Source: a virus | IMG/VR virus record: IMGVR_UViG_3300020205_001415 | Span: 1 to 47,116 of that record | Direction: 5' to 3' (one strand) | Length of the DNA stretch: 47,116 nt | In this document: in pieces, positions 1-47,116 of the stretch | How the letters are laid out: every line of letters begins with the position of its first letter | Numbering within the stretch: position 1 is the first letter of the stretch | The notes under the pieces: model-generated | Told to the model about the DNA's origin: nothing | The model's database searches: none | The model's input: the letters and a program-made list of their open reading frames with translations, nothing else | Position numbers and translations under genes: made by a program

Positions 1-3000
1 AACTTTGATCCTTTGTCAGTCATTATGATCGTGTCGTCGATTGCTAGATTATGATTGCTGTCAGTCTCTAACAATACCTTACTGTTTAGCGCATTGGAAA
101 TCCTAACTACGTTACAATTAGTTTCGTTGACCCGGTAAACATCCCAAGTCTGCTGATAGTTCTTTGCGGCCCATATCACTGACCCAACGCCCAAGGAAGA
201 TACTGAATCGTTCAATGTGTTTATATCATTGAGATCAAATATAGTAGTATCTACATCTTCGATATTTACATAGCCCGCGGTCTGTATATCGTCGCTTCTA
301 TTACTATTGTCCGTTCTGTTTAATAGAAACGGAGGAGTAAATGGTGTAACGGCTGTTTTATATAAACTACTTTGATTGGTATATAGAGAAGAAAATGTAA
401 TGCTATTGTTAGTGTTTACTTCCATGCTGGTAGGATTGTTTAACACGTAGTTTTCATCTAGCACTATCTCTACAAACTGATTAGTTTCAAGACTACCGTA
501 CGCACCTACTCTAAATGCCCATTCTTCATTGACATTGATACTGGTCTGTTCGTCATCAAAGCTGATCTGACTTAATGCGTTAATAGCATTATGTGTTCCT
601 TTTTCTTTAATATAGCCTTGATAGAATTTTACCTGCGTGGTATCATCCATACCCAGATCGTTTAGATAATCTCTATTCCTAAAACCTATTAACCCTAAGC
701 CATAGATGTCAAACTTGTTTTCTAAATTGACAGATTCTATATCATAAAAATCTTCTGCTTGTCCGGCGATAGTAGAAAAATTACTTAACAGTCCTGTTTT
801 AATCTTATCTTTATCAACTGCTAACCAGTCAGAGAATATAAACTCATCTTCGCCAGGCAAGTTCGTGCTGGCCGCATAGTAAAAATTCTTGTACTCCACT
901 AGATCACCTTTGAGATAATCTGTATTGGATACCCAGCTTGGTACCCCAGGCTGATTGTAGATGAATCCCTGCGCTGCCAGTGAACCTGTCCAACCACCAG
1001 TCTTGGATCCTACTAACTTTAACTTATATTGTCTTTGCCCTGATGCAGGATCGTATATGATATCATTGAACTGTGTGCGATTGTTGAATATTATTAGATG
1101 TTCATACTGAACTAGATTAAAACCTATAAAGGCTATCAAGTCTCCGTTTTTATTATCTAGTGTTGCCCTAAATCCGTTATTATCTCTAACAACAGAATAA
1201 GCATCTGAATCTAATACTACGAAATTCTGTGTAATGATCTTACTGCCGTATATGGTATTCTCTATACCATCAACCACCGCGTTACGTACCACAAACTGCA
1301 CAGTATCCGCAGTGGGGCCGACTACCAAAATACTATTTACGGGCCAGTTCTGTTGCAGCCAGAATAAGAATTCTTTAGTGCTTAACTGCCAATTACGTAT
1401 ATTACCTAGATCCTGGTCAAAGTAGCTAAATCTAAATCCTTGGTTTAGCAGATTACGTTCGTATGCGGAGAAGAACGATGCCAGTTGTTGTTCTGTGGTA
1501 AATTCAGTTTCGTAAGGTATACTGGCCACTGTATTAGTGAATTCATCCCAGTATCGTACTGATTTTTTAAGTACAGTAATATCAGAATATTTGCCAGTTG
1601 TTGCTGGTAGGGTTACTGTAAAGTAAGGATTGCTCTGGTCATATCCGCTGATTTTAAATCCGGTGGCAGTCTTCTGGATGATAACCGCACTATATCGTGG
1701 GTTACTTAACGGGGTCGATTTGTTCAGCACGATGTCTATATCTGCATCAGGTACCAATACCGATTGATTAATAGCACTGGGACTATTCTGCTCCGCTAAT
1801 ACTTTTAAATATTTCTTATCGCTAAATCCAGCCATACGATAGGATAGTTGGACATTATAATCTTGTATATAATGTACCAGCTGATCTTTGCTGGTGATAC
1901 CAATCGTAGTTAGGTAGTCGCTAATCCAATTTAAGTAGCCAGCTGATCTCTGTAGTTGACCCGAGCTGTTAATATATCCGTTGACCTGTATATCCAGCTG
2001 TGTTAATCGTGCATTGGTATCTGTTACTAGGTATTGATCGACATCAGTGTTATATCTATACTTGTCGGCCGCTATACCAAAAGAAAAATACTTTGCTGGT
2101 TGGACCAACGCATTGACTATCTGGAAGGTGTAGGGGAATTCGCTACTATTGCGCCAAGCAGTTTCAGCAGGGCTCCATTGTCCCACAGCCCAATTGTTTC
2201 CAAACGTCGAAGGAGTATATTGTGTAGTTAGTAATCCTAACGGTGGTAAGACTTGTCCGTTTTCATTTACTGGTATAAATCCTAACAGGCCAGGGCGGGC
2301 AAATTTTTCATCGTATCCTTGACGCGGCCCTTGAGCTATGTAGCCATCTTGTAAGTGAGTCCATAATATGGTATTACCCGATGTATAAGGTGCAGGACCA
2401 TAAGTGCTTACCCACCAGTCTGGTTGTTCGGTAAAGCCCAACATCTCCCATGGGCGTGTGCTGGGGTATTGTGTATCGTAGAAATAATCAAAACAAGCTC
2501 TCCAGGATCCTGGAAGCTTACTACCATCTTCATCCAGGGCCGATGCGTAATTAAATGTAAATGCATTGTCTAATAGATAAGTCTTGTTGGTCACATAGTC
2601 TATCTTGTTAAAACCTATCCATTGTAGATATAATTTAGATAGGATCCTGTTATACTCTGCGACCGTATATCCCACATTTCTAAATTTGCCGGGCTTACTA
2701 TTATAAACACTGAACAGTTCTTCGTTATAATCTACTTTGATATTATTGTAGATACGTTTTTCTAATTCCAGTAATAGGTTGTCTCTGAAATCTCCAAAGC
2801 TAGGAGTCAAGCTACCGTCATGCCCACGTATCATAACAGTGGGAGTCCTGAATGAATAGTCTGTATAGATCTCAGGAGTAAACTTTGGATATAGACCCAA
2901 CTTGGTCGGAGTTTCTGGGATCCAGTTGCCGTCGGTATTATTATATTCTACTATGGTTATAGTATCATCAACAGCCAAGGTCACACTACTAGTGATAGTC

Positions 3001-6000
3001 ACTCCCGGACCTGTTGTTAGGAAAGTGTACTCACGACCGTATAGTAATTGATCTCCGTTTAGGTAGACTAGTATAGCCTTATTGCCTAATGTACTATTTG
3101 AGAATATATCGGTGATCTCATAATTACGTTGATCAGGGTTGAATACGTTATATGTGATAGTGTTCTTATTGGCTCCGTAGGGAACCATGTCACTATAGAA
3201 CCAAGGAAAGTTTTTATTCTTAACCTGATTGATCTGCTGTATGATTATATCTATAGCAGTAGATGGATCATTGTAATCTATATTATCGCTCTGTGAGGCA
3301 ATAGTTAAGAACTTATTCTTAAATCTTGTATACTCTAGCTGTGCATTCTGCACTCCGTTGCTGATGTTTAACTTATCATCACACAAGAACATACTGGCAA
3401 AGGTAGTTGGCGCACTTTGTTGTAATATAGTGCCGCCCTGTGCTGTTACATAGACATCACGCAGATTACTATTACCTGGATAAGAACCCGTAAACTCTAG
3501 TGAATTCTCTGTTAGCTCAGCTATATGATTACGCATCTCTCCTAATGTAGGGGCAGATACAGTGGCGTTCTGTGCGTTAAAGTTTAAATTTGGTGGCACT
3601 TCAAAGTAACCCAACTGTGAAATACTAGTACTATAAACTAGTAAATCTACGTTATCACCTTCTGTTAATAGGGATTGTCTAATGACGATACTTTTTTCGA
3701 TGCCCACAGTATTAAAGATCTGATAATCAGCAGGTGATATTTTCTTGTAGTTTACGTAGACTAAGAGATTTGGTATCGTAACATTTTCCGCTGGGGTCAC
3801 ATCTAATCTAAATCCATTGTTTATGCCGTCATAGATGTACGGTATGATCTGATACTGTTTACTCTGTTCAACGGCTTTGGTCCATACGTTTAACTTTGTC
3901 AGTGAGTCGTCGCTATTATTTTTGTATAGATAACCTGTGTTAACTTTAACCGTATAATCTACCCTATCTACGTTATAAAGGAAAGTGTCCGTGTCAAAGT
4001 TGTTTTCAAATTGTATATCTCCGACATTGTTGATATTTTTGTAGGCTAACGGGAATCCTAATACAGGGTCATCTGCACCTGTACCTTCTTTATAACTGAA
4101 TATTTTAGTACCAACGAATGTCTGCGTGGTGTTGGCCGCTGGATACTTGGTACGATCGCTAAAGCTGACTCCGTCTTGGTCTAATACATCAAAATAGGGT
4201 GATTGATTTTGTGTAGATTTGGTCTGCCCTTCATCCCATACAGAACCATCGTACCAAAAACTCTTACCGTTGTTGTCTACTCCGTTTAGAACACTAACAA
4301 CATCGTTTTCTTGTACATCGCCGTCAGCGGCCAGTGTTAGGTGGATCACCTTGGGATCAGTGGCAGAAAATCCCACTTGATCCACGAAGTTTACAACCCA
4401 TATCTTCCCTCTGGTTAACGGATCTTCGTCTGCGGCAAAGATTACACGCATACCATTAACTACGTTGGTGCTGTCAATATAAACTCCAAGTAGACCTTCT
4501 ACATCAAGGAACGGTCTTTGAAAATCTATATCGTAGAGATCAACTGGCTGTAGTGCATTTTTTCCAAAATCGTATAGCTGTAAGTCTGCTTCAAATTCTA
4601 AGATAGGTCGTTTGGCTCTATTGTCCTGATCTAATATCAGCTCGGTCCTATTATACAGGCTAGCCAACGCTAATATGTCTTTGTGGAACCAACGATTGCA
4701 TCTACTCCACGGACTTTGATCTCTGCTAGATCTGTTAATAACGATGTAGTCAGGTGTAGTCAAACTGGTACTGGTGTTTATCTCTAGACTACCGTAGAAT
4801 GCACTACCTACAAAATAAGGATAGGTAGGTGTACCTCCCGAATCCTGTGTGGCAAAATAAGCGTATGTACCTGTAGGGAAGTCTGGCGTTACACAGAATC
4901 TACCATTGTATTGATCCAACGTGCCACTGCCAGCTGAGTAAGAATAATCCTCTATAAATGTACCAGGATTATATTCAAAACTCACGGTACTACCTTCAAG
5001 GATGGTAACGTTTGAGCTTAATTGAACTTGGTTAGGAGATCCATAAAACGGTTCTAGACCTTCTACCGTCTGTAGGCCATTCCTCACTATCCAGACTGAT
5101 CCGGCTGCGATGCCGCTATCATTTGAGTTTAATCTCATACCAGGATTGAGTCCAAACGTGCTACTTACTGTGATATTACTGCTGGTACTAGCATTGGCCG
5201 TTACTGTGACTGTTTTACCATTGGGTCTGCTGGCTAATCCGCCGTTGTATTCATAGGAGCTTTTCATCCGGATGACTGAGCTGCCGCTGCTCATTGGATC
5301 TATATAGCCGTATGGTCCGTATATAGGATATCCATCGCTAGCAAAACCTATCAGCTTGCTATGTCCGTCTGAATTTAGATATCCGTTTTCTGCTGATGTG
5401 AACCCCGATACATTACCCCATGCGTTGGCTGTGATAAATGTGCTGTCAGTGTAGTGATAATCGTCGTCGGACCCAGGGTAGCCGTTGTAAGAATCTTGTC
5501 CGTTTATCTTGGCTAGACTGGAATTATAATGCCACTGCGTTCCGCTTACTCCCGGAACATAACATCCGTTATACGTTCCGTTAATCACTATGCCAGGCAA
5601 TGTCATGCCAATAATGCCGTTTCTTAATAGGGCAGATGCATGTTCTCCCTGCTGATTGAGACCGCCTCGATAAGGGATCTTTACTGTTAGATCCTGATCG
5701 ATCACATAATTTGGATTGGCTGCATTAGGGAAAGTACCCACTAATATAGTAGTGCCGTCAGGAACATCTGTAGTGGTGATAGTGAGCTGATCTTTTGATG
5801 CATTTAAACTGGCATTGGCAAGTGCATCAAAACTAACTGTAGGATCAAAGTTAGCACCTGATATCGGTTCGTTGATATCTAATGCTGACACTAGCGTCAG
5901 CCTGATACTGATACCAACACCATCTACATAGTATTCATTGTTTTCGTAACTTGCAGGAGTGACACCTGTGTCAAATCGTATCTTCAATCCATTGGTAAAA

Positions 6001-7280
6001 GTAATACCGTTAGGACTGATGTAATTCTGCTTACCCAGTATCTCGGTCGGTACATCTATCGAGCGACTATTAACTTCAACTAACTTGATAATGCCTACTT
6101 GCCCTTCTAGACTTCCGTCTTGATAGTAGAGAGTATCAAGATTGGCAGTAATGACTGGTACTTGTTTTAAAGTGCCGTTTGGATCTTTATACCATTCTGT
6201 GTTGCCGTAGCTTACGCCTGACTGTACGATAACTTTATTGTTTGTTGGTATGCTAGTTACGTAGTTTAAATTAACCGTATAGTCGGCACCTGTAACTATC
6301 AGTTCTATCTGCCATACGCCGTAACGCTGCGCTGTTGCTACAGTGGTACTACTCACTGTCCAGTCTGCATCGTCTTCATACGACTGACCAAATACAAGAT
6401 ATTTGTTGTTTAAGTTTGTGCGTTGACCATCTATACCATTATAGGTGCCCAGGAAGGTACTTAATAACTGACCTTGGATCTGTGAATAACTCAGTGTAGT
6501 AACTAGGTCGATGTTCTGCACCACATTCATATCTACAAATAGATCTTGTGCAGTCTTGCTTGGAACGTTAAAAGTAACAGTACCTTTATCATCACCGTTA
6601 TTAGTCACACCAAACACCTGTCTACTGGACAGATTGTTATTGTTGAGTTGCTTACCGCTCAGTCCCGGATCGGACTGTATCCAGAAAGATTTGCCCGATT
6701 GATTGATCTTAAACTGATAACTGCCGCCGCGGGCTAATACTAAGTCAGGGTTGGTCCCATTACCATATCCACTAATGTTGTAGACTTCTGTCCCATTATT
6801 TGGGTAGATGTAAAAAGTACGCTCTAGATCAGCTGCTCCAGAGAATACATCGACGGCCTGTGGCCCACTGGGCAACCAATAGTACTGTCCAAAATTGATA
6901 AACGCATCTAGATTAACGTGAGGGTCAAAACTATAGAATTCATTGGACCACAAATTGCTGGGATTATTGGTCTTGCCTCCGAGATAATTTATCTTTTGTA
7001 ATACCTCGGGATAGGTAACATGGAAGTCAACATTTCCTGATACTGTATCTTTAACTATAACACTGGGTTCAAGCTGATACGTTGACCGTGCTATGGTAGG
7101 TTCCTGTACATATTTTGAAAAATCGTTCTTACCAGGACTAAACTTTCTACCCACATATCCGTTAATTGGAACTAAGTTAGGCTGCGTTACCAGCTGATCA
7201 AGAGTCGCATTTAAGAACTTTTGATTAGCATCAGTCTGGAATATCCCTGGTAGAAACGGTAATGTTTTTGTTATAGGCAT
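1..7280 (-). CDS. Giant virion structural protein with YHYH domain (partial, runs off left edge)
   Basis: The minus strand stays open from an ATG at 7280 to the window edge, giving at least 2,426 codons without a stop. The N-terminus (MPITKTLPFLPGIFQTDANQ, then KFLNATLDQL and GYVGRKF) is of a type I associate with large structural proteins of marine T4-like phages. Around residues 570-665 there is a YHYH-type domain: WHYN, DDYHYTDST, then HSKLIGFASDGYPIYGPYGY. The rest is rich in Asn, Thr, Tyr and Gly, typical of beta-structured virion proteins. It starts 12 nt after the gp6 stop, at the end of the baseplate block, where T4 has gp7 (about 1,030 aa); it could fill that wedge role, but this is positional inference. 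A TAAATA box inside the end of gp6 could serve as its late promoter. Being a structural protein is well supported; its exact place in the virion is not. Confidence 0.85.
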   Translation of the reverse strand, partial: MPITKTLPFLPGIFQTDANQKFLNATLDQLVTQPNLVPINGYVGRKFSPGKNDFSKYVQEPTIARSTYQLEPSVIVKDTVSGNVDFHVTYPEVLQKINYLGGKTNNPSNLWSNEFYSFDPHVNLDAFINFGQYYWLPSGPQAVDVFSGAADLERTFYIYPNNGTEVYNISGYGNGTNPDLVLARGGSYQFKINQSGKSFWIQSDPGLSGKQLNNNNLSSRQVFGVTNNGDDKGTVTFNVPSKTAQDLFVDMNVVQNIDLVTTLSYSQIQGQLLSTFLGTYNGIDGQRTNLNNKYLVFGQSYEDDADWTVSSTTVATAQRYGVWQIELIVTGADYTVNLNYVTSIPTNNKVIVQSGVSYGNTEWYKDPNGTLKQVPVITANLDTLYYQDGSLEGQVGIIKLVEVNSRSIDVPTEILGKQNYISPNGITFTNGLKIRFDTGVTPASYENNEYYVDGVGISIRLTLVSALDINEPISGANFDPTVSFDALANASLNASKDQLTITTTDVPDGTTILVGTFPNAANPNYVIDQDLTVKIPYRGGLNQQGEHASALLRNGIIGMTLPGIVINGTYNGCYVPGVSGTQWHYNSSLAKINGQDSYNGYPGSDDDYHYTDSTFITANAWGNVSGFTSAENGYLNSDGHSKLIGFASDGYPIYGPYGYIDPMSSGSSVIRMKSSYEYNGGLASRPNGKTVTVTANASTSSNITVSSTFGLNPGMRLNSNDSGIAAGSVWIVRNGLQTVEGLEPFYGSPNQVQLSSNVTILEGSTVSFEYNPGTFIEDYSYSAGSGTLDQYNGRFCVTPDFPTGTYAYFATQDSGGTPTYPYFVGSAFYGSLEINTSTSLTTPDYIVINRSSRDQSPWSRCNRWFHKDILALASLYNRTELILDQDNRAKRPILEFEADLQLYDFGKNALQPVDLYDIDFQRPFLDVEGLLGVYIDSTNVVNGMRVIFAADEDPLTRGKIWVVNFVDQVGFSATDPKVIHLTLAADGDVQENDVVSVLNGVDNNGKSFWYDGSVWDEGQTKSTQNQSPYFDVLDQDGVSFSDRTKYPAANTTQTFVGTKIFSYKEGTGADDPVLGFPLAYKNINNVGDIQFENNFDTDTFLYNVDRVDYTVKVNTGYLYKNNSDDSLTKLNVWTKAVEQSKQYQIIPYIYDGINNGFRLDVTPAENVTIPNLLVYVNYKKISPADYQIFNTVGIEKSIVIRQSLLTEGDNVDLLVYSTSISQLGYFEVPPNLNFNAQNATVSAPTLGEMRNHIAELTENSLEFTGSYPGNSNLRDVYVTAQGGTILQQSAPTTFASMFLCDDKLNISNGVQNAQLEYTRFKNKFLTIASQSDNIDYNDPSTAIDIIIQQINQVKNKNFPWFYSDMVPYGANKNTITYNVFNPDQRNYEITDIFSNSTLGNKAILVYLNGDQLLYGREYTFLTTGPGVTITSSVTLAVDDTITIVEYNNTDGNWIPETPTKLGLYPKFTPEIYTDYSFRTPTVMIRGHDGSLTPSFGDFRDNLLLELEKRIYNNIKVDYNEELFSVYNSKPGKFRNVGYTVAEYNRILSKLYLQWIGFNKIDYVTNKTYLLDNAFTFNYASALDEDGSKLPGSWRACFDYFYDTQYPSTRPWEMLGFTEQPDWWVSTYGPAPYTSGNTILWTHLQDGYIAQGPRQGYDEKFARPGLLGFIPVNENGQVLPPLGLLTTQYTPSTFGNNWAVGQWSPAETAWRNSSEFPYTFQIVNALVQPAKYFSFGIAADKYRYNTDVDQYLVTDTNARLTQLDIQVNGYINSSGQLQRSAGYLNWISDYLTTIGITSKDQLVHYIQDYNVQLSYRMAGFSDKKYLKVLAEQNSPSAINQSVLVPDADIDIVLNKSTPLSNPRYSAVIIQKTATGFKISGYDQSNPYFTVTLPATTGKYSDITVLKKSVRYWDEFTNTVASIPYETEFTTEQQLASFFSAYERNLLNQGFRFSYFDQDLGNIRNWQLSTKEFLFWLQQNWPVNSILVVGPTADTVQFVVRNAVVDGIENTIYGSKIITQNFVVLDSDAYSVVRDNNGFRATLDNKNGDLIAFIGFNLVQYEHLIIFNNRTQFNDIIYDPASGQRQYKLKLVGSKTGGWTGSLAAQGFIYNQPGVPSWVSNTDYLKGDLVEYKNFYYAASTNLPGEDEFIFSDWLAVDKDKIKTGLLSNFSTIAGQAEDFYDIESVNLENKFDIYGLGLIGFRNRDYLNDLGMDDTTQVKFYQGYIKEKGTHNAINALSQISFDDEQTSINVNEEWAFRVGAYGSLETNQFVEIVLDENYVLNNPTSMEVNTNNSITFSSLYTNQSSLYKTAVTPFTPPFLLNRTDNSNRSDDIQTAGYVNIEDVDTTIFDLNDINTLNDSVSSLGVGSVIWAAKNYQQTWDVYRVNETNCNVVRISNALNSKVLLETDSNHNLAIDDTIIMTDKGSK

Positions 7281-7292
7281 CTGTTTTTATCT

Positions 7293-10200
7293 TTAGTTTA
7301 TGATAGTATTTACCGATTGATTTTGTAGGTTTAATTGTGCCGCAGTAATAGCAGTGATAACCTCAATGTTTTCCACAGTGGCACAGCTGATCAGTATCTC
7401 ATCTGGTTCTGAAGAGATCTGCTGTAATGAACCGTAGACCTGTGATGCACTGTTAGGCACTATGATAATACTACTGATATTAGGTGCAAGACCTTGCTGT
7501 ATATATGTGGCCAGCTCAGTAAAGTAGAATGTTTCACCAAAATCCCAGTTAGCAGTGTTAAAGAACGCATTGATGTAGGCTAAAACCTTACTACGTATCT
7601 CACTGTCTGTGATGTTAACATTACTATTCTTGATCACCTTGAATGTAGCTTGGAATTCTGATCTGGCTTTATTACCGAACAAGGGTTTAAATTTCGCATT
7701 ATTAAACACTAGAGCATCACTGACGCTCTTGTAATTTTCTAGATCACCAAATTGTATCCTCAGTGCTTCGTTAGTAGCTTCGCTGGGTTCTGTCGCTGTT
7801 CCTGTGGTATCCAACGCCCACGCTCTATATTGTGCTTCGTATTCTTTGGTCAACACGTAAAGATCTATTAGATTATTTGGACTTGGATCCAGCCTTCTAT
7901 TACCAGGAGCATTGTGCCTATACTGGAAATATAGATCTTGTCGACCCGTACGGGCGATATAATCATTACTCAGGGTCAATGATCTAGTAGATCCGGATAT
8001 GGTCAACACATAAAATGCTTGTTCTGTGGTCGTATAGAATATCTGCCCTTCTACATAATTGTTTATATACGGTAATATCGATACTTTATCAACGAACGCT
8101 GTATTGACCAAAGCATTGCTTACGTTTGTATAAGTAACGAAACTATCGTATCCATATGTCTTGACGAAGAATACGTATTTGTTGGTTGGGTCAGTAGTAG
8201 GGTTTACTATAGTATCGAAGATATCGGGGTTGTCCGGGACACCGTCGTCGTTTGAATCACTATAGGTAATAAGAGCCTTGCTGGCATCGACATAACCGTC
8301 AGACTCTGCAATCTGATCGTATATGTACCAAAGTATATTCTGTGCCAGTGGTGCACCTGTATCGGGATCTCCATTGACCTTTAATATATTCACATTGTCG
8401 TTAACTGTGCGGCCAGTAACAGGATCAAATATCTTGAAGCTGTTATCGTAATAGAATTTAGTCTCTCTTCTGCTGGCGAATACGTAATCTAACCCCCTGA
8501 TGGCTGTAGTATAGATCGGACCATTGACGGTAAAACTTAATAGCCAGCTGGCATCCAGACTCTGCCCGTAGGGGTCGCCTTGGTTGACCTGACTAAACGG
8601 ATCAGTTAAATCCATATTCTGTGCAGTCACGATCGCCCAGTCATTGTCAGACTGACTGTATCTAATACCAAATTCTGTATAGCTAGATATCAATGTTATT
8701 AACTGAGACTTAAAGCTGGTGCTAAAATCGTTGGCAAATGCTGGTATTACCACCGTAGCTATAGCTCCGTCGGGAACATTGTCAGTCAACCAGACTGGGC
8801 CTTTACCGCTAGATAGATTTCCTTGGCTTCCGTTGCCAAACAGTTTAGATACTGTCACATAAAGTAATAGTTGCCCATTAGCAGGTAGTATACCTGATTC
8901 AGGTAAAGGTGTTATCTCATTCAACGAATTAAAGTAATTTCCTGTGCCTGGAGTGAATATGACTATACAGTTATCCCTTATATAGGAATTACTGCCTGGA
9001 ACTCCGTAACCTACCTGTTGTGGGAAATTAGCGGAGTCAACAAAGTAACCTGTAGATGATCCTGATCCTACAGTGCTACGATACCAATACAAATTAGTTA
9101 ACGGAAATCTGTTAAAATAGGCATAATAAAAATGTAACAGAGATCTGTCTCGGATAGCAGGAAGTATCTGATTTTCGATTATCCTATTGATATCTGCCCG
9201 TGTGGTCCAAGTGAAGTCAAAAGTAGAAGCTGCATCTTCTTCAAATAGCACTCCGTCTTCCGCAAAGATATTTGTGCTGGAATATCGTCCGGTAGTGTCA
9301 ACTACATCAAGGAATCTACTGACTCCGCTGCTAGTCCTATTAACCGCTTTTACCTTACTGACACTGCTAAAATTAGTATAAGGGAAGATGTTATAATCTT
9401 CGCCGGTAACCATACGATTCTGTGTATAGTATTGCTGTGGTGCCTTGGTACGTATCTCTGTGATACTTTCTCTGGCCACTGCATTTGCTATGGTATATTT
9501 TAAACTTGATACTATGGTTAATGTTTCGACACGACCCAACTTACTAAGATAAGGTATGGCCAACGTGATGTTCTGCATCTCATCTGGTGTGATCTTATAG
9601 TTAAGTCCTGCACTGGATCTGCAATAGGCACGGAATGTTCCTTGCGGTATAGCGGAGAATGTACCATCCCCAAATATTAGACCCACTTGATCACCGTTAC
9701 GTGTTATAGTCTGGTAGCATTTTTTAGGAGAGTTATTATTATATATAACATTCACTCCGTTGACCACTGGCACTTCGGTCCACTGAGTAAACACTGATCC
9801 AGTATTGCTGAGTTGGTATAGCCATACATCTGTATTATTAATGTTGTCGTAGTTGATGGCCACTGAATTATTAGGAATAGCTTCGTTGAAGGTAAATGCC
9901 ACATTCTGTAGCGTACCCTGTTTGAAGTAGAAAAAGAATCCTGTGTTGTTGCTGGCATTGCCTAGGTTATCATTCTTGTATAATATGTTAAGCGGACGGC
10001 TGGGTGCAGGAGGCACTTCATATATGTAATTCTTGTCTTGGCTGGTAGCACTGACCACTTCAAAAGGTAGATTGGCATTTTCTACCTGTGTTTGGAAAGA
10101 AAACACGGGCATCATGCCTGGTGTTAGATTTAGGTTATATTCATCGTTGGTTACCCCCGCGATAACTTTGCTGCCTGCAGGACGACCGATACTTTGATTT

Positions 10201-10697
10201 GTAGGTAGTGCGGCATTGAGGATAGTGACAAACTGCTCAAACCAATTGATGTTTGTGGGGTCATTCCATTTTACTATGAGGTTGCTGATGTCGGATCCAT
10301 TGCTGTCGGTCAGTGTTTCTGTTGTCTGAACGCTGTCAAATTTTAAGAAGCCTGTGCCCGCAAGATTACGTTTTGGATTATAGCTGACTAATCTTGCTAA
10401 TTTTAATACGCTGTCTCTGCGCTCAGCGGTATCGATGAAGTTTTCCCTAGCATTGAGGTCTGAGCGAAAAGCAAGACTTTGTCCCAGGAAAGCTATCATA
10501 TCTATCAGTGCTATATATTCACTGGACTCGACGAAATCGTTAAAATCTTCGGAGTAGTATAGTTGCAGATAGTCTATCATGCTCTTACGCAGAGTCTGGA
10601 AATCATAACTCTGGAAGTCTGCGTTTTGAAAGCTTTCGTAAATCCTAGTCCAATCCTGATTGACTAGGAGACTATTCTGTCGTGTGGTGTTTGCCAT
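7293..10697 (-). CDS. gp6: Baseplate wedge protein gp6
   Basis: This 1,134-residue protein matches the gp6 family of T4-like phages, which dimerises to build the ring linking the baseplate wedges. The N-terminus is diagnostic: QDWTRIYESFQNADFQSYDF, followed by LRKSMIDYLQLYYSEDFNDF and the EYIALIDMIAFLGQSLAFRSDLNARENFIDTAERRDSV segment split across residues of about 60-95. It is much longer than T4 gp6 (about 660 aa), as is usual for marine relatives; the extra length lies in the middle and in the C-terminal half. It is preceded by gp25 and followed after 12 nt by the giant structural gene, the conserved gp25-gp6 order. A TCGATAAATATCTA sequence 17 nt upstream of the ATG is a good late promoter candidate. 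Start at ATG 10697. Confidence 0.93.
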   Translation of the reverse strand: MANTTRQNSLLVNQDWTRIYESFQNADFQSYDFQTLRKSMIDYLQLYYSEDFNDFVESSEYIALIDMIAFLGQSLAFRSDLNARENFIDTAERRDSVLKLARLVSYNPKRNLAGTGFLKFDSVQTTETLTDSNGSDISNLIVKWNDPTNINWFEQFVTILNAALPTNQSIGRPAGSKVIAGVTNDEYNLNLTPGMMPVFSFQTQVENANLPFEVVSATSQDKNYIYEVPPAPSRPLNILYKNDNLGNASNNTGFFFYFKQGTLQNVAFTFNEAIPNNSVAINYDNINNTDVWLYQLSNTGSVFTQWTEVPVVNGVNVIYNNNSPKKCYQTITRNGDQVGLIFGDGTFSAIPQGTFRAYCRSSAGLNYKITPDEMQNITLAIPYLSKLGRVETLTIVSSLKYTIANAVARESITEIRTKAPQQYYTQNRMVTGEDYNIFPYTNFSSVSKVKAVNRTSSGVSRFLDVVDTTGRYSSTNIFAEDGVLFEEDAASTFDFTWTTRADINRIIENQILPAIRDRSLLHFYYAYFNRFPLTNLYWYRSTVGSGSSTGYFVDSANFPQQVGYGVPGSNSYIRDNCIVIFTPGTGNYFNSLNEITPLPESGILPANGQLLLYVTVSKLFGNGSQGNLSSGKGPVWLTDNVPDGAIATVVIPAFANDFSTSFKSQLITLISSYTEFGIRYSQSDNDWAIVTAQNMDLTDPFSQVNQGDPYGQSLDASWLLSFTVNGPIYTTAIRGLDYVFASRRETKFYYDNSFKIFDPVTGRTVNDNVNILKVNGDPDTGAPLAQNILWYIYDQIAESDGYVDASKALITYSDSNDDGVPDNPDIFDTIVNPTTDPTNKYVFFVKTYGYDSFVTYTNVSNALVNTAFVDKVSILPYINNYVEGQIFYTTTEQAFYVLTISGSTRSLTLSNDYIARTGRQDLYFQYRHNAPGNRRLDPSPNNLIDLYVLTKEYEAQYRAWALDTTGTATEPSEATNEALRIQFGDLENYKSVSDALVFNNAKFKPLFGNKARSEFQATFKVIKNSNVNITDSEIRSKVLAYINAFFNTANWDFGETFYFTELATYIQQGLAPNISSIIIVPNSASQVYGSLQQISSEPDEILISCATVENIEVITAITAAQLNLQNQSVNTIIN
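7307..7312 (-). promoter_or_regulatory. Putative late promoter box before the giant structural gene
   Basis: Minus-strand GGTAAATACT with a TAAATA core 26 nt before the ATG at 7280. It overlaps the last codons of gp6, so it could be partly coding coincidence, but spacing matches the other boxes. Confidence 0.4.
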
Positions 10698-10710
10698 ATT
10701 AACCTCGTTT

Positions 10711-10724
10711 TAGATATTTATCGA
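10711..10724 (-). promoter_or_regulatory. Putative late promoter before gp6
   Basis: Minus-strand TCGATAAATATCTA, identical over 14 bases to the sequence before the 16914-17738 gene, with the TAAATA core at 10715-10720, 17 nt before the gp6 ATG. The match of two separated intergenic sites argues for a conserved signal. Confidence 0.6.
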
Positions 10725-10741
10725 AAACAAAATATGGGATT

Positions 10742-11119
10742 TTAAAGAGGTCTGTTGGGTTGACTAGATTGTCTGTTAAAATCAACTACTAGAGTACTAC
10801 GTTGATTGGTTGATATGTATCGTAGCACTATTTCTATCTGTATACCCCTGTCATACTGGGTAACTATGACATTTTCGGCGGCTACACGTGGATCAGACGC
10901 GATTATACGATTAACATCCTGCATGATAGTGGCTTTGCTGGTCTCATCTAGAGGTTCAAATATCATATCCCATATTACAGTACCCACGTCAGGATTCATT
11001 AACTTCTCGCCTTTACGTAGGTTAAAGTGATTGATTAGATCCTGTTTTACCAGTTCAAAGTCCGTGATCCTAAAGTGCTTTGATCTATTTACTGTACTGA
11101 ATCCGTTGTATAGGGCCAT
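10742..11119 (-). CDS. gp25: Baseplate wedge protein gp25 (lysozyme-like fold family)
   Basis: A 125-residue protein with the gp25/W-like signature: an N-terminal FRITDFELVKQDLINHFNLR segment, then GEKLMNPDVGTVIWDMIFEP at about residues 37-56, and a C-terminal VTQYDRGIQIEIVLRYI segment. Length is close to T4 gp25 (132 aa). In T4 gp25 sits in the inner baseplate wedge and helps connect the wedge to the sheath; the family is shared with type VI secretion TssE. It lies 7 nt downstream of gp5 and 44 nt upstream of gp6. A TAAATA box ends only 4 nt before its ATG, which would make any transcript from it almost leaderless. Confidence 0.93.
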   Translation of the reverse strand: MALYNGFSTVNRSKHFRITDFELVKQDLINHFNLRKGEKLMNPDVGTVIWDMIFEPLDETSKATIMQDVNRIIASDPRVAAENVIVTQYDRGIQIEIVLRYISTNQRSTLVVDFNRQSSQPNRPL

Positions 11120-11126
11120 GTTGTAT

Positions 11127-13286
11127 TTACACTCTCGCTACAATTTTAGAAGTATTACTTGCTGTAATAGTCGCTATCTGTGTTTGGCTGAATCGACCTT
11201 GATTGTAGTACTCTGATATAGCAGTTTTATCTAGATTAACTGCATCTTTAGTACTACGATACCACTGTGTTGTGTTAGGAACTCCGGCTATATGTGCCGC
11301 AGATAATAATCCGGCTACCTTGTCTGCAGAAGTCTCCTGTGTGATAACGCCATTAACCTGAAGCTGTTTATAATTTCTAGCGGTATAATCATACATGGCC
11401 TGTTCCTGTGTCGCAGGACTAGCATAAAAGTCCTGGGGACTGCCTATACCGTTCCGGCCGGTCCAATTTGCAGGATTGTTCATAGCTTCTTGAGTCTGCG
11501 GCGTTCCTACTCTGACATAGCCCAGATCCTGTAATGATTGGGCATCTAGCTTATACTTGCCTTGGGCTCCATTGTTGTCATAGCCCGCATAGCTACCGTT
11601 ACCTTCTGTATAACCTATCTGGGCTGTATAGGCTCTTAATTGATCATTGCTTAATACTCCCATGGCTGCACCTGGATCGGGTTGTTGGATGAAACTTGAT
11701 GTAGGTGCTGGTCGCGCTACCGTGCCTATGTCTGCCAGCGTCACATTGACTCCTGGAGTGACTACGGGTGGATCTATGGAATTGCCGTCGATATCTGTTT
11801 GTACAGGAGTTTGAGCGATGTCCGGCGTCGCTGCTTCTTGCTGTCTTATTACTGCGGCAACACTACCCCGCACATAGGGTTCATGTGTTGGTACTTTGTA
11901 ATTGATCGAGGTCAGACCTTTTTCTAATAACACCCATCCAAATCCGTTGGGTTTGGAATCTGGTAGGGAGAACCTAGAAAGTTTAGTGGGAGGAGGAGCA
12001 TCGCCTCCACCGCCTCCACCGTTTAGTGCTATCTTGCTGCCTTTCAAACTCATGCTGCCTCCTGCTGTTATTCCCATGCCTCCTACCGATCTGATACTCA
12101 ATGAACTTCCGCTTTTTAGTTGTGTGCGCTGACCATAGAGATTAAGTGATGCATCTGCTCGAGCTTGTATAGTCTGTCCTTCTAATGCTACCTTGGATCC
12201 ACCAAATATATTAACGCTGTTCATAGCACTCAAGCTGATATTATGATCGCTGTGCATCATGAGATTACCTTCGGTGCGTATGGATAGGTCGCGTTTTCCG
12301 TAGATCAGTACATCACCTTCTTTGGTTAACTCTACCCAAGCTGACCCTGTAGAATTGCTGATATACATATAGCCATTTGAGTCATCCATTAGAATCTGAT
12401 GTCCTGCCGATGATCTCAGTCTAACTAGATTGTTCTTCTTAAAAATATCACCATCATCCATCACCAGACTGTGGCCACCTACTCTGGTATATATAGGTAG
12501 ATCCGCATTACTAATCGTACCTGCCACTATCTGTTGTTGTAGATTGGGATTATTGGCTATATCTTCTTTGGGTACAGGGCGACCCGGAGTACTGAATCCG
12601 TATACGCTACTGACAGGATCTCTCTGCATACTGCTGGTGATCGCGCCGCGACTGTTTAGATCTTGGTCAAGCCCTTGACTTATCAAAGTCACAGTCTGCG
12701 GTACGTTAAGTGGCTTTAATGCTGCGGCCCAACCAGACTGGTAGTTAGTGGGATCGTACTCATTGAATTCGCCAACTGGATATTTGCGGCCAGGTGATAG
12801 ATACTGTGCTAGATCTGCTGGTATACTGGTACTTGATATCTTATCTAATGTAACAGCACCCAACCCCGGGGTCATGTATCGGCTTAAGTCTGAGCTAATG
12901 CAGGCAAACCAATACCCTTCTTTGGTTTCACCTGCAGGGAAACAGCATAGCACAGTAGAACCGACGTCCGGAGACACCATGAAAAATCCATAGCTCTGTT
13001 TAGTTATGTTATAGTTATTAATTTGACTCTGTGTAGTGGATGCTTGACCTTGGCTCTGTCCTGAGAACGGACTAGCATAGTTTACCAAGGTCCAGTTGCT
13101 TTCTAGGTTAGGTGCGTCGCCCCCAAACTGTGGTATATAGACCCACAGTCGTCCATTACGGGTAGAAGTATCTATCTTCTTAACTACACCTTTGTATATT
13201 CCTTCTTTGAGAGGAATCTCAGCTCTCGTGGTATCTTGATCCCTCGATTGCTTGGTTCCTGACATAACTGCATTTTGAACTGACAT
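11127..13286 (-). CDS. gp5: Baseplate hub spike protein gp5, OB-fold plus beta-helix plus C-terminal lysozyme-like domain
   Basis: The 719-residue product has a gp5/VgrG-like layout. Residues about 25-160 form the OB-fold (EGIYKGVVKKIDTSTRNGRLWVYIPQFGGD, here given only as its start and end features, then VSPDVGSTVLCCFPAGETKEG). Residues about 270-415 are the repetitive spike: RLRSSAGHQILMDDSNGY, DVLIYGKRDLSIRTEG, MMHSDHNISLSAMNSVNIFG and KGSKIALNGGGGGG. After a linker, residues about 545-700 resemble a lytic enzyme domain (IGYTEGNGSYAGYDNNGAQG, GKYKLDAQSLQDLGYV), with the Glu of YTEG as candidate catalytic residue. In T4 the lysozyme sits between the OB-fold and the spike; here it is C-terminal, an arrangement I recall from marine relatives. 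Role: cell-puncturing needle and local cell-wall digestion. It follows the hub gene by 21 nt and precedes gp25 by 7 nt. Confidence 0.88.
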   Translation of the reverse strand: MSVQNAVMSGTKQSRDQDTTRAEIPLKEGIYKGVVKKIDTSTRNGRLWVYIPQFGGDAPNLESNWTLVNYASPFSGQSQGQASTTQSQINNYNITKQSYGFFMVSPDVGSTVLCCFPAGETKEGYWFACISSDLSRYMTPGLGAVTLDKISSTSIPADLAQYLSPGRKYPVGEFNEYDPTNYQSGWAAALKPLNVPQTVTLISQGLDQDLNSRGAITSSMQRDPVSSVYGFSTPGRPVPKEDIANNPNLQQQIVAGTISNADLPIYTRVGGHSLVMDDGDIFKKNNLVRLRSSAGHQILMDDSNGYMYISNSTGSAWVELTKEGDVLIYGKRDLSIRTEGNLMMHSDHNISLSAMNSVNIFGGSKVALEGQTIQARADASLNLYGQRTQLKSGSSLSIRSVGGMGITAGGSMSLKGSKIALNGGGGGGDAPPPTKLSRFSLPDSKPNGFGWVLLEKGLTSINYKVPTHEPYVRGSVAAVIRQQEAATPDIAQTPVQTDIDGNSIDPPVVTPGVNVTLADIGTVARPAPTSSFIQQPDPGAAMGVLSNDQLRAYTAQIGYTEGNGSYAGYDNNGAQGKYKLDAQSLQDLGYVRVGTPQTQEAMNNPANWTGRNGIGSPQDFYASPATQEQAMYDYTARNYKQLQVNGVITQETSADKVAGLLSAAHIAGVPNTTQWYRSTKDAVNLDKTAISEYYNQGRFSQTQIATITASNTSKIVARV

Positions 13287-13307
13287 ATATTCTTATTCCG
13301 TATTATA

Positions 13308-16300
13308 TTAAAAGTCAAAGTCGACAGACACATCAACATCCACATCAACATCAACATCAACATCCACATCAACATCCACATCAACATCCACATCAACATC
13401 AACATCAGTTTCTAACTCGTTAGCTCGCATTGCTTCGCCCATTTCGCGATCTTCTATGTCATAGACATCTTCGACTTCTGCCCCGTCAGCTTGGTTAGTA
13501 ACGTCCCCGCCCTGGTCAGCCTCGGGTGTCTCTGATCCCGGACCACCTTCCATATCGCGGGCCGCATCTTCTGCGTTGGCTTTGGCCAACGCTTCGGGTG
13601 ATGGCCGTTCAATGAAAGATTTAAGTTCAGCTACTCCTTTTGACACTACCGCGTTGAGCTCCTTAGTAACTAGATTCTTAACGGCCCCCACAGCTAGGCT
13701 CTGCACTTGTCCCAATAGGCCCGACACTAATGCGCTACCGCCGGCACCTGCGGCGTTTAATACTGAAGACACGCCGACTTCCAGGCCTGCTGTTCCAGCT
13801 CTAACGATATTTGGACCGCTAAATCGACTGGGCAATGCTGCTGGTACTTGGGGGAATCCTGCATTAGTGTATGTATTCAATCTTTGACCTACCGTAGAGA
13901 AATCTGTCGACCTCGAATTGTCATTTATCAATAATTTGTTCATAGTTATCGACTGTTCAAATTTTCCTCTATTGAACGTATTGTCTACTTTGATTATCTG
14001 GTAGATACCACTGTATATGCCGATGCCTGAGGTATACGGATTGTCACCAGGATTAGCTAATCCGGTCGTTTGATCGTAGTCTACGGGACTCCTAAAATTA
14101 AAATAGACATATAGTTCCCCCTTGTCAGTAAAGAGACTACCGTTGGGTGTTTTATCCACGGAAGCAGTTGTTGTATCTTTATCGAGATTTTGTCCGTAAA
14201 ACACATCATCTTGTTTTATTAAAGTTGGATCACCGATGATCTGCATTTTTAACTCGAGCAGATCGCCCGCCGCGCCTGACATCAATGATTTTTCTAAATC
14301 TGCGGCGGTGACCGACGACTGACTTTGGGCACTGTTCTTACTTTGTAACTGGAGATTTCTGGCTATATACTTCTTGGATGGAGGACCTATCTTGCCATAG
14401 TCATATACTAAAAATTTACTCTCATTCCTGGGTTGACAAGATACCCCTGTGTCTTCGTATCCTGGCTGTAGCTTATCGAATATCCCATTGGCTGTAGATG
14501 TAATTTGATCTTTTTCTTTGAATACCGTGATTGGCTGGATGAATAATGTATGAAGTTCAATTGTCACATCTAATACATCGCGATTGCTTTGATTTTCTCC
14601 TGAGACCTTACTACGACCTCCTGTGAACATATAGTTATATTCTTTAACAAATCCTGGTTGCCTACCGATAGGTGCGTAAGGATAGTCTACGGTTTTGATC
14701 CATTTTTTTACTATATAAGTCACTTCTAGACTATAGGTATTAGACTCCGGAATGTAGTCAATTATCTTGACCTTTGGGATAATTTTCCACCACTTCAATG
14801 GTTGGTTTCCTTGAAGGTTAGAAGATGTTGGGGATCGATTGTCGGGATCTTTACTAAGTTGAGATCCTATATATTCGCTATTACGTATGGCAAAATTGAT
14901 GAGATTATCTAGACGGGTACCGGCCGGTACCGACATGGCAGTTCCGTCAAATGATATGCCGCCTTTGTTTAATCCTGCCGCTTGTTGTGCTGTATTTGTC
15001 GCAGGATTTTTAGGATTTATAGGTGCGGCCTGTTGAACTGTATTAGGAGAAACAGATATTAATTTTGCATTCTTAATCTCATCATCTATCTCTACTTTGA
15101 CACTGGCATACTTGACTTTGGTGTACCCGTTCTTTTTTATACGATCATACCAAGAGTTCATAGCATTAGTAATACCGTTGGCTGAGAAAGTACTTTTTGA
15201 TAACTTATCAATCGACGCTTGAGATGCTGAATTAGCATTGGGCGATGTTGGGTCCGGTGCGCCAGGTGTATTACGTAATGTAGCATCTAATTCTGCCAAT
15301 AGCGCGGCATCAACCTCTCCTGTGCCTAATAGGTCGCCCACTGTCTTGGCTTTGACAGAGAACTGGGAAGGGGTAGCAAGATGTGTTTCCGACAATGCCT
15401 GACGATTATATGGCGAGGCCTTTATAGAATATTCTGCACCTTTGGTCGTGTTTCGACTTTTAATCTCTGTGAATAGTATTGGCAAGTACTTGGTCTGCTG
15501 CCTCAATGCCGGATCAGGGACGCCATCTTTATAACCAAAGAAAGAGATTTCTAACATAAAAGGGTGAAAGATCCAAGTCTTCCCCCCAAACATATCCACT
15601 GCATCTATCAACCTATCTAGTAGAGTGAATCCATTGGGCTCAAGTATAGTAAAACTAAGCGATATCGCATTGGTGTTTTTATTCTGTTGTGTGGTGTTTA
15701 TAGTAGTGTCTATTTTTAAGTTATCAAAGAAGAAATCTTCGATAAAATATGGATTCCTCAGGAAGTCATCACTTTGTCTGCCACCTCCTGCTATTAGTAT
15801 CGAACCTGGTTTTGGCTTATACTCCCCGGGATTTTCTACCAGCCGATTGAAACCCGGTATAGATAAAATATGTAAACTGAGATTATAGGTATACGAATCG
15901 TAATCGTGTAAAGGATTAGGACTAGGTATCTGTCTAATTTTTGACATATCAAGTACTTGGGGACCGGGCGGCGCTTTGAAGGGATTATAATATAATTCGC
16001 CGGTCTGATCATTGATGTGCCAGTTCTTGCTAATATTTCCGTCGTCGTCAAGAGGAGAGCCGGGATCTTGTGCTAATTTCTTTTGATCTTCTGTTAACTG
16101 TCCTTCAGTGTTCGCCCCGGGTATTGATCCGTCTGTACCGGCGGTACCGGCGGTACCGCCTGGACTTATCGGTTGTGTCTTTGCATCCTGTCCTATACCT
16201 GCTTTATATCCTTGACTAGCGTATTCTGTTTTTTGGAATCCGTTCCAAGGCCTCCAACCGTCTGGCTTGTTGGCCGCATAGTTTAGTGCGTAGTCAACAT

Positions 16301-16610
16301 TCTGCTTCCAATTGTTTGGATCAGTCGCATTTAACTTGGTATCTTTTTCAAATTGATTACCTAGACCACCGTTGGTATATAATTGATACGGTCCGTACGA
16401 TCTTTCTTGATTTCCGTTATTAACGACTTGAGATTGCCAGTGGGTCAGACCTTCACTTCTATATACTGCCAATGCTACGTTAGGATCAATGTTACGCTGT
16501 CTGGCCGCATCTACGATATATTGCCCAATAGTGCTGGGTGGTACAGTATAGCCAGGGCTGACCGTGTTGTTATTTAATATTCTTTGGCTGGCGGCGTTTA
16601 ATTCTGCCAT
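13308..16610 (-). CDS. Large baseplate hub protein with N-terminal transglycosylase-like domain and Asp-Val repeat tail
   Basis: A 1,100-residue protein between gp53 and gp5, the position of hub components in marine T4-like phages. Residues about 28-140 look like a lytic transglycosylase/lysozyme-like domain: AARQRNIDPNVALAVYRSEG with Glu53 as candidate acid, then YGPYQLYTNGG. The long middle (about 220-960) has no motif I can name, but contains a KWIKTVDYPYAPIGRQPGF segment and many beta-strand-like stretches; a gp27-like hub role is plausible and unproven. The C-terminal 120 residues turn Ala-rich, then very acidic (ESETPEADQGGD-type sequence), and end in 13 tandem Asp-Val pairs followed by SVDFDF. 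It starts 1 nt after the gp53 stop with a GGGAAGA ribosome site and ends 21 nt before gp5. Confidence 0.72.
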   Translation of the reverse strand: MAELNAASQRILNNNTVSPGYTVPPSTIGQYIVDAARQRNIDPNVALAVYRSEGLTHWQSQVVNNGNQERSYGPYQLYTNGGLGNQFEKDTKLNATDPNNWKQNVDYALNYAANKPDGWRPWNGFQKTEYASQGYKAGIGQDAKTQPISPGGTAGTAGTDGSIPGANTEGQLTEDQKKLAQDPGSPLDDDGNISKNWHINDQTGELYYNPFKAPPGPQVLDMSKIRQIPSPNPLHDYDSYTYNLSLHILSIPGFNRLVENPGEYKPKPGSILIAGGGRQSDDFLRNPYFIEDFFFDNLKIDTTINTTQQNKNTNAISLSFTILEPNGFTLLDRLIDAVDMFGGKTWIFHPFMLEISFFGYKDGVPDPALRQQTKYLPILFTEIKSRNTTKGAEYSIKASPYNRQALSETHLATPSQFSVKAKTVGDLLGTGEVDAALLAELDATLRNTPGAPDPTSPNANSASQASIDKLSKSTFSANGITNAMNSWYDRIKKNGYTKVKYASVKVEIDDEIKNAKLISVSPNTVQQAAPINPKNPATNTAQQAAGLNKGGISFDGTAMSVPAGTRLDNLINFAIRNSEYIGSQLSKDPDNRSPTSSNLQGNQPLKWWKIIPKVKIIDYIPESNTYSLEVTYIVKKWIKTVDYPYAPIGRQPGFVKEYNYMFTGGRSKVSGENQSNRDVLDVTIELHTLFIQPITVFKEKDQITSTANGIFDKLQPGYEDTGVSCQPRNESKFLVYDYGKIGPPSKKYIARNLQLQSKNSAQSQSSVTAADLEKSLMSGAAGDLLELKMQIIGDPTLIKQDDVFYGQNLDKDTTTASVDKTPNGSLFTDKGELYVYFNFRSPVDYDQTTGLANPGDNPYTSGIGIYSGIYQIIKVDNTFNRGKFEQSITMNKLLINDNSRSTDFSTVGQRLNTYTNAGFPQVPAALPSRFSGPNIVRAGTAGLEVGVSSVLNAAGAGGSALVSGLLGQVQSLAVGAVKNLVTKELNAVVSKGVAELKSFIERPSPEALAKANAEDAARDMEGGPGSETPEADQGGDVTNQADGAEVEDVYDIEDREMGEAMRANELETDVDVDVDVDVDVDVDVDVDVDVDVDVSVDFDF
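13329..13406 (-). repeat. Hexanucleotide tandem repeat, 13 units of GATGTK coding Asp-Val
   Basis: Seventy-eight bases made of 13 uninterrupted copies of a 6-bp unit, GATGTT or GATGTG on the minus strand. They code 13 Asp-Val dipeptides just before the stop of the hub gene. Because the unit is six bases, gain or loss of copies by slippage would change the length of the acidic tail without shifting frame. GATGTT and GATGTG units alternate irregularly, suggesting expansion in blocks. Confidence 0.97.
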
Positions 16611-16611
16611 A

Positions 16612-16914
16612 TTATCTTCCCAATGCTAGGATAACATCTTTTTTAGGTATATAGATTTTCGTGCCTATACGCATGTCAAATACAGGATCACGTATACTGT
16701 TGGGATTCCGCACTGCAAATACCCACCAGTAGCCCTGATCACCATAAAGGTCAAAGGCCAACAGGTCAGGTCTAAATTGATAAGTCTTGTTTACGGTAAA
16801 CAACACATCTTCAAGAGTTCTGCTTATGGCGGGTATCTGTGCTATATCTAGGAATCTTCCAAATAATGGAGTCTGTTTGTAAGGACTAGTAGATGAATAC
16901 TGTGCATCGGCCAT
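16612..16914 (-). CDS. gp53: Baseplate wedge protein gp53
   Basis: A 100-residue protein with features of the gp53 family: QTPLFGRFLDIAQIPAISR near residues 14-32, TYQFRPDLLAFDLYGDQGYW at about 44-63, and a C-terminal LysM-like MRIGTKIYIPKKDVI at about 81-95. In T4 gp53 clamps neighbouring wedges together during baseplate assembly (196 aa); the short form is normal in marine relatives. It overlaps the end of the gene before it by one base (TAATG) and is followed after 1 nt by the large hub gene, so the three are very likely co-translated. Confidence 0.88.
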   Translation of the reverse strand: MADAQYSSTSPYKQTPLFGRFLDIAQIPAISRTLEDVLFTVNKTYQFRPDLLAFDLYGDQGYWWVFAVRNPNSIRDPVFDMRIGTKIYIPKKDVILALGR

Positions 16915-17738
16915 TAGATAAATCCTCCTGAGGTCTTGCTGTTAGTGTTTAGATATGCGCCTTGGGCAAACTGTTCCACTGTAAAGTTTCTTGACACATT
17001 ATTTCTACTGTAGACAGGCTGCAAGGTTATTGCCAACGTGCTGTTTGTTGGTAATCTTGTAGTGGCCAGACCTCCAAGATTTACTACGGGTATGTTGACA
17101 TAGTCAACATCCGCGGGCATAGTATGGCTAAACTGTGTTATAACACAGGGTACATGTGGCAGATAAGTGCCACCGTAGCCATCTAGAAATACCATTGGGG
17201 GAGGTGTTCCTGCCAATGCCGATGCACCGTAGAACATCTTAGTACAGCTACGGAAGAACTGTATAACAGCTATGAGATATTGACCTTCTGCTATATTCTG
17301 AACTGTGAACTCACCATTGATAGTTATGTTCTGTACTTCACTACCTTCATAGAAATAAGAAGTATAGTTACTGTGTGTTAATTGTGATGTTCCATAACGG
17401 GCCACGTGGTTAATGGTAACCGCAGGGGTATAGGGAAATATAACGCCATTGGTAGGGACAAGTGGGTAAGTATAAAATATATTCTGTATGGCAGGTTGGA
17501 CGCTGATCCTCACACGCCAATCTTCTTCCATGGGTATAGCACCTTGCCAAGTGTAATTCTGAGCAGTCAGCGGGGCTGCACCAGTCTGTGCATTATAACC
17601 AGAACTGGCCAGTCTGGCCGCTACTTGATCGCCTGTTGCCGTCTGTCGTGTAGAAAAGTCTACGGTTATGTTGTTTAACGCATTCTGCTGTTCCACTGTG
17701 ACGGGCGAACCGCCGGCTGTTGTTGACTGACTTGACAT
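16914..17738 (-). CDS. Baseplate tail-tube initiator/cap protein (gp48/gp54-like)
   Basis: A 274-residue virion protein at the head of the leftward baseplate operon. The N-terminal 60 residues are polar and low in complexity. Residues about 65-225 look like a tail-tube fold: WQGAIPMEEDWRVRISVQPA, VIFPYTPAVTINHVARYGTS, then SEVQNITINGEFTVQNIAEG, FRSCTKMFYG and VPCVITQFSHTMPADVDYVN. Position next to gp53 and the tube-like pattern support the gp48/gp54 family, which caps the baseplate and starts tube polymerisation. I cannot separate gp48 from gp54 by eye. A TCGATAAATATCTA late-promoter-like sequence lies 24 nt upstream of the ATG. Confidence 0.65.
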   Translation of the reverse strand: MSSQSTTAGGSPVTVEQQNALNNITVDFSTRQTATGDQVAARLASSGYNAQTGAAPLTAQNYTWQGAIPMEEDWRVRISVQPAIQNIFYTYPLVPTNGVIFPYTPAVTINHVARYGTSQLTHSNYTSYFYEGSEVQNITINGEFTVQNIAEGQYLIAVIQFFRSCTKMFYGASALAGTPPPMVFLDGYGGTYLPHVPCVITQFSHTMPADVDYVNIPVVNLGGLATTRLPTNSTLAITLQPVYSRNNVSRNFTVEQFAQGAYLNTNSKTSGGFI

Positions 17739-17758
17739 ATTATAAATACCCTATTATA

Positions 17759-17772
17759 TAGATATTTATCGA
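17759..17772 (-). promoter_or_regulatory. Putative late promoter of the baseplate operon
   Basis: On the minus strand the sequence TCGATAAATATCTA contains the TAAATA core (17763-17768), 24 nt before the ATG at 17738. The same 14 bases recur before gp6. T4-type late promoters are a single TATAAATA-like box at -10 recognised by gp55, and this phage encodes gp55. Confidence 0.6.
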
Positions 17773-17801
17773 AGGCAAAATAGTATCTTATTATAAAAAG
17801 G

Positions 17802-17830
17802 TTGACACGGGCTCAAAAAACTGTTATTAT
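17802..17830 (+). promoter_or_regulatory. Sigma70 promoter of the gp55-gp47-gp46 operon
   Basis: A perfect -35 TTGACA (17802-17807) and a -10 TATTAT (17825-17830) separated by exactly 17 bases. The predicted start of transcription near 17837 leaves a leader of about 20 nt before the AAGGAG ribosome site. This is the strongest host-type promoter seen in the window and fits early transcription by unmodified host RNA polymerase. Confidence 0.8.
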
Positions 17831-17843
17831 TCAATGACTAAAC

Positions 17844-17849
17844 AAGGAG
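17844..17849 (+). promoter_or_regulatory. Strong Shine-Dalgarno site (AAGGAG) that sets the gp55 start
   Basis: AAGGAG lies 7 nt before an ATT codon at 17857 that opens a frame continuous with gp55. No ATG, GTG or TTG occurs in that frame between the upstream stop (17839-17841) and 17965, so this site argues for initiation at ATT. Confidence 0.75.
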
Positions 17850-17856
17850 TAATAAA

Positions 17857-18729
17857 ATTAGGCACAATTACCTCAACAACAAAGACATCCTTAAAGAGAT
17901 CCACAAGAGCAAGACTACGTATTGTTCGTATTCTGCTCCCGAACATTGTGATTATGATCTGATTTTGGACAGCGTCAAAAAGATTAATAAGAAGAATATA
18001 CTGGCGGCTAGGCGGTCAAGGGCAGAGCGATTGGGCAAATTGGCCCACGAAGCTGCGGTGTTGGCCACTGGCGAAAAGCAAAAGTCGGAACAATTCGCTA
18101 TCAAATACACCAAAATTTCTCCAGCTGATGTGGTATTCCGTATCATGACATGGGAACATATACCCCTGGATACTGTTAAAACACAGAAGGCACGCAATAC
18201 TGCCAAGGAACTGTTTGACGACGAAGAAGACCTCATCCACACTGAATACGACGAGTTAGACCCTGCACATAACAAATATGTCAAAGTCAACTTCCCGCCT
18301 TTCTTCCATTACAAAGTGGACGAAGAGGGTAATCCTTATGAGGTAGGACGCAGTCACTGGAAGGGGACCGTGGACCAAGGAGTGTTTTCCAAGGAACACG
18401 GGGCCATGACCAACAAACTGGCACTCATGTTTATCAAACTATGTGAACGCTATGCTACCCGATCCAATTGGCGCGGATACACGTACAACGATGAAATGCG
18501 TAGTCAAGCATTGCTACAGTTGAGTCAGATTGGATTACAGTTCGATGAGAACAAGTCTCAGAATCCGTTCGCTTATTATACGGCCGCTATCACTAATAGC
18601 TTTACCCGTGTGCTAAACATTGAAAAGCGTAATCAGAATCTCCGGGATGATATCCTAGAGATCAATAATCTCAATCCCAGCTATACTAGACAGAATTGGA
18701 CAAGTAGCACTAGCAATCATGAGGAGTAA
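17857..18729 (+). CDS. gp55: Late-transcription sigma factor gp55, apparent ATT start
   Basis: T4 gp55 is the small sigma-like factor that directs RNA polymerase to late promoters. Here the conserved C-terminal core is clear: WRGYTYNDEMRSQALLQLSQ, KSQNPFAYYTAAITNSFTRV and LNIEKRNQNLRDDILE. The first ordinary start codon in frame is TTG 17965 (254 aa), which has no ribosome site. The frame is open upstream to 17842, and those 36 extra codons read RHNYLNNKDILKEIHKSKTT, a typical gp55 N-terminus as I recall the family. A good AAGGAG sits 7 nt before the ATT at 17857, so I place the start there (290 aa). The ATT could be genuine or an ATG misread. It is the first gene after a sigma70 promoter, consistent with gp55 being made before late genes. 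Confidence 0.88.
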   Translation: MRHNYLNNKDILKEIHKSKTTYCSYSAPEHCDYDLILDSVKKINKKNILAARRSRAERLGKLAHEAAVLATGEKQKSEQFAIKYTKISPADVVFRIMTWEHIPLDTVKTQKARNTAKELFDDEEDLIHTEYDELDPAHNKYVKVNFPPFFHYKVDEEGNPYEVGRSHWKGTVDQGVFSKEHGAMTNKLALMFIKLCERYATRSNWRGYTYNDEMRSQALLQLSQIGLQFDENKSQNPFAYYTAAITNSFTRVLNIEKRNQNLRDDILEINNLNPSYTRQNWTSSTSNHEE

Positions 18730-18734
18730 AGTAA

Positions 18735-19592
18735 GTGTCAAAAACCTTATATATTACGAATCCAAATTTTAATTTTTCTAAAATTAATAAAAATTCTTTA
18801 CTCCTAACTAATTTAGATATTCCATTAGATCATGATGAATATCATACGTCTCTAGGAGATTTGCCTGCTGAATCTATTTTATCCATAATAAACAAATTTA
18901 GTTTGGTAACATTTATTCCTGATTTGTTTATTATCGATTCAGATATATATTCTGAAACTATATTCTTATTGACATATATTAGTCATCGTGTGCCCGTAAA
19001 TAATCTTATTAAGAGTAATGTGCAGACATTTACCAATTTAGATGTTAGTAACAGACCTAATAAACCAGTATTATGGGTGTTTGGGTGTAGCCATAGTCAC
19101 GGTGTAGGTTTGCTCAAAGGAGAATTACGATACAGCGACATCATTAGTGACACTTTAGGGTTACCGCTATATTCTATCACTAAGCCCGGTAGCTCATTAC
19201 ATTGGAGCCTAAGGCACTTGACTAATGCTAATATTTTTAAAAATGATCTGGTAATTTGGCAGATAACTACGCCAGAACGTGTTTCTATCTATAAAAATAA
19301 TGTTCGAGAAATAATGCTAGCAAATACATCCGATAAGCACTTATTGGAAGTATATTCGGATGAACAGATAGACTTCAACCATTTGACTTTACTAAATTTT
19401 GGTACTAGATATTTAAGATCTAAGAAGATAAAATTTTTAATGACGTCGATTGGTCGAAGACCGTCGGAATATGCCAAATATCCTGAATATTGTTATGTAC
19501 CAAATTTATATATAGATCGCGGGGCAGACCGGTCACATGCAGGTCCTTTGAGTCACAAGAAGCTTGCTTCTGCCCTACTTGATCGTGTATAA
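18735..19592 (+). CDS. SGNH/GDSL-like hydrolase family protein
   Basis: A 285-residue protein of the SGNH-like kind, from two sequence blocks. Residues about 112-127 read VLWVFGCSHSHGVGL, resembling block I where a nucleophile Ser follows a strand. Near the C-terminus DRGADRSHAGPLSHKKLA gives a D-x-x-H pair as in block V. The first 100 residues have no recognised domain. If active it could remove acyl or similar esters from a sugar or protein, but the GDS Gly-Asp-Ser is replaced by Gly-Cys-Ser, so activity is uncertain. It starts at GTG 18735 behind a GAGGAG formed by the last codons of gp55. The gene is visibly more AT-rich than gp55 and gp47 on either side, which suggests later acquisition. 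Confidence 0.6.
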   Translation: MSKTLYITNPNFNFSKINKNSLLLTNLDIPLDHDEYHTSLGDLPAESILSIINKFSLVTFIPDLFIIDSDIYSETIFLLTYISHRVPVNNLIKSNVQTFTNLDVSNRPNKPVLWVFGCSHSHGVGLLKGELRYSDIISDTLGLPLYSITKPGSSLHWSLRHLTNANIFKNDLVIWQITTPERVSIYKNNVREIMLANTSDKHLLEVYSDEQIDFNHLTLLNFGTRYLRSKKIKFLMTSIGRRPSEYAKYPEYCYVPNLYIDRGADRSHAGPLSHKKLASALLDRV

Positions 19593-19599
19593 TATGTAG

Positions 19600-20616
19600 A
19601 TGACAAACTTATTCAAAAAAGCTGCAATATTCACTGACATACATTTTGGTCTTAAATCCAACAGTCAACAGCATAACGAAGACTGTTTGAATTTCGTTAA
19701 ATGGGCCACTGCTAAAGCCCGGGAAGAAGGTTGCGAAACAGCCATGTTCCTGGGTGATTGGCATAACAATCGTGCCAGCATCAATATCGTCACGCTGAAC
19801 TATAGTCTACGGGCATTAGAACATCTCAACGATAATTTTTCCGATGTGTTCTTTATCCCTGGCAATCACGATCTCTACTACAGGGACAAACGTGATATCC
19901 AAAGTGTAGAGTGGGCTAAACATCTTAGAAACGTTCATATCTGTAATGATTGGGTCACTGCTGGAGATGTCACTATCGCTCCATGGCTAGTTGGTGACGA
20001 TCATAAGAAGATACCCAAGCTGAAAAGTAAGTATATGTTTGGGCACTTTGAACTGCCGCATTTCTTTATGAATGCCATGGTACAGATGCCGGACCACGGT
20101 GATGTCAAGCGTGAACACTTTGGAAACTTTGAGCATGTTTTTACCGGACATTTCCATAAACGTCAGAGTCATAAGAATATTACCTATATCGGTAATTGCT
20201 TTCCCCATAACTATGCAGATGCGGGAGACGATGAGCGTGGTATGATGATACTGGAATGGGGCAAAGAGCCAGAATATCATACGTGGCAGGATCAACCCCG
20301 GTATAGGGTGTTGGGGTTGGATGCTATACTAAACAATGCTGAAAGCATATTGAAACCCGGTATGCATGTCCGCGTTAATCTAGATATAGACATCAGCTAT
20401 GAAGAAGCTAACTTTATCAAAGACACATTTATCAAGACCTATGATCTACGTGAGATCACACTGATCCCCCAAAAGAATACAGATCTCGAACAATATGAGA
20501 TGCAGGGCAATGTGGCATTTGAAAGCGTAGATCAGATAGTGACTAATCAATTGACTGCTATCTCCAGTGAGCATTATGATAACAATTTACTGTTAGACAT
20601 ATACAGGAATCTTTAA
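19600..20616 (+). CDS. gp47: Recombination endonuclease subunit gp47 (Mre11/SbcD-like)
   Basis: A 338-residue calcineurin-like metallophosphoesterase. The metal-binding motifs are in order: D-x-H in FTDIHFG (residues 11-17), GDWHNNR (about 52), GNHD (about 88), and GHFHKR (about 185). With gp46 it forms the Mre11-Rad50-type complex that resects DNA ends for recombination-dependent replication. T4 gp47 is 339 aa, so length matches. In T4 gp47 and gp46 are separated only by small genes; here a radical SAM gene lies between them, overlapping the gp47 stop by one base (TAATG). Confidence 0.95.
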   Translation: MTNLFKKAAIFTDIHFGLKSNSQQHNEDCLNFVKWATAKAREEGCETAMFLGDWHNNRASINIVTLNYSLRALEHLNDNFSDVFFIPGNHDLYYRDKRDIQSVEWAKHLRNVHICNDWVTAGDVTIAPWLVGDDHKKIPKLKSKYMFGHFELPHFFMNAMVQMPDHGDVKREHFGNFEHVFTGHFHKRQSHKNITYIGNCFPHNYADAGDDERGMMILEWGKEPEYHTWQDQPRYRVLGLDAILNNAESILKPGMHVRVNLDIDISYEEANFIKDTFIKTYDLREITLIPQKNTDLEQYEMQGNVAFESVDQIVTNQLTAISSEHYDNNLLLDIYRNL

Positions 20617-21716
20617 TGTCTAATAAATTTTGTCGGCATCTTAGCAACGGGTATAAACTAGATCTAAAATGGGATAATACTATATTGTGGAGTCCGTGTT
20701 GTTATTACACTAAAAAAGTGCCATTGCTAGATAAAGAAGTATTTGAAAAAGAACTAGCATATACTTCAAATGCCACTGGATGGTTGCCGGAATGTAACTT
20801 GTGTAGGAAGATGGAAGATAGTCAAGCAGGCGATCAAGTTTCTCCTAGACTCAGTAGTTTTAAGCGTATCCCTGTTGATCTAGACAACGGTAGCTGCGGG
20901 AATCTAGAATTAAGCTTTGACGCAAAGTGCAATGCCGCATGCTTAAGTTGTGGTAGCTATATCAGCGATACTTGGAAAAAATATGAATACAAACACGGTA
21001 TAAAAGATATTGGGCCAATCGTCAATCATGCGGCTAAACTAACCGATCAATTGATTAATACTGTTAAATTAGATCAGTTAAACGAACTTTATATTCTGGG
21101 AGGAGAGCCGTTTTACAGTGATACCGGAAATACTGTATTACGCCATTTGCATAAAACACATAGAAATATTGGTAATATTAAATTAAGATATCAGACCAAT
21201 GGTAGTTTAATCCCTGACGATGAGACCAGAGAACTATGGAAGGGGTTTAAGTCTGTTGAAATTAGCATGAGCATTGACGGCATAAAAAATCATTTTAATT
21301 ATCTACGCTGGCCGCTCAAGTGGCACAGAGTAGAAAGAACTATAGATAACCTAGTAGCGACTACTGACGCAATACTTAGTATTAATGCTACTATTAGTCC
21401 ATTAAATTTATTATACTTTCAAGATTTAGAAGAATGGGCTTTTTCTAAGATTCCCAAAGATCGATCAAAATGGCCCGATGCTCCTGTCAGGCCCAATAGA
21501 TGTATGGGCATAATGGATTTGAATAAGACCCCGCGCAGGTTGAGACAACAAATAAAAAGCATATACGGCGATGATCATCGATTAAGTAAAATTTTTACTA
21601 ACTTAGAGATTGATCCCAATTACAAAGTTATGTTTGACTATATAGAAAAACATGATAAAATACGTAGATTGGATTGGCAGAATGTATTTCCCGAAATATT
21701 AGAGTATTTTAAATAA
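20616..21716 (+). CDS. Radical SAM protein 1, twitch-domain type
   Basis: A 366-residue radical SAM enzyme. The SAM-binding 4Fe-4S ligands are Cys105, Cys109 and Cys112 in CNAACLSC, and a GGEP-type motif follows in LYILGGEPFYSD (about 160). Unlike the other two radical SAM genes, the auxiliary cysteines are at the N-terminus: SPCCYYT (Cys28, Cys29) and ECNLC (Cys60, Cys63), followed by VSPR. That order matches the family annotated as twitch domain-containing radical SAM proteins, whose substrates are mostly unknown. It is translationally coupled to gp47 (TAATG) and ends 56 nt before gp46. Low GC and this unusual position between gp47 and gp46 suggest acquired cargo. Confidence 0.85.
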   Translation: MSNKFCRHLSNGYKLDLKWDNTILWSPCCYYTKKVPLLDKEVFEKELAYTSNATGWLPECNLCRKMEDSQAGDQVSPRLSSFKRIPVDLDNGSCGNLELSFDAKCNAACLSCGSYISDTWKKYEYKHGIKDIGPIVNHAAKLTDQLINTVKLDQLNELYILGGEPFYSDTGNTVLRHLHKTHRNIGNIKLRYQTNGSLIPDDETRELWKGFKSVEISMSIDGIKNHFNYLRWPLKWHRVERTIDNLVATTDAILSINATISPLNLLYFQDLEEWAFSKIPKDRSKWPDAPVRPNRCMGIMDLNKTPRRLRQQIKSIYGDDHRLSKIFTNLEIDPNYKVMFDYIEKHDKIRRLDWQNVFPEILEYFK

Positions 21717-21734
21717 CTGTTATAGTCAAATTGT

Positions 21735-21764
21735 TTGAAACACCTCGGTGAATAGTAGTATAAT
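21735..21764 (+). promoter_or_regulatory. Possible sigma70 promoter just before gp46
   Basis: TTGAAA (21735-21740) and TATAAT (21759-21764) with an 18-base spacer. The -10 abuts GGAG and the ATG is only 8 nt beyond it, so a transcript from here would be leaderless or nearly so. It may be real, or the -10 may be a coincidence with the ribosome site. Confidence 0.35.
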
Positions 21765-21772
21765 GGAGTCTT

Positions 21773-23545
21773 ATGTTTAAAATAAAATCTTTATCAGTAA
21801 AAAACTTTATGAGCGTAGGTAACGCTACACAGGGTATTGACTTCGATCGACATGACCTTACGTTAGTGTTGGGAGAAAACCTAGACCTAGGCGGGGATGA
21901 TAGCGGTGCCCGTAACGGCACAGGTAAGACCACTATTATTAACGCACTCAGCTATGCCCTATTCGGTCAAGCACTGACTAATATCAGGAAAGACAATCTG
22001 ATTAACAAGACCAATACTAAGGGTATGTTGGTCACTATCGACTTTGAATGTGAGGGGGAGAAGTACAGAATCGAACGTGGACGTAAACCCAACGTACTTA
22101 AATTCTATGTGGGCGACAACGAACACGAAAGCAAAGACGACAACAGCCAAGGTGACAGCAGAGAAACACAGCAGGAGATCGAGCGATTGATCAATATGAG
22201 CCACGATATGTTTAAACACATAGTGGCGTTGAATACCTATACTGAACCCTTTCTCAGCTTAAAAGCCAACGAGCAACGTGCTATCATCGAGCAATTACTG
22301 GGCATTACCATGCTGAGTGAGAAGGCCGAAGCACTAAAAGAACAGAACAAGGCAACAAAGGACGCTATACAACAGGAAGAATTTCGCATTAAAGCGGTTA
22401 CTGATGCTAACGAACGTATCAAACAGCAGATTGACGCTACTAAACGTAGGCAATCTTTGTGGCAGAAGAAACAAGCCGAGGACTTATCCGCTCTACAGCA
22501 ATGCTACGATGAACTGGCTAAGTTAGATATCGAAGCAGAACTAGATGCACACAAGAGTCTAGCAGATTATGAGACTAAAGAAAAGGCTATCAAAGATCTC
22601 AAAGCGTCGATCAAACGATTTGTACAGGACCATACCAGAGAACAGAAAGATATTAAACGCCTACGGGATGAAATACAAGCCCTAGAGAATCACACCTGTC
22701 ATACCTGTGGACAAGCGTTCCACGATAGTCTGCAAGTGACAGTGTTAGAATCTAAGCATAAGTCCTTGGAAGAAACTTCCTTACAGAATATCATCACCCA
22801 GCACCAGCTGACAGAGTATACAGGTTCCTTGGCTGGGATTGGGGAATTAGGATTAAGTCCCACAGTGTTCTATAAGAATGAAAGCGATGCGTTTGAACAT
22901 CGTAGCAGTATGGCCAGTGTACTAACACAGCTGACTGCCAAACAGACTGAAGCGGATCCTTATGGCGATCAGATCCGTGAGATGGAAGAACAGGCGTTGG
23001 AAGAAGTCACTTACGATCTTATGAACGAATTCACTAGAATCAAGGAACACCAAGAATTTCTGATGAAGTTACTAACCAACAAAGATAGTTTCATACGTAA
23101 GAAGATCATCGATCAGAATCTCAGCCATCTCAATGCAAGATTAGGGCAGTATCTAGATCGTATTGGATTACCGCACGTGGTTAAGTTCCAGAACGATCTC
23201 ACTGTTAGTATAGAGGAACTGGGTCGTGAGCTAGATTTTGATAATCTCAGCAGGGGTGAGCGTAATAGATTGATTCTAAGTCTCAGCTGGAGTTTCCGAG
23301 ACGTTTGGGAAAGTCTATATCAACCCGTTAATTTGCTGTTTATTGACGAACTTGTGGATAGCGGCATGGATGCCAGCGGTGTCGAGAACAGTCTTGCTAT
23401 ACTCAAGAAGATGAGCAGAGAATCTAACAAGAGTATCTGGTTGGTCAGTCATAAAGACGAACTAGCTGGCAGGGTTAACAATGTATTAACAGTGGTAAAA
23501 GAAAACGGGTTCACTAACTATAACACAGATGTTGACGTCTCCTAA
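21773..23545 (+). CDS. gp46: Recombination endonuclease subunit gp46 (Rad50/SbcC-like)
   Basis: A 590-residue SMC-like ATPase. Walker A is GARNGTGKTT (residues 45-54). Two coiled-coil arms rich in Glu, Lys and Gln flank a zinc hook CHTCGQ (Cys309, Cys312). The signature LSRGERNRLILSLSW, Walker B NLLFIDELVDSGMD and the switch His in WLVSHKDEL follow near residues 495-565. Length agrees with T4 gp46 (560 aa). With gp47 it processes double-strand ends for recombination and replication. The last 17 bases overlap the start of radical SAM 2. Confidence 0.96.
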   Translation: MFKIKSLSVKNFMSVGNATQGIDFDRHDLTLVLGENLDLGGDDSGARNGTGKTTIINALSYALFGQALTNIRKDNLINKTNTKGMLVTIDFECEGEKYRIERGRKPNVLKFYVGDNEHESKDDNSQGDSRETQQEIERLINMSHDMFKHIVALNTYTEPFLSLKANEQRAIIEQLLGITMLSEKAEALKEQNKATKDAIQQEEFRIKAVTDANERIKQQIDATKRRQSLWQKKQAEDLSALQQCYDELAKLDIEAELDAHKSLADYETKEKAIKDLKASIKRFVQDHTREQKDIKRLRDEIQALENHTCHTCGQAFHDSLQVTVLESKHKSLEETSLQNIITQHQLTEYTGSLAGIGELGLSPTVFYKNESDAFEHRSSMASVLTQLTAKQTEADPYGDQIREMEEQALEEVTYDLMNEFTRIKEHQEFLMKLLTNKDSFIRKKIIDQNLSHLNARLGQYLDRIGLPHVVKFQNDLTVSIEELGRELDFDNLSRGERNRLILSLSWSFRDVWESLYQPVNLLFIDELVDSGMDASGVENSLAILKKMSRESNKSIWLVSHKDELAGRVNNVLTVVKENGFTNYNTDVDVS

Positions 23546-24383
23546 AATATTACATATAGAGTCTACCGATGTCTGTCAGGCTGCATGCCCGTTATGTGCC
23601 CGTGAAAGAGATCAGCTGTTTGACAAAAATATCAAGCATCATCTAACAGTAAGTCAACTTAAAGATAAGTTCAGCATAGAATTTATTCAAAGTTTAGAAA
23701 AGATGTTTATGTGCGGCAATTACGGTGATCCTGCAGCTGGTTTGGAAACTGTAGACATATATGATTACTTTAGAGAAGTTAATAGCTCCATTACTTTAGG
23801 AATGAATACCAATGGTGGTATTCATAACACCCGTTGGTGGACTCAGTTAGCGCGACGATTAAATCAACCGAAAGACTATGTAGTGTTTAGCATAGACGGA
23901 TTGGCAGATACAAATCATATCTATCGAAAAAATGTTGTGTGGGAACGTGTTGTGGCCAATGCCCGTGCTTTTATAGAAGCAGGGGGGTCGGCGCACTGGG
24001 ATATGTTAGTGTATGCTCATAATCAACATCAAGTCGACGAATGTGAACAGTTAGCAAGAAGCATGGGTTTTACGTGGTTCCGCGCTAAAGTCAGTCGTCG
24101 CCCATATATAAACGGATTAGAATTTCCCGCGGGATGGACAAATCCTAAGAAGACAGATAGTGCAATCCAATGTATCGCTCTTAAAGAGCAAAGTGTTTAC
24201 ATTGACACACAAGGTCGTATTAGTCCATGCTGCTGGTTGGGTAGTAGGCAAAAAGATTTTGTTACATTGGAAGAGGTATCTAAATCGTGGGCGACAGATC
24301 CGCATCCCGTGTGTCGAGCAACATGTTCTGGGTCCGATAATAGTTTTACAAATCAATGGCAACGAGAGGTACAATTATGTTAG
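23529..24383 (+). CDS. Radical SAM protein 2 with C-terminal SPASM-like cysteines
   Basis: A 284-residue radical SAM enzyme. The cluster ligands are Cys16, Cys20 and Cys23 in CQAACPLC, followed by CGNYGDPAAG (about residue 60) in place of the usual GGEP, and FSIDGLADTN at about 120. The C-terminal third carries SPASM-type cysteines: SVYIDTQGRISPCCWLG and VCRATCSG. SPASM enzymes often modify peptides or proteins, and use the extra cluster(s) in substrate binding or electron transfer; the substrate here is unknown and no precursor peptide gene is visible nearby. It overlaps gp46 by 17 nt and its stop overlaps the next ATG, so translation is coupled on both sides. Confidence 0.88.
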   Translation: MLTSPKILHIESTDVCQAACPLCARERDQLFDKNIKHHLTVSQLKDKFSIEFIQSLEKMFMCGNYGDPAAGLETVDIYDYFREVNSSITLGMNTNGGIHNTRWWTQLARRLNQPKDYVVFSIDGLADTNHIYRKNVVWERVVANARAFIEAGGSAHWDMLVYAHNQHQVDECEQLARSMGFTWFRAKVSRRPYINGLEFPAGWTNPKKTDSAIQCIALKEQSVYIDTQGRISPCCWLGSRQKDFVTLEEVSKSWATDPHPVCRATCSGSDNSFTNQWQREVQLC

Positions 24384-25384
24384 CCACATGGCACTTTCAC
24401 ATAGAAATATCCAGTAAATGTACCTTACGCTGCTCAAGGTGTGCCCGCCAAGAAGTGCCCAACGGTCTAATCAATACTGAATTAGATTTAGAGTTCTTCA
24501 AACGAAATTTTACTCCGCAATTTTTGCTAGATAGTGTAGAGAAGATCACGTTTTGTGGAGATGATGGCGATCCTATCTACGCTCGAGAGCTGATCCCGGT
24601 AATACAGTATATTAAAAGTGTTAAACCCGTAGAGATCGTGATAGTCACCAATGGGTCATATAAAACTGCTGAGTGGTGGGAAACATTAGCAAGATCTCTC
24701 TACGAAAATGACAGTATACATTTTAGTGTAGATGGTTATGACGATGCGTCTAATAATCTGTATCGAGTCAATAGCGACTTTGACAGCATTATGGCCGGGA
24801 TTAAAACCGTTAGGGCCAACTCTAAATGTATGATAACTTGGGCGGCGATAGCATTTAAGTTTAACGAAGATCATCTGAATGATATGCAAGCACAAGCAAG
24901 AGCATTGGGTATTGATATTTTCCAAGTAACTAAATCAACTAAATTTGGTAGTGTATATCCCAGTTATGGTGCCGATGATCCTTTACAACCTAGCGCGAAG
25001 TTTGTTAGTATTACACATAGATTCCAACGCGAGGCGATTCGTCTAACAGCTCGACAAGAAAATCCCATACACACAATTAATCTAAGACTGTACGATCAAG
25101 TTAAAAATAACGAAAATATCGTACCTTTATGTGAGATTGGAAACAAAGGGTTATATATCGATGCTAGGGGCAGATTATTTCCGTGCTGTTGGGTAGCAAA
25201 TAGATATAGTCATAACACAGAATGGCAGTCGTTGGCAGAGAAATTCAATTTGCATAATAGAAGTCTGAAAGATGTTATAAATGATCCGTTCTGGGAAAAC
25301 GAATTTAAAGCGTTTAAATGGCAAGAATGCAAGACAAAGTGCAATAAACGGGCGGTAGATCAAGAGTATGCTACAACATGGTAA
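24377..25384 (+). CDS. Radical SAM protein 3 with C-terminal SPASM-like cysteines
   Basis: A 335-residue radical SAM enzyme. I place the start at ATG 24377, 7 nt after AGAGG and overlapping the previous stop, rather than at an in-frame ATG 21 nt upstream. Ligands are Cys15, Cys19 and Cys22 in CTLRCSRC; CGDDGDPIYA at about residue 62 replaces GGEP; HFSVDGYDD follows at about 115. The C-terminus has GLYIDARGRLFPCCWVANRY and then ECKTKCNKR, matching the SPASM-like pattern of the gene before it. The two proteins share the same domain order and motifs and are likely paralogues, perhaps acting in sequence or as a pair. Substrate unknown. Confidence 0.88.
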   Translation: MLATWHFHIEISSKCTLRCSRCARQEVPNGLINTELDLEFFKRNFTPQFLLDSVEKITFCGDDGDPIYARELIPVIQYIKSVKPVEIVIVTNGSYKTAEWWETLARSLYENDSIHFSVDGYDDASNNLYRVNSDFDSIMAGIKTVRANSKCMITWAAIAFKFNEDHLNDMQAQARALGIDIFQVTKSTKFGSVYPSYGADDPLQPSAKFVSITHRFQREAIRLTARQENPIHTINLRLYDQVKNNENIVPLCEIGNKGLYIDARGRLFPCCWVANRYSHNTEWQSLAEKFNLHNRSLKDVINDPFWENEFKAFKWQECKTKCNKRAVDQEYATTW

Positions 25385-25404
25385 ATAGGGATAACTAGTT
25401 ATGC

Positions 25405-25833
25405 ATGGTGTGGACATACGATAATCAGCCTATAGAAACACTTCCAGACGATTGTGTGGGATTTGTCTATCTGATTACAAATACAGTAAATGGTAAAAAA
25501 TATGTGGGTAAGAAGCTCGCAAAGTTTTCTAAAACTACCTATAAGACTGTAAAATTAAAGAACGGCAACAAAAAACGCAAGAAGATTAGAAGTAAAATCA
25601 ATTCAGACTGGCAAACATATTATGGCTCCAGTAAAGAACTGCAAGACGATGTAATTAAATTTGGTGCCGAACAGTTTACAAGGGAAATACTATACCTTTG
25701 TAGGAGTAAAGCAGAATGTAGTTATATCGAAGCAAGAACACAGTTTGAAAGAAAAGTTCTAGAATCAAACGATTATTATAATGGTCAAATATCAGTTCGC
25801 ATACATGGCTCACACATCATCAATAAACTCTGA
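25405..25833 (+). CDS. GIY-YIG family endonuclease, free-standing homing type
   Basis: A 142-residue protein. The GIY-YIG core is GFVYLITNTVNGKKYVGKK (residues about 19-37), followed by a Lys-rich stretch (KNGNKKRKKIRSK) and WQTYYGSS. The C-terminal half has YIEARTQFERKVL, in which a Glu could be the metal ligand, and a conserved-looking YYNGQISVRIHGSHI. This form resembles Seg-like homing endonucleases of T4-related phages, which cut genomes lacking the gene and drive its spread. It is the last gene of the rightward operon and directly precedes the structured non-coding stretch. Confidence 0.8.
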   Translation: MVWTYDNQPIETLPDDCVGFVYLITNTVNGKKYVGKKLAKFSKTTYKTVKLKNGNKKRKKIRSKINSDWQTYYGSSKELQDDVIKFGAEQFTREILYLCRSKAECSYIEARTQFERKVLESNDYYNGQISVRIHGSHIINKL

Positions 25834-25887
25834 CATCAAGTCTAACTCATAAAAATCCCGTAACAAATAAGTAGTATCACACAGTAT

Positions 25888-26090
25888 AAAGCTATCACCG
25901 GCTAATTTCGGGTGACGAACGATAGTCAACTGGACGAGAGTCTCAGGGACCGAAGACTTGGCGCTGTACCAAGCACTTAGCAACTATCCTTAACAGGACG
26001 ATGACTGGATATGCCTATGAACCAGTTTTGCTATTTGAATAGATTAGGAATAAGGCTAAAGACGTGGATGCGAATCCACAGGTTAATATA
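25888..26090. ncRNA. Candidate structured RNA, first part of the non-coding stretch
   Basis: About 200 bases without a protein gene but dense in short inverted repeats. CTATC (25892) pairs with GATAG (25921) around CACC/GGTG. AGTCT...AGACT spans 25939-25958, CTTGG...CCAAG 25957-25973, ACTGG...CCAGT 26004-26026, and CTATTTGAATAG 26031-26042. GTGGAT-GCGA-ATCCAC at 26064-26079 is a perfect 6-bp stem with a GNRA loop; read as a 5-bp stem with loop TGCGAAT it resembles a tRNA T-arm. Alternative pairings (TATCC/GGATA, ACTATC/GATAGT) suggest a compact or pseudoknotted fold. It does not match tRNA, tmRNA, RNase P RNA or a group I core by eye. Strand is not certain; a rightward transcript from the operon upstream is the simpler guess. 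Confidence 0.45.
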
Positions 26091-26118
26091 GTATGTTAGC
26101 GTATATTATATTAGCTGC

Positions 26119-26240
26119 CGTTGTATAAAGACTCGGCTCGAGGTACAGGACAACCGCCTCTGTAACGCTGTAACGCTAGTGACTGGTGCAACTCGGATGA
26201 AGCACTTTTTAACTTTGCCCGCTCTGGGCAAAGTATGACT
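26119..26240. ncRNA. Candidate structured RNA, second part
   Basis: The stretch continues with GCCGTTGT/ACAACCGC arms around CTCGGCTCGAG, an alternative TACAG/CTGTA pairing, a tandem TGTAACGC repeat (26161-26176), and a perfect 9-bp stem ACTTTGCCC-GCTCT-GGGCAAAGT at 26212-26234. The last hairpin lacks a T-run, so it is not a plain terminator. This part may belong to the same RNA as 25888-26090 or be a second element. Confidence 0.35.
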
Positions 26241-26290
26241 GATTAATCTGGATGAAACATTTCTAAAAGCAACATTTCTAAAAACATTAT

Positions 26291-26326
26291 TAAAAGAAAA
26301 GATCACTGAGCGTTAGCGAAAGTGAT
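26291..26326 (-). terminator. Rho-independent terminator for the leftward gp26 operon (distal)
   Basis: On the minus strand, ATCACT...AGTGAT closes a stem around TTTCGCTAACGCTC and is followed by CTTTTCTTTTA. It lies about 75 nt beyond the small membrane protein gene and backs up the nearer terminator. Confidence 0.65.
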
Positions 26327-26344
26327 AGACTTGCATGCAAGTCT
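26327..26344. repeat. 18-bp perfect palindrome
   Basis: AGACTTGCATGCAAGTCT is a perfect inverted repeat with no spacer. It lies between two terminators at the convergent junction. It has no adjacent T-run on either strand, so it may be a protein-binding site or simply part of the transcript-end structure. Confidence 0.8.
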
Positions 26345-26372
26345 TTAAAAAAGGACTACACTGTAATCCTTT
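26344..26372 (-). terminator. Rho-independent terminator right after the leftward gp26 operon
   Basis: Minus strand: AAAGGATTAC-AGT-GTAGTCCTTT, a 10-bp stem with one G-T wobble, followed by a T-run (TTTTTTAA). It starts 28 nt past the stop of the 26400-26633 gene. In the plus direction the same stem is followed by TTTCTTGTTG, so it may also stop rightward transcripts weakly. Confidence 0.75.
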
Positions 26373-26399
26373 CTTGTTGTATATATTACAGAGAACTGA

Positions 26400-26633
26400 C
26401 TACTTGTTCTTCCATATCACATACAATACCCATACTGCGACTAGACCTATAAGTCCTTGACTGCCCAAGCTGTTAACTATGGCTGTGACATTGGCGATTA
26501 CAGATGTAGTTGGTAGAAAAGGTATTGCTACCCCTTTAAACAATATCTCAAGTACGATACCTAGAGCGATAAGACTAACTCCGACTTCGGCTAGTGACTG
26601 CGCCCATTTTCTTACGGTTGCTAAAATTTCCAT
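26400..26633 (-). CDS. Small membrane protein with two hydrophobic segments (holin-like by topology)
   Basis: I choose ATG 26633, which follows AGGAG by 7 nt, giving 77 residues; a longer in-frame version reaching 26726 lacks a ribosome site. After a short amphipathic start (MEILATVRKWAQSLAEVG) there are two hydrophobic segments, SLIALGIVLEILFKGVAI (about 19-36) and GLIGLVAVWVLYVIW (about 60-74), ending KNK. The size and two-segment layout would suit a holin, but no lysozyme gene sits next to it and its neighbours are tail genes, so this is only a possibility. It is the last gene of the leftward gp26 operon and is followed by two terminators. Confidence 0.6.
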   Translation of the reverse strand: MEILATVRKWAQSLAEVGVSLIALGIVLEILFKGVAIPFLPTTSVIANVTAIVNSLGSQGLIGLVAVWVLYVIWKNK

Positions 26634-26736
26634 ATGATTCTCCTTGGCTGTTATAAATCCAGCAAAATATTTAGAATCATATGACAAATCATTTAAATGT
26701 AGTTTATCAATTGCTGCCAACGGCATACTTATAGCA

Positions 26737-26955
26737 TTAGAAAAATGGCAGTTTAGTAGTCTTAGTGACTTCGAGGTTTTCCTTGATCAAATCGTTAATC
26801 AAAGATCTTTCCTGGAATCCCAATTGGAAAGCTTCGTCTAGTGTCATCCCGCCTCTCATATACCAGCATTGTTGTATAAGATTTTTCTTTATGGCTTTTG
26901 ACTCTTTCTCATAATCTTCTATCAGCTCGACTATTTCTTCATTACTGAGAGTCAA
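26737..26955 (-). CDS. Small baseplate/tail assembly protein (gp51-like by position)
   Basis: A 72-residue, mostly helical acidic protein (ELIEDYEKESKAIKKN, then CWYMRGGMTLDEAFQLGFQE). It starts 5 nt after the gp26 stop and lies opposite the tape measure gene. Marine T4-like phages have a short gene with a W-Y/W-MRGG motif directly after gp26, sometimes annotated as the gp51 hub assembly protein; T4 gp51 itself is far longer. A chaperone role in hub or tail assembly is the best guess from context. Confidence 0.55.
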   Translation of the reverse strand: MTLSNEEIVELIEDYEKESKAIKKNLIQQCWYMRGGMTLDEAFQLGFQERSLINDLIKENLEVTKTTKLPFF

Positions 26956-26960
26956 AAGCC

Positions 26961-27803
26961 TTAGGCGAAAAAACTGGAGGTCTCGAATATAAGTGGAGTT
27001 TCGTAGGGCTTACCACATTCTTCGTGCTCACAGACTATGGGAATCTTCTTCAACGGGTTCGCATCACCAAATGACTGTATGTGATTTTTTGCTGATTCCC
27101 ATACGGTCCTATTACAGTTCTTGAAAAATTCGTCCAGCTGATCCTTGTCGTCTACTAGGATATTATCTTCGGTCTTGATAGCAGCCACGCTTTTAGTAAC
27201 TTGGTCCACAGTGATATCTAATAGCTTACGGAATAGCTGTTGGAATCGAACCATCTTTTCGTCTTCGGACATCTCCCTGTCGCCGACTAATGCTATCAGT
27301 CTTTGTTGTTCGTAGTTTTCCATACTGGATGAATTAAATTGTTTATAATTCTGCGGTTTGAAAAATAGCTCTAATCCATCCACTTTTAATGTAGTATCAA
27401 AATTTGGACAGACCACAGTCTGAGATATCATCCCTAGATCCACAGTATTTTCATTTTTCTTACTACAATGTGTACATACACTTATGAACTCCATGGCGTT
27501 TCCGTAAGTAGCTTGACGTATGGCTATCAAGACTGCATCTATATCTACTGCGGGCATCTGCCACGCATCTTTGATATTGGGCAAGCAACTCTGTATGACA
27601 TCCACAGTACTTTGCCCGTTTAACAAGGCATCCGGGGTCTTGAGGGTCAGCTCATCCTTGGCAGTCATAGCGTAGACGGGTAATTCTCCCGTGTCTGGCA
27701 TCTCTATGGAACCAGTTGGATACCATCGCCCTTTGCTGGGCAGTTTTAAGTATAGTTGAGCTTGTCGAAAGTGTTTGGCTAGCGGATTAGTAGAATCTAC
27801 CAT
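26961..27803 (-). CDS. gp26: Baseplate hub protein gp26 (T4 baseplate family)
   Basis: A 280-residue protein with the typical start NPLAKHFRQAQLYLKLPSKG, RWYPTGSIEMPDTGELPVY and TAKDELTLKTPDALLNGQST, followed by IDAVLIAIRQATYGNAMEF. It has two possible metal-binding sites: CTHC (about residue 110) with a later CPNF, and CEHEECGKPY (about 257). The family is known from T4 baseplate hub assembly (gp26, 208 aa). It is transcribed away from the tape measure gene, with 56 nt between the two starts. No TAAATA box is visible on its own strand, so its promoter is unclear. Confidence 0.8.
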   Translation of the reverse strand: MVDSTNPLAKHFRQAQLYLKLPSKGRWYPTGSIEMPDTGELPVYAMTAKDELTLKTPDALLNGQSTVDVIQSCLPNIKDAWQMPAVDIDAVLIAIRQATYGNAMEFISVCTHCSKKNENTVDLGMISQTVVCPNFDTTLKVDGLELFFKPQNYKQFNSSSMENYEQQRLIALVGDREMSEDEKMVRFQQLFRKLLDITVDQVTKSVAAIKTEDNILVDDKDQLDEFFKNCNRTVWESAKNHIQSFGDANPLKKIPIVCEHEECGKPYETPLIFETSSFFA

Positions 27804-27815
27804 ATTTGATTTCCA

Positions 27816-27821
27816 TAAATA
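27816..27821 (+). promoter_or_regulatory. Putative late promoter box before the tape measure gene
   Basis: CCATAAATAATA in the divergent gap between gp26 and the tape measure gene, with the TAAATA core ending 38 nt before the ATG at 27860. Confidence 0.45.
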
Positions 27822-27859
27822 ATATTATTACTTATCTAGGAAAACCGTTGGTATAAATT

Positions 27860-30055
27860 ATGGATGACGCTAAATTAACAGAAATGCTTGACGCCATGGG
27901 CGGCGTTGGTGCCGCGGGCCAGGATCTAATCAAAGTATTAGGTGCAATGAGCAAAGCCGGCGCGGAAGACGCTACCGCGGCCAAAGCAGCCGCTGATCAG
28001 CTACAGAAATTAAAAGACAGGGCCGCAAAATTAGATGCGGGCCTGGCTGGGATAGCCACAACAGGTATAAGCATAATAGCCGCGTTTGGATCTGTCACCA
28101 CAGCCGCATATGGAGCTAAAGGCGCCTTTACTGCGATAGTTCCCACTATAGAAGCTTTCGCTGGAGGTATCAAGGGTGTGGTAACTGCACTAGGTGAGAT
28201 GTTAAGTGGTGTCACTGTGGCAGGTTTTGGATTTGGTAAAGCAAGTGAAGGCGCAGCCAAACTATTAACAACAGGTATAGATCTCCTAACCAATGTTATA
28301 AAGTTTCAACTTGAGACAGCGCAAAAGGTTGCGGATAACTATGTTGATCTAGCCAAATCTGGTGCTACATTTGGAGGTAGCATAGACAGGATGGCCGCGG
28401 CCGCGGCTGATGCTCAGCTACCCATTGTGGATTTTGCCCAGCTGATAAAGACCAACGTTGAAGCACTGGTTACCATGGGAGGTTCGCTGACACAGAATGC
28501 AGCCCGAGTATCAAATATGTCAGTCAACATAGGCAAAACGAATAAAGCATTGTTAGTACAGTATGGCAGCTATGAAGCGTTGGCCCAGGGTGTGACAGAA
28601 TATATCGCATTACAGAACAGACTGGGAATAGATGAAAGTCGTAGGGGTAAAGGTCTAACTGAAGCGGCTACGGAATATTTGTTTAGACAAAAAGAATTAA
28701 CTGCACTGACCGGAAAGAACGCAGAGACTCTCAAAAAAGAAGAAGAAGCTAGAAGTAGAGAGTTAGCTTATAAGCTAAAAATAAGCAGGATGGACGACAC
28801 CACTCGACGCAATCTTGAAGAGGGCATGGGTGTCGCAACTAAATTCCTTACAGATGAGGGAATGGCTTATATAAAAGAATTAGTGGCAACAGGCGGACGA
28901 GCCATATCGCAATCAGCAATAACTTATCAAAATATGAATCAAGAAGGAGCAGCTCTTGCTCAAAATATCTATGATACTAGAAATCAGTCTAGACTAGACT
29001 ACAGAAAGGGCCTAGGTGAATATCTTCAAGCAAATGCACCTGCTATGGAGGCCTTTGCAAAACAAACAGAAGCGTTGGCCGAAATAAACTACGCTGCTAA
29101 CAATACTATAATTAAAGGAATGGCGGATCAAGGAGCTAAATTTGTTGAGGCCGTGGCCATGGCACGCAATGCAGTAGAAATGTTTGCTAAGCTTGAGAAA
29201 GACCGATTGGCAGGTCCCGGCGCAGCATCATCAGGATTGGCGGATGCGATAGAGATGAACCGTAAAAGTCAAATTCATATTGATGGGATAGTCCGTGAAA
29301 ATATGGGCCAGATGAGCAAACTAGTGAAATTTTTCTACGATCAGCAAGAAAAGATGATTGGGAATCAAGAGTTAGTTTCAAAGGCGATGAATGCCCTTGC
29401 TAACCAGGATATGAAGGCATTTAAAGAAGCAATCCAGGGACTAGTAAAAAATATATTAGGTCTTAAAGATGAGATAGACGCTGAACTTACCCCCCAATCG
29501 ATGAAAGACGCCAATACTAAAGCTGAAGCGGCGGGTATGGCAGCCGAGGCAGCAAAGAAAGAAATAAACGCAACAAAGAAAGAGGCGCTTAATAAAGAAG
29601 CTAAGAGATTAGAAGAGGAAGCGAAGGAAGCATATCGTAAGGCAGATTTAGATTGGTATGCTCAGAAAGCGCAACGTCAAAAAAATCGAAGAGAAGCAAA
29701 TCGAGCTGCCGCGATGCCGCCTCCAGAAACATCAGGTCAAGTGGTAACTGGAAAAATACGCCAGGCCGATGCACCTGCGGCACCTGCGGCACCTGCGGCA
29801 GACAACAAGGCTCTAATAGACGACCTCATAGCAAAAGGGAAAGCAGACGGTGGCATAACTAATGGTCCAAGTTTAGCTGGAGAAGCGGGCCCAGAAGCTG
29901 TAATACCACTGAAAAACGGTAGTATCCCGCTGGATATCAATCTAGGGGAAATGATATCTGCATTGAGAGAACAGACAGATATATCCCGCGATCTACTAGA
30001 TGCGATGCGTGATTCCAAAGACATACAGCAAAAAATACTATATGCTACGGCCTAA
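27860..30055 (+). CDS. gp29: Tail tape measure protein (gp29-like hub/length determinant)
   Basis: A 731-residue protein rich in Ala, Gly, Lys and Glu. The N-terminal 140 residues hold hydrophobic Gly/Ala segments (GISIIAAFGSVTTAAYG, GVVTALGEMLSGVTVAGFGF). The middle is long helix, with coiled-coil-like charged stretches at about 270-300 and 555-610. A Pro-Ala linker (APAAPAAPAAD) precedes the classical tape-measure C-terminal motif GGITNGPSLAGEAGPEAVIP (about 669-688). Such proteins set tail length and are ejected with DNA. In T4 this role is played by gp29 (590 aa). It opens the rightward head-and-tail block, followed by a small gene and the portal. Confidence 0.85.
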   Translation: MDDAKLTEMLDAMGGVGAAGQDLIKVLGAMSKAGAEDATAAKAAADQLQKLKDRAAKLDAGLAGIATTGISIIAAFGSVTTAAYGAKGAFTAIVPTIEAFAGGIKGVVTALGEMLSGVTVAGFGFGKASEGAAKLLTTGIDLLTNVIKFQLETAQKVADNYVDLAKSGATFGGSIDRMAAAAADAQLPIVDFAQLIKTNVEALVTMGGSLTQNAARVSNMSVNIGKTNKALLVQYGSYEALAQGVTEYIALQNRLGIDESRRGKGLTEAATEYLFRQKELTALTGKNAETLKKEEEARSRELAYKLKISRMDDTTRRNLEEGMGVATKFLTDEGMAYIKELVATGGRAISQSAITYQNMNQEGAALAQNIYDTRNQSRLDYRKGLGEYLQANAPAMEAFAKQTEALAEINYAANNTIIKGMADQGAKFVEAVAMARNAVEMFAKLEKDRLAGPGAASSGLADAIEMNRKSQIHIDGIVRENMGQMSKLVKFFYDQQEKMIGNQELVSKAMNALANQDMKAFKEAIQGLVKNILGLKDEIDAELTPQSMKDANTKAEAAGMAAEAAKKEINATKKEALNKEAKRLEEEAKEAYRKADLDWYAQKAQRQKNRREANRAAAMPPPETSGQVVTGKIRQADAPAAPAAPAADNKALIDDLIAKGKADGGITNGPSLAGEAGPEAVIPLKNGSIPLDINLGEMISALREQTDISRDLLDAMRDSKDIQQKILYATA

Positions 30056-30062
30056 CATTAGG

Positions 30063-30068
30063 TAAATA
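30063..30068 (+). promoter_or_regulatory. Putative late promoter box before 30101 and the portal gene
   Basis: GGTAAATATA with the TAAATA core ending 32 nt before the ATG at 30101, in the only gap between the tape measure gene and the portal. Confidence 0.45.
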
Positions 30069-30100
30069 TAATTGATAATCAAATATCAAAGGAAATTATT

Positions 30101-30421
30101 ATGATAAAAGTAATAGCAACTTATACAAGACCCAACAACACTGTTGAATGGGCAAATACTTTGGGCTGGGGAGAGCAGGATGATGCAGAAGAAATTAACG
30201 ATTATGCTAATCCTACTTACGTAGAAACAGGTAAACAGATAAGTCGATTCATGAAGGAAATAGATGAGCTAACTACTAAATCTGTTACAGTTTGGGACAG
30301 TCAGGCATCGTTTGATCAATTTCTAGCAGATACATTTATTAACGAAAAATGGAGAGATGCTGCAATTATGTACAGAGAAGCCAACGGTATAACTTACATT
30401 AGAGTCATTAAGGCAACCTAA
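30101..30421 (+). CDS. Small phage protein of unknown function
   Basis: A 106-residue protein that I do not recognise. The pattern alternates strands and helices (MIKVIATYTRP, then WDSQASFDQFLADTFI, then AAIMYREANGITYIRVIKAT), which would suit a small alpha/beta fold with strands at both ends. It has an AAAGGAAA ribosome site, ends 2 nt before the portal start, and so is likely co-expressed with it. A late promoter-like box lies upstream. No signal peptide or membrane segment. Confidence 0.7.
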   Translation: MIKVIATYTRPNNTVEWANTLGWGEQDDAEEINDYANPTYVETGKQISRFMKEIDELTTKSVTVWDSQASFDQFLADTFINEKWRDAAIMYREANGITYIRVIKAT

Positions 30422-30423
30422 CA

Positions 30424-32136
30424 GTGTCTTGGAAAAAATATTTTAGAACTGCAAATGTAGCCGGATCCGTAAGTCCTATCAGCGGGTCCGCTGCACCACA
30501 ATTTTCCTATAAAAACTATCAGAGCAATCTACCTGAAGTTTATGTAGGACATCCCAATCGTATTGAACGATACAATCAATACGAACAGATGGATATGGAC
30601 AGCGAAGTCAATGCCGCCCTAGATATCCTTGCTGAGTTTAGCACACAGTCTAACGATCAGAACAATACAGCCTTTAATTTCTACTGGAGAGAAAAGCCAT
30701 CGGATAACGAAGTAAAGATCATACGTGAACAGTTGACACAATGGGTCAGCTTAAATGAATTAAACAAGCGTATCTTCAAGATGTTCCGCAACACCATCAA
30801 ATACGGAGATCAGATCTTTATCCGCGATCCGGAGAATTTTAAATTATCCTGGGTAGAGATGAGTAAGGTCACAAAGGTCATTGTTAACGAATCAGAAGGT
30901 AAGAAGCCAGAGCAATACGTAGTAAAAGATCTGGCCCCAAACTTCCAGAATCTAACAGCCACACAGGTCAACACCAGCGATATCAGCGTGAATCATCCGC
31001 AGGTCGGAGGTGGATCGGGTGCTTATATACAGCCAAAGAATCCCTACAGCGGCGGTAGCAGATTCAGCTCTGCACAGAATGAGACCACTATCAATGCAGA
31101 ACATATAGTACATTTGACACTGACAGAAGGGTTAGATTTTAGCTGGCCCTTTGGAACCAGTGTATTAGAAAACGTGTTTAAAGTATTCAAACAAAAAGAA
31201 TTATTGGAAGATGCTATCATCATCTATCGTGTACAACGTGCTCCGGAACGTCGTATATTCAAGATTGATGTAGGTAATATGCCTAGCCACATGGCCATGG
31301 CCTTTGTGGAACGTGTAAAGAACGAAGTACATCAACGACGCATCCCTACCCAAACAGGTGGCGGTCAGAACATGATGGATGCTACTTACAACCCTTTAAG
31401 CACTAACGAAGATTTCTTCTTTCCCCAGACAGCAGATGGCCGTGGCAGCACTGTAGACACCCTGCCAGGAGGACAGAACCTAGGCGAAATCACAGATTTA
31501 CACTTTTTTACCAACAAATTATTCCGTGGTTTACGTATCCCTGCCAGCTATTTGCCCACGGGATTAGACGACGGAACCAGTAACGGTAATACATTTAGCG
31601 ACGGTAGGACAGGCACAGCTCTTATACAAGAATGGCGTTTTAACCAATATTGTATGCGTCTACAGCGTATGATAGTGGAAAAATTAGACGCAGAATTCAA
31701 GTTATTCCTGCGCTGGAGAGGCATTAATATAGATGGTAGCCTTTTTGATCTACAGTTTAATGAGCCACAGAACTTTGCCAGCTATCGTCAAGCAGAAGTC
31801 GACGGTGCTAGGATTGGTACATTTACACAGCTAGAAGCGTACCCATATTTAAGCAAGCGTTTCTTATTAGGACGTTACCTAGGACTGACAGAAGAAGAAA
31901 TGTCAGACAACGAACGTATGTGGGCCGAAGAGCAAGGTGATGTGGATAAAGCACCGCCAACAGAAGCAGGATTACGTAGCGTAGGTATTAGTCCAGGCGG
32001 TATGGACACTGACTTGGCCGCCGCTGATATACCTCTACCAAGCGAAGAACCAGCGGCCGCGGCTCCAGGTGCGCCCGGCGCCCCAACAGCCGCGGGTGCC
32101 GAAGCCGCAGGTGCAGGTACAGCTCCTGCCCTATAA
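30424..32136 (+). CDS. gp20: Portal vertex protein gp20
   Basis: A 570-residue portal protein of the T4 family, which forms the dodecameric DNA gate and the start point for prohead assembly. Supporting segments: VYVGHPNRIERYNQYEQMDM and DSEVNAALDILAEFSTQS (about 38-75), MFRNTIKYGDQIFIRDPENF (about 119), FKQKELLEDAIIIYRVQRAP then ERRIFKIDVGNMP (about 255-290), and GLRIPASYLPTGLDDGTSNG (about 370). T4 gp20 is 524 aa. The start is GTG 30424, just after the previous stop. The last 40 residues are Ala-Pro-Gly rich and look like a flexible tail. Confidence 0.95.
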   Translation: MSWKKYFRTANVAGSVSPISGSAAPQFSYKNYQSNLPEVYVGHPNRIERYNQYEQMDMDSEVNAALDILAEFSTQSNDQNNTAFNFYWREKPSDNEVKIIREQLTQWVSLNELNKRIFKMFRNTIKYGDQIFIRDPENFKLSWVEMSKVTKVIVNESEGKKPEQYVVKDLAPNFQNLTATQVNTSDISVNHPQVGGGSGAYIQPKNPYSGGSRFSSAQNETTINAEHIVHLTLTEGLDFSWPFGTSVLENVFKVFKQKELLEDAIIIYRVQRAPERRIFKIDVGNMPSHMAMAFVERVKNEVHQRRIPTQTGGGQNMMDATYNPLSTNEDFFFPQTADGRGSTVDTLPGGQNLGEITDLHFFTNKLFRGLRIPASYLPTGLDDGTSNGNTFSDGRTGTALIQEWRFNQYCMRLQRMIVEKLDAEFKLFLRWRGINIDGSLFDLQFNEPQNFASYRQAEVDGARIGTFTQLEAYPYLSKRFLLGRYLGLTEEEMSDNERMWAEEQGDVDKAPPTEAGLRSVGISPGGMDTDLAAADIPLPSEEPAAAAPGAPGAPTAAGAEAAGAGTAPAL

Positions 32137-32160
32137 ATCTAATATTTGAGTAAATACCAT

Positions 32161-32382
32161 ATGCAATTATTAGAACTATATGAACCAGTGCCCCAGGGTT
32201 ATCAAGACGATAAGCAAGATAATTCGGTAATCCACACGGACGATACACGTAAAACACGGTTAACTCTTGACAGATTAAACAGGCTACGCATCATGAATGA
32301 TGTGCGTAAGCTAGAGCACGAACAGAAGCTGGATAAGGTAACAGATCAGTATAAAGTACCAGCTGCCGCCGAAGGTCTATAA
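32161..32382 (+). CDS. Small prohead-region protein (position of gp67)
   Basis: Using ATG 32161 the product has 73 residues; a TTG-started version 15 nt longer is less likely. It is highly charged: LLELYEPVPQGYQDDKQDN, then TRKTRLTLDRLNRLRIMNDV and RKLEHEQKLDKV. It sits between portal and prohead core, where T4 has the small prohead core protein gp67 (80 aa). The similar size, charge and position make a gp67-like role plausible, but I see no diagnostic motif. Confidence 0.6.
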   Translation: MQLLELYEPVPQGYQDDKQDNSVIHTDDTRKTRLTLDRLNRLRIMNDVRKLEHEQKLDKVTDQYKVPAAAEGL

Positions 32383-32442
32383 GTTTTTTTGGCAAGATTA
32401 GTCAAAAAACCCCCATCTAACCCAATATACGCACATAATCTG

Positions 32443-32448
32443 TAAATA
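32443..32448 (+). promoter_or_regulatory. Putative late promoter box before the prohead core gene
   Basis: CTGTAAATACTA with the TAAATA core ending 49 nt before the ATG at 32498, in the 115-nt gap after the 32161-32382 gene. Confidence 0.4.
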
Positions 32449-32497
32449 CTACTACAGAATGAATTACCTTTAACATATTTTTAAAAGGAAGAACGAT

Positions 32498-33550
32498 ATG
32501 TCAAAATTTGAACAACTAATAGAATATATCATTAATGAAGACGAGACAAAAGCTCGTGAACTTTTCCATGAGATCGTTGTGGAAAAATCACGTGACATCT
32601 ACGAATCATTAATTGACGAGCAGGACCTAGACGAAGTTGGCGGCAATGAAGTTGAAGAAATGGTTGACGAAATCACGACCGACGAAGAAGGCATGGAAGA
32701 AGGCATGGAAGACGATGCCGACATGGATGCTGAAGACGACGTCGAAGGCGAGATCACTGACATGGAAGACGACGGTGATGATGTAACCAAGTCAATGGGA
32801 GATATCGACAGTGACGGTGATCATGATATGGACGATCACGATGTTGAAATGGGCGGGGACGAGCCAGCAACCAAAGGCGACATCGAGCCTATCGCTGATG
32901 CATTAGCCGATCTACAAGCCAAATTTGACAGTCTAATCGCTGGCGAAGAACAATCAGGCATGAACGACATGAACGACATGGGCGGATCAGACATGGGAAT
33001 GGGCCCAGACGAAGGTGACGAGATGGAAAGCATGTCAATGCCAATGATGCCAACCATGGAAGCCAAAGCTGACAAGAAAGCTGCTGATAAAAAGGCCGCT
33101 GACAAGAAAGCTGCTGCCGAAAAAGAAGCTAAAGAAGCCAAAGGTAAGAAGAAAATGACCGAAGCTGAATGGCTACGTGAATACGTTGACAAGATCGGCG
33201 AATATCCAGGCGATCAAAAATCACCATCCGGTGCTAACGTTGGCGCAGAAACAGGCGCGAACGAACGTCAAGGTGAGAAAAACACCAAGAGCGTTGTAGC
33301 TGGTAAAAACGATATGGGCGGTACAACTGCTAATATCGCCAAGGGCGGTACAGAAACAGATCCAGACGGCAAAGCTGTTCCAGAGCCAAAGAACGAATAC
33401 GCTAAAAAGCGTGGCGAACTTAAAGGCGCTGGTCAGTTTAAAAATGCCCCAGGCGGCAATGCTGGTAAGTCTGCTTACTCAAACAAAGCACCTGCCCCAA
33501 GTAAAGCCGAAGCTGGCGGAACTAATAAATCTAGTCCACTGGCCAAGTAA
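32498..33550 (+). CDS. Acidic prohead core scaffold protein (gp68-like)
   Basis: A 350-residue protein of extreme composition. The N-terminal 40 residues are helical (FEQLIEYIINEDETKARELF, HEIVVEKSRDIYESLID), like the start of prohead core proteins in marine T4-like phages. Residues about 45-190 are Asp/Glu/Gly/Met-rich, residues 194-225 are Ala-Lys repeats (KADKKAADKKAADKKAA), and the tail is Gly/Asn/Lys-rich with little predicted order. A disordered, strongly charged protein between portal and protease fits an internal scaffold that is degraded by gp21. T4 gp68 is smaller (141 aa). An AAGGAAG site lies 8 nt upstream. Confidence 0.7.
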   Translation: MSKFEQLIEYIINEDETKARELFHEIVVEKSRDIYESLIDEQDLDEVGGNEVEEMVDEITTDEEGMEEGMEDDADMDAEDDVEGEITDMEDDGDDVTKSMGDIDSDGDHDMDDHDVEMGGDEPATKGDIEPIADALADLQAKFDSLIAGEEQSGMNDMNDMGGSDMGMGPDEGDEMESMSMPMMPTMEAKADKKAADKKAADKKAAAEKEAKEAKGKKKMTEAEWLREYVDKIGEYPGDQKSPSGANVGAETGANERQGEKNTKSVVAGKNDMGGTTANIAKGGTETDPDGKAVPEPKNEYAKKRGELKGAGQFKNAPGGNAGKSAYSNKAPAPSKAEAGGTNKSSPLAK

Positions 33551-33563
33551 GGTAAACTGCTAA

Positions 33564-34202
33564 ATGAACTTATTAAGAGAACACTTAACTTTTGATAATG
33601 CCCGTATGGAGCTCCTCAGTGAGGACTCCACCGACGGCAAAGGTAATAAGAGTCTCTACATGAAGGGGATATTCATACAGGGCGGCGTTAAAAACGCTAA
33701 CCAACGTGTTTATCCCATTGATGAGATAGGTGTTGCAGTTGAAGCTATCGCAAGTCAGATCAAAGGTGGTTATAGCGTCTTAGGCGAACTAGATCACCCT
33801 GAAGATTTAAAGATTAACCTAGACCGTGTAAGCCATATGATCACAGACATGTGGATGGATGGCCCTAACGGTTTTGGTAAATTAAAGATACTACCCACTC
33901 CAATGGGTCAGTTAGTAACAACGATGCTGCAAAGCGGAGTTAAATTAGGCGTGTCCAGCCGCGGTAGCGGAAACGTTAACGAAGGTAACGGACAGGTCAG
34001 TGACTTTGAAATCGTCACAGTTGATATTGTTGCACAACCTAGTGCTCCTAATGCATATCCTAAGGCCGTCTATGAGGGTCTTTTAAATATGCGGGGTGGA
34101 CACAGAGTTCTCGATATGGCGAAGGATGCCGGTGCAAATCAAAAGGTCCAAAAGTTTTTGACTGAGGAAGTAAAACGCCTCATTAAAGACTTAAAAATAT
34201 AA
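33564..34202 (+). CDS. gp21: Prohead core protein and protease gp21
   Basis: A 212-residue serine protease that cleaves scaffold and capsid proteins during head maturation. The catalytic signatures are visible: His78 in LGELDHPED and Ser131/Ser132 in GVSSRGSG, followed by FEIVTVDIVAQPSAPNAYPK, characteristic of the gp21 family. T4 gp21 is 212 aa, so length is the same. It follows the acidic scaffold by 13 nt and precedes gp22 by 14 nt. Confidence 0.95.
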   Translation: MNLLREHLTFDNARMELLSEDSTDGKGNKSLYMKGIFIQGGVKNANQRVYPIDEIGVAVEAIASQIKGGYSVLGELDHPEDLKINLDRVSHMITDMWMDGPNGFGKLKILPTPMGQLVTTMLQSGVKLGVSSRGSGNVNEGNGQVSDFEIVTVDIVAQPSAPNAYPKAVYEGLLNMRGGHRVLDMAKDAGANQKVQKFLTEEVKRLIKDLKI

Positions 34203-34216
34203 CAGGAGAATGATCC

Positions 34217-35314
34217 ATGTTTGATGCTATCAAACCATTAGTAGATAGTGGAATCATTAACGAAGAAACCAAGGTAGCTATCAGCGAAGCTTGGGACGCT
34301 AAGTTAAATGAAGCACGTGAACAAATTCGTACAGAAATGCGCGAAGAGTTTGCTGGCCGCTATGAACACGATAAAGGTGTAATGGTCGAAGCTCTGGACA
34401 AAATGGTAACAGAAAGCCTACAAGCAGAAATTCATGAGTTTGCGGAAGAGAAGCAGCAATTAGCTGCGGATCGTGTCCGCTTTACTAAACGCATGAATGA
34501 AAGTGCTGGACGCTTTGATAACTTCCTAGTTTCACAACTAGCAACAGAGATCAAAGAACTACGTGAAGATCGTAAGCAAGCTCAACATGCTACCAAGCGT
34601 ATAGAGCAGTTTGTGATCAAAGCACTTGCCGAAGAAATTGGTGAATTTGCTCAAGACAAGAAAGACATTGTGGAAACAAAAGTACGTCTGGTATCAGAGG
34701 CAAGAGCAAAACTTGCTACTCTACAGAAGTCCTTTGTTGCTAAGAGTGCTGCTCTTGTACAAGAAGCTGTTACTAATAAACTAGAGTCAGAGTTAACTCA
34801 GCTGAAAGAAGATATCCAAATTGCTCGTGAGAATAATTTTGGACGTCGTCTGTTTGAAGCCTTTGCTAGCGAATTCTCAATTACTCACTTAAATGAGAAT
34901 ACAGAAATCGCTAAACTACGTAAAGAAGTAGACCGCAAAGATCAGGTTATCGCGGAAGCTAAAAAAGTTTCTAGCGAAAAGTCTGCATTAGTTGAATCAA
35001 AAGACCAAGAAATACGTATTATTAAAGAATCACAAGAGCGCAGAGAAACTCTTAGCGAGCTACTCAAACCTCTTAACAAAGAGAAGCAGACTGTAATGGT
35101 CCAGCTACTCGAGAATGTGCAGACTGATAAACTTAAATCTGCATTTGACAAGTATCTACCCGCAGTTCTAAACAACGCTGTGACACCACAAGCCGAAAAG
35201 CAGGTGTTAGCAGAAAGTCGTAAAGAAGTGACTGGTGATAAATCTGCTAAAGTCAACGGTGGAATTGACCATAATAATGTGGTCGAGATCAAACGTTTAG
35301 CAGGGCTTAAATAA
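34217..35314 (+). CDS. gp22: Major prohead scaffold protein gp22
   Basis: A 365-residue, almost wholly helical, charged protein. The start FDAIKPLVDSGIINEETK and the coiled-coil body (EQIRTEMREEFAGRYEHDKG, VTESLQAEIHEFAEEKQQLA, TEIKELREDRKQA) match gp22 of T4-like phages, the main core scaffold around which the capsid assembles. It is longer than T4 gp22 (269 aa). An ACAGGAGAATGATCC leader gives a good ribosome site, and gp23 follows after 25 nt. Confidence 0.93.
   Translation: MFDAIKPLVDSGIINEETKVAISEAWDAKLNEAREQIRTEMREEFAGRYEHDKGVMVEALDKMVTESLQAEIHEFAEEKQQLAADRVRFTKRMNESAGRFDNFLVSQLATEIKELREDRKQAQHATKRIEQFVIKALAEEIGEFAQDKKDIVETKVRLVSEARAKLATLQKSFVAKSAALVQEAVTNKLESELTQLKEDIQIARENNFGRRLFEAFASEFSITHLNENTEIAKLRKEVDRKDQVIAEAKKVSSEKSALVESKDQEIRIIKESQERRETLSELLKPLNKEKQTVMVQLLENVQTDKLKSAFDKYLPAVLNNAVTPQAEKQVLAESRKEVTGDKSAKVNGGIDHNNVVEIKRLAGLK
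35308..35313 (+). promoter_or_regulatory. Putative late promoter box before gp23
   Basis: CTTAAATAAAC overlaps the gp22 stop codon and ends 26 nt before the gp23 ATG, leaving room for the AGGAGAG ribosome site. A separate late promoter would suit the most abundant virion protein. Confidence 0.4.
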
Positions 35315-35339
35315 ACCCTAATTAGGAGAGAAATAAAAA

Positions 35340-36524
35340 ATGACACAAGCACTATTAGAAGGCCGTTGGGGCGAAACAAAAGACGCTCTGCTAGAAGGTC
35401 TCCAAGGTTCACGTAGAACAACAATGGGTGTGATTCTTGAAAACACCCGCAGGCACTTGACTGAAAATGCAACAACTGGCGCAACATCAGCTGGTAACGT
35501 AGCAACACTTAACCGTGTTATTCTACCTGTTATCCGTCGCGTTATGCCTACAGTTATTGCTAACGAGCTTGTTGGCGTTCAGCCAATGACAGGACCTGTT
35601 GCACAGATCCACACATTACGTGTTCGTTATGCAGAAACTGCAACTGCCACAGCCGCAAGTCCTTTCGACACAAGCACAACAGCTGGTGACGAAGCTCTTA
35701 GCCCATTTAAGATTGCAACAGCGTACTCCGGTAGCTTGAACACCGGTCGTGCAAGTTCAACTTTCGCACTAGAAGGTTCACCGGGCCGTAAGATCAATGT
35801 GCAAATCTTAAAGCAAGTCGTTGAAGCAAAGACTCGCAAACTAAGCGCACGTTGGACATTTGAAGCTGCACAAGATGCACAAAGCATGCACGGTTTAGAT
35901 ATCGAAGCTGAAATCATGGCAGCACTAGCACAAGAAATTACTGTTGAAATTGACCAAGAAGTTCTTGGCTCCCTACGCAGTCTTGCCGCTACTGACTTTG
36001 CTTATGACCAAGCTGCTGTTTCAGGTACTGCAACATTCGTTGGTGACGAACACGCTGCTCTTGCTGTTCTTATCAATCGTGCTGCAAACTTGATTGCTCA
36101 GCGTACACGTCGTGGTGCTGGTAACTGGGCTGTTGTTAGCTCAGCTGCATTAACAGTACTCCAGTCAGCTACGACTTCAGCATTTGCACGTACTACAGAA
36201 GGTACATTCGAAGCTCCAACAAACACCAAGTTCGTTGGTACTTTAAACGGTGCGATGCGTATCTATGTTGATAGCTATGCTGCTGATACAGCAGCAGTTC
36301 TAGTTGGTTACAAAGGCTCCAGCGAAGCTGATGCCGCAGCGTTCTATTGCCCATACATTCCTTTGATGAGCAGTGGCGTTGTTCTTGACCCAACTACGTT
36401 CGAACCAGTAGTTGGCTTTATGACTCGTTACGGATACGTCGAATTGACCAATACGGCCAGCTCACTCGGCAACGCCGGCGACTACCTGTCGGAAATTTCT
36501 GTTGCGAACCTTTCGTTCCAGTAA
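35340..36524 (+). CDS. gp23: Major capsid protein gp23
   Basis: A 394-residue HK97-fold major head protein. Diagnostic segments are GNVATLNRVILPVIRRVMPT, IANELVGVQPMTGPVAQIHT, RTRRGAGNWAVVSS and YIPLMSSGVVLDPTTFEPVV, then GFMTRYGYVELTNT. It is shorter than T4 gp23 (521 aa), as in marine relatives. T4 cuts its propeptide at (I/L)xE before Ala or Gly; by alignment the equivalent place is LTE-NATTG (Glu42), where Asn follows, and LLEG sites occur at 5-8 and 17-20. A strong AGGAGAG site precedes it and a strong terminator follows, typical of a highly expressed gene. Confidence 0.97.
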   Translation: MTQALLEGRWGETKDALLEGLQGSRRTTMGVILENTRRHLTENATTGATSAGNVATLNRVILPVIRRVMPTVIANELVGVQPMTGPVAQIHTLRVRYAETATATAASPFDTSTTAGDEALSPFKIATAYSGSLNTGRASSTFALEGSPGRKINVQILKQVVEAKTRKLSARWTFEAAQDAQSMHGLDIEAEIMAALAQEITVEIDQEVLGSLRSLAATDFAYDQAAVSGTATFVGDEHAALAVLINRAANLIAQRTRRGAGNWAVVSSAALTVLQSATTSAFARTTEGTFEAPTNTKFVGTLNGAMRIYVDSYAADTAAVLVGYKGSSEADAAAFYCPYIPLMSSGVVLDPTTFEPVVGFMTRYGYVELTNTASSLGNAGDYLSEISVANLSFQ

Positions 36525-36549
36525 TATCTGTATAGTAGTAAAGCAAATG

Positions 36550-36575
36550 AAAAACCCACTTCGGTGGGTTTTTTA
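36550..36575 (+). terminator. Strong rho-independent terminator after gp23
   Basis: AAAACCCAC-TTCG-GTGGGTTTTTT: a GC stem with UUCG loop and six T residues, 26 nt after the gp23 stop. Confidence 0.95.
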
Positions 36576-36621
36576 TTGATATAAAATAAATAATATTAAC
36601 CACTCGGAATGGGAAGACATT

Positions 36622-36644
36622 AAAGGGCCGCAAGGCTCTTTTTT
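36622..36644 (+). terminator. Second terminator in the gp23 downstream gap
   Basis: AAGGGCC-GCAA-GGCTCTT followed by TTTT, with one G-T wobble. It backs up the terminator after gp23 and lies just before the next late-promoter-like box, isolating gp23 from the fibre block. Confidence 0.8.
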
Positions 36645-36655
36645 GTTGGATATAC

Positions 36656-36664
36656 GATAAATAT
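36656..36664 (+). promoter_or_regulatory. Putative late promoter before 36735
   Basis: CGATAAATATA repeats the core of the baseplate-operon boxes (TCGATAAATAT) and lies just after a terminator. The TAAATA core ends 71 nt before the ATG, leaving a leader that includes a small hairpin, CGGAG-CGCCA-CTCCG, at about 36684-36698. Confidence 0.55.
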
Positions 36665-36734
36665 ATTTGTTCATATGAACTCTCGGAGCGCCACTCCGGG
36701 CGGCCTAGAACGCTAACCATAAGGAATAAATCAA

Positions 36735-37529
36735 ATGGCAAAACTAAAAGTACAACACACAAGAACAGGCGCAGCTGGTTATGAAGCCGGCGCAACTATC
36801 GTTGAAGATAGTTATGTAAGCCCAACAACTATCAACGGTACAAATATCGGTGGAACTGGCGGCGATAACAGCCAAACAGTGCCAACTATACGTATCAGTT
36901 ATCTACGTGATACCGGTGGAGCCGTCGACACCGGATACATAGTTAGACAAAAAGGCAGTGCTAAATTTGCTGTAAAAAACACAGCAGACGCCAACGCTTC
37001 GGTAGTTAGTTTGGTTAATAAATTAGCATCTGAACTGACAACAGCCAACACAGCAACGATCTTGGCCAACACCATGATTATCACTGGTTCTAACCTAGCT
37101 AACATTGGAACTGGCGGAGGTGGATATACCAATAACAGAGCCTTTGCTTACATTACGTATGCAACAGCCAACGTTGCTGGTAACAGTAGCCCAACCGTTG
37201 GCCACCAGTTTAGTGGCGGTCCCGGCGGTCTCGGTACCGGTTTCCTAACAGGTAATGTAACAGTGGTAGCTATCAACAGCTCTACTAACGTTACTGTAAG
37301 CTGTGCCACACAAACAGTTACAGGTAATACGACTGGACGTATCCAAGCTATAGAAAGCTTTAATGTCTATCATATATCTAACAAATTTGTGCAAGAATGG
37401 CCAACTGCACCTGCTGGTGAACAGAAATGGCGTTACTACTTAGGCGCTCCGTACTCCAGCGGCGCAGCAATCTTAAGTAGCCAACCACAGTGGCAAGGTG
37501 TTGTTCTTGCCCGCGTTGACAACAATTAA
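36735..37529 (+). CDS. Virion structural protein of unknown role, Gly/Thr/Asn-rich
   Basis: A 264-residue protein that I cannot place in a named family. The N-terminus KLKVQHTRTGAAGYEAGATI and YVSPTTINGTNIGG and the later IRISYLRDTGG and GYIVRQKGSAKFAVKN suggest beta structure. The C-terminal part has FNVYHISNKFVQEWPTAPAG and EQKWRYYLGAPYSSG. It has its own promoter-like box, a 5' leader hairpin, a good AAGGA ribosome site and its own terminator, so it forms a single-gene transcription unit, like an abundant virion protein (for example a head decoration protein). That role is inferred from context only. Confidence 0.65.
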   Translation: MAKLKVQHTRTGAAGYEAGATIVEDSYVSPTTINGTNIGGTGGDNSQTVPTIRISYLRDTGGAVDTGYIVRQKGSAKFAVKNTADANASVVSLVNKLASELTTANTATILANTMIITGSNLANIGTGGGGYTNNRAFAYITYATANVAGNSSPTVGHQFSGGPGGLGTGFLTGNVTVVAINSSTNVTVSCATQTVTGNTTGRIQAIESFNVYHISNKFVQEWPTAPAGEQKWRYYLGAPYSSGAAILSSQPQWQGVVLARVDNN

Positions 37530-37551
37530 TCAAAGTTTGATGATTGGAAAA

Positions 37552-37578
37552 GATAGGCTGGCAACAGCCTATTTTTTT
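37552..37578 (+). terminator. Rho-independent terminator after 36735-37529
   Basis: ATAGGCTG-GCAA-CAGCCTAT followed by a seven-T run; an 8-bp perfect stem 22 nt past the stop. Confidence 0.93.
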
Positions 37579-37602
37579 GACTTTATTATTATTTCAATTG
37601 AA

Positions 37603-37608
37603 TAAATA
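37603..37608 (+). promoter_or_regulatory. Putative late promoter box before the fibre block
   Basis: GAATAAATACTC, with the TAAATA core ending 20 nt before the ATG at 37629 and 25 nt after the previous terminator; it would drive 37629-42721. Confidence 0.5.
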
Positions 37609-37628
37609 CTCTATAAATGGAAAGATAG

Positions 37629-37967
37629 ATGAGCTCAACCAAACAGATAGGCACCGGTAGTTATTACATAGATACCTTGGTCCACAGAGGTAATCCCAAC
37701 GGGAATATATACCTAACTACCCGAGACTTTGTAGTTGACGCCAATCTTGTAGTTCTTGGATCAAATTCTACTACATTGACTACGTCAACTATATTCTTAC
37801 AGAAATCTACTTCCTTACCTCCTGTCAGCGTGGGAAACGTTGTAATAACTTCCAATACCGCTGGAGTAGGAGAAAGTGGATTATACACCAATCCTGACAT
37901 AGGGAAAACACCTTCAGAATTGGCCACAGTCATTAGCGCAAGAAAATACGCACTTATTTTTGGATAA
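37629..37967 (+). CDS. Small structural protein, first gene of the fibre block
   Basis: A 112-residue protein with no family I recognise. Sequence such as NPNGNIYLTTRDFVVDANLV and SVGNVVITSNTAGVGESGLY is beta-rich with Gly/Thr/Ser, like other small virion proteins of this block. Near the C-terminus GKTPSELATVISARKYALIF could be a helix. It is 3 nt before the next gene and is likely co-transcribed with the fibres. Confidence 0.6.
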   Translation: MSSTKQIGTGSYYIDTLVHRGNPNGNIYLTTRDFVVDANLVVLGSNSTTLTTSTIFLQKSTSLPPVSVGNVVITSNTAGVGESGLYTNPDIGKTPSELATVISARKYALIFG

Positions 37968-37970
37968 ATC

Positions 37971-38282
37971 ATGTCACTACAAAGCACCGCCATAACAACT
38001 ACATTAGCGAACATATATGTCAGCACTGGCAATACATGTGTTACCACAGTATATATCGCTAATTACTCAACCAGCAGTAATGTAACGTTCAATCTCTATG
38101 CGGTAGCCAACGCTGGATCAGCGTCAAACACTAATAAGATCTACAGCAACGTCACTGTTCTTGCAGGAGATACTTATATAATCGATTCGGAACGTTTGTT
38201 ATTAGACAACGGAGATATGATCAAAGCAAATTGCAATGCTAATTCGGTCTGCTCAAGCACAGTAACTTTCACAACAATATAA
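37971..38282 (+). CDS. Small beta-rich virion protein, paralogue of 39532-39861
   Basis: A 103-residue protein. It shares a layout with the 39532-39861 product: a Thr-rich start ending in IYVSTGNTCVTTVYIANYST, an N-L-Y-A-V strand, an A-G-D-T strand with LLLDNGDMIKANCNANS, and a C-terminal TVTFTTI. The pattern suggests a small beta-sandwich, common among phage head or tail decorations. No enzyme motif is present. Function beyond virion association is inference. Confidence 0.6.
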   Translation: MSLQSTAITTTLANIYVSTGNTCVTTVYIANYSTSSNVTFNLYAVANAGSASNTNKIYSNVTVLAGDTYIIDSERLLLDNGDMIKANCNANSVCSSTVTFTTI

Positions 38283-38292
38283 GAATAAGAAT

Positions 38293-39528
38293 ATGGGACG
38301 TTTAGTAAAAGATTCAACAATATCCGCACAGAATTTAATATCTGGTAACAGTCCGGTACTGACCGAACTAAACAGTCAATTCTCAAATACCCTCTATGTA
38401 GCAAAAAACGGTAGTGATAGCAATGACGGTAAGAGTCTTGCTACACCTTTCTTGACTATCAAAGCCGCATTTGCCGCGGCCACTAGTGGGACTGCCGTAC
38501 GTGTGGCCAGCGGTACTTATGCAGAAGATAACCCACTGACCCAACCTGCTAACACAGCATTGATGGGAGAAGATCTACGTACAGTATTCATCGAACCATC
38601 CAATCCTACATCGGACTTTTTCCTAATGTACGGAGGAACTTATGTTTGGGGCGTAACAGTTAGAAATTATCAAGGCGTATGCTGGAGATACCATCCATCA
38701 GCTACCACAGTATATGTAAGTCCTTACATACAGAATATAACCAGTAGTGCTACCAGTGCAAATGCTACCTGCGTATTAATCGATGGTAGTATTGGTAGTA
38801 GTACTTCCACTAAAGCCATGATCCTTGGATTCATGACCATGCTGAACAGAAGTGGTACGGGAGTTAGATTAATCAATCAAGCCTATAGTCAGGCAGTTAA
38901 CATCTATACATTGTTTACCAACGTTGGCATTAAGCTTGAAAGCGGTAGTTTCATGACCTTGAATGGCAGTGATTGCTCCGCAGGAAACTATGGTATATGG
39001 GCAGACGGTAAGACAGAACTTTATACAGGCACAGTACAGGGTAATGTACAGTCCGGTAATACATCAGTCACCATAGCAAATATGTCTAGCTTTCCGAGAA
39101 CTAATAATGGATTGATATTTGCCGGAGATCCTAATCTCTATTTTACTTCGACTTTTTCTAATCTTGGTGGTAATGTTTACAACGTCAACGTGACTTCGAG
39201 ATTTGGTAATGCATACTCAAATGGCACTGTGGTAACAGGCTATGCAGTCAGTACAGTCAGTGCTAGTGCCCATACTATGGAGTATGTGGGTGCAGGAACC
39301 GATCCTGCAACAGCACTACCCCAGTATGGCGGAATTCCAATTCCAGAAAATGAGATCATACAGACCAACGGCGGCAGAGTAAACTTTACCACTACAGATC
39401 AAAAAGGCGATTTTAGGATTGGTCCTGGATTAACAATCGTGCGGGCTACCGGCACAATTGAAGGCGATGACTTTAACCGTAGTCTATTTGCAGTAATGAC
39501 ACCTTACATATTAAGTATCGAAGGATAA
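38293..39528 (+). CDS. Structural/tail-fibre-like protein with beta-helix repeat domain
   Basis: A 411-residue protein. Residues about 34-75 read TLYVAKNGSDSNDGKSLATP, then FLTIKAAFAAATSGTAVRVA and SGTY, the usual opening of a right-handed parallel beta-helix (pectate-lyase-like, DUF1565 type). The body has helix rungs with many Ser/Thr/Asn. The C-terminal 45 residues, QKGDFRIGPGLTIVRATGTI then GDDFNRSLFAVMTPYILSIE, resemble a recurrent C-terminal block of marine phage structural proteins. No catalytic residues of a polysaccharide lyase can be assigned by eye, so it may only bind, or may degrade host glycan. Confidence 0.75.
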   Translation: MGRLVKDSTISAQNLISGNSPVLTELNSQFSNTLYVAKNGSDSNDGKSLATPFLTIKAAFAAATSGTAVRVASGTYAEDNPLTQPANTALMGEDLRTVFIEPSNPTSDFFLMYGGTYVWGVTVRNYQGVCWRYHPSATTVYVSPYIQNITSSATSANATCVLIDGSIGSSTSTKAMILGFMTMLNRSGTGVRLINQAYSQAVNIYTLFTNVGIKLESGSFMTLNGSDCSAGNYGIWADGKTELYTGTVQGNVQSGNTSVTIANMSSFPRTNNGLIFAGDPNLYFTSTFSNLGGNVYNVNVTSRFGNAYSNGTVVTGYAVSTVSASAHTMEYVGAGTDPATALPQYGGIPIPENEIIQTNGGRVNFTTTDQKGDFRIGPGLTIVRATGTIEGDDFNRSLFAVMTPYILSIEG

Positions 39529-39531
39529 AAA

Positions 39532-39861
39532 ATGGCAACACCTATTAACACATTCCAAACAGTCGCAACGACCTTAACTACGGCTAGTACGGCCATATAT
39601 ACCACACCGGCAAACACTACAGCTATCGTGCTATTAGCACAATGTGCCAATATTACTGGCAGTACAGTAAATGTTACTGCTTCACATTATGACGGGGTTA
39701 GTTCTACTATAGAGTTGATAAAGAATTTTTCAGTACCAGCAAATGACGCAGTTGGCCTGTTAACTGGTAAATTGGTCTTAGAAGCAGGTCAAAGCTTTTA
39801 TGCTAATGCCGCTGCTAATAGTAGTTTAAAACTCGTTATGAGTATAATCGAGTCTATATAA
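39532..39861 (+). CDS. Small beta-rich virion protein, paralogue of 37971-38282
   Basis: A 109-residue protein with the same architecture as the 37971-38282 product: Thr-rich start ([20 protein letters not shown]), [20 protein letters not shown], a [13 protein letters not shown] turn, [20 protein letters not shown], and a short C-terminal strand. The two copies flank the beta-helix protein, so each may serve as an adaptor or cap for a fibre. This is a context inference. Confidence 0.6.
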
Positions 39862-39865
39862 TATT

Positions 39866-42721
39866 ATGACTAGAAAAATCAGCAACGGTATTTTAAGCGG
39901 CAGAGTACCAAAAACTCCTAGTACCGCCGCAGATCCAGGTAGATACACTTGGTTAGATCTAAATAATGCGGAACCAGATCTTGGAGTACCAGCCGCTAAT
40001 GTTTATGTGTTGACGGGCAATACCGACGGAACTAGATTTTGGTCTAACGTTAATAGTTTAGTAGTATTATCTGCTAATACTGCCCAGACAGTTACAAGTA
40101 ATGCACAACCAAATATAACCAGTGTAGGTAGTTCTTTAACCGTTGGCAATTTTACTTTCTCCAGTGCAAATAATACTATCAGCTCTAGTAGCACTACTAT
40201 AACCATAGATCCTGCCAGTGCAGGTGTTCTTGGAACAGTGGTTATCGCAGGTAATCTTTATGTCACTGGCAACACCGTTACTGTGGACAGTCAAACTGTC
40301 ACTGTTAACGACAAAGAGATAATGGTTGCTAACAATCAGACTACTTCCGCAGGAATTGACGGCGCTGGTATAGTGGCTGGTAACACCAGTATAGCAAAAT
40401 GGATTTATAATAATTCTACTACCAGCTGGCAAAGCAATGTAGGGATAACCCCATCTGCCAATGCTTCATTGGGTATGGGCGGCACCAGTAACTATTGGGG
40501 CACAGGTTACTTTAATGCTATACAATCTCCAAGCATCACCGGTGTGCTACAGACAGCAGCACAGACAAATATAACAAGTGTTGGTACCTTAACTGGATTG
40601 ACCTTAAGTGGTACATTGACGGGCACTACCTTAACTGCGGCCACTATTGGTAATACAGCCGCAGTGCATACAGGTGCTACCTATTACGCAAGTGGTAACT
40701 ATTACGGTGTATTAGGCAGTGCTACTAATGCTAATGCGGCCACAGTTACCACATTAAGTGCTAACGGCAACGTCATAGTTAGCGCACTGACTGTAAACAA
40801 TTCGGCAACCATTGGTACAACATTGGGTGTTACTGGTAACATCAATGGCACCAGTATTGGTTTAAGCGGTAGTGCTACCGTTGGTACAACATTAGGTGTT
40901 ACGGGTAATGTGATCGTTGGTAACTTATCGTCAGTCGGCATCCTAACAATGACAGGTAATCAGTCAACGACTAGTAATGCCACAGGCGCTATACAGGTCA
41001 CTGGTGGTGTAGGTGTAACTGGCAACATATATGCAGGCGCTTTTTTCTATTCAAACGGCACACCCTTACTTGGACCGCAAGGACCACAAGGACCAACAGG
41101 ACCAACTGGCCCACAAGGACCGCAAGGACCATCGGGCGCAGCGATCGTAATCCAAGGTCAGGTAAACACCTATACTGATTTACCCAGCAGCGGTCAGACA
41201 CTGGGTTGGGGATATATAGCAAGCGATACAAGTCATCTGTGGATCTATACTGCTACAGTTCTAGTAGACGCTACACATTATAATGGATTTACTGATGTAG
41301 GAGTTATTACCGGACCACAAGGACCACAAGGACCACGCGGCCCGCAAGGAGCTCAAGGACCACAAGGTCCACAAGGCCCAATCGGACCGCAAGGACCACA
41401 AGGACCAATCGGGCCACAGGGCACACAAGGACCACAAGGCCCTATAGGACCAATCGGTAATGCAGGACCACAAGGACCACGTGGACCACAGGGCCCAATT
41501 GGTATACAAGGACCACAAGGACCCCAGGGTCCAATTGGTCCACAAGGACCGCAGGGTCCGCAAGGTGTCGGTCCACAAGGTCCACAAGGCCCAATCGGAC
41601 CACAGGGACCACGCGGACCACAGGGCCCAATTGGCGATACCGGACCACAAGGACCACAAGGACCACGTGGACCACAAGGAGATATAGGACCACAAGGACC
41701 ACGCGGACCACAAGGACCACAAGGAGATGCTGGGCCACGCGGACCACAAGGACCACAAGGACCAATTGGACCTATCGGTAATACTGGTCCACAAGGACCA
41801 CAAGGTCCGGCCGGTGGTCCACAAGGTCCGCAAGGTCCAACAGGACCACAAGGCCCACAAGGTCCAATTGGAGCACAAGGACCACAAGGACCACAGGGCA
41901 ATCCTGGGGGACCACAAGGCCCGCAAGGTCCAACAGGACCACAAGGTCAACAAGGTCCACAAGGTCCAATTGGACCTATCGGAAATACCGGACCACAAGG
42001 ACCAATCGGTAACACAGGACCACAAGGTCCAGCTGGCACAAACGGAGGTCAAGGTCCACAAGGACCACGCGGACCAATAGGCGATGCCGGACCACAAGGA
42101 CCACAAGGACCACAAGGACCGCAAGGTCCAGGTGGTGGTACTGGACCACAAGGACCAACAGGACCAAGCACTAGCATCACGGTGACAGACACTAGTAGTA
42201 ACATTGATTACTATCCTGTAATGGTTACTACTGTTGGTTCAGCTACGACCCCTTATGCAGATAGTCCTGGATTTAAGTATAACCCAGGCACAGGTAATCT
42301 AACTATTCCAAATTACTTTAAAGGTACTGCTACCACAGCATTATACGCTGACTTAGCGGAAAATTACCTGGCTGATGATATATATCCGTCGGGAACAGTG
42401 TTAATATTTGGCGGAGTAGCGGAAGTAACCAAGAGTAATTCCAATATGAGTACACGGGTAGCAGGCGTAGTGTCTACTAATCCAGCTTATCTCATGAACG
42501 CCGAAGTTGAAGGAGGAGGCAGGGTCGCTACAGTAGCACTACAGGGCCGAGTTCCTGCTATGGTCGAAGGCAATATTAACAAAGGTGACATGCTGGTCAG
42601 CACTGCTAACGGAACTGCTAGGGCAGAAAGAAGTCCTGTTGTAGGATCAGTGATTGGTAAATCACTCGAGGACTTTACAGGCAATTTTGGTATAATTGAG
42701 ATTGCTGTCGGTAGAGACTAG
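39866..42721 (+). CDS. Collagen-like tail fibre with C-terminal peptidase_G2-like domain
   Basis: A 951-residue fibre. Residues 1-400 are Thr/Asn/Gly-rich with repeats such as [20 protein letters not shown] and [21 protein letters not shown] short Gly-Pro-Gln run begins near residue 402; after a 60-residue island (about 420-480) a long collagen-like region of G-P-Q, G-P-I and G-P-R triplets spans about 482-766. The C-terminal domain (about 830-951) has [55 protein letters not shown] and [11 protein letters not shown], which resembles the peptidase_G2/intramolecular-chaperone-like ends of phage fibres that trimerise and sometimes self-cleave. Likely host-contacting. A terminator follows. Confidence 0.85.
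41311..42165 (+). repeat. Collagen-like coding repeat (9-bp GGACCACAA-type units)
   Basis: Near-continuous Gly-Pro-X coding triplets, most often GGA CCA CAA (Gly-Pro-Gln), with occasional shifts of a single triplet such as GGTGTCGGTCCA and GGTGGTCCA. The DNA has long internal near-repeats and produces spurious open frames on both strands. A shorter stretch of the same type is at 41071-41136. Confidence 0.95.
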
Positions 42722-42746
42722 TCATCCGGACGTATAGGATATGCGG

Positions 42747-42768
42747 AGCGGGGTTTATCCCCGCTTTT
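42747..42768 (+). terminator. Rho-independent terminator after the collagen-like fibre
   Basis: AGCGGGG-TTTAT-CCCCGCT followed by TTT; a 7-bp GC-rich stem 26 nt past the stop. Confidence 0.88.
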
Positions 42769-42778
42769 CATTTTCCAC

Positions 42779-42784
42779 TAAATA
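42779..42784 (+). promoter_or_regulatory. Putative late promoter box before the last fibre gene
   Basis: CACTAAATATATAC, with the TAAATA core ending 25 nt before the ATG at 42810, just after a terminator. Confidence 0.5.
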
Positions 42785-42809
42785 TATACAATCGGGAAAA
42801 GAATAAGTA

Positions 42810-45800
42810 ATGGCTCAACAGATAATCGACTTAACCGGATCGGCGGTTGACAGCGTAAGGGCAGCATTTAAAAAGATAAATGAGAACTTTACAGAAGTTT
42901 TCACGGCCAGTGGCCCAGCCGGTACAGGGACCTATGCTAATACTGTAAGTCAACCAGCCAGTCTAATAGATCTCGGCGATGCAGTTACCGCAGTTGGCGG
43001 AGACTCGGTAAGGGCGGCATTTGTTAAGATTATAGCTAATTTTGATGCTCTATATGCGGTATTGCCCGGAACACAGCAAACAATAAATCTTGGCAGCGGC
43101 CCAAATACCCAGACTGGCGATACGGTAGTTTCCGCTTTTGACAAGATCAATACTAATTTTACCAATTTATATACTACCCTAGAACTAACATCAGCCAGTC
43201 CTGAAGCTGAAGATCCTGCATACACTAGCTTTACTCCTACAGTATACGATCTCAGTAGGGATACGGTCGACACCAGTAGCACTGTAGACGATGCTAATAC
43301 TTTTGCAGATCCTTTCGATACTGGACTACAGCTCATAGATCTTGGGGCAGGTCCCAACACACAAACAGGCGATTCTGTATATGTAGCCTTTACCAAAGTC
43401 AATCATAATTTTGTAGAACTATACGACGTATTCGGGCCAAATGGTAATACCAATATACAGGGTAATACTATTACGGCGAATAATTTCGTCACACCTGCAT
43501 CGGGCACAGTCAGGACCGGAGATATAATAGCCTACGGCAACGTAGAAACTACCGGTAATGTCATAGCATCAGGATTTTTCTATCCAAACGGCGTGTCACT
43601 GGCCGGAACAGTATACGGTAACGCTAATGTAGCAGATTACCTTGCATCAAACAGCAACGTTACTATAACTACCACAGCTAATATAACTGGTGGATACTTT
43701 TTTGGTAACGGTAGTCAGCTGACAGGTCTGGTGGCTACCTCAGGAAATGTTGGTTATGCCAATATCGCAGGAACAGCTACTACAGTAACAGGTAATGCAC
43801 AGCCAAATATTACCAGCGTTGGCACATTAACTAGTTTAACTGTAACAGGTAATGTATCAGCCAATTATTTTATAGGTAATGGAAGCCAACTGACAGGTAT
43901 AGTAACATATACCAACGCTAATGTAACCAGTTACCTTGCAGCAAATAATAATGTCGTTATTACTACTACTGGAAATATAACTTCTCCGTATTTTATTGGT
44001 AATGGTTCTACGTTAATTAGTTTGACCGGTGCCAATGTAGTAGGTAACGTAACGTCTGCGATCAGTGCCACTTATGTAACAGGACTAACAGGTACTAATG
44101 TCAACGTGGCATTGGGGTATGTGCCATTAGATTCAAACGCCACTGCATTGACAGCACAGTATGTAACAGGCAATGCACAACCAAATATAACCAGTGTCGG
44201 AAATCTATCTAGTTTAACTGTAACAGGTAATGTATCAGCCAATTATTTTATAGGTAACGGAAGCCAACTAACAGGTATAGTAACATATACCAACGCCAAT
44301 GTGGCCAGTTACCTACCAATTTATTCTGGTAACCTAGACAGTATTAATAACATAACAATGACCGGTAACTTATCGGTCGGCGGAAATATTACCTATCAGA
44401 ATGTTGAAACTGGTAATTTAGAAGTAGCCAATACTATCATAGTAAGCGGTAATGTATCGGCAAGTTATTTTATTGGCAATGGTGCTACGCTAATTAGTTT
44501 GACTGGTGCTAATGTAGTAGGTAACGTAACGTCTGCGATCAGTGCCACTTATGTAACGGGACTAACAGGTACTAATGTCAACGTGGCATTGGGGTATGTG
44601 CCATTAGATTCAAATGCCACAGCACTAACAGCACAATATGTAACAGGCAATGCACAACCAAACATAACCAGTGTTGGAAATCTATCTAGCTTAACTGTAA
44701 TTGGTAATGTAATTGCTAACAATCTTTTTGGTAACCTATCACAATTATACAACAACGGCTATACTGCGACTTTAAATGACTCAGGTCAACTAAGCTCATA
44801 TTTTATACAGGCTAGTAGCGGATATTTTACAAGTCCATACGGTATTGCTTTTACTTACGCCGGAGACACTAATCAACAATTTAGTTGGACTATTGTTAAT
44901 GCTGATGTACTAGCATTAAAAAGTACAATCAGCAGCACCTTAGATACTACACTGTTAACTTTTAATAGGACAACGGGTGATCTATCGCTAGTTGGAAACA
45001 TCAATACAACCAAAAATATTACAGCAGCCAATGGTTATTTTGCAAATATAAACAGCACCGGATCTGCAACCGTACACAGTTTAACAGCCGACACAGATAG
45101 TACATTTAATGCTAATCTAAGTGTCTTTGGTAATTTAATAGTATCTGGCAATGTTATCACTACCGGTTCAAACAACACTTATTTTACTGACAGTATACTC
45201 GAACTCCACACCTTACCAAATCTTGCAAATTTAACTTTTGACGACGGTAAAGATATTGGATTAAGATTCCACTATTACAAAACTAATAATCAAAATGCAT
45301 TCCTCGGGTGGGATAACACTACTGGTTATCTAGAATGGTTTAGTAGCAATGTAAGTGAAACTGCTAATTCTAATATATCCGGTGATTACGGAACGATTAG
45401 ATCCGGATCCTTACTATTAGTCAACACTACATCAACAACAGGAAATGCTACAGGTGCATTACAAGTCAGCGGCGGCATCAGTTCAGGTGATAATGTTTAT
45501 GCTGTAGGCAATATAACAGCAACATACTTTATTGGCAACGGAAGCCAATTAACTGGAGTAGTGGCGTCCTCTGGAAATGTTGGTTATGCCAATATCGCAG
45601 GAACAGCTACTACAGTAACAGGTAACGCACAACCAAATATAACCAGCGTTGGCACATTAACCAGTTTGACTTCTTCTGGAAACATAACAGGAACTAACGG
45701 GTCATTTACGACGATGACCCTAACAGGTAATATCAGTGCCAACAATTATCTAGGTAATGCTATACCATTAAGCACACCAACAGATGGGAATGTAACAGAC

Positions 45801-47116
45801 GGTGCTATAACCAGTTGGTCCACAGTAACATCATTAGCAGATGCTATCGATGATTTAAACGAAGCATTGGATAACGTTAGAGCCAACACATTTGTTAAAA
45901 GCACGACATTTACTGGAAGTCCACTGAGCGGCGGTGCTGGTACTAACGTGGTCTTAACTGTTACCAGTGTAGGCAATCCTAATTTATATAGTGTTAATTG
46001 GGGTGACGGTAACGTCACCTCGGGAGCCAGTGCTAGCCCATCACACATCTATAGCAATAACACACTGTCACCGTTTACCGTTACAGTGACTTCATCTAAC
46101 TCAACTGGATCAGGTACAGGTAGTTCTGCTAACTTTACCCGAACAAACTACATCATAATCTATACAGCAGATCCAGTAATGGGCTTCAGCTTGTTTAGAA
46201 CTAATATAGGTGGCTCAGCCCTGACAGGAACATCTTACCTGACTGGTTTATATGTTAACGAAGGTGAACCATTCTACCTACAGAATACTACCACTAATAC
46301 TACGATGGCCAATGTCACCTATAGCATCAACTTTGGTGACGGCGTCAGCAGTGCTAACGTGGCCAGTGATAGTGCTGCCGGCGGCGTATTGGGTAATAGA
46401 TATCCATACACCTACGGCTATACAGCATCGTCCGGAACAGGTACTAATACTGTTAACTTAACCATATTAACACATACCACAGCCAACCCTGCTTCTATAC
46501 CAAGGAGCACTACGGTTGGACTTAAAGTATATGATGTCAACATAGCGGCTCCAAGTGGATTAAGCAGCAAGACAATCGCATTTACTGGTAACGTAGGAAC
46601 TACTCCTTATCTAGCAGCCAGTTTTGCTAATAATACCGGCGGGAGTGCTACTATAACAGCAGGTAGTCTAGTGGCTAGGACCATCGCTACGTCAGGAACG
46701 ATAGATACAGCAAACTTAACATCATATTCATATAATGCCAACGCCGGAATATTAAGTACCTATGTCAACGGAGTCGAACGTGGCAATGTGACAATGGCAA
46801 ATGCTGATCAGTCTGGAACTTACGGAAACTTAGTAGTAACGTCTGAAAGCGATTATTGGTTGCTGACCAGTGCTGGAGCAGGGACAACCTTTGCACTGTC
46901 AACTTATAGTCCAAACTTATATGCAGGATTTACAGCACAGGTTAAATCCACTGCCAGCACTACACTATCAGGATTGAATAACTTTAAACTGGTACATTCT
47001 ACGACTGGTAATACCAACATCGTTGAGTTTGTAAAAGACAACGTGACCACAGTACCTACGGTAGACGTAGGCAATGCATCAGTGTACCAAGGAACTGCAG
47101 GTACATTTAGATATGT
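42810..47116 (+). CDS. Large repetitive tail-fibre-like protein with PKD-like domain (partial, runs off right edge)
   Basis: An open frame of at least 1,435 codons from ATG 42810. The first 200 residues hold four copies of a module ending in a helix: DSVRAAFKKINENFTEVF, DSVRAAFVKIIANFDALY, DTVVSAFDKINTNFTNLY and DSVYVAFTKVNHNFVELY. The next 700 residues repeat YFIGNGSQLTG-like (about six) and [10 protein letters not shown] (four) motifs, which are also found in the collagen-like fibre next door. Near residue 1050 there is a PKD-like segment, YSVNWGDGNVTSGASASPSH then IYS, with a second SINFGDG-like copy near 1170. Such domains are common in long adhesive fibres. The C-terminus and any receptor-binding tip are outside the window. 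Weak ribosome site. Confidence 0.85.
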   Translation, partial: MAQQIIDLTGSAVDSVRAAFKKINENFTEVFTASGPAGTGTYANTVSQPASLIDLGDAVTAVGGDSVRAAFVKIIANFDALYAVLPGTQQTINLGSGPNTQTGDTVVSAFDKINTNFTNLYTTLELTSASPEAEDPAYTSFTPTVYDLSRDTVDTSSTVDDANTFADPFDTGLQLIDLGAGPNTQTGDSVYVAFTKVNHNFVELYDVFGPNGNTNIQGNTITANNFVTPASGTVRTGDIIAYGNVETTGNVIASGFFYPNGVSLAGTVYGNANVADYLASNSNVTITTTANITGGYFFGNGSQLTGLVATSGNVGYANIAGTATTVTGNAQPNITSVGTLTSLTVTGNVSANYFIGNGSQLTGIVTYTNANVTSYLAANNNVVITTTGNITSPYFIGNGSTLISLTGANVVGNVTSAISATYVTGLTGTNVNVALGYVPLDSNATALTAQYVTGNAQPNITSVGNLSSLTVTGNVSANYFIGNGSQLTGIVTYTNANVASYLPIYSGNLDSINNITMTGNLSVGGNITYQNVETGNLEVANTIIVSGNVSASYFIGNGATLISLTGANVVGNVTSAISATYVTGLTGTNVNVALGYVPLDSNATALTAQYVTGNAQPNITSVGNLSSLTVIGNVIANNLFGNLSQLYNNGYTATLNDSGQLSSYFIQASSGYFTSPYGIAFTYAGDTNQQFSWTIVNADVLALKSTISSTLDTTLLTFNRTTGDLSLVGNINTTKNITAANGYFANINSTGSATVHSLTADTDSTFNANLSVFGNLIVSGNVITTGSNNTYFTDSILELHTLPNLANLTFDDGKDIGLRFHYYKTNNQNAFLGWDNTTGYLEWFSSNVSETANSNISGDYGTIRSGSLLLVNTTSTTGNATGALQVSGGISSGDNVYAVGNITATYFIGNGSQLTGVVASSGNVGYANIAGTATTVTGNAQPNITSVGTLTSLTSSGNITGTNGSFTTMTLTGNISANNYLGNAIPLSTPTDGNVTDGAITSWSTVTSLADAIDDLNEALDNVRANTFVKSTTFTGSPLSGGAGTNVVLTVTSVGNPNLYSVNWGDGNVTSGASASPSHIYSNNTLSPFTVTVTSSNSTGSGTGSSANFTRTNYIIIYTADPVMGFSLFRTNIGGSALTGTSYLTGLYVNEGEPFYLQNTTTNTTMANVTYSINFGDGVSSANVASDSAAGGVLGNRYPYTYGYTASSGTGTNTVNLTILTHTTANPASIPRSTTVGLKVYDVNIAAPSGLSSKTIAFTGNVGTTPYLAASFANNTGGSATITAGSLVARTIATSGTIDTANLTSYSYNANAGILSTYVNGVERGNVTMANADQSGTYGNLVVTSESDYWLLTSAGAGTTFALSTYSPNLYAGFTAQVKSTASTTLSGLNNFKLVHSTTGNTNIVEFVKDNVTTVPTVDVGNASVYQGTAGTFRY
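44020..44680 (+). repeat. Long direct repeat inside the last fibre gene
   Basis: About 120 bases at 44024-44143 recur nearly unchanged at 44504-44623 (GGTGCCAATGTAGTAGGTAA against GGTGCTAATGTAGTAGGTAA, and so on), and the surrounding YFIGNGS and [10 protein letters not shown] modules also recur. The unit spacing is about 480 bp. Most differences are third-codon-position changes, so the protein repeat is almost exact. Confidence 0.85.

Follow-up and report, generated by a model that had tools for sequence, protein, structure and literature searches.

Functional AUU start codons are known for few bacterial genes. IF3 is reported to discriminate against AUU, AUC and AUA, from which AUG, GUG and UUG are exempt (PMC4611024). 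Among the closest known systems, infC is described as autoregulated through its AUU start (PMC5472188), which in the E. coli sequence is followed by AAA and lies behind a strong Shine-Dalgarno (SD) sequence. According to the same report, Streptomyces sigR encodes a cellular sigma factor that is limited by an IF3-sensitive GTC start codon; this limit balances an anti-sigma factor, and repression by IF3 was experimentally shown (PMC5472188). In S. aureus, initiation profiling and reporters proved conserved non-canonical starts behind extended SD sequences for the cellular genes cvfC1 (AUU) and ccpN (AUA), one of which encodes a transcription regulator (PMC13009471). That source puts the output of these AUU/AUA starts at about 10% of AUG output in poor medium and describes a rise in rich medium for ccpN but not for cvfC1.

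The late sigma factor gene gp55 in the stretch of viral DNA analyzed here (a virus record of 47,116 bases, referred to as the window) combines traits of these systems. As in infC, a start codon of the IF3-discriminated class follows a strong SD sequence. However, the infC product limits its own synthesis, whereas the product here is a sigma factor rather than IF3, and no feedback loop is apparent for gp55 because none of the related phage records yielded an IF3 gene. By analogy with sigR, gp55 would be a sigma factor limited by its start codon, and it shares with the S. aureus genes a conserved non-canonical start behind an extended SD sequence. Cultured T4-like and jumbo phages (PA5oct, RaK2, CBB and others) encode gp55 of the same protein family, and PA5oct also resembles the window in having baseplate/tail and SbcD-like neighbors beside gp55. 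Unlike the window, all nine cultured phages checked, PA5oct included, start gp55 at ATG, so the AUU/AUC trait is so far known from uncultured phages alone. Our search of titles and abstracts in the open-licence PMC literature found no description of an AUU or AUC start on a phage sigma factor. Thus, AUU-started gp55 represents a known sort of translational control for which we know of no earlier case in this gene or organism group.

Start region of gp55 in the window

The gp55 gene occupies positions 17857-18729 on the plus strand (290 codons and a stop codon). A 295-residue query matches phrog_12791 (E 1.2e-74) over residues 6-284 and phrog_234 (E 5.6e-23). By this family match, the product is the late-transcription sigma factor, and its late-promoter role with RNA polymerase is presumed from the family. 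All of the following features lie on the plus strand. A predicted sigma-70-type promoter (TTGACA-17-TATTAT, positions 17802-17830) agrees with the consensus in 11 of 12 letters, and promoter-like sites with at least 9 of 12 letters precede 45 of 61 distinct AUU/AUC gp55 genes, compared with 30 of 462 intragenic control positions. An in-frame TAA (17839-17841) bounds the frame upstream, which is then open from 17842, where it begins ACA AGG AGT AAT AAA ATT AGG CAC AAT TAC, with precisely the 41 codons ahead of TTG 17965 that the first-pass annotation had counted. The AUU start codon (17857-17859), flanked by AAA and AGG, is preceded at a distance of 7 nt by the strong SD sequence AAGGAG (17844-17849), again as that annotation described. 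The N-terminal residues of the frame read IRHNYLNNKDILKEIHKSK, and a conserved NYLNNKD block comes immediately after the start position in the aligned gp55 relatives. The first canonical in-frame codon, TTG (17965-17967), is located 36 codons downstream of ATT 17857 and, as had been claimed, is not equipped with a ribosome site: the 16 nt upstream of it are tgattatgatctgatt, with no SD sequence. In some relatives (for example L007, L011 and L095), an inverted repeat, GTTAG-N6-CTAAC, overlaps the -10 element of their gp55 promoter; it is possibly an operator. By a loose pattern, this repeat occurs in 9 of 62 AUU/AUC genes and 15 of 92 canonical genes, and it is degenerate in the window.

Comparison with relatives strongly supports the earlier proposal that gp55 starts at AUU. 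In four viral scans of IMG/VR, the queries were the protein of the window and those of three divergent relatives with ATT; from the 247 loci obtained, 142 distinct gp55 genes, including the window and three named phages, remained once duplicates and loci truncated close to the start were removed. Where these genes align with ATT 17857, ATG or GTG is found in most closer relatives, and ATT in 18 of the 142, the window included. Relatives with a canonical start (ATG, GTG or TTG) begin at this place or within several codons of it, and none starts at the place of TTG 17965. By comparison, 62 distinct genes have ATT or ATC as their aligned start codon. Compared with L001, L002 and L095, respectively, the 35 codons between ATT and TTG contain 14, 17 and 13 synonymous codon changes versus 8, 7 and 9 non-synonymous ones. 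Ahead of ATT, the adjoining five codons contain no synonymous change but 2, 4 and 3 differences that alter the amino acid or introduce a stop. Because codon changes after ATT are mostly synonymous, the region ahead of TTG 17965 is, on the evidence of these alignments, under protein-level constraint.

Two readings would dispense with an AUU start. AUU starts are reported to be very rare (PMC5622118), which favors an ATG misread as ATT by sequencing or assembly, the simple alternative that the first-pass annotation had offered. This error reading is refuted by the relatives and carries a negligible probability: 57 distinct ATT genes come from many metagenomes, L326 (95.9% identical to the window) has the same ATT and SD sequence, and near-identical ATT copies come from separate metagenomes (L272, L288, L299, L315 and L321). 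Initiation at another codon is also highly improbable. An in-frame canonical codon does lie 6-44 codons upstream in 4 of the 18 ATT genes, but the other 14 have no in-frame ATG, GTG or TTG between the upstream stop and ATT, and L002 has a TAA just two codons ahead of ATT; an upstream in-frame start was therefore rejected. The window also contains ATG 17834, which opens a 42-residue ORF (17834-17962) out of frame with gp55. A frameshift from this ATG was rejected because the ORF, which is not conserved, is broken in L326 by a TAA after two codons and because the ATG lies at about the expected transcription start. Initiation at TTG 17965 was rejected because it would forfeit the constrained N-terminus, including the NYLNNKD block, and has no SD sequence. 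The ATT genes vary widely in the distance to their first downstream canonical codon (5 to 91 codons), and in 13 of the 18 found by protein search this distance is at least 34 codons. We consider it nearly certain, from these comparisons, that the AUU start of gp55 is real, conserved and gene-specific. Gene callers limited to ATG, GTG and TTG must miss the gp55 start because it is ATT. In one relative, L281, the gp55 open frame extends for 617 residues from ATT, approximately twice the usual length, through an insertion or a fusion.

Start codon and SD sequence across gp55 relatives

The kind of start codon is coupled to the strength of the SD sequence. A strong SD sequence, defined as [AG]GGAG or GGAGG within 14 nt, precedes 18 of 18 ATT starts versus 2 of 72 ATG, 0 of 19 GTG and 2 of 3 TTG starts (4 of 94 canonical starts; Fisher p 2.6e-17 with kinship ignored), where the start of canonical relatives was called automatically as the candidate with the best SD sequence. 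The ATT-started gp55 genes thereby share the strong SD sequence of the IF3-discriminated start class of the infC, pcnB and sigR kind. A non-ATG start is found in 40 of 112 gp55 genes, and a weak start is thus frequent across the family. No difference in predicted RNA structure around the start codon separates AUU/AUC genes (mean -3.4 kcal/mol) from canonical ones (mean -3.9 kcal/mol; p 0.23).

Pattern scans of the whole IMG/VR collection give the same picture. The pattern GGAG-N7-ATH ahead of the gp55 N-terminal motif retrieved 79 stretches, of which 78 are gp55 (72 ATT, 6 ATC and no ATA), whereas GGAG-N7-ATG/GTG/TTG retrieved two stretches, neither of them gp55; the spacing was fixed at 7 nt in both scans. 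Conversely, AGGA[ACT]-N6-8-ATH gave no matches, and AGGA[ACT]-N6-8-ATG/GTG/TTG retrieved at least 120 stretches; of the 80 readable ones among those listed, 70 are gp55 (39 GTG and 31 ATG). Both ATH patterns demanded A[AG][AG] after the start codon. Start codon and SD sequence thus segregate almost completely, with GGAG accompanying ATT/ATC and AGGA followed by a base other than G accompanying canonical starts. The six relatives that start at ATC (L292, L282, L294, L296, L297 and L320) have a strong SD sequence as in the ATT genes.

The association recurs on gp55 trees, which are quick searches from which the number of changes, but not their direction (gain versus loss), can be read. On a tree of 112 rows with at least 58% identity plus two outgroups, the ATT label needs 10 changes, at least 6 of them on supported branches. 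Six independent pairs on supported branches differ in start type, and the SD sequence shifts in the matching direction in an average of 5.9 of the 6 (median p of the sign test 0.03). A larger tree of 156 rows (154 of 187 after de-duplication and length filtering, plus two outgroups) includes 57 ATT and 5 ATC genes; it requires 14 changes between AUU/AUC and canonical starts, and for ATT by itself no fewer than 10. Ten independent pairs on this tree agree in SD direction in 7.8 cases, disagree in 1.0 and show no difference in 1.2, in a sample whose ATT/ATC rows were partly picked by a pattern demanding GGAG; the SD test therefore rests on the protein-found set and on the four pattern scans. The switch is seen between sisters: L004 and L098 (ATT, TAGGAGA) are joined to L144 (GTG, TAGGAAA) with 99% branch support, and the promoters of the three are nearly identical. 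For scale, a survey of bacteria and archaea is reported to have found that one of 61,358 ancestral AUG starts had switched to AUU, as had one of 5,080 GUG starts (PMC5622118). Since ATT has been swapped with GTG or ATG plus a weak SD sequence several times, AUU is not indispensable to gp55. A search for the host through genome contigs yielded just six relatives with 52-54% identity, all from metagenome-assembled genomes and all with an ATG start.

The unusual start is restricted to gp55. ATG is the start codon of the SbcD-like neighbor in 102 of 104 loci. It is also that of the small baseplate gene in 99 of 101 loci, with one more locus unplaceable; a 274-residue tail gene, unplaceable in 102 loci, was left out of this count. 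Among 129 other genes in the ATT loci, AUU with a strong SD sequence gave three internal matches versus 1.7 expected, no excess over chance. In the large record G018 (338.5 kb, 426 ORFs), gp55 provides the sole convincing start of the ATT/ATC/ATA/CTG type with a strong SD sequence, by the criterion of a non-canonical codon and a strong SD sequence before a long frame with no canonical start nearby. Eleven other matches were obtained; 10 have a canonical codon at, before or within a codon of the place, and one, a CTG, opens an 80-codon frame that is not convincing as a gene. The gp55 gene is single-copy in all seven large records.

Proposed restraint of gp55 synthesis and its possible basis

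The combination of AUU with an unusually strong SD sequence suggests that gp55 production is deliberately restrained at the first step of translation. In the mechanism that we propose, a near-consensus host sigma-70 promoter would supply abundant, short-leader gp55 mRNA, and the strong SD sequence would keep the 30S subunit on AUU in its A-rich context. The initiator tRNA would pair with AUU at two positions only, and host IF3 would reject such complexes, so that gp55 synthesis would be slow and would vary with IF3 activity and with the stringency of initiation. The late sigma factor would thus be scarce despite a well-transcribed mRNA. In related lineages, a weak SD sequence with AUG or GUG may limit gp55 instead. 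Provided that the host is ordinary, the AUU start with the strong promoter and SD sequence probably makes gp55 translation low and IF3-sensitive, a reading that combines the observed promoter match, SD sequence, codon, conservation and co-variation with IF3 discrimination inferred from published work. The tie of gp55 synthesis to IF3 level that the first-pass annotation had suggested agrees with this anatomy and with publications on AUU codons. The IF3 in question would be the host's because none was found in related phages: a search for phage-borne IF3 (PF00707) gave matches in 0 of 18 and 0 of 11 records, 29 in all and mostly fragments. The tRNA genes over threshold number none in the 18 first records and occur in 3 of 10 large records, and the anticodons read from pieces of two large records give no sign of a special AUU initiator tRNA. 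A literature search on IF3 in T4-infected cells found nothing.

Whether IF3 sensitivity is itself the selected function of AUU is a separate matter, and we regard this as somewhat less likely than not. Near-complete segregation of start codon and SD sequence, together with the restriction to one gene, hints that AUU is kept for IF3 dependence. Under such selection, the AUU/AUC start might act as a sensor, with free host IF3 relative to free 30S subunits setting the amount of gp55 despite strong transcription; we regard this as conceivable and somewhat doubtful. If it were true, the early-to-late switch would be governed by the state of translation in the infected cell, and the gate would have been gained and lost several times by joint swaps of start codon and SD sequence. 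The main rival, which fits nearly as well as IF3-linked regulation and has a close to even chance of being correct, is that a low gp55 level is all that is needed. AUU with a strong SD sequence would then be one of several near-equivalent solutions, GUG or AUG with a weak SD sequence being others, and IF3 sensitivity would be a by-product. The repeated exchange between these solutions hints in this direction, and the high share of non-ATG gp55 starts beside neighbors that almost always use ATG also favors tuning of the level. The joint shift of start codon and SD sequence is what compensation predicts, a general trend according to PMC5622118, and E. coli pcnB is translationally limited by AUU, as the title of Binns and Masters 2002 states. 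Furthermore, S. aureus provides a point against the IF3-regulated reading, as an AUU start with a strong SD sequence is described there with low output and no response to medium (PMC13009471). However, tuning of the level alone does not readily account for the scarcity of intermediates, since a strong SD sequence is nearly exclusive to AUU/AUC and a weak one to canonical starts, and the other genes examined do not pair weak starts with strong SD sequences. A further rival holds that a RegA-kind translational repressor binds the conserved AGGAGA...AAAATTAAA, with AUU inside the operator. RegA operators are reported to overlap starts in T4 (PMC3014915), and 51 of 62 distinct AUU/AUC genes have AAA before the codon and 51 of 62 have AAA after it, the latter count including a part of the set for which the search pattern forces A[AG][AG] after the codon. 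In 11 of the 62, however, ACC, ACT, GCC, GTT, ATT or GTC takes the place of the preceding AAA while the SD sequence and AUU/AUC remain, and we rate this operator as very unlikely.

In all, a single phage gene carries AUU, or AUC in a few lineages, in 62 distinct genes, with repeated switches that alter the ribosome-binding site too. These genes constitute a natural series for tests of start-codon/SD compensation and of IF3 control, and they suggest that the factor responsible for late transcription is braked at the level of translation.

Several minor observations accompany this analysis. The large ATT phages L391 (G019) and L382 (G018) have about 40 and 49 tRNA genes, respectively; both G018 and G019 encode predicted tRNAs with anticodon CTA, and G019 also one with TTA, which would read stop codons. 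In the window, a GTG-started ORF of 285 residues (18735-19592, plus strand) without a PHROG match lies between gp55 and the SbcD-like gene and is missing from the PA5oct gene arrangement. On the minus strand, positions 13308-16610 encode an 1100-residue protein with a long C-terminal run of alternating Asp and Val.

Follow-up and report, generated by a model that had tools for sequence, protein, structure and literature searches.

T4-like phages rich in radical SAM genes are already known. The T4-related Campylobacter phages CP220 and CPt10 carry 11 and 12 of these genes, respectively (Timms 2010, PMC2853527). They include a module of five that is replaced between close relatives and that has amidinotransferase and sugar-transferase genes alongside. 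In the Pelagibacter phage Mosig EXVC030M, a host-recognition cluster close to the tail fibres combines radical SAM genes with genes for carbamoyltransferase, aminotransferase and methyltransferase functions. Among pelagimyophages, radical SAM cassettes are gained or lost between relatives, and the freshwater pelagimyophages are reported to be without radical SAM genes (PMC7029224). No experimentally established function for the radical SAM enzymes of T4-like phages was found in the literature.

The locus described here resembles these systems in its company of genes and in the exchange of its cassettes. However, two of its radical SAM proteins, R2 and R3, are only 22-25% identical to those of CP220 and CPt10, and identity to those of Mosig and the pelagimyophages is 21-29%. 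The CP220 and CPt10 genes form a separate cluster, not interleaved with gp55, gp47 and gp46, and the stretch inspected holds no fusion of a radical SAM domain to a short-chain dehydrogenase (rSAM-SDR). The genes of Mosig and the pelagimyophages lie in the tail-fibre/VrlC region rather than in the recombination operon. What appears to be new are the R2 and R3 families, the logic of the slots they occupy and the rSAM-SDR fusions. The fixed slots, the fusions and the existence of bacterial orthologues make the puzzle of phage radical SAM genes testable.

Outside phages, BlsE (blasticidin S), BtrN/SpeY and AprD4-AprD3, of aminoglycoside and nucleoside antibiotics, are radical SAM enzymes that act on sugars or cyclitols. 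AprD4-AprD3 is a radical SAM enzyme paired with a dehydrogenase. The likeness of the phage genes to this pair consists in adjacency and fusion only.

Fixed slots among core genes

In the window (the whole stretch of viral DNA analysed, 47,116 nucleotides), gp55, an SGNH-like gene, gp47, R1, gp46, R2 and R3 follow one another nose to tail (Table 1). This alternation of core genes with an SGNH-like gene and three radical SAM genes, which a first-pass annotation had described, is confirmed, with PHROG matches for the core genes and Pfam matches for the radical SAM genes. The TAATG junction between gp47 and R1 and the overlap of 17 nt between gp46 and R2 are also as given there. R2 and R3 do overlap, but probably by 7 nt and not 28, since the start of R3 is probably the conserved Met8 (24377), where most relatives have a methionine. 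The next gene, seg, forms the 3' wall of the last slot in nearly all relatives; the name attached to its PHROG family, phrog_447 ('NAD synthetase'), is misleading.

Table 1. Features of the locus in the window
Feature	Positions	Strand	Description	Evidence
Promoter 5' of gp55	17802..17830	+	sigma70-like	TTGACA-17-TATTAT, 11/12; consensus match only
gp55	17965..18729	+	late sigma factor, core; flanks slot 1	PHROG phrog_12791, 209 bits
SGNH-like gene	18735..19592	+	putative hydrolase or transferase; cargo between gp55 and gp47	invariant motifs in relatives
gp47	19600..20616	+	SbcD-like nuclease subunit, core	phrog_100, 195 bits
R1	20616..21716	+	radical SAM, N-terminal twitch; cargo between gp47 and gp46	PF04055, 31.8 bits
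Promoter between R1 and gp46	21735..21764	+	internal, sigma70-like	TTGAAA-18-TATAAT, 11/12
gp46	21773..23545	+	SbcC-like ATPase, core; left wall of slot 3	phrog_77, 335 bits
R2	23529..24383	+	radical SAM; cargo between gp46 and seg	PF04055, 33.4 bits
R3	24356..25384	+	radical SAM; cargo between gp46 and seg	PF04055, 37.1 bits; SPASM, 23.1 bits
seg	25405..25833	+	SegE-type GIY-YIG, core; right wall of slot 3	PF19835, 118 bits
Polynucleobacter-1 RNA	25890..26036	+	RNA element 3' of seg	Rfam RF01718, 89.9 bits (gathering 37)

The cargo occupies three fixed slots, between gp55 and gp47, gp47 and gp46, and gp46 and seg, whose contents vary between close relatives. Two sister phages, L004 and L005, have core genes 93-99% identical to those of the window. 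L004 is without the SGNH-like gene and R1. L005 is without R2 and has, in the place of R1, a different radical SAM gene encoding a 532-residue relative. The three differ by cassettes joined at stop/start codons, and the junctions are seamless. Such near-identical phages offer natural presence/absence pairs.

A scan based on gp46, in which relatives were picked without selection for radical SAM genes, extends this picture. The gp46-seg slot is empty in 20 of 71 loci and contains radical SAM genes in 48 of the 51 that are occupied, against 22 of 60 occupied instances of the other two slots (nominal Fisher p = 7e-11). The association of radical SAM genes with gp46 is genuine and recurrent. On a gp46 tree of 72 rows, the content of this slot changes about 31 times, where shuffling gives a mean of 39.5. 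Even gp46 genes that are nearly identical come with R2, with R3 or with both (L099, L100, L101). R3 had looked like an obligatory core gene in a first scan. This was ascertainment bias, for only 17 of the 72 gp46-selected loci carry it.

The SGNH-like gene, R1, R2 and R3 had been proposed to form one pathway. A fixed, co-inherited four-gene pathway is not supported, and was rejected on the strength of the two sisters and of the gp46 scan, where each of R2 and R3 is found with or without the other and their association is not significant (Fisher p = 0.098). The first-pass annotation had named, as evidence against its own proposal, relatives with each gene inserted alone at random positions. This is partly what is found, given the two sisters and the lack of a significant association between R2 and R3; the positions, however, are fixed slots and not random. 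The locus is almost certainly a hotspot of independent, exchangeable cassettes.

The SGNH-like ORF has no Pfam or PHROG match and no convincing match in the PDB. Its five relatives, 45-49% identical, all lie between gp55 and gp47. SGNH hydrolases are defined by a Ser in block I, a Gly in block II, an Asn in block III and a His with Asp in block V. In the six sequences FGCS (S119), PGSS (G152) and DxxH (D265, H268) are invariant, and the canonical block III Asn is not evident.

R2 and R3 as twitch-type enzymes

R1, R2 and R3 each contain CxxxCxxC and match PF04055 above its cut-off, and so belong to the radical SAM superfamily. R2 is found on 159 contigs and R3 on at least 165. The radical SAM cysteines are invariant in both families (72 R2 and 60 R3 sequences aligned), as are the auxiliary cysteines of R2; those of R3 are conserved in at least 90% of sequences. 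With their catalytic cysteines kept, the three enzymes appear to be intact and to experience strong selection.

A full SPASM domain has seven or eight auxiliary cysteines (two clusters) and a twitch domain four (one cluster). R2 and R3 had been described as SPASM-type. Each has a single C-terminal site of four cysteines (C215, C234, C262 and C266 in R2; C259, C277, C325 and C329 in R3), despite the Pfam SPASM match of R3. By their sequences they are twitch-type enzymes, with one predicted auxiliary cluster. R1 had been called twitch-type, and does have four auxiliary cysteines, but these lie at its N-terminus (C6, C28/29, C60, C63). Its score against the N_Twi_rSAM model (NF033640), an N-terminal twitch followed by a radical SAM core, covers most of that model and reaches about 162 bits, just under the curated cut-off of 170. 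R2, in contrast, scores 46 bits and R3 is not among the matches listed.

Sequence searches against solved structures, for which R1 and R3 served as single queries and R2 and R3 also as profiles, found nothing convincing, and the profiles gave no PDB relative. The AF2 models of R2 and R3 are confident (pLDDT 92.4 and 91.2). With its model, the best solved structure for R2 is BlsE (E = 2.4e-13; about 15% identity, TM-score about 0.6), and SpeY is weaker. R3 matches viperin, BlsE, MoaA and DesII, among others. It must be noted that the similarity to BlsE, viperin and MoaA is modest (TM-scores of about 0.5-0.6) and comes for the most part from the radical SAM barrel that all of them have. R2 and R3 are two small, well-conserved families with confident models and, as discussed below, a predicted enzymatic partner.

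Viperin is the best fold match of R3, which also scores 37.9 bits against the PADLOC pVip model. Core-gene hotspots often hold defence or counter-defence genes, and these could be viperin-like enzymes of counter-defence or antiviral nucleotide synthesis, perhaps directed against competing phages. We regard this as improbable. The pVip match spans the radical SAM core only, the score with the NCBIfam model viperin_w_prok is 27.6 bits where 180 would be needed, and the auxiliary-cluster domain of R3 is missing from viperins. R3 as a viperin proper was rejected on these scores.

SPASM enzymes often modify peptides or proteins. A RiPP-like maturation, or a change made to some protein of the host or the phage, would agree with the Pfam SPASM match of R3 and with several weak NCBIfam neighbours that are peptide maturases. 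It would also agree with the structural comparisons of R2 or R3, which list SuiB, SkfB, anSME and EpeE; the peptide maturases SuiB, SkfB and EpeE score well there. This reading is unlikely, if less so than the previous one. One auxiliary cluster is predicted, not two. The CxxxCxxC motif lies at residues 16 and 22, too close to the N-terminus for a peptide-recognition domain to precede it. The conserved small peptide gene that the first-pass annotation suggested looking for was not found next to either R2 or R3. Where the locus is compact, successive genes from gp46 through R2 and R3 to seg either overlap or are separated by 20-45 nt, which leaves no gene space for a conserved adjacent precursor. 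The pairing and fusion with short-chain dehydrogenases also argue against it.

Dehydrogenase partners and a possible chemistry

In the phages, enzymes of the R2 and R3 families have short-chain dehydrogenases as neighbours or as fusion partners. The gp46-seg slots contain 25 dehydrogenase genes. Almost every one of them either forms a fusion with a radical SAM domain or follows such a domain immediately on its 3' side, and those inspected have the TGxxxGxG and YxxxK motifs. R2 and R3 of the window have no adjoining dehydrogenase. Islands on Bdellovibrionia chromosomes (G024, G098, G124, G131) encode R3 orthologues of 34-41% identity and R2/R3-like paralogues, together with N-twitch and B12-type radical SAM enzymes, SDR and SGNH-like proteins and a shared glycosyltransferase-like family. 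There, a dehydrogenase is the direct neighbour of the full-length R3 orthologue in five loci (L251, L262, L264, L265, L266) and is one or two genes away in two others (L263, L250). Unlike the phage genes, these are chromosomal, with a SIS-domain isomerase, a QueC-like PP-loop protein and a family 2 glycosyltransferase among their neighbours.

The dehydrogenase pairing and the BlsE-, MoaA- and viperin-like models make it a reasonable guess that these enzymes carry out redox chemistry on a small molecule or a sugar (a cell-surface sugar was among the earlier suggestions), and tailoring of a small molecule is probably a better description than action on a peptide. R2 and R3, each holding a single auxiliary [4Fe-4S] cluster, would generate a 5'-deoxyadenosyl radical that takes a hydrogen atom from a small molecule bearing hydroxyl groups, leading to dehydrogenation, dehydration or epimerisation. 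Reduction of the keto product would then fall to a short-chain dehydrogenase, encoded by the phage or by its host. The likeliest substrate would be a sugar, as part of a nucleotide-sugar or of a surface glycan, an assignment for which the chances are slightly under even. Acyl or lipid chemistry would also be compatible with the FabG-like dehydrogenases, the AMP-binding enzymes and the SGNH proteins.

The large relatives of the window are heavily loaded with such genes: all 23 have 4-21 PF04055 genes each and a single gp46. Together with CP220, CPt10 and a TARA T4-like contig with 12 radical SAM genes, this qualifies the statement that phages rarely carry several. In these relatives the arrays lie near a NodU/TobZ-type carbamoyltransferase, present in 20 of the 23. 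Of the 20 carbamoyltransferase genes, 18 have a radical SAM gene no more than 8 kb away, whereas 5000 random draws gave 7.4 on average and never more than 15. Among the remaining cargo are AMP-binding enzymes, a 2OG-Fe oxygenase, a DegT aminotransferase and SGNH-like proteins. A P-loop-like GGxG family, tried as a sulfotransferase, gave no PDB profile match.

Phage carbamoyltransferases can carbamoylate 5hmC, and in that study a thymidylate-synthase homologue goes with the carbamoyltransferase (MetaGPA study, PMC8670742); a carbamoyltransferase accompanied by a thymidylate-synthase or hydroxymethylase homologue would be the mark of such a system. The radical SAM enzymes might likewise serve to produce or alter a hypermodified base of DNA or a nucleotide, with a 5-hydroxymethylpyrimidine as the target of the carbamoyltransferase. 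The structural matches include two enzymes of nucleotides, viperin and MoaA, and one of a cytosine nucleoside, BlsE, and the genes sit with recombination genes. This explanation nevertheless appears quite unlikely. A thymidylate-synthase homologue occurs in only 6 of the 23 relatives, where it scores as an ordinary ThyA; it does not go together with the carbamoyltransferase, even if some records may be fragments. Tet/JBP is absent from all 23, a family for which no control matched. DNA 5-carbamoyloxymethyl modification was not supported. A heptose pathway was also rejected as general because GmhA (PF13580) is absent from all 23; nucleotidyltransferase matches are scattered, though HldE-like genes occur in the genome G011.

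To return to redox tailoring, cassettes would be exchanged when phages infecting the same cell recombine within the conserved walls, a process that the SegE-type GIY-YIG neighbour may stimulate. The composite reading, an exchange hotspot in the gp55-gp47-gp46-seg operon of freshwater T4-like phages whose cargo consists of redox tailoring enzymes, seems to us evenly poised. If surface sugars are tailored, swapping would give the phage a route to diversified glycans on the infected host's surface or the virion, and would be a source of new radical enzymes; that this diversification is the purpose is a tentative suggestion. More speculative still is a combinatorial, antibiotic-like tailoring programme of freshwater T4-like jumbo phages. 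It would draw on up to about 20 radical SAM enzymes, with dehydrogenases, a carbamoyltransferase, SGNH and AMP-binding enzymes, put together from slot cassettes that can be interchanged and shared with Bdellovibrionia chromosomes, and would make rare modified sugars or a diffusible metabolite, remodelling the infected-cell surface or the virion.

Promoters and a downstream RNA

A single sigma70 promoter had been assigned to all of these genes. A second sigma70-like site that also matches at 11 of 12 positions falls, however, in the 56-nt gap ahead of gp46. Its exact pattern is expected 0.02 times per window on shuffling, while promoter-like sites overall are near chance (33 found, 26.5 expected). 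The idea that a promoter ahead of gp46 is tied to cargo was set aside: the window has one, but such sites are only somewhat commoner in occupied slots (29 of 121) than in empty ones (8 of 55). A search for the late promoter TATAAATA found one site, below chance expectation. A host among freshwater Burkholderiales is hinted at only by the Polynucleobacter-1 RNA and by apparent TTT-type binding proteins. The RNA lies just downstream of seg in six of the nine relatives searched.

The three slots of the recombination locus

In the window, a T4-like phage contig of 47 kb from IMG/VR, gp55, an SGNH-like ORF, gp47, R1, gp46, R2 and R3 all lie where the first-pass annotation had placed them, followed by seg, a SegE-type GIY-YIG gene. 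R1, R2 and R3 are indeed radical SAM genes, each scoring above the Radical_SAM cut-off and carrying CxxxCxxC. The radical SAM cysteines are invariant across 60 R3 and 72 R2 relatives; the four auxiliary cysteines never vary in R2, and in R3 their conservation is 90% or higher. R2 and R3 (AlphaFold models confident, pLDDT 92.4 and 91.2) had been taken for SPASM-type enzymes, but they are twitch-like since each has a single C-terminal four-cysteine site. In R1 the auxiliary cysteines are N-terminal and NF033640 is nearly matched. The phrog_447 name 'NAD synthetase' looks wrong, as its member in the window fits a SegE GIY-YIG profile.

It had also been proposed that the SGNH-like gene and R1-R3 form one pathway behind one sigma70 promoter. 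A second sigma70-like promoter lies immediately 5' of gp46. In the sister loci L004 and L005, core genes are 93-99% identical to those of the window while SGNH, R1 and R2 content differs, with junctions seamless at stop/start codons. R2, R3 or both are found beside near-identical gp46 genes, and mapping slot content on the gp46 tree gives 31 changes, only a little fewer than the mean of 39.5 for shuffled labels. The differing sisters and this turnover argue against a single pathway: the locus is a hotspot, and of the original proposal the observation mostly stands.

Cargo fills three gaps between core genes, gp55-gp47, gp47-gp46 and gp46-seg. In the gp46 scan, 20 of 71 gp46-seg slots are empty; radical SAM genes fill 48 of the 51 occupied ones, versus 22 of 60 occupied slots of the other two kinds (p = 7e-11, nominal, related contigs not being independent). 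The gp46-seg slot is special for radical SAM genes despite the absence of R3 from most loci. R3 relatives, on at least 165 contigs, sit 3' of gp46 (directly or past other slot genes) and 5' of seg. Viewed from these relatives R3 first seemed a core gene, an ascertainment effect: the gp46 scan has it (at least 55% identity) in 17 of 72 loci.

SGNH relatives (45-49% identity) occupy the gp55-gp47 slot. The remaining cargo types are SGNH-like, P-loop-like, AMP-binding, 2OG-Fe oxygenase, DegT and similar. An abundant P-loop-like family (220-300 aa, cluster of 52) with an N-terminal YPSGGFGHF motif has no match in Pfam, PHROG or PDB. The gp47-gp46 slot can carry an apparent TTT-type periplasmic binding protein (identified by eye, no profile) with one or two AMP-binding-type enzymes (also in L134). 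Small, probably beta-rich proteins adjoin slot 3 radical SAM genes; that of L115 weakly resembles CBM60. In L013, L014, L019 and others, gp46 is ~100 aa longer (693 aa), the extra sequence lying in its divergent middle part.

Positions of features (L, loci of relatives; SDR, short-chain dehydrogenase)
Feature	Position	Remark
R1	window 20616-21716	
R2	window 23529-24383	
R3	window 24356-25384	
seg	window 25405-25833	SegE GIY-YIG profile match; phrog_447 member
Polynucleobacter-1 RNA (RF01718)	window 25890-26036	just 3' of seg
Radical SAM-SDR fusions	L102:9721-11478; L206:8863-10557; L154:3276-4982	564-595 aa
Second-locus examples	L240:1259-2734; L238:2916-4391; L243:9279-10754	
YPSGGFGHF family	L019:5554-6351	and related slot genes
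Apparent binding protein and AMP-binding-type cargo	L080:4081-7865	
Small, probably beta-rich proteins	L115:11997-12449; L060:12550-12972; L042:7376-7789	~140-150 aa

Dehydrogenase pairing and likely chemistry

The best solved-structure match of R2 is BlsE, whose substrate is a nucleoside sugar acid; those of R3 are viperin, BlsE, MoaA and DesII. Because SuiB, SkfB and EpeE match too, the predicted folds alone do not decide between small-molecule and peptide enzymes. Slot 3 holds 25 genes with a short-chain dehydrogenase. Nearly all are joined in one protein to an R2-like radical SAM domain or encoded directly 3' of such a domain; in L125 the dehydrogenase is directly 5' of an R3-like gene. 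The TGxxxGxG and YxxxK motifs are intact in members inspected. This fusion is a Rosetta-stone link and the first handle on function. Redox tailoring of a small molecule is favoured on three grounds: the pairing, the absence of a peptide-recognition extension, and loci that leave no space for a precursor gene. The nearest working analogy is AprD4-AprD3, the radical SAM dehydratase and reductase of apramycin synthesis.

These phages have conserved radical SAM enzymes, slots that stay fixed while their contents are often exchanged, radical SAM-dehydrogenase pairs and a high genome-wide load of radical SAM genes. The enzymes would abstract hydrogen from a hydroxylated substrate, possibly a sugar, forming a ketone that would then be reduced, and may serve to diversify a glycan or surface. 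Cassettes may be exchanged by recombination through the flanking gp46 and seg sequences, in which the SegE-type protein might assist.

Radical SAM load in phages and Bdellovibrionia

Radical SAM-rich T4-like phages are already known: CP220 has 11 such genes, CPt10 12 and a TARA contig 12, and Pelagibacter phages carry radical SAM cassettes. The enzyme families and the slot logic appear new; a search of 50,697 deposited phage records gave relatives at no more than 21-29% identity for R2 and R3, and none for R1. Each of 23 large relatives (91-343 kb) has one gp46 and 4-21 PF04055 matches (median 6.8 per 100 kb). At a second conserved locus, a NodU/TobZ-type carbamoyltransferase stands beside an array of 4-7 radical SAM genes of the N-twitch kind and a conserved protein of 358-366 aa, whose one searched member matches nothing in Pfam or PHROG. 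The carbamoyltransferase is present in 20 of the 23, in 18 at most 8 kb from a radical SAM gene by positions from the PF04055 scan (random mean 7.4; 18 never reached in 5000 draws).

R3 family members also occur in 18 of 144 Bdellovibrionia genomes, with chromosomal orthologues at 34-41% identity. Full-length orthologues have a dehydrogenase as direct neighbour in L251, L262, L264, L265 and L266, one or two genes away in L263 and L250, and none among the neighbours in L249. The islands around these orthologues share the phage gene vocabulary (N-twitch, B12-type and R2/R3-type radical SAM, SDR, SGNH-like and a common glycosyltransferase-like family) and also contain genes of SIS-domain, QueC-like and family 2 glycosyltransferase type. 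At L277, L279, L280 and L276 (chromosomes G124, G098, G131) up to ~10 radical SAM genes are packed into dense islands that also include SDR, glycosyltransferase and SIS-domain genes; the papers searched contain no description of these.

Polynucleobacter-1 RNA and the host

The orphan structured Polynucleobacter-1 RNA recurs 3' of seg in 6 of 9 relatives, which makes it, in part at least, a phage-borne RNA belonging to the gp46-seg region. Its database listing is Burkholderiales and fresh water; together with what look like TTT-type binding proteins among the cargo of some slots, this hints at a freshwater Burkholderiales host.
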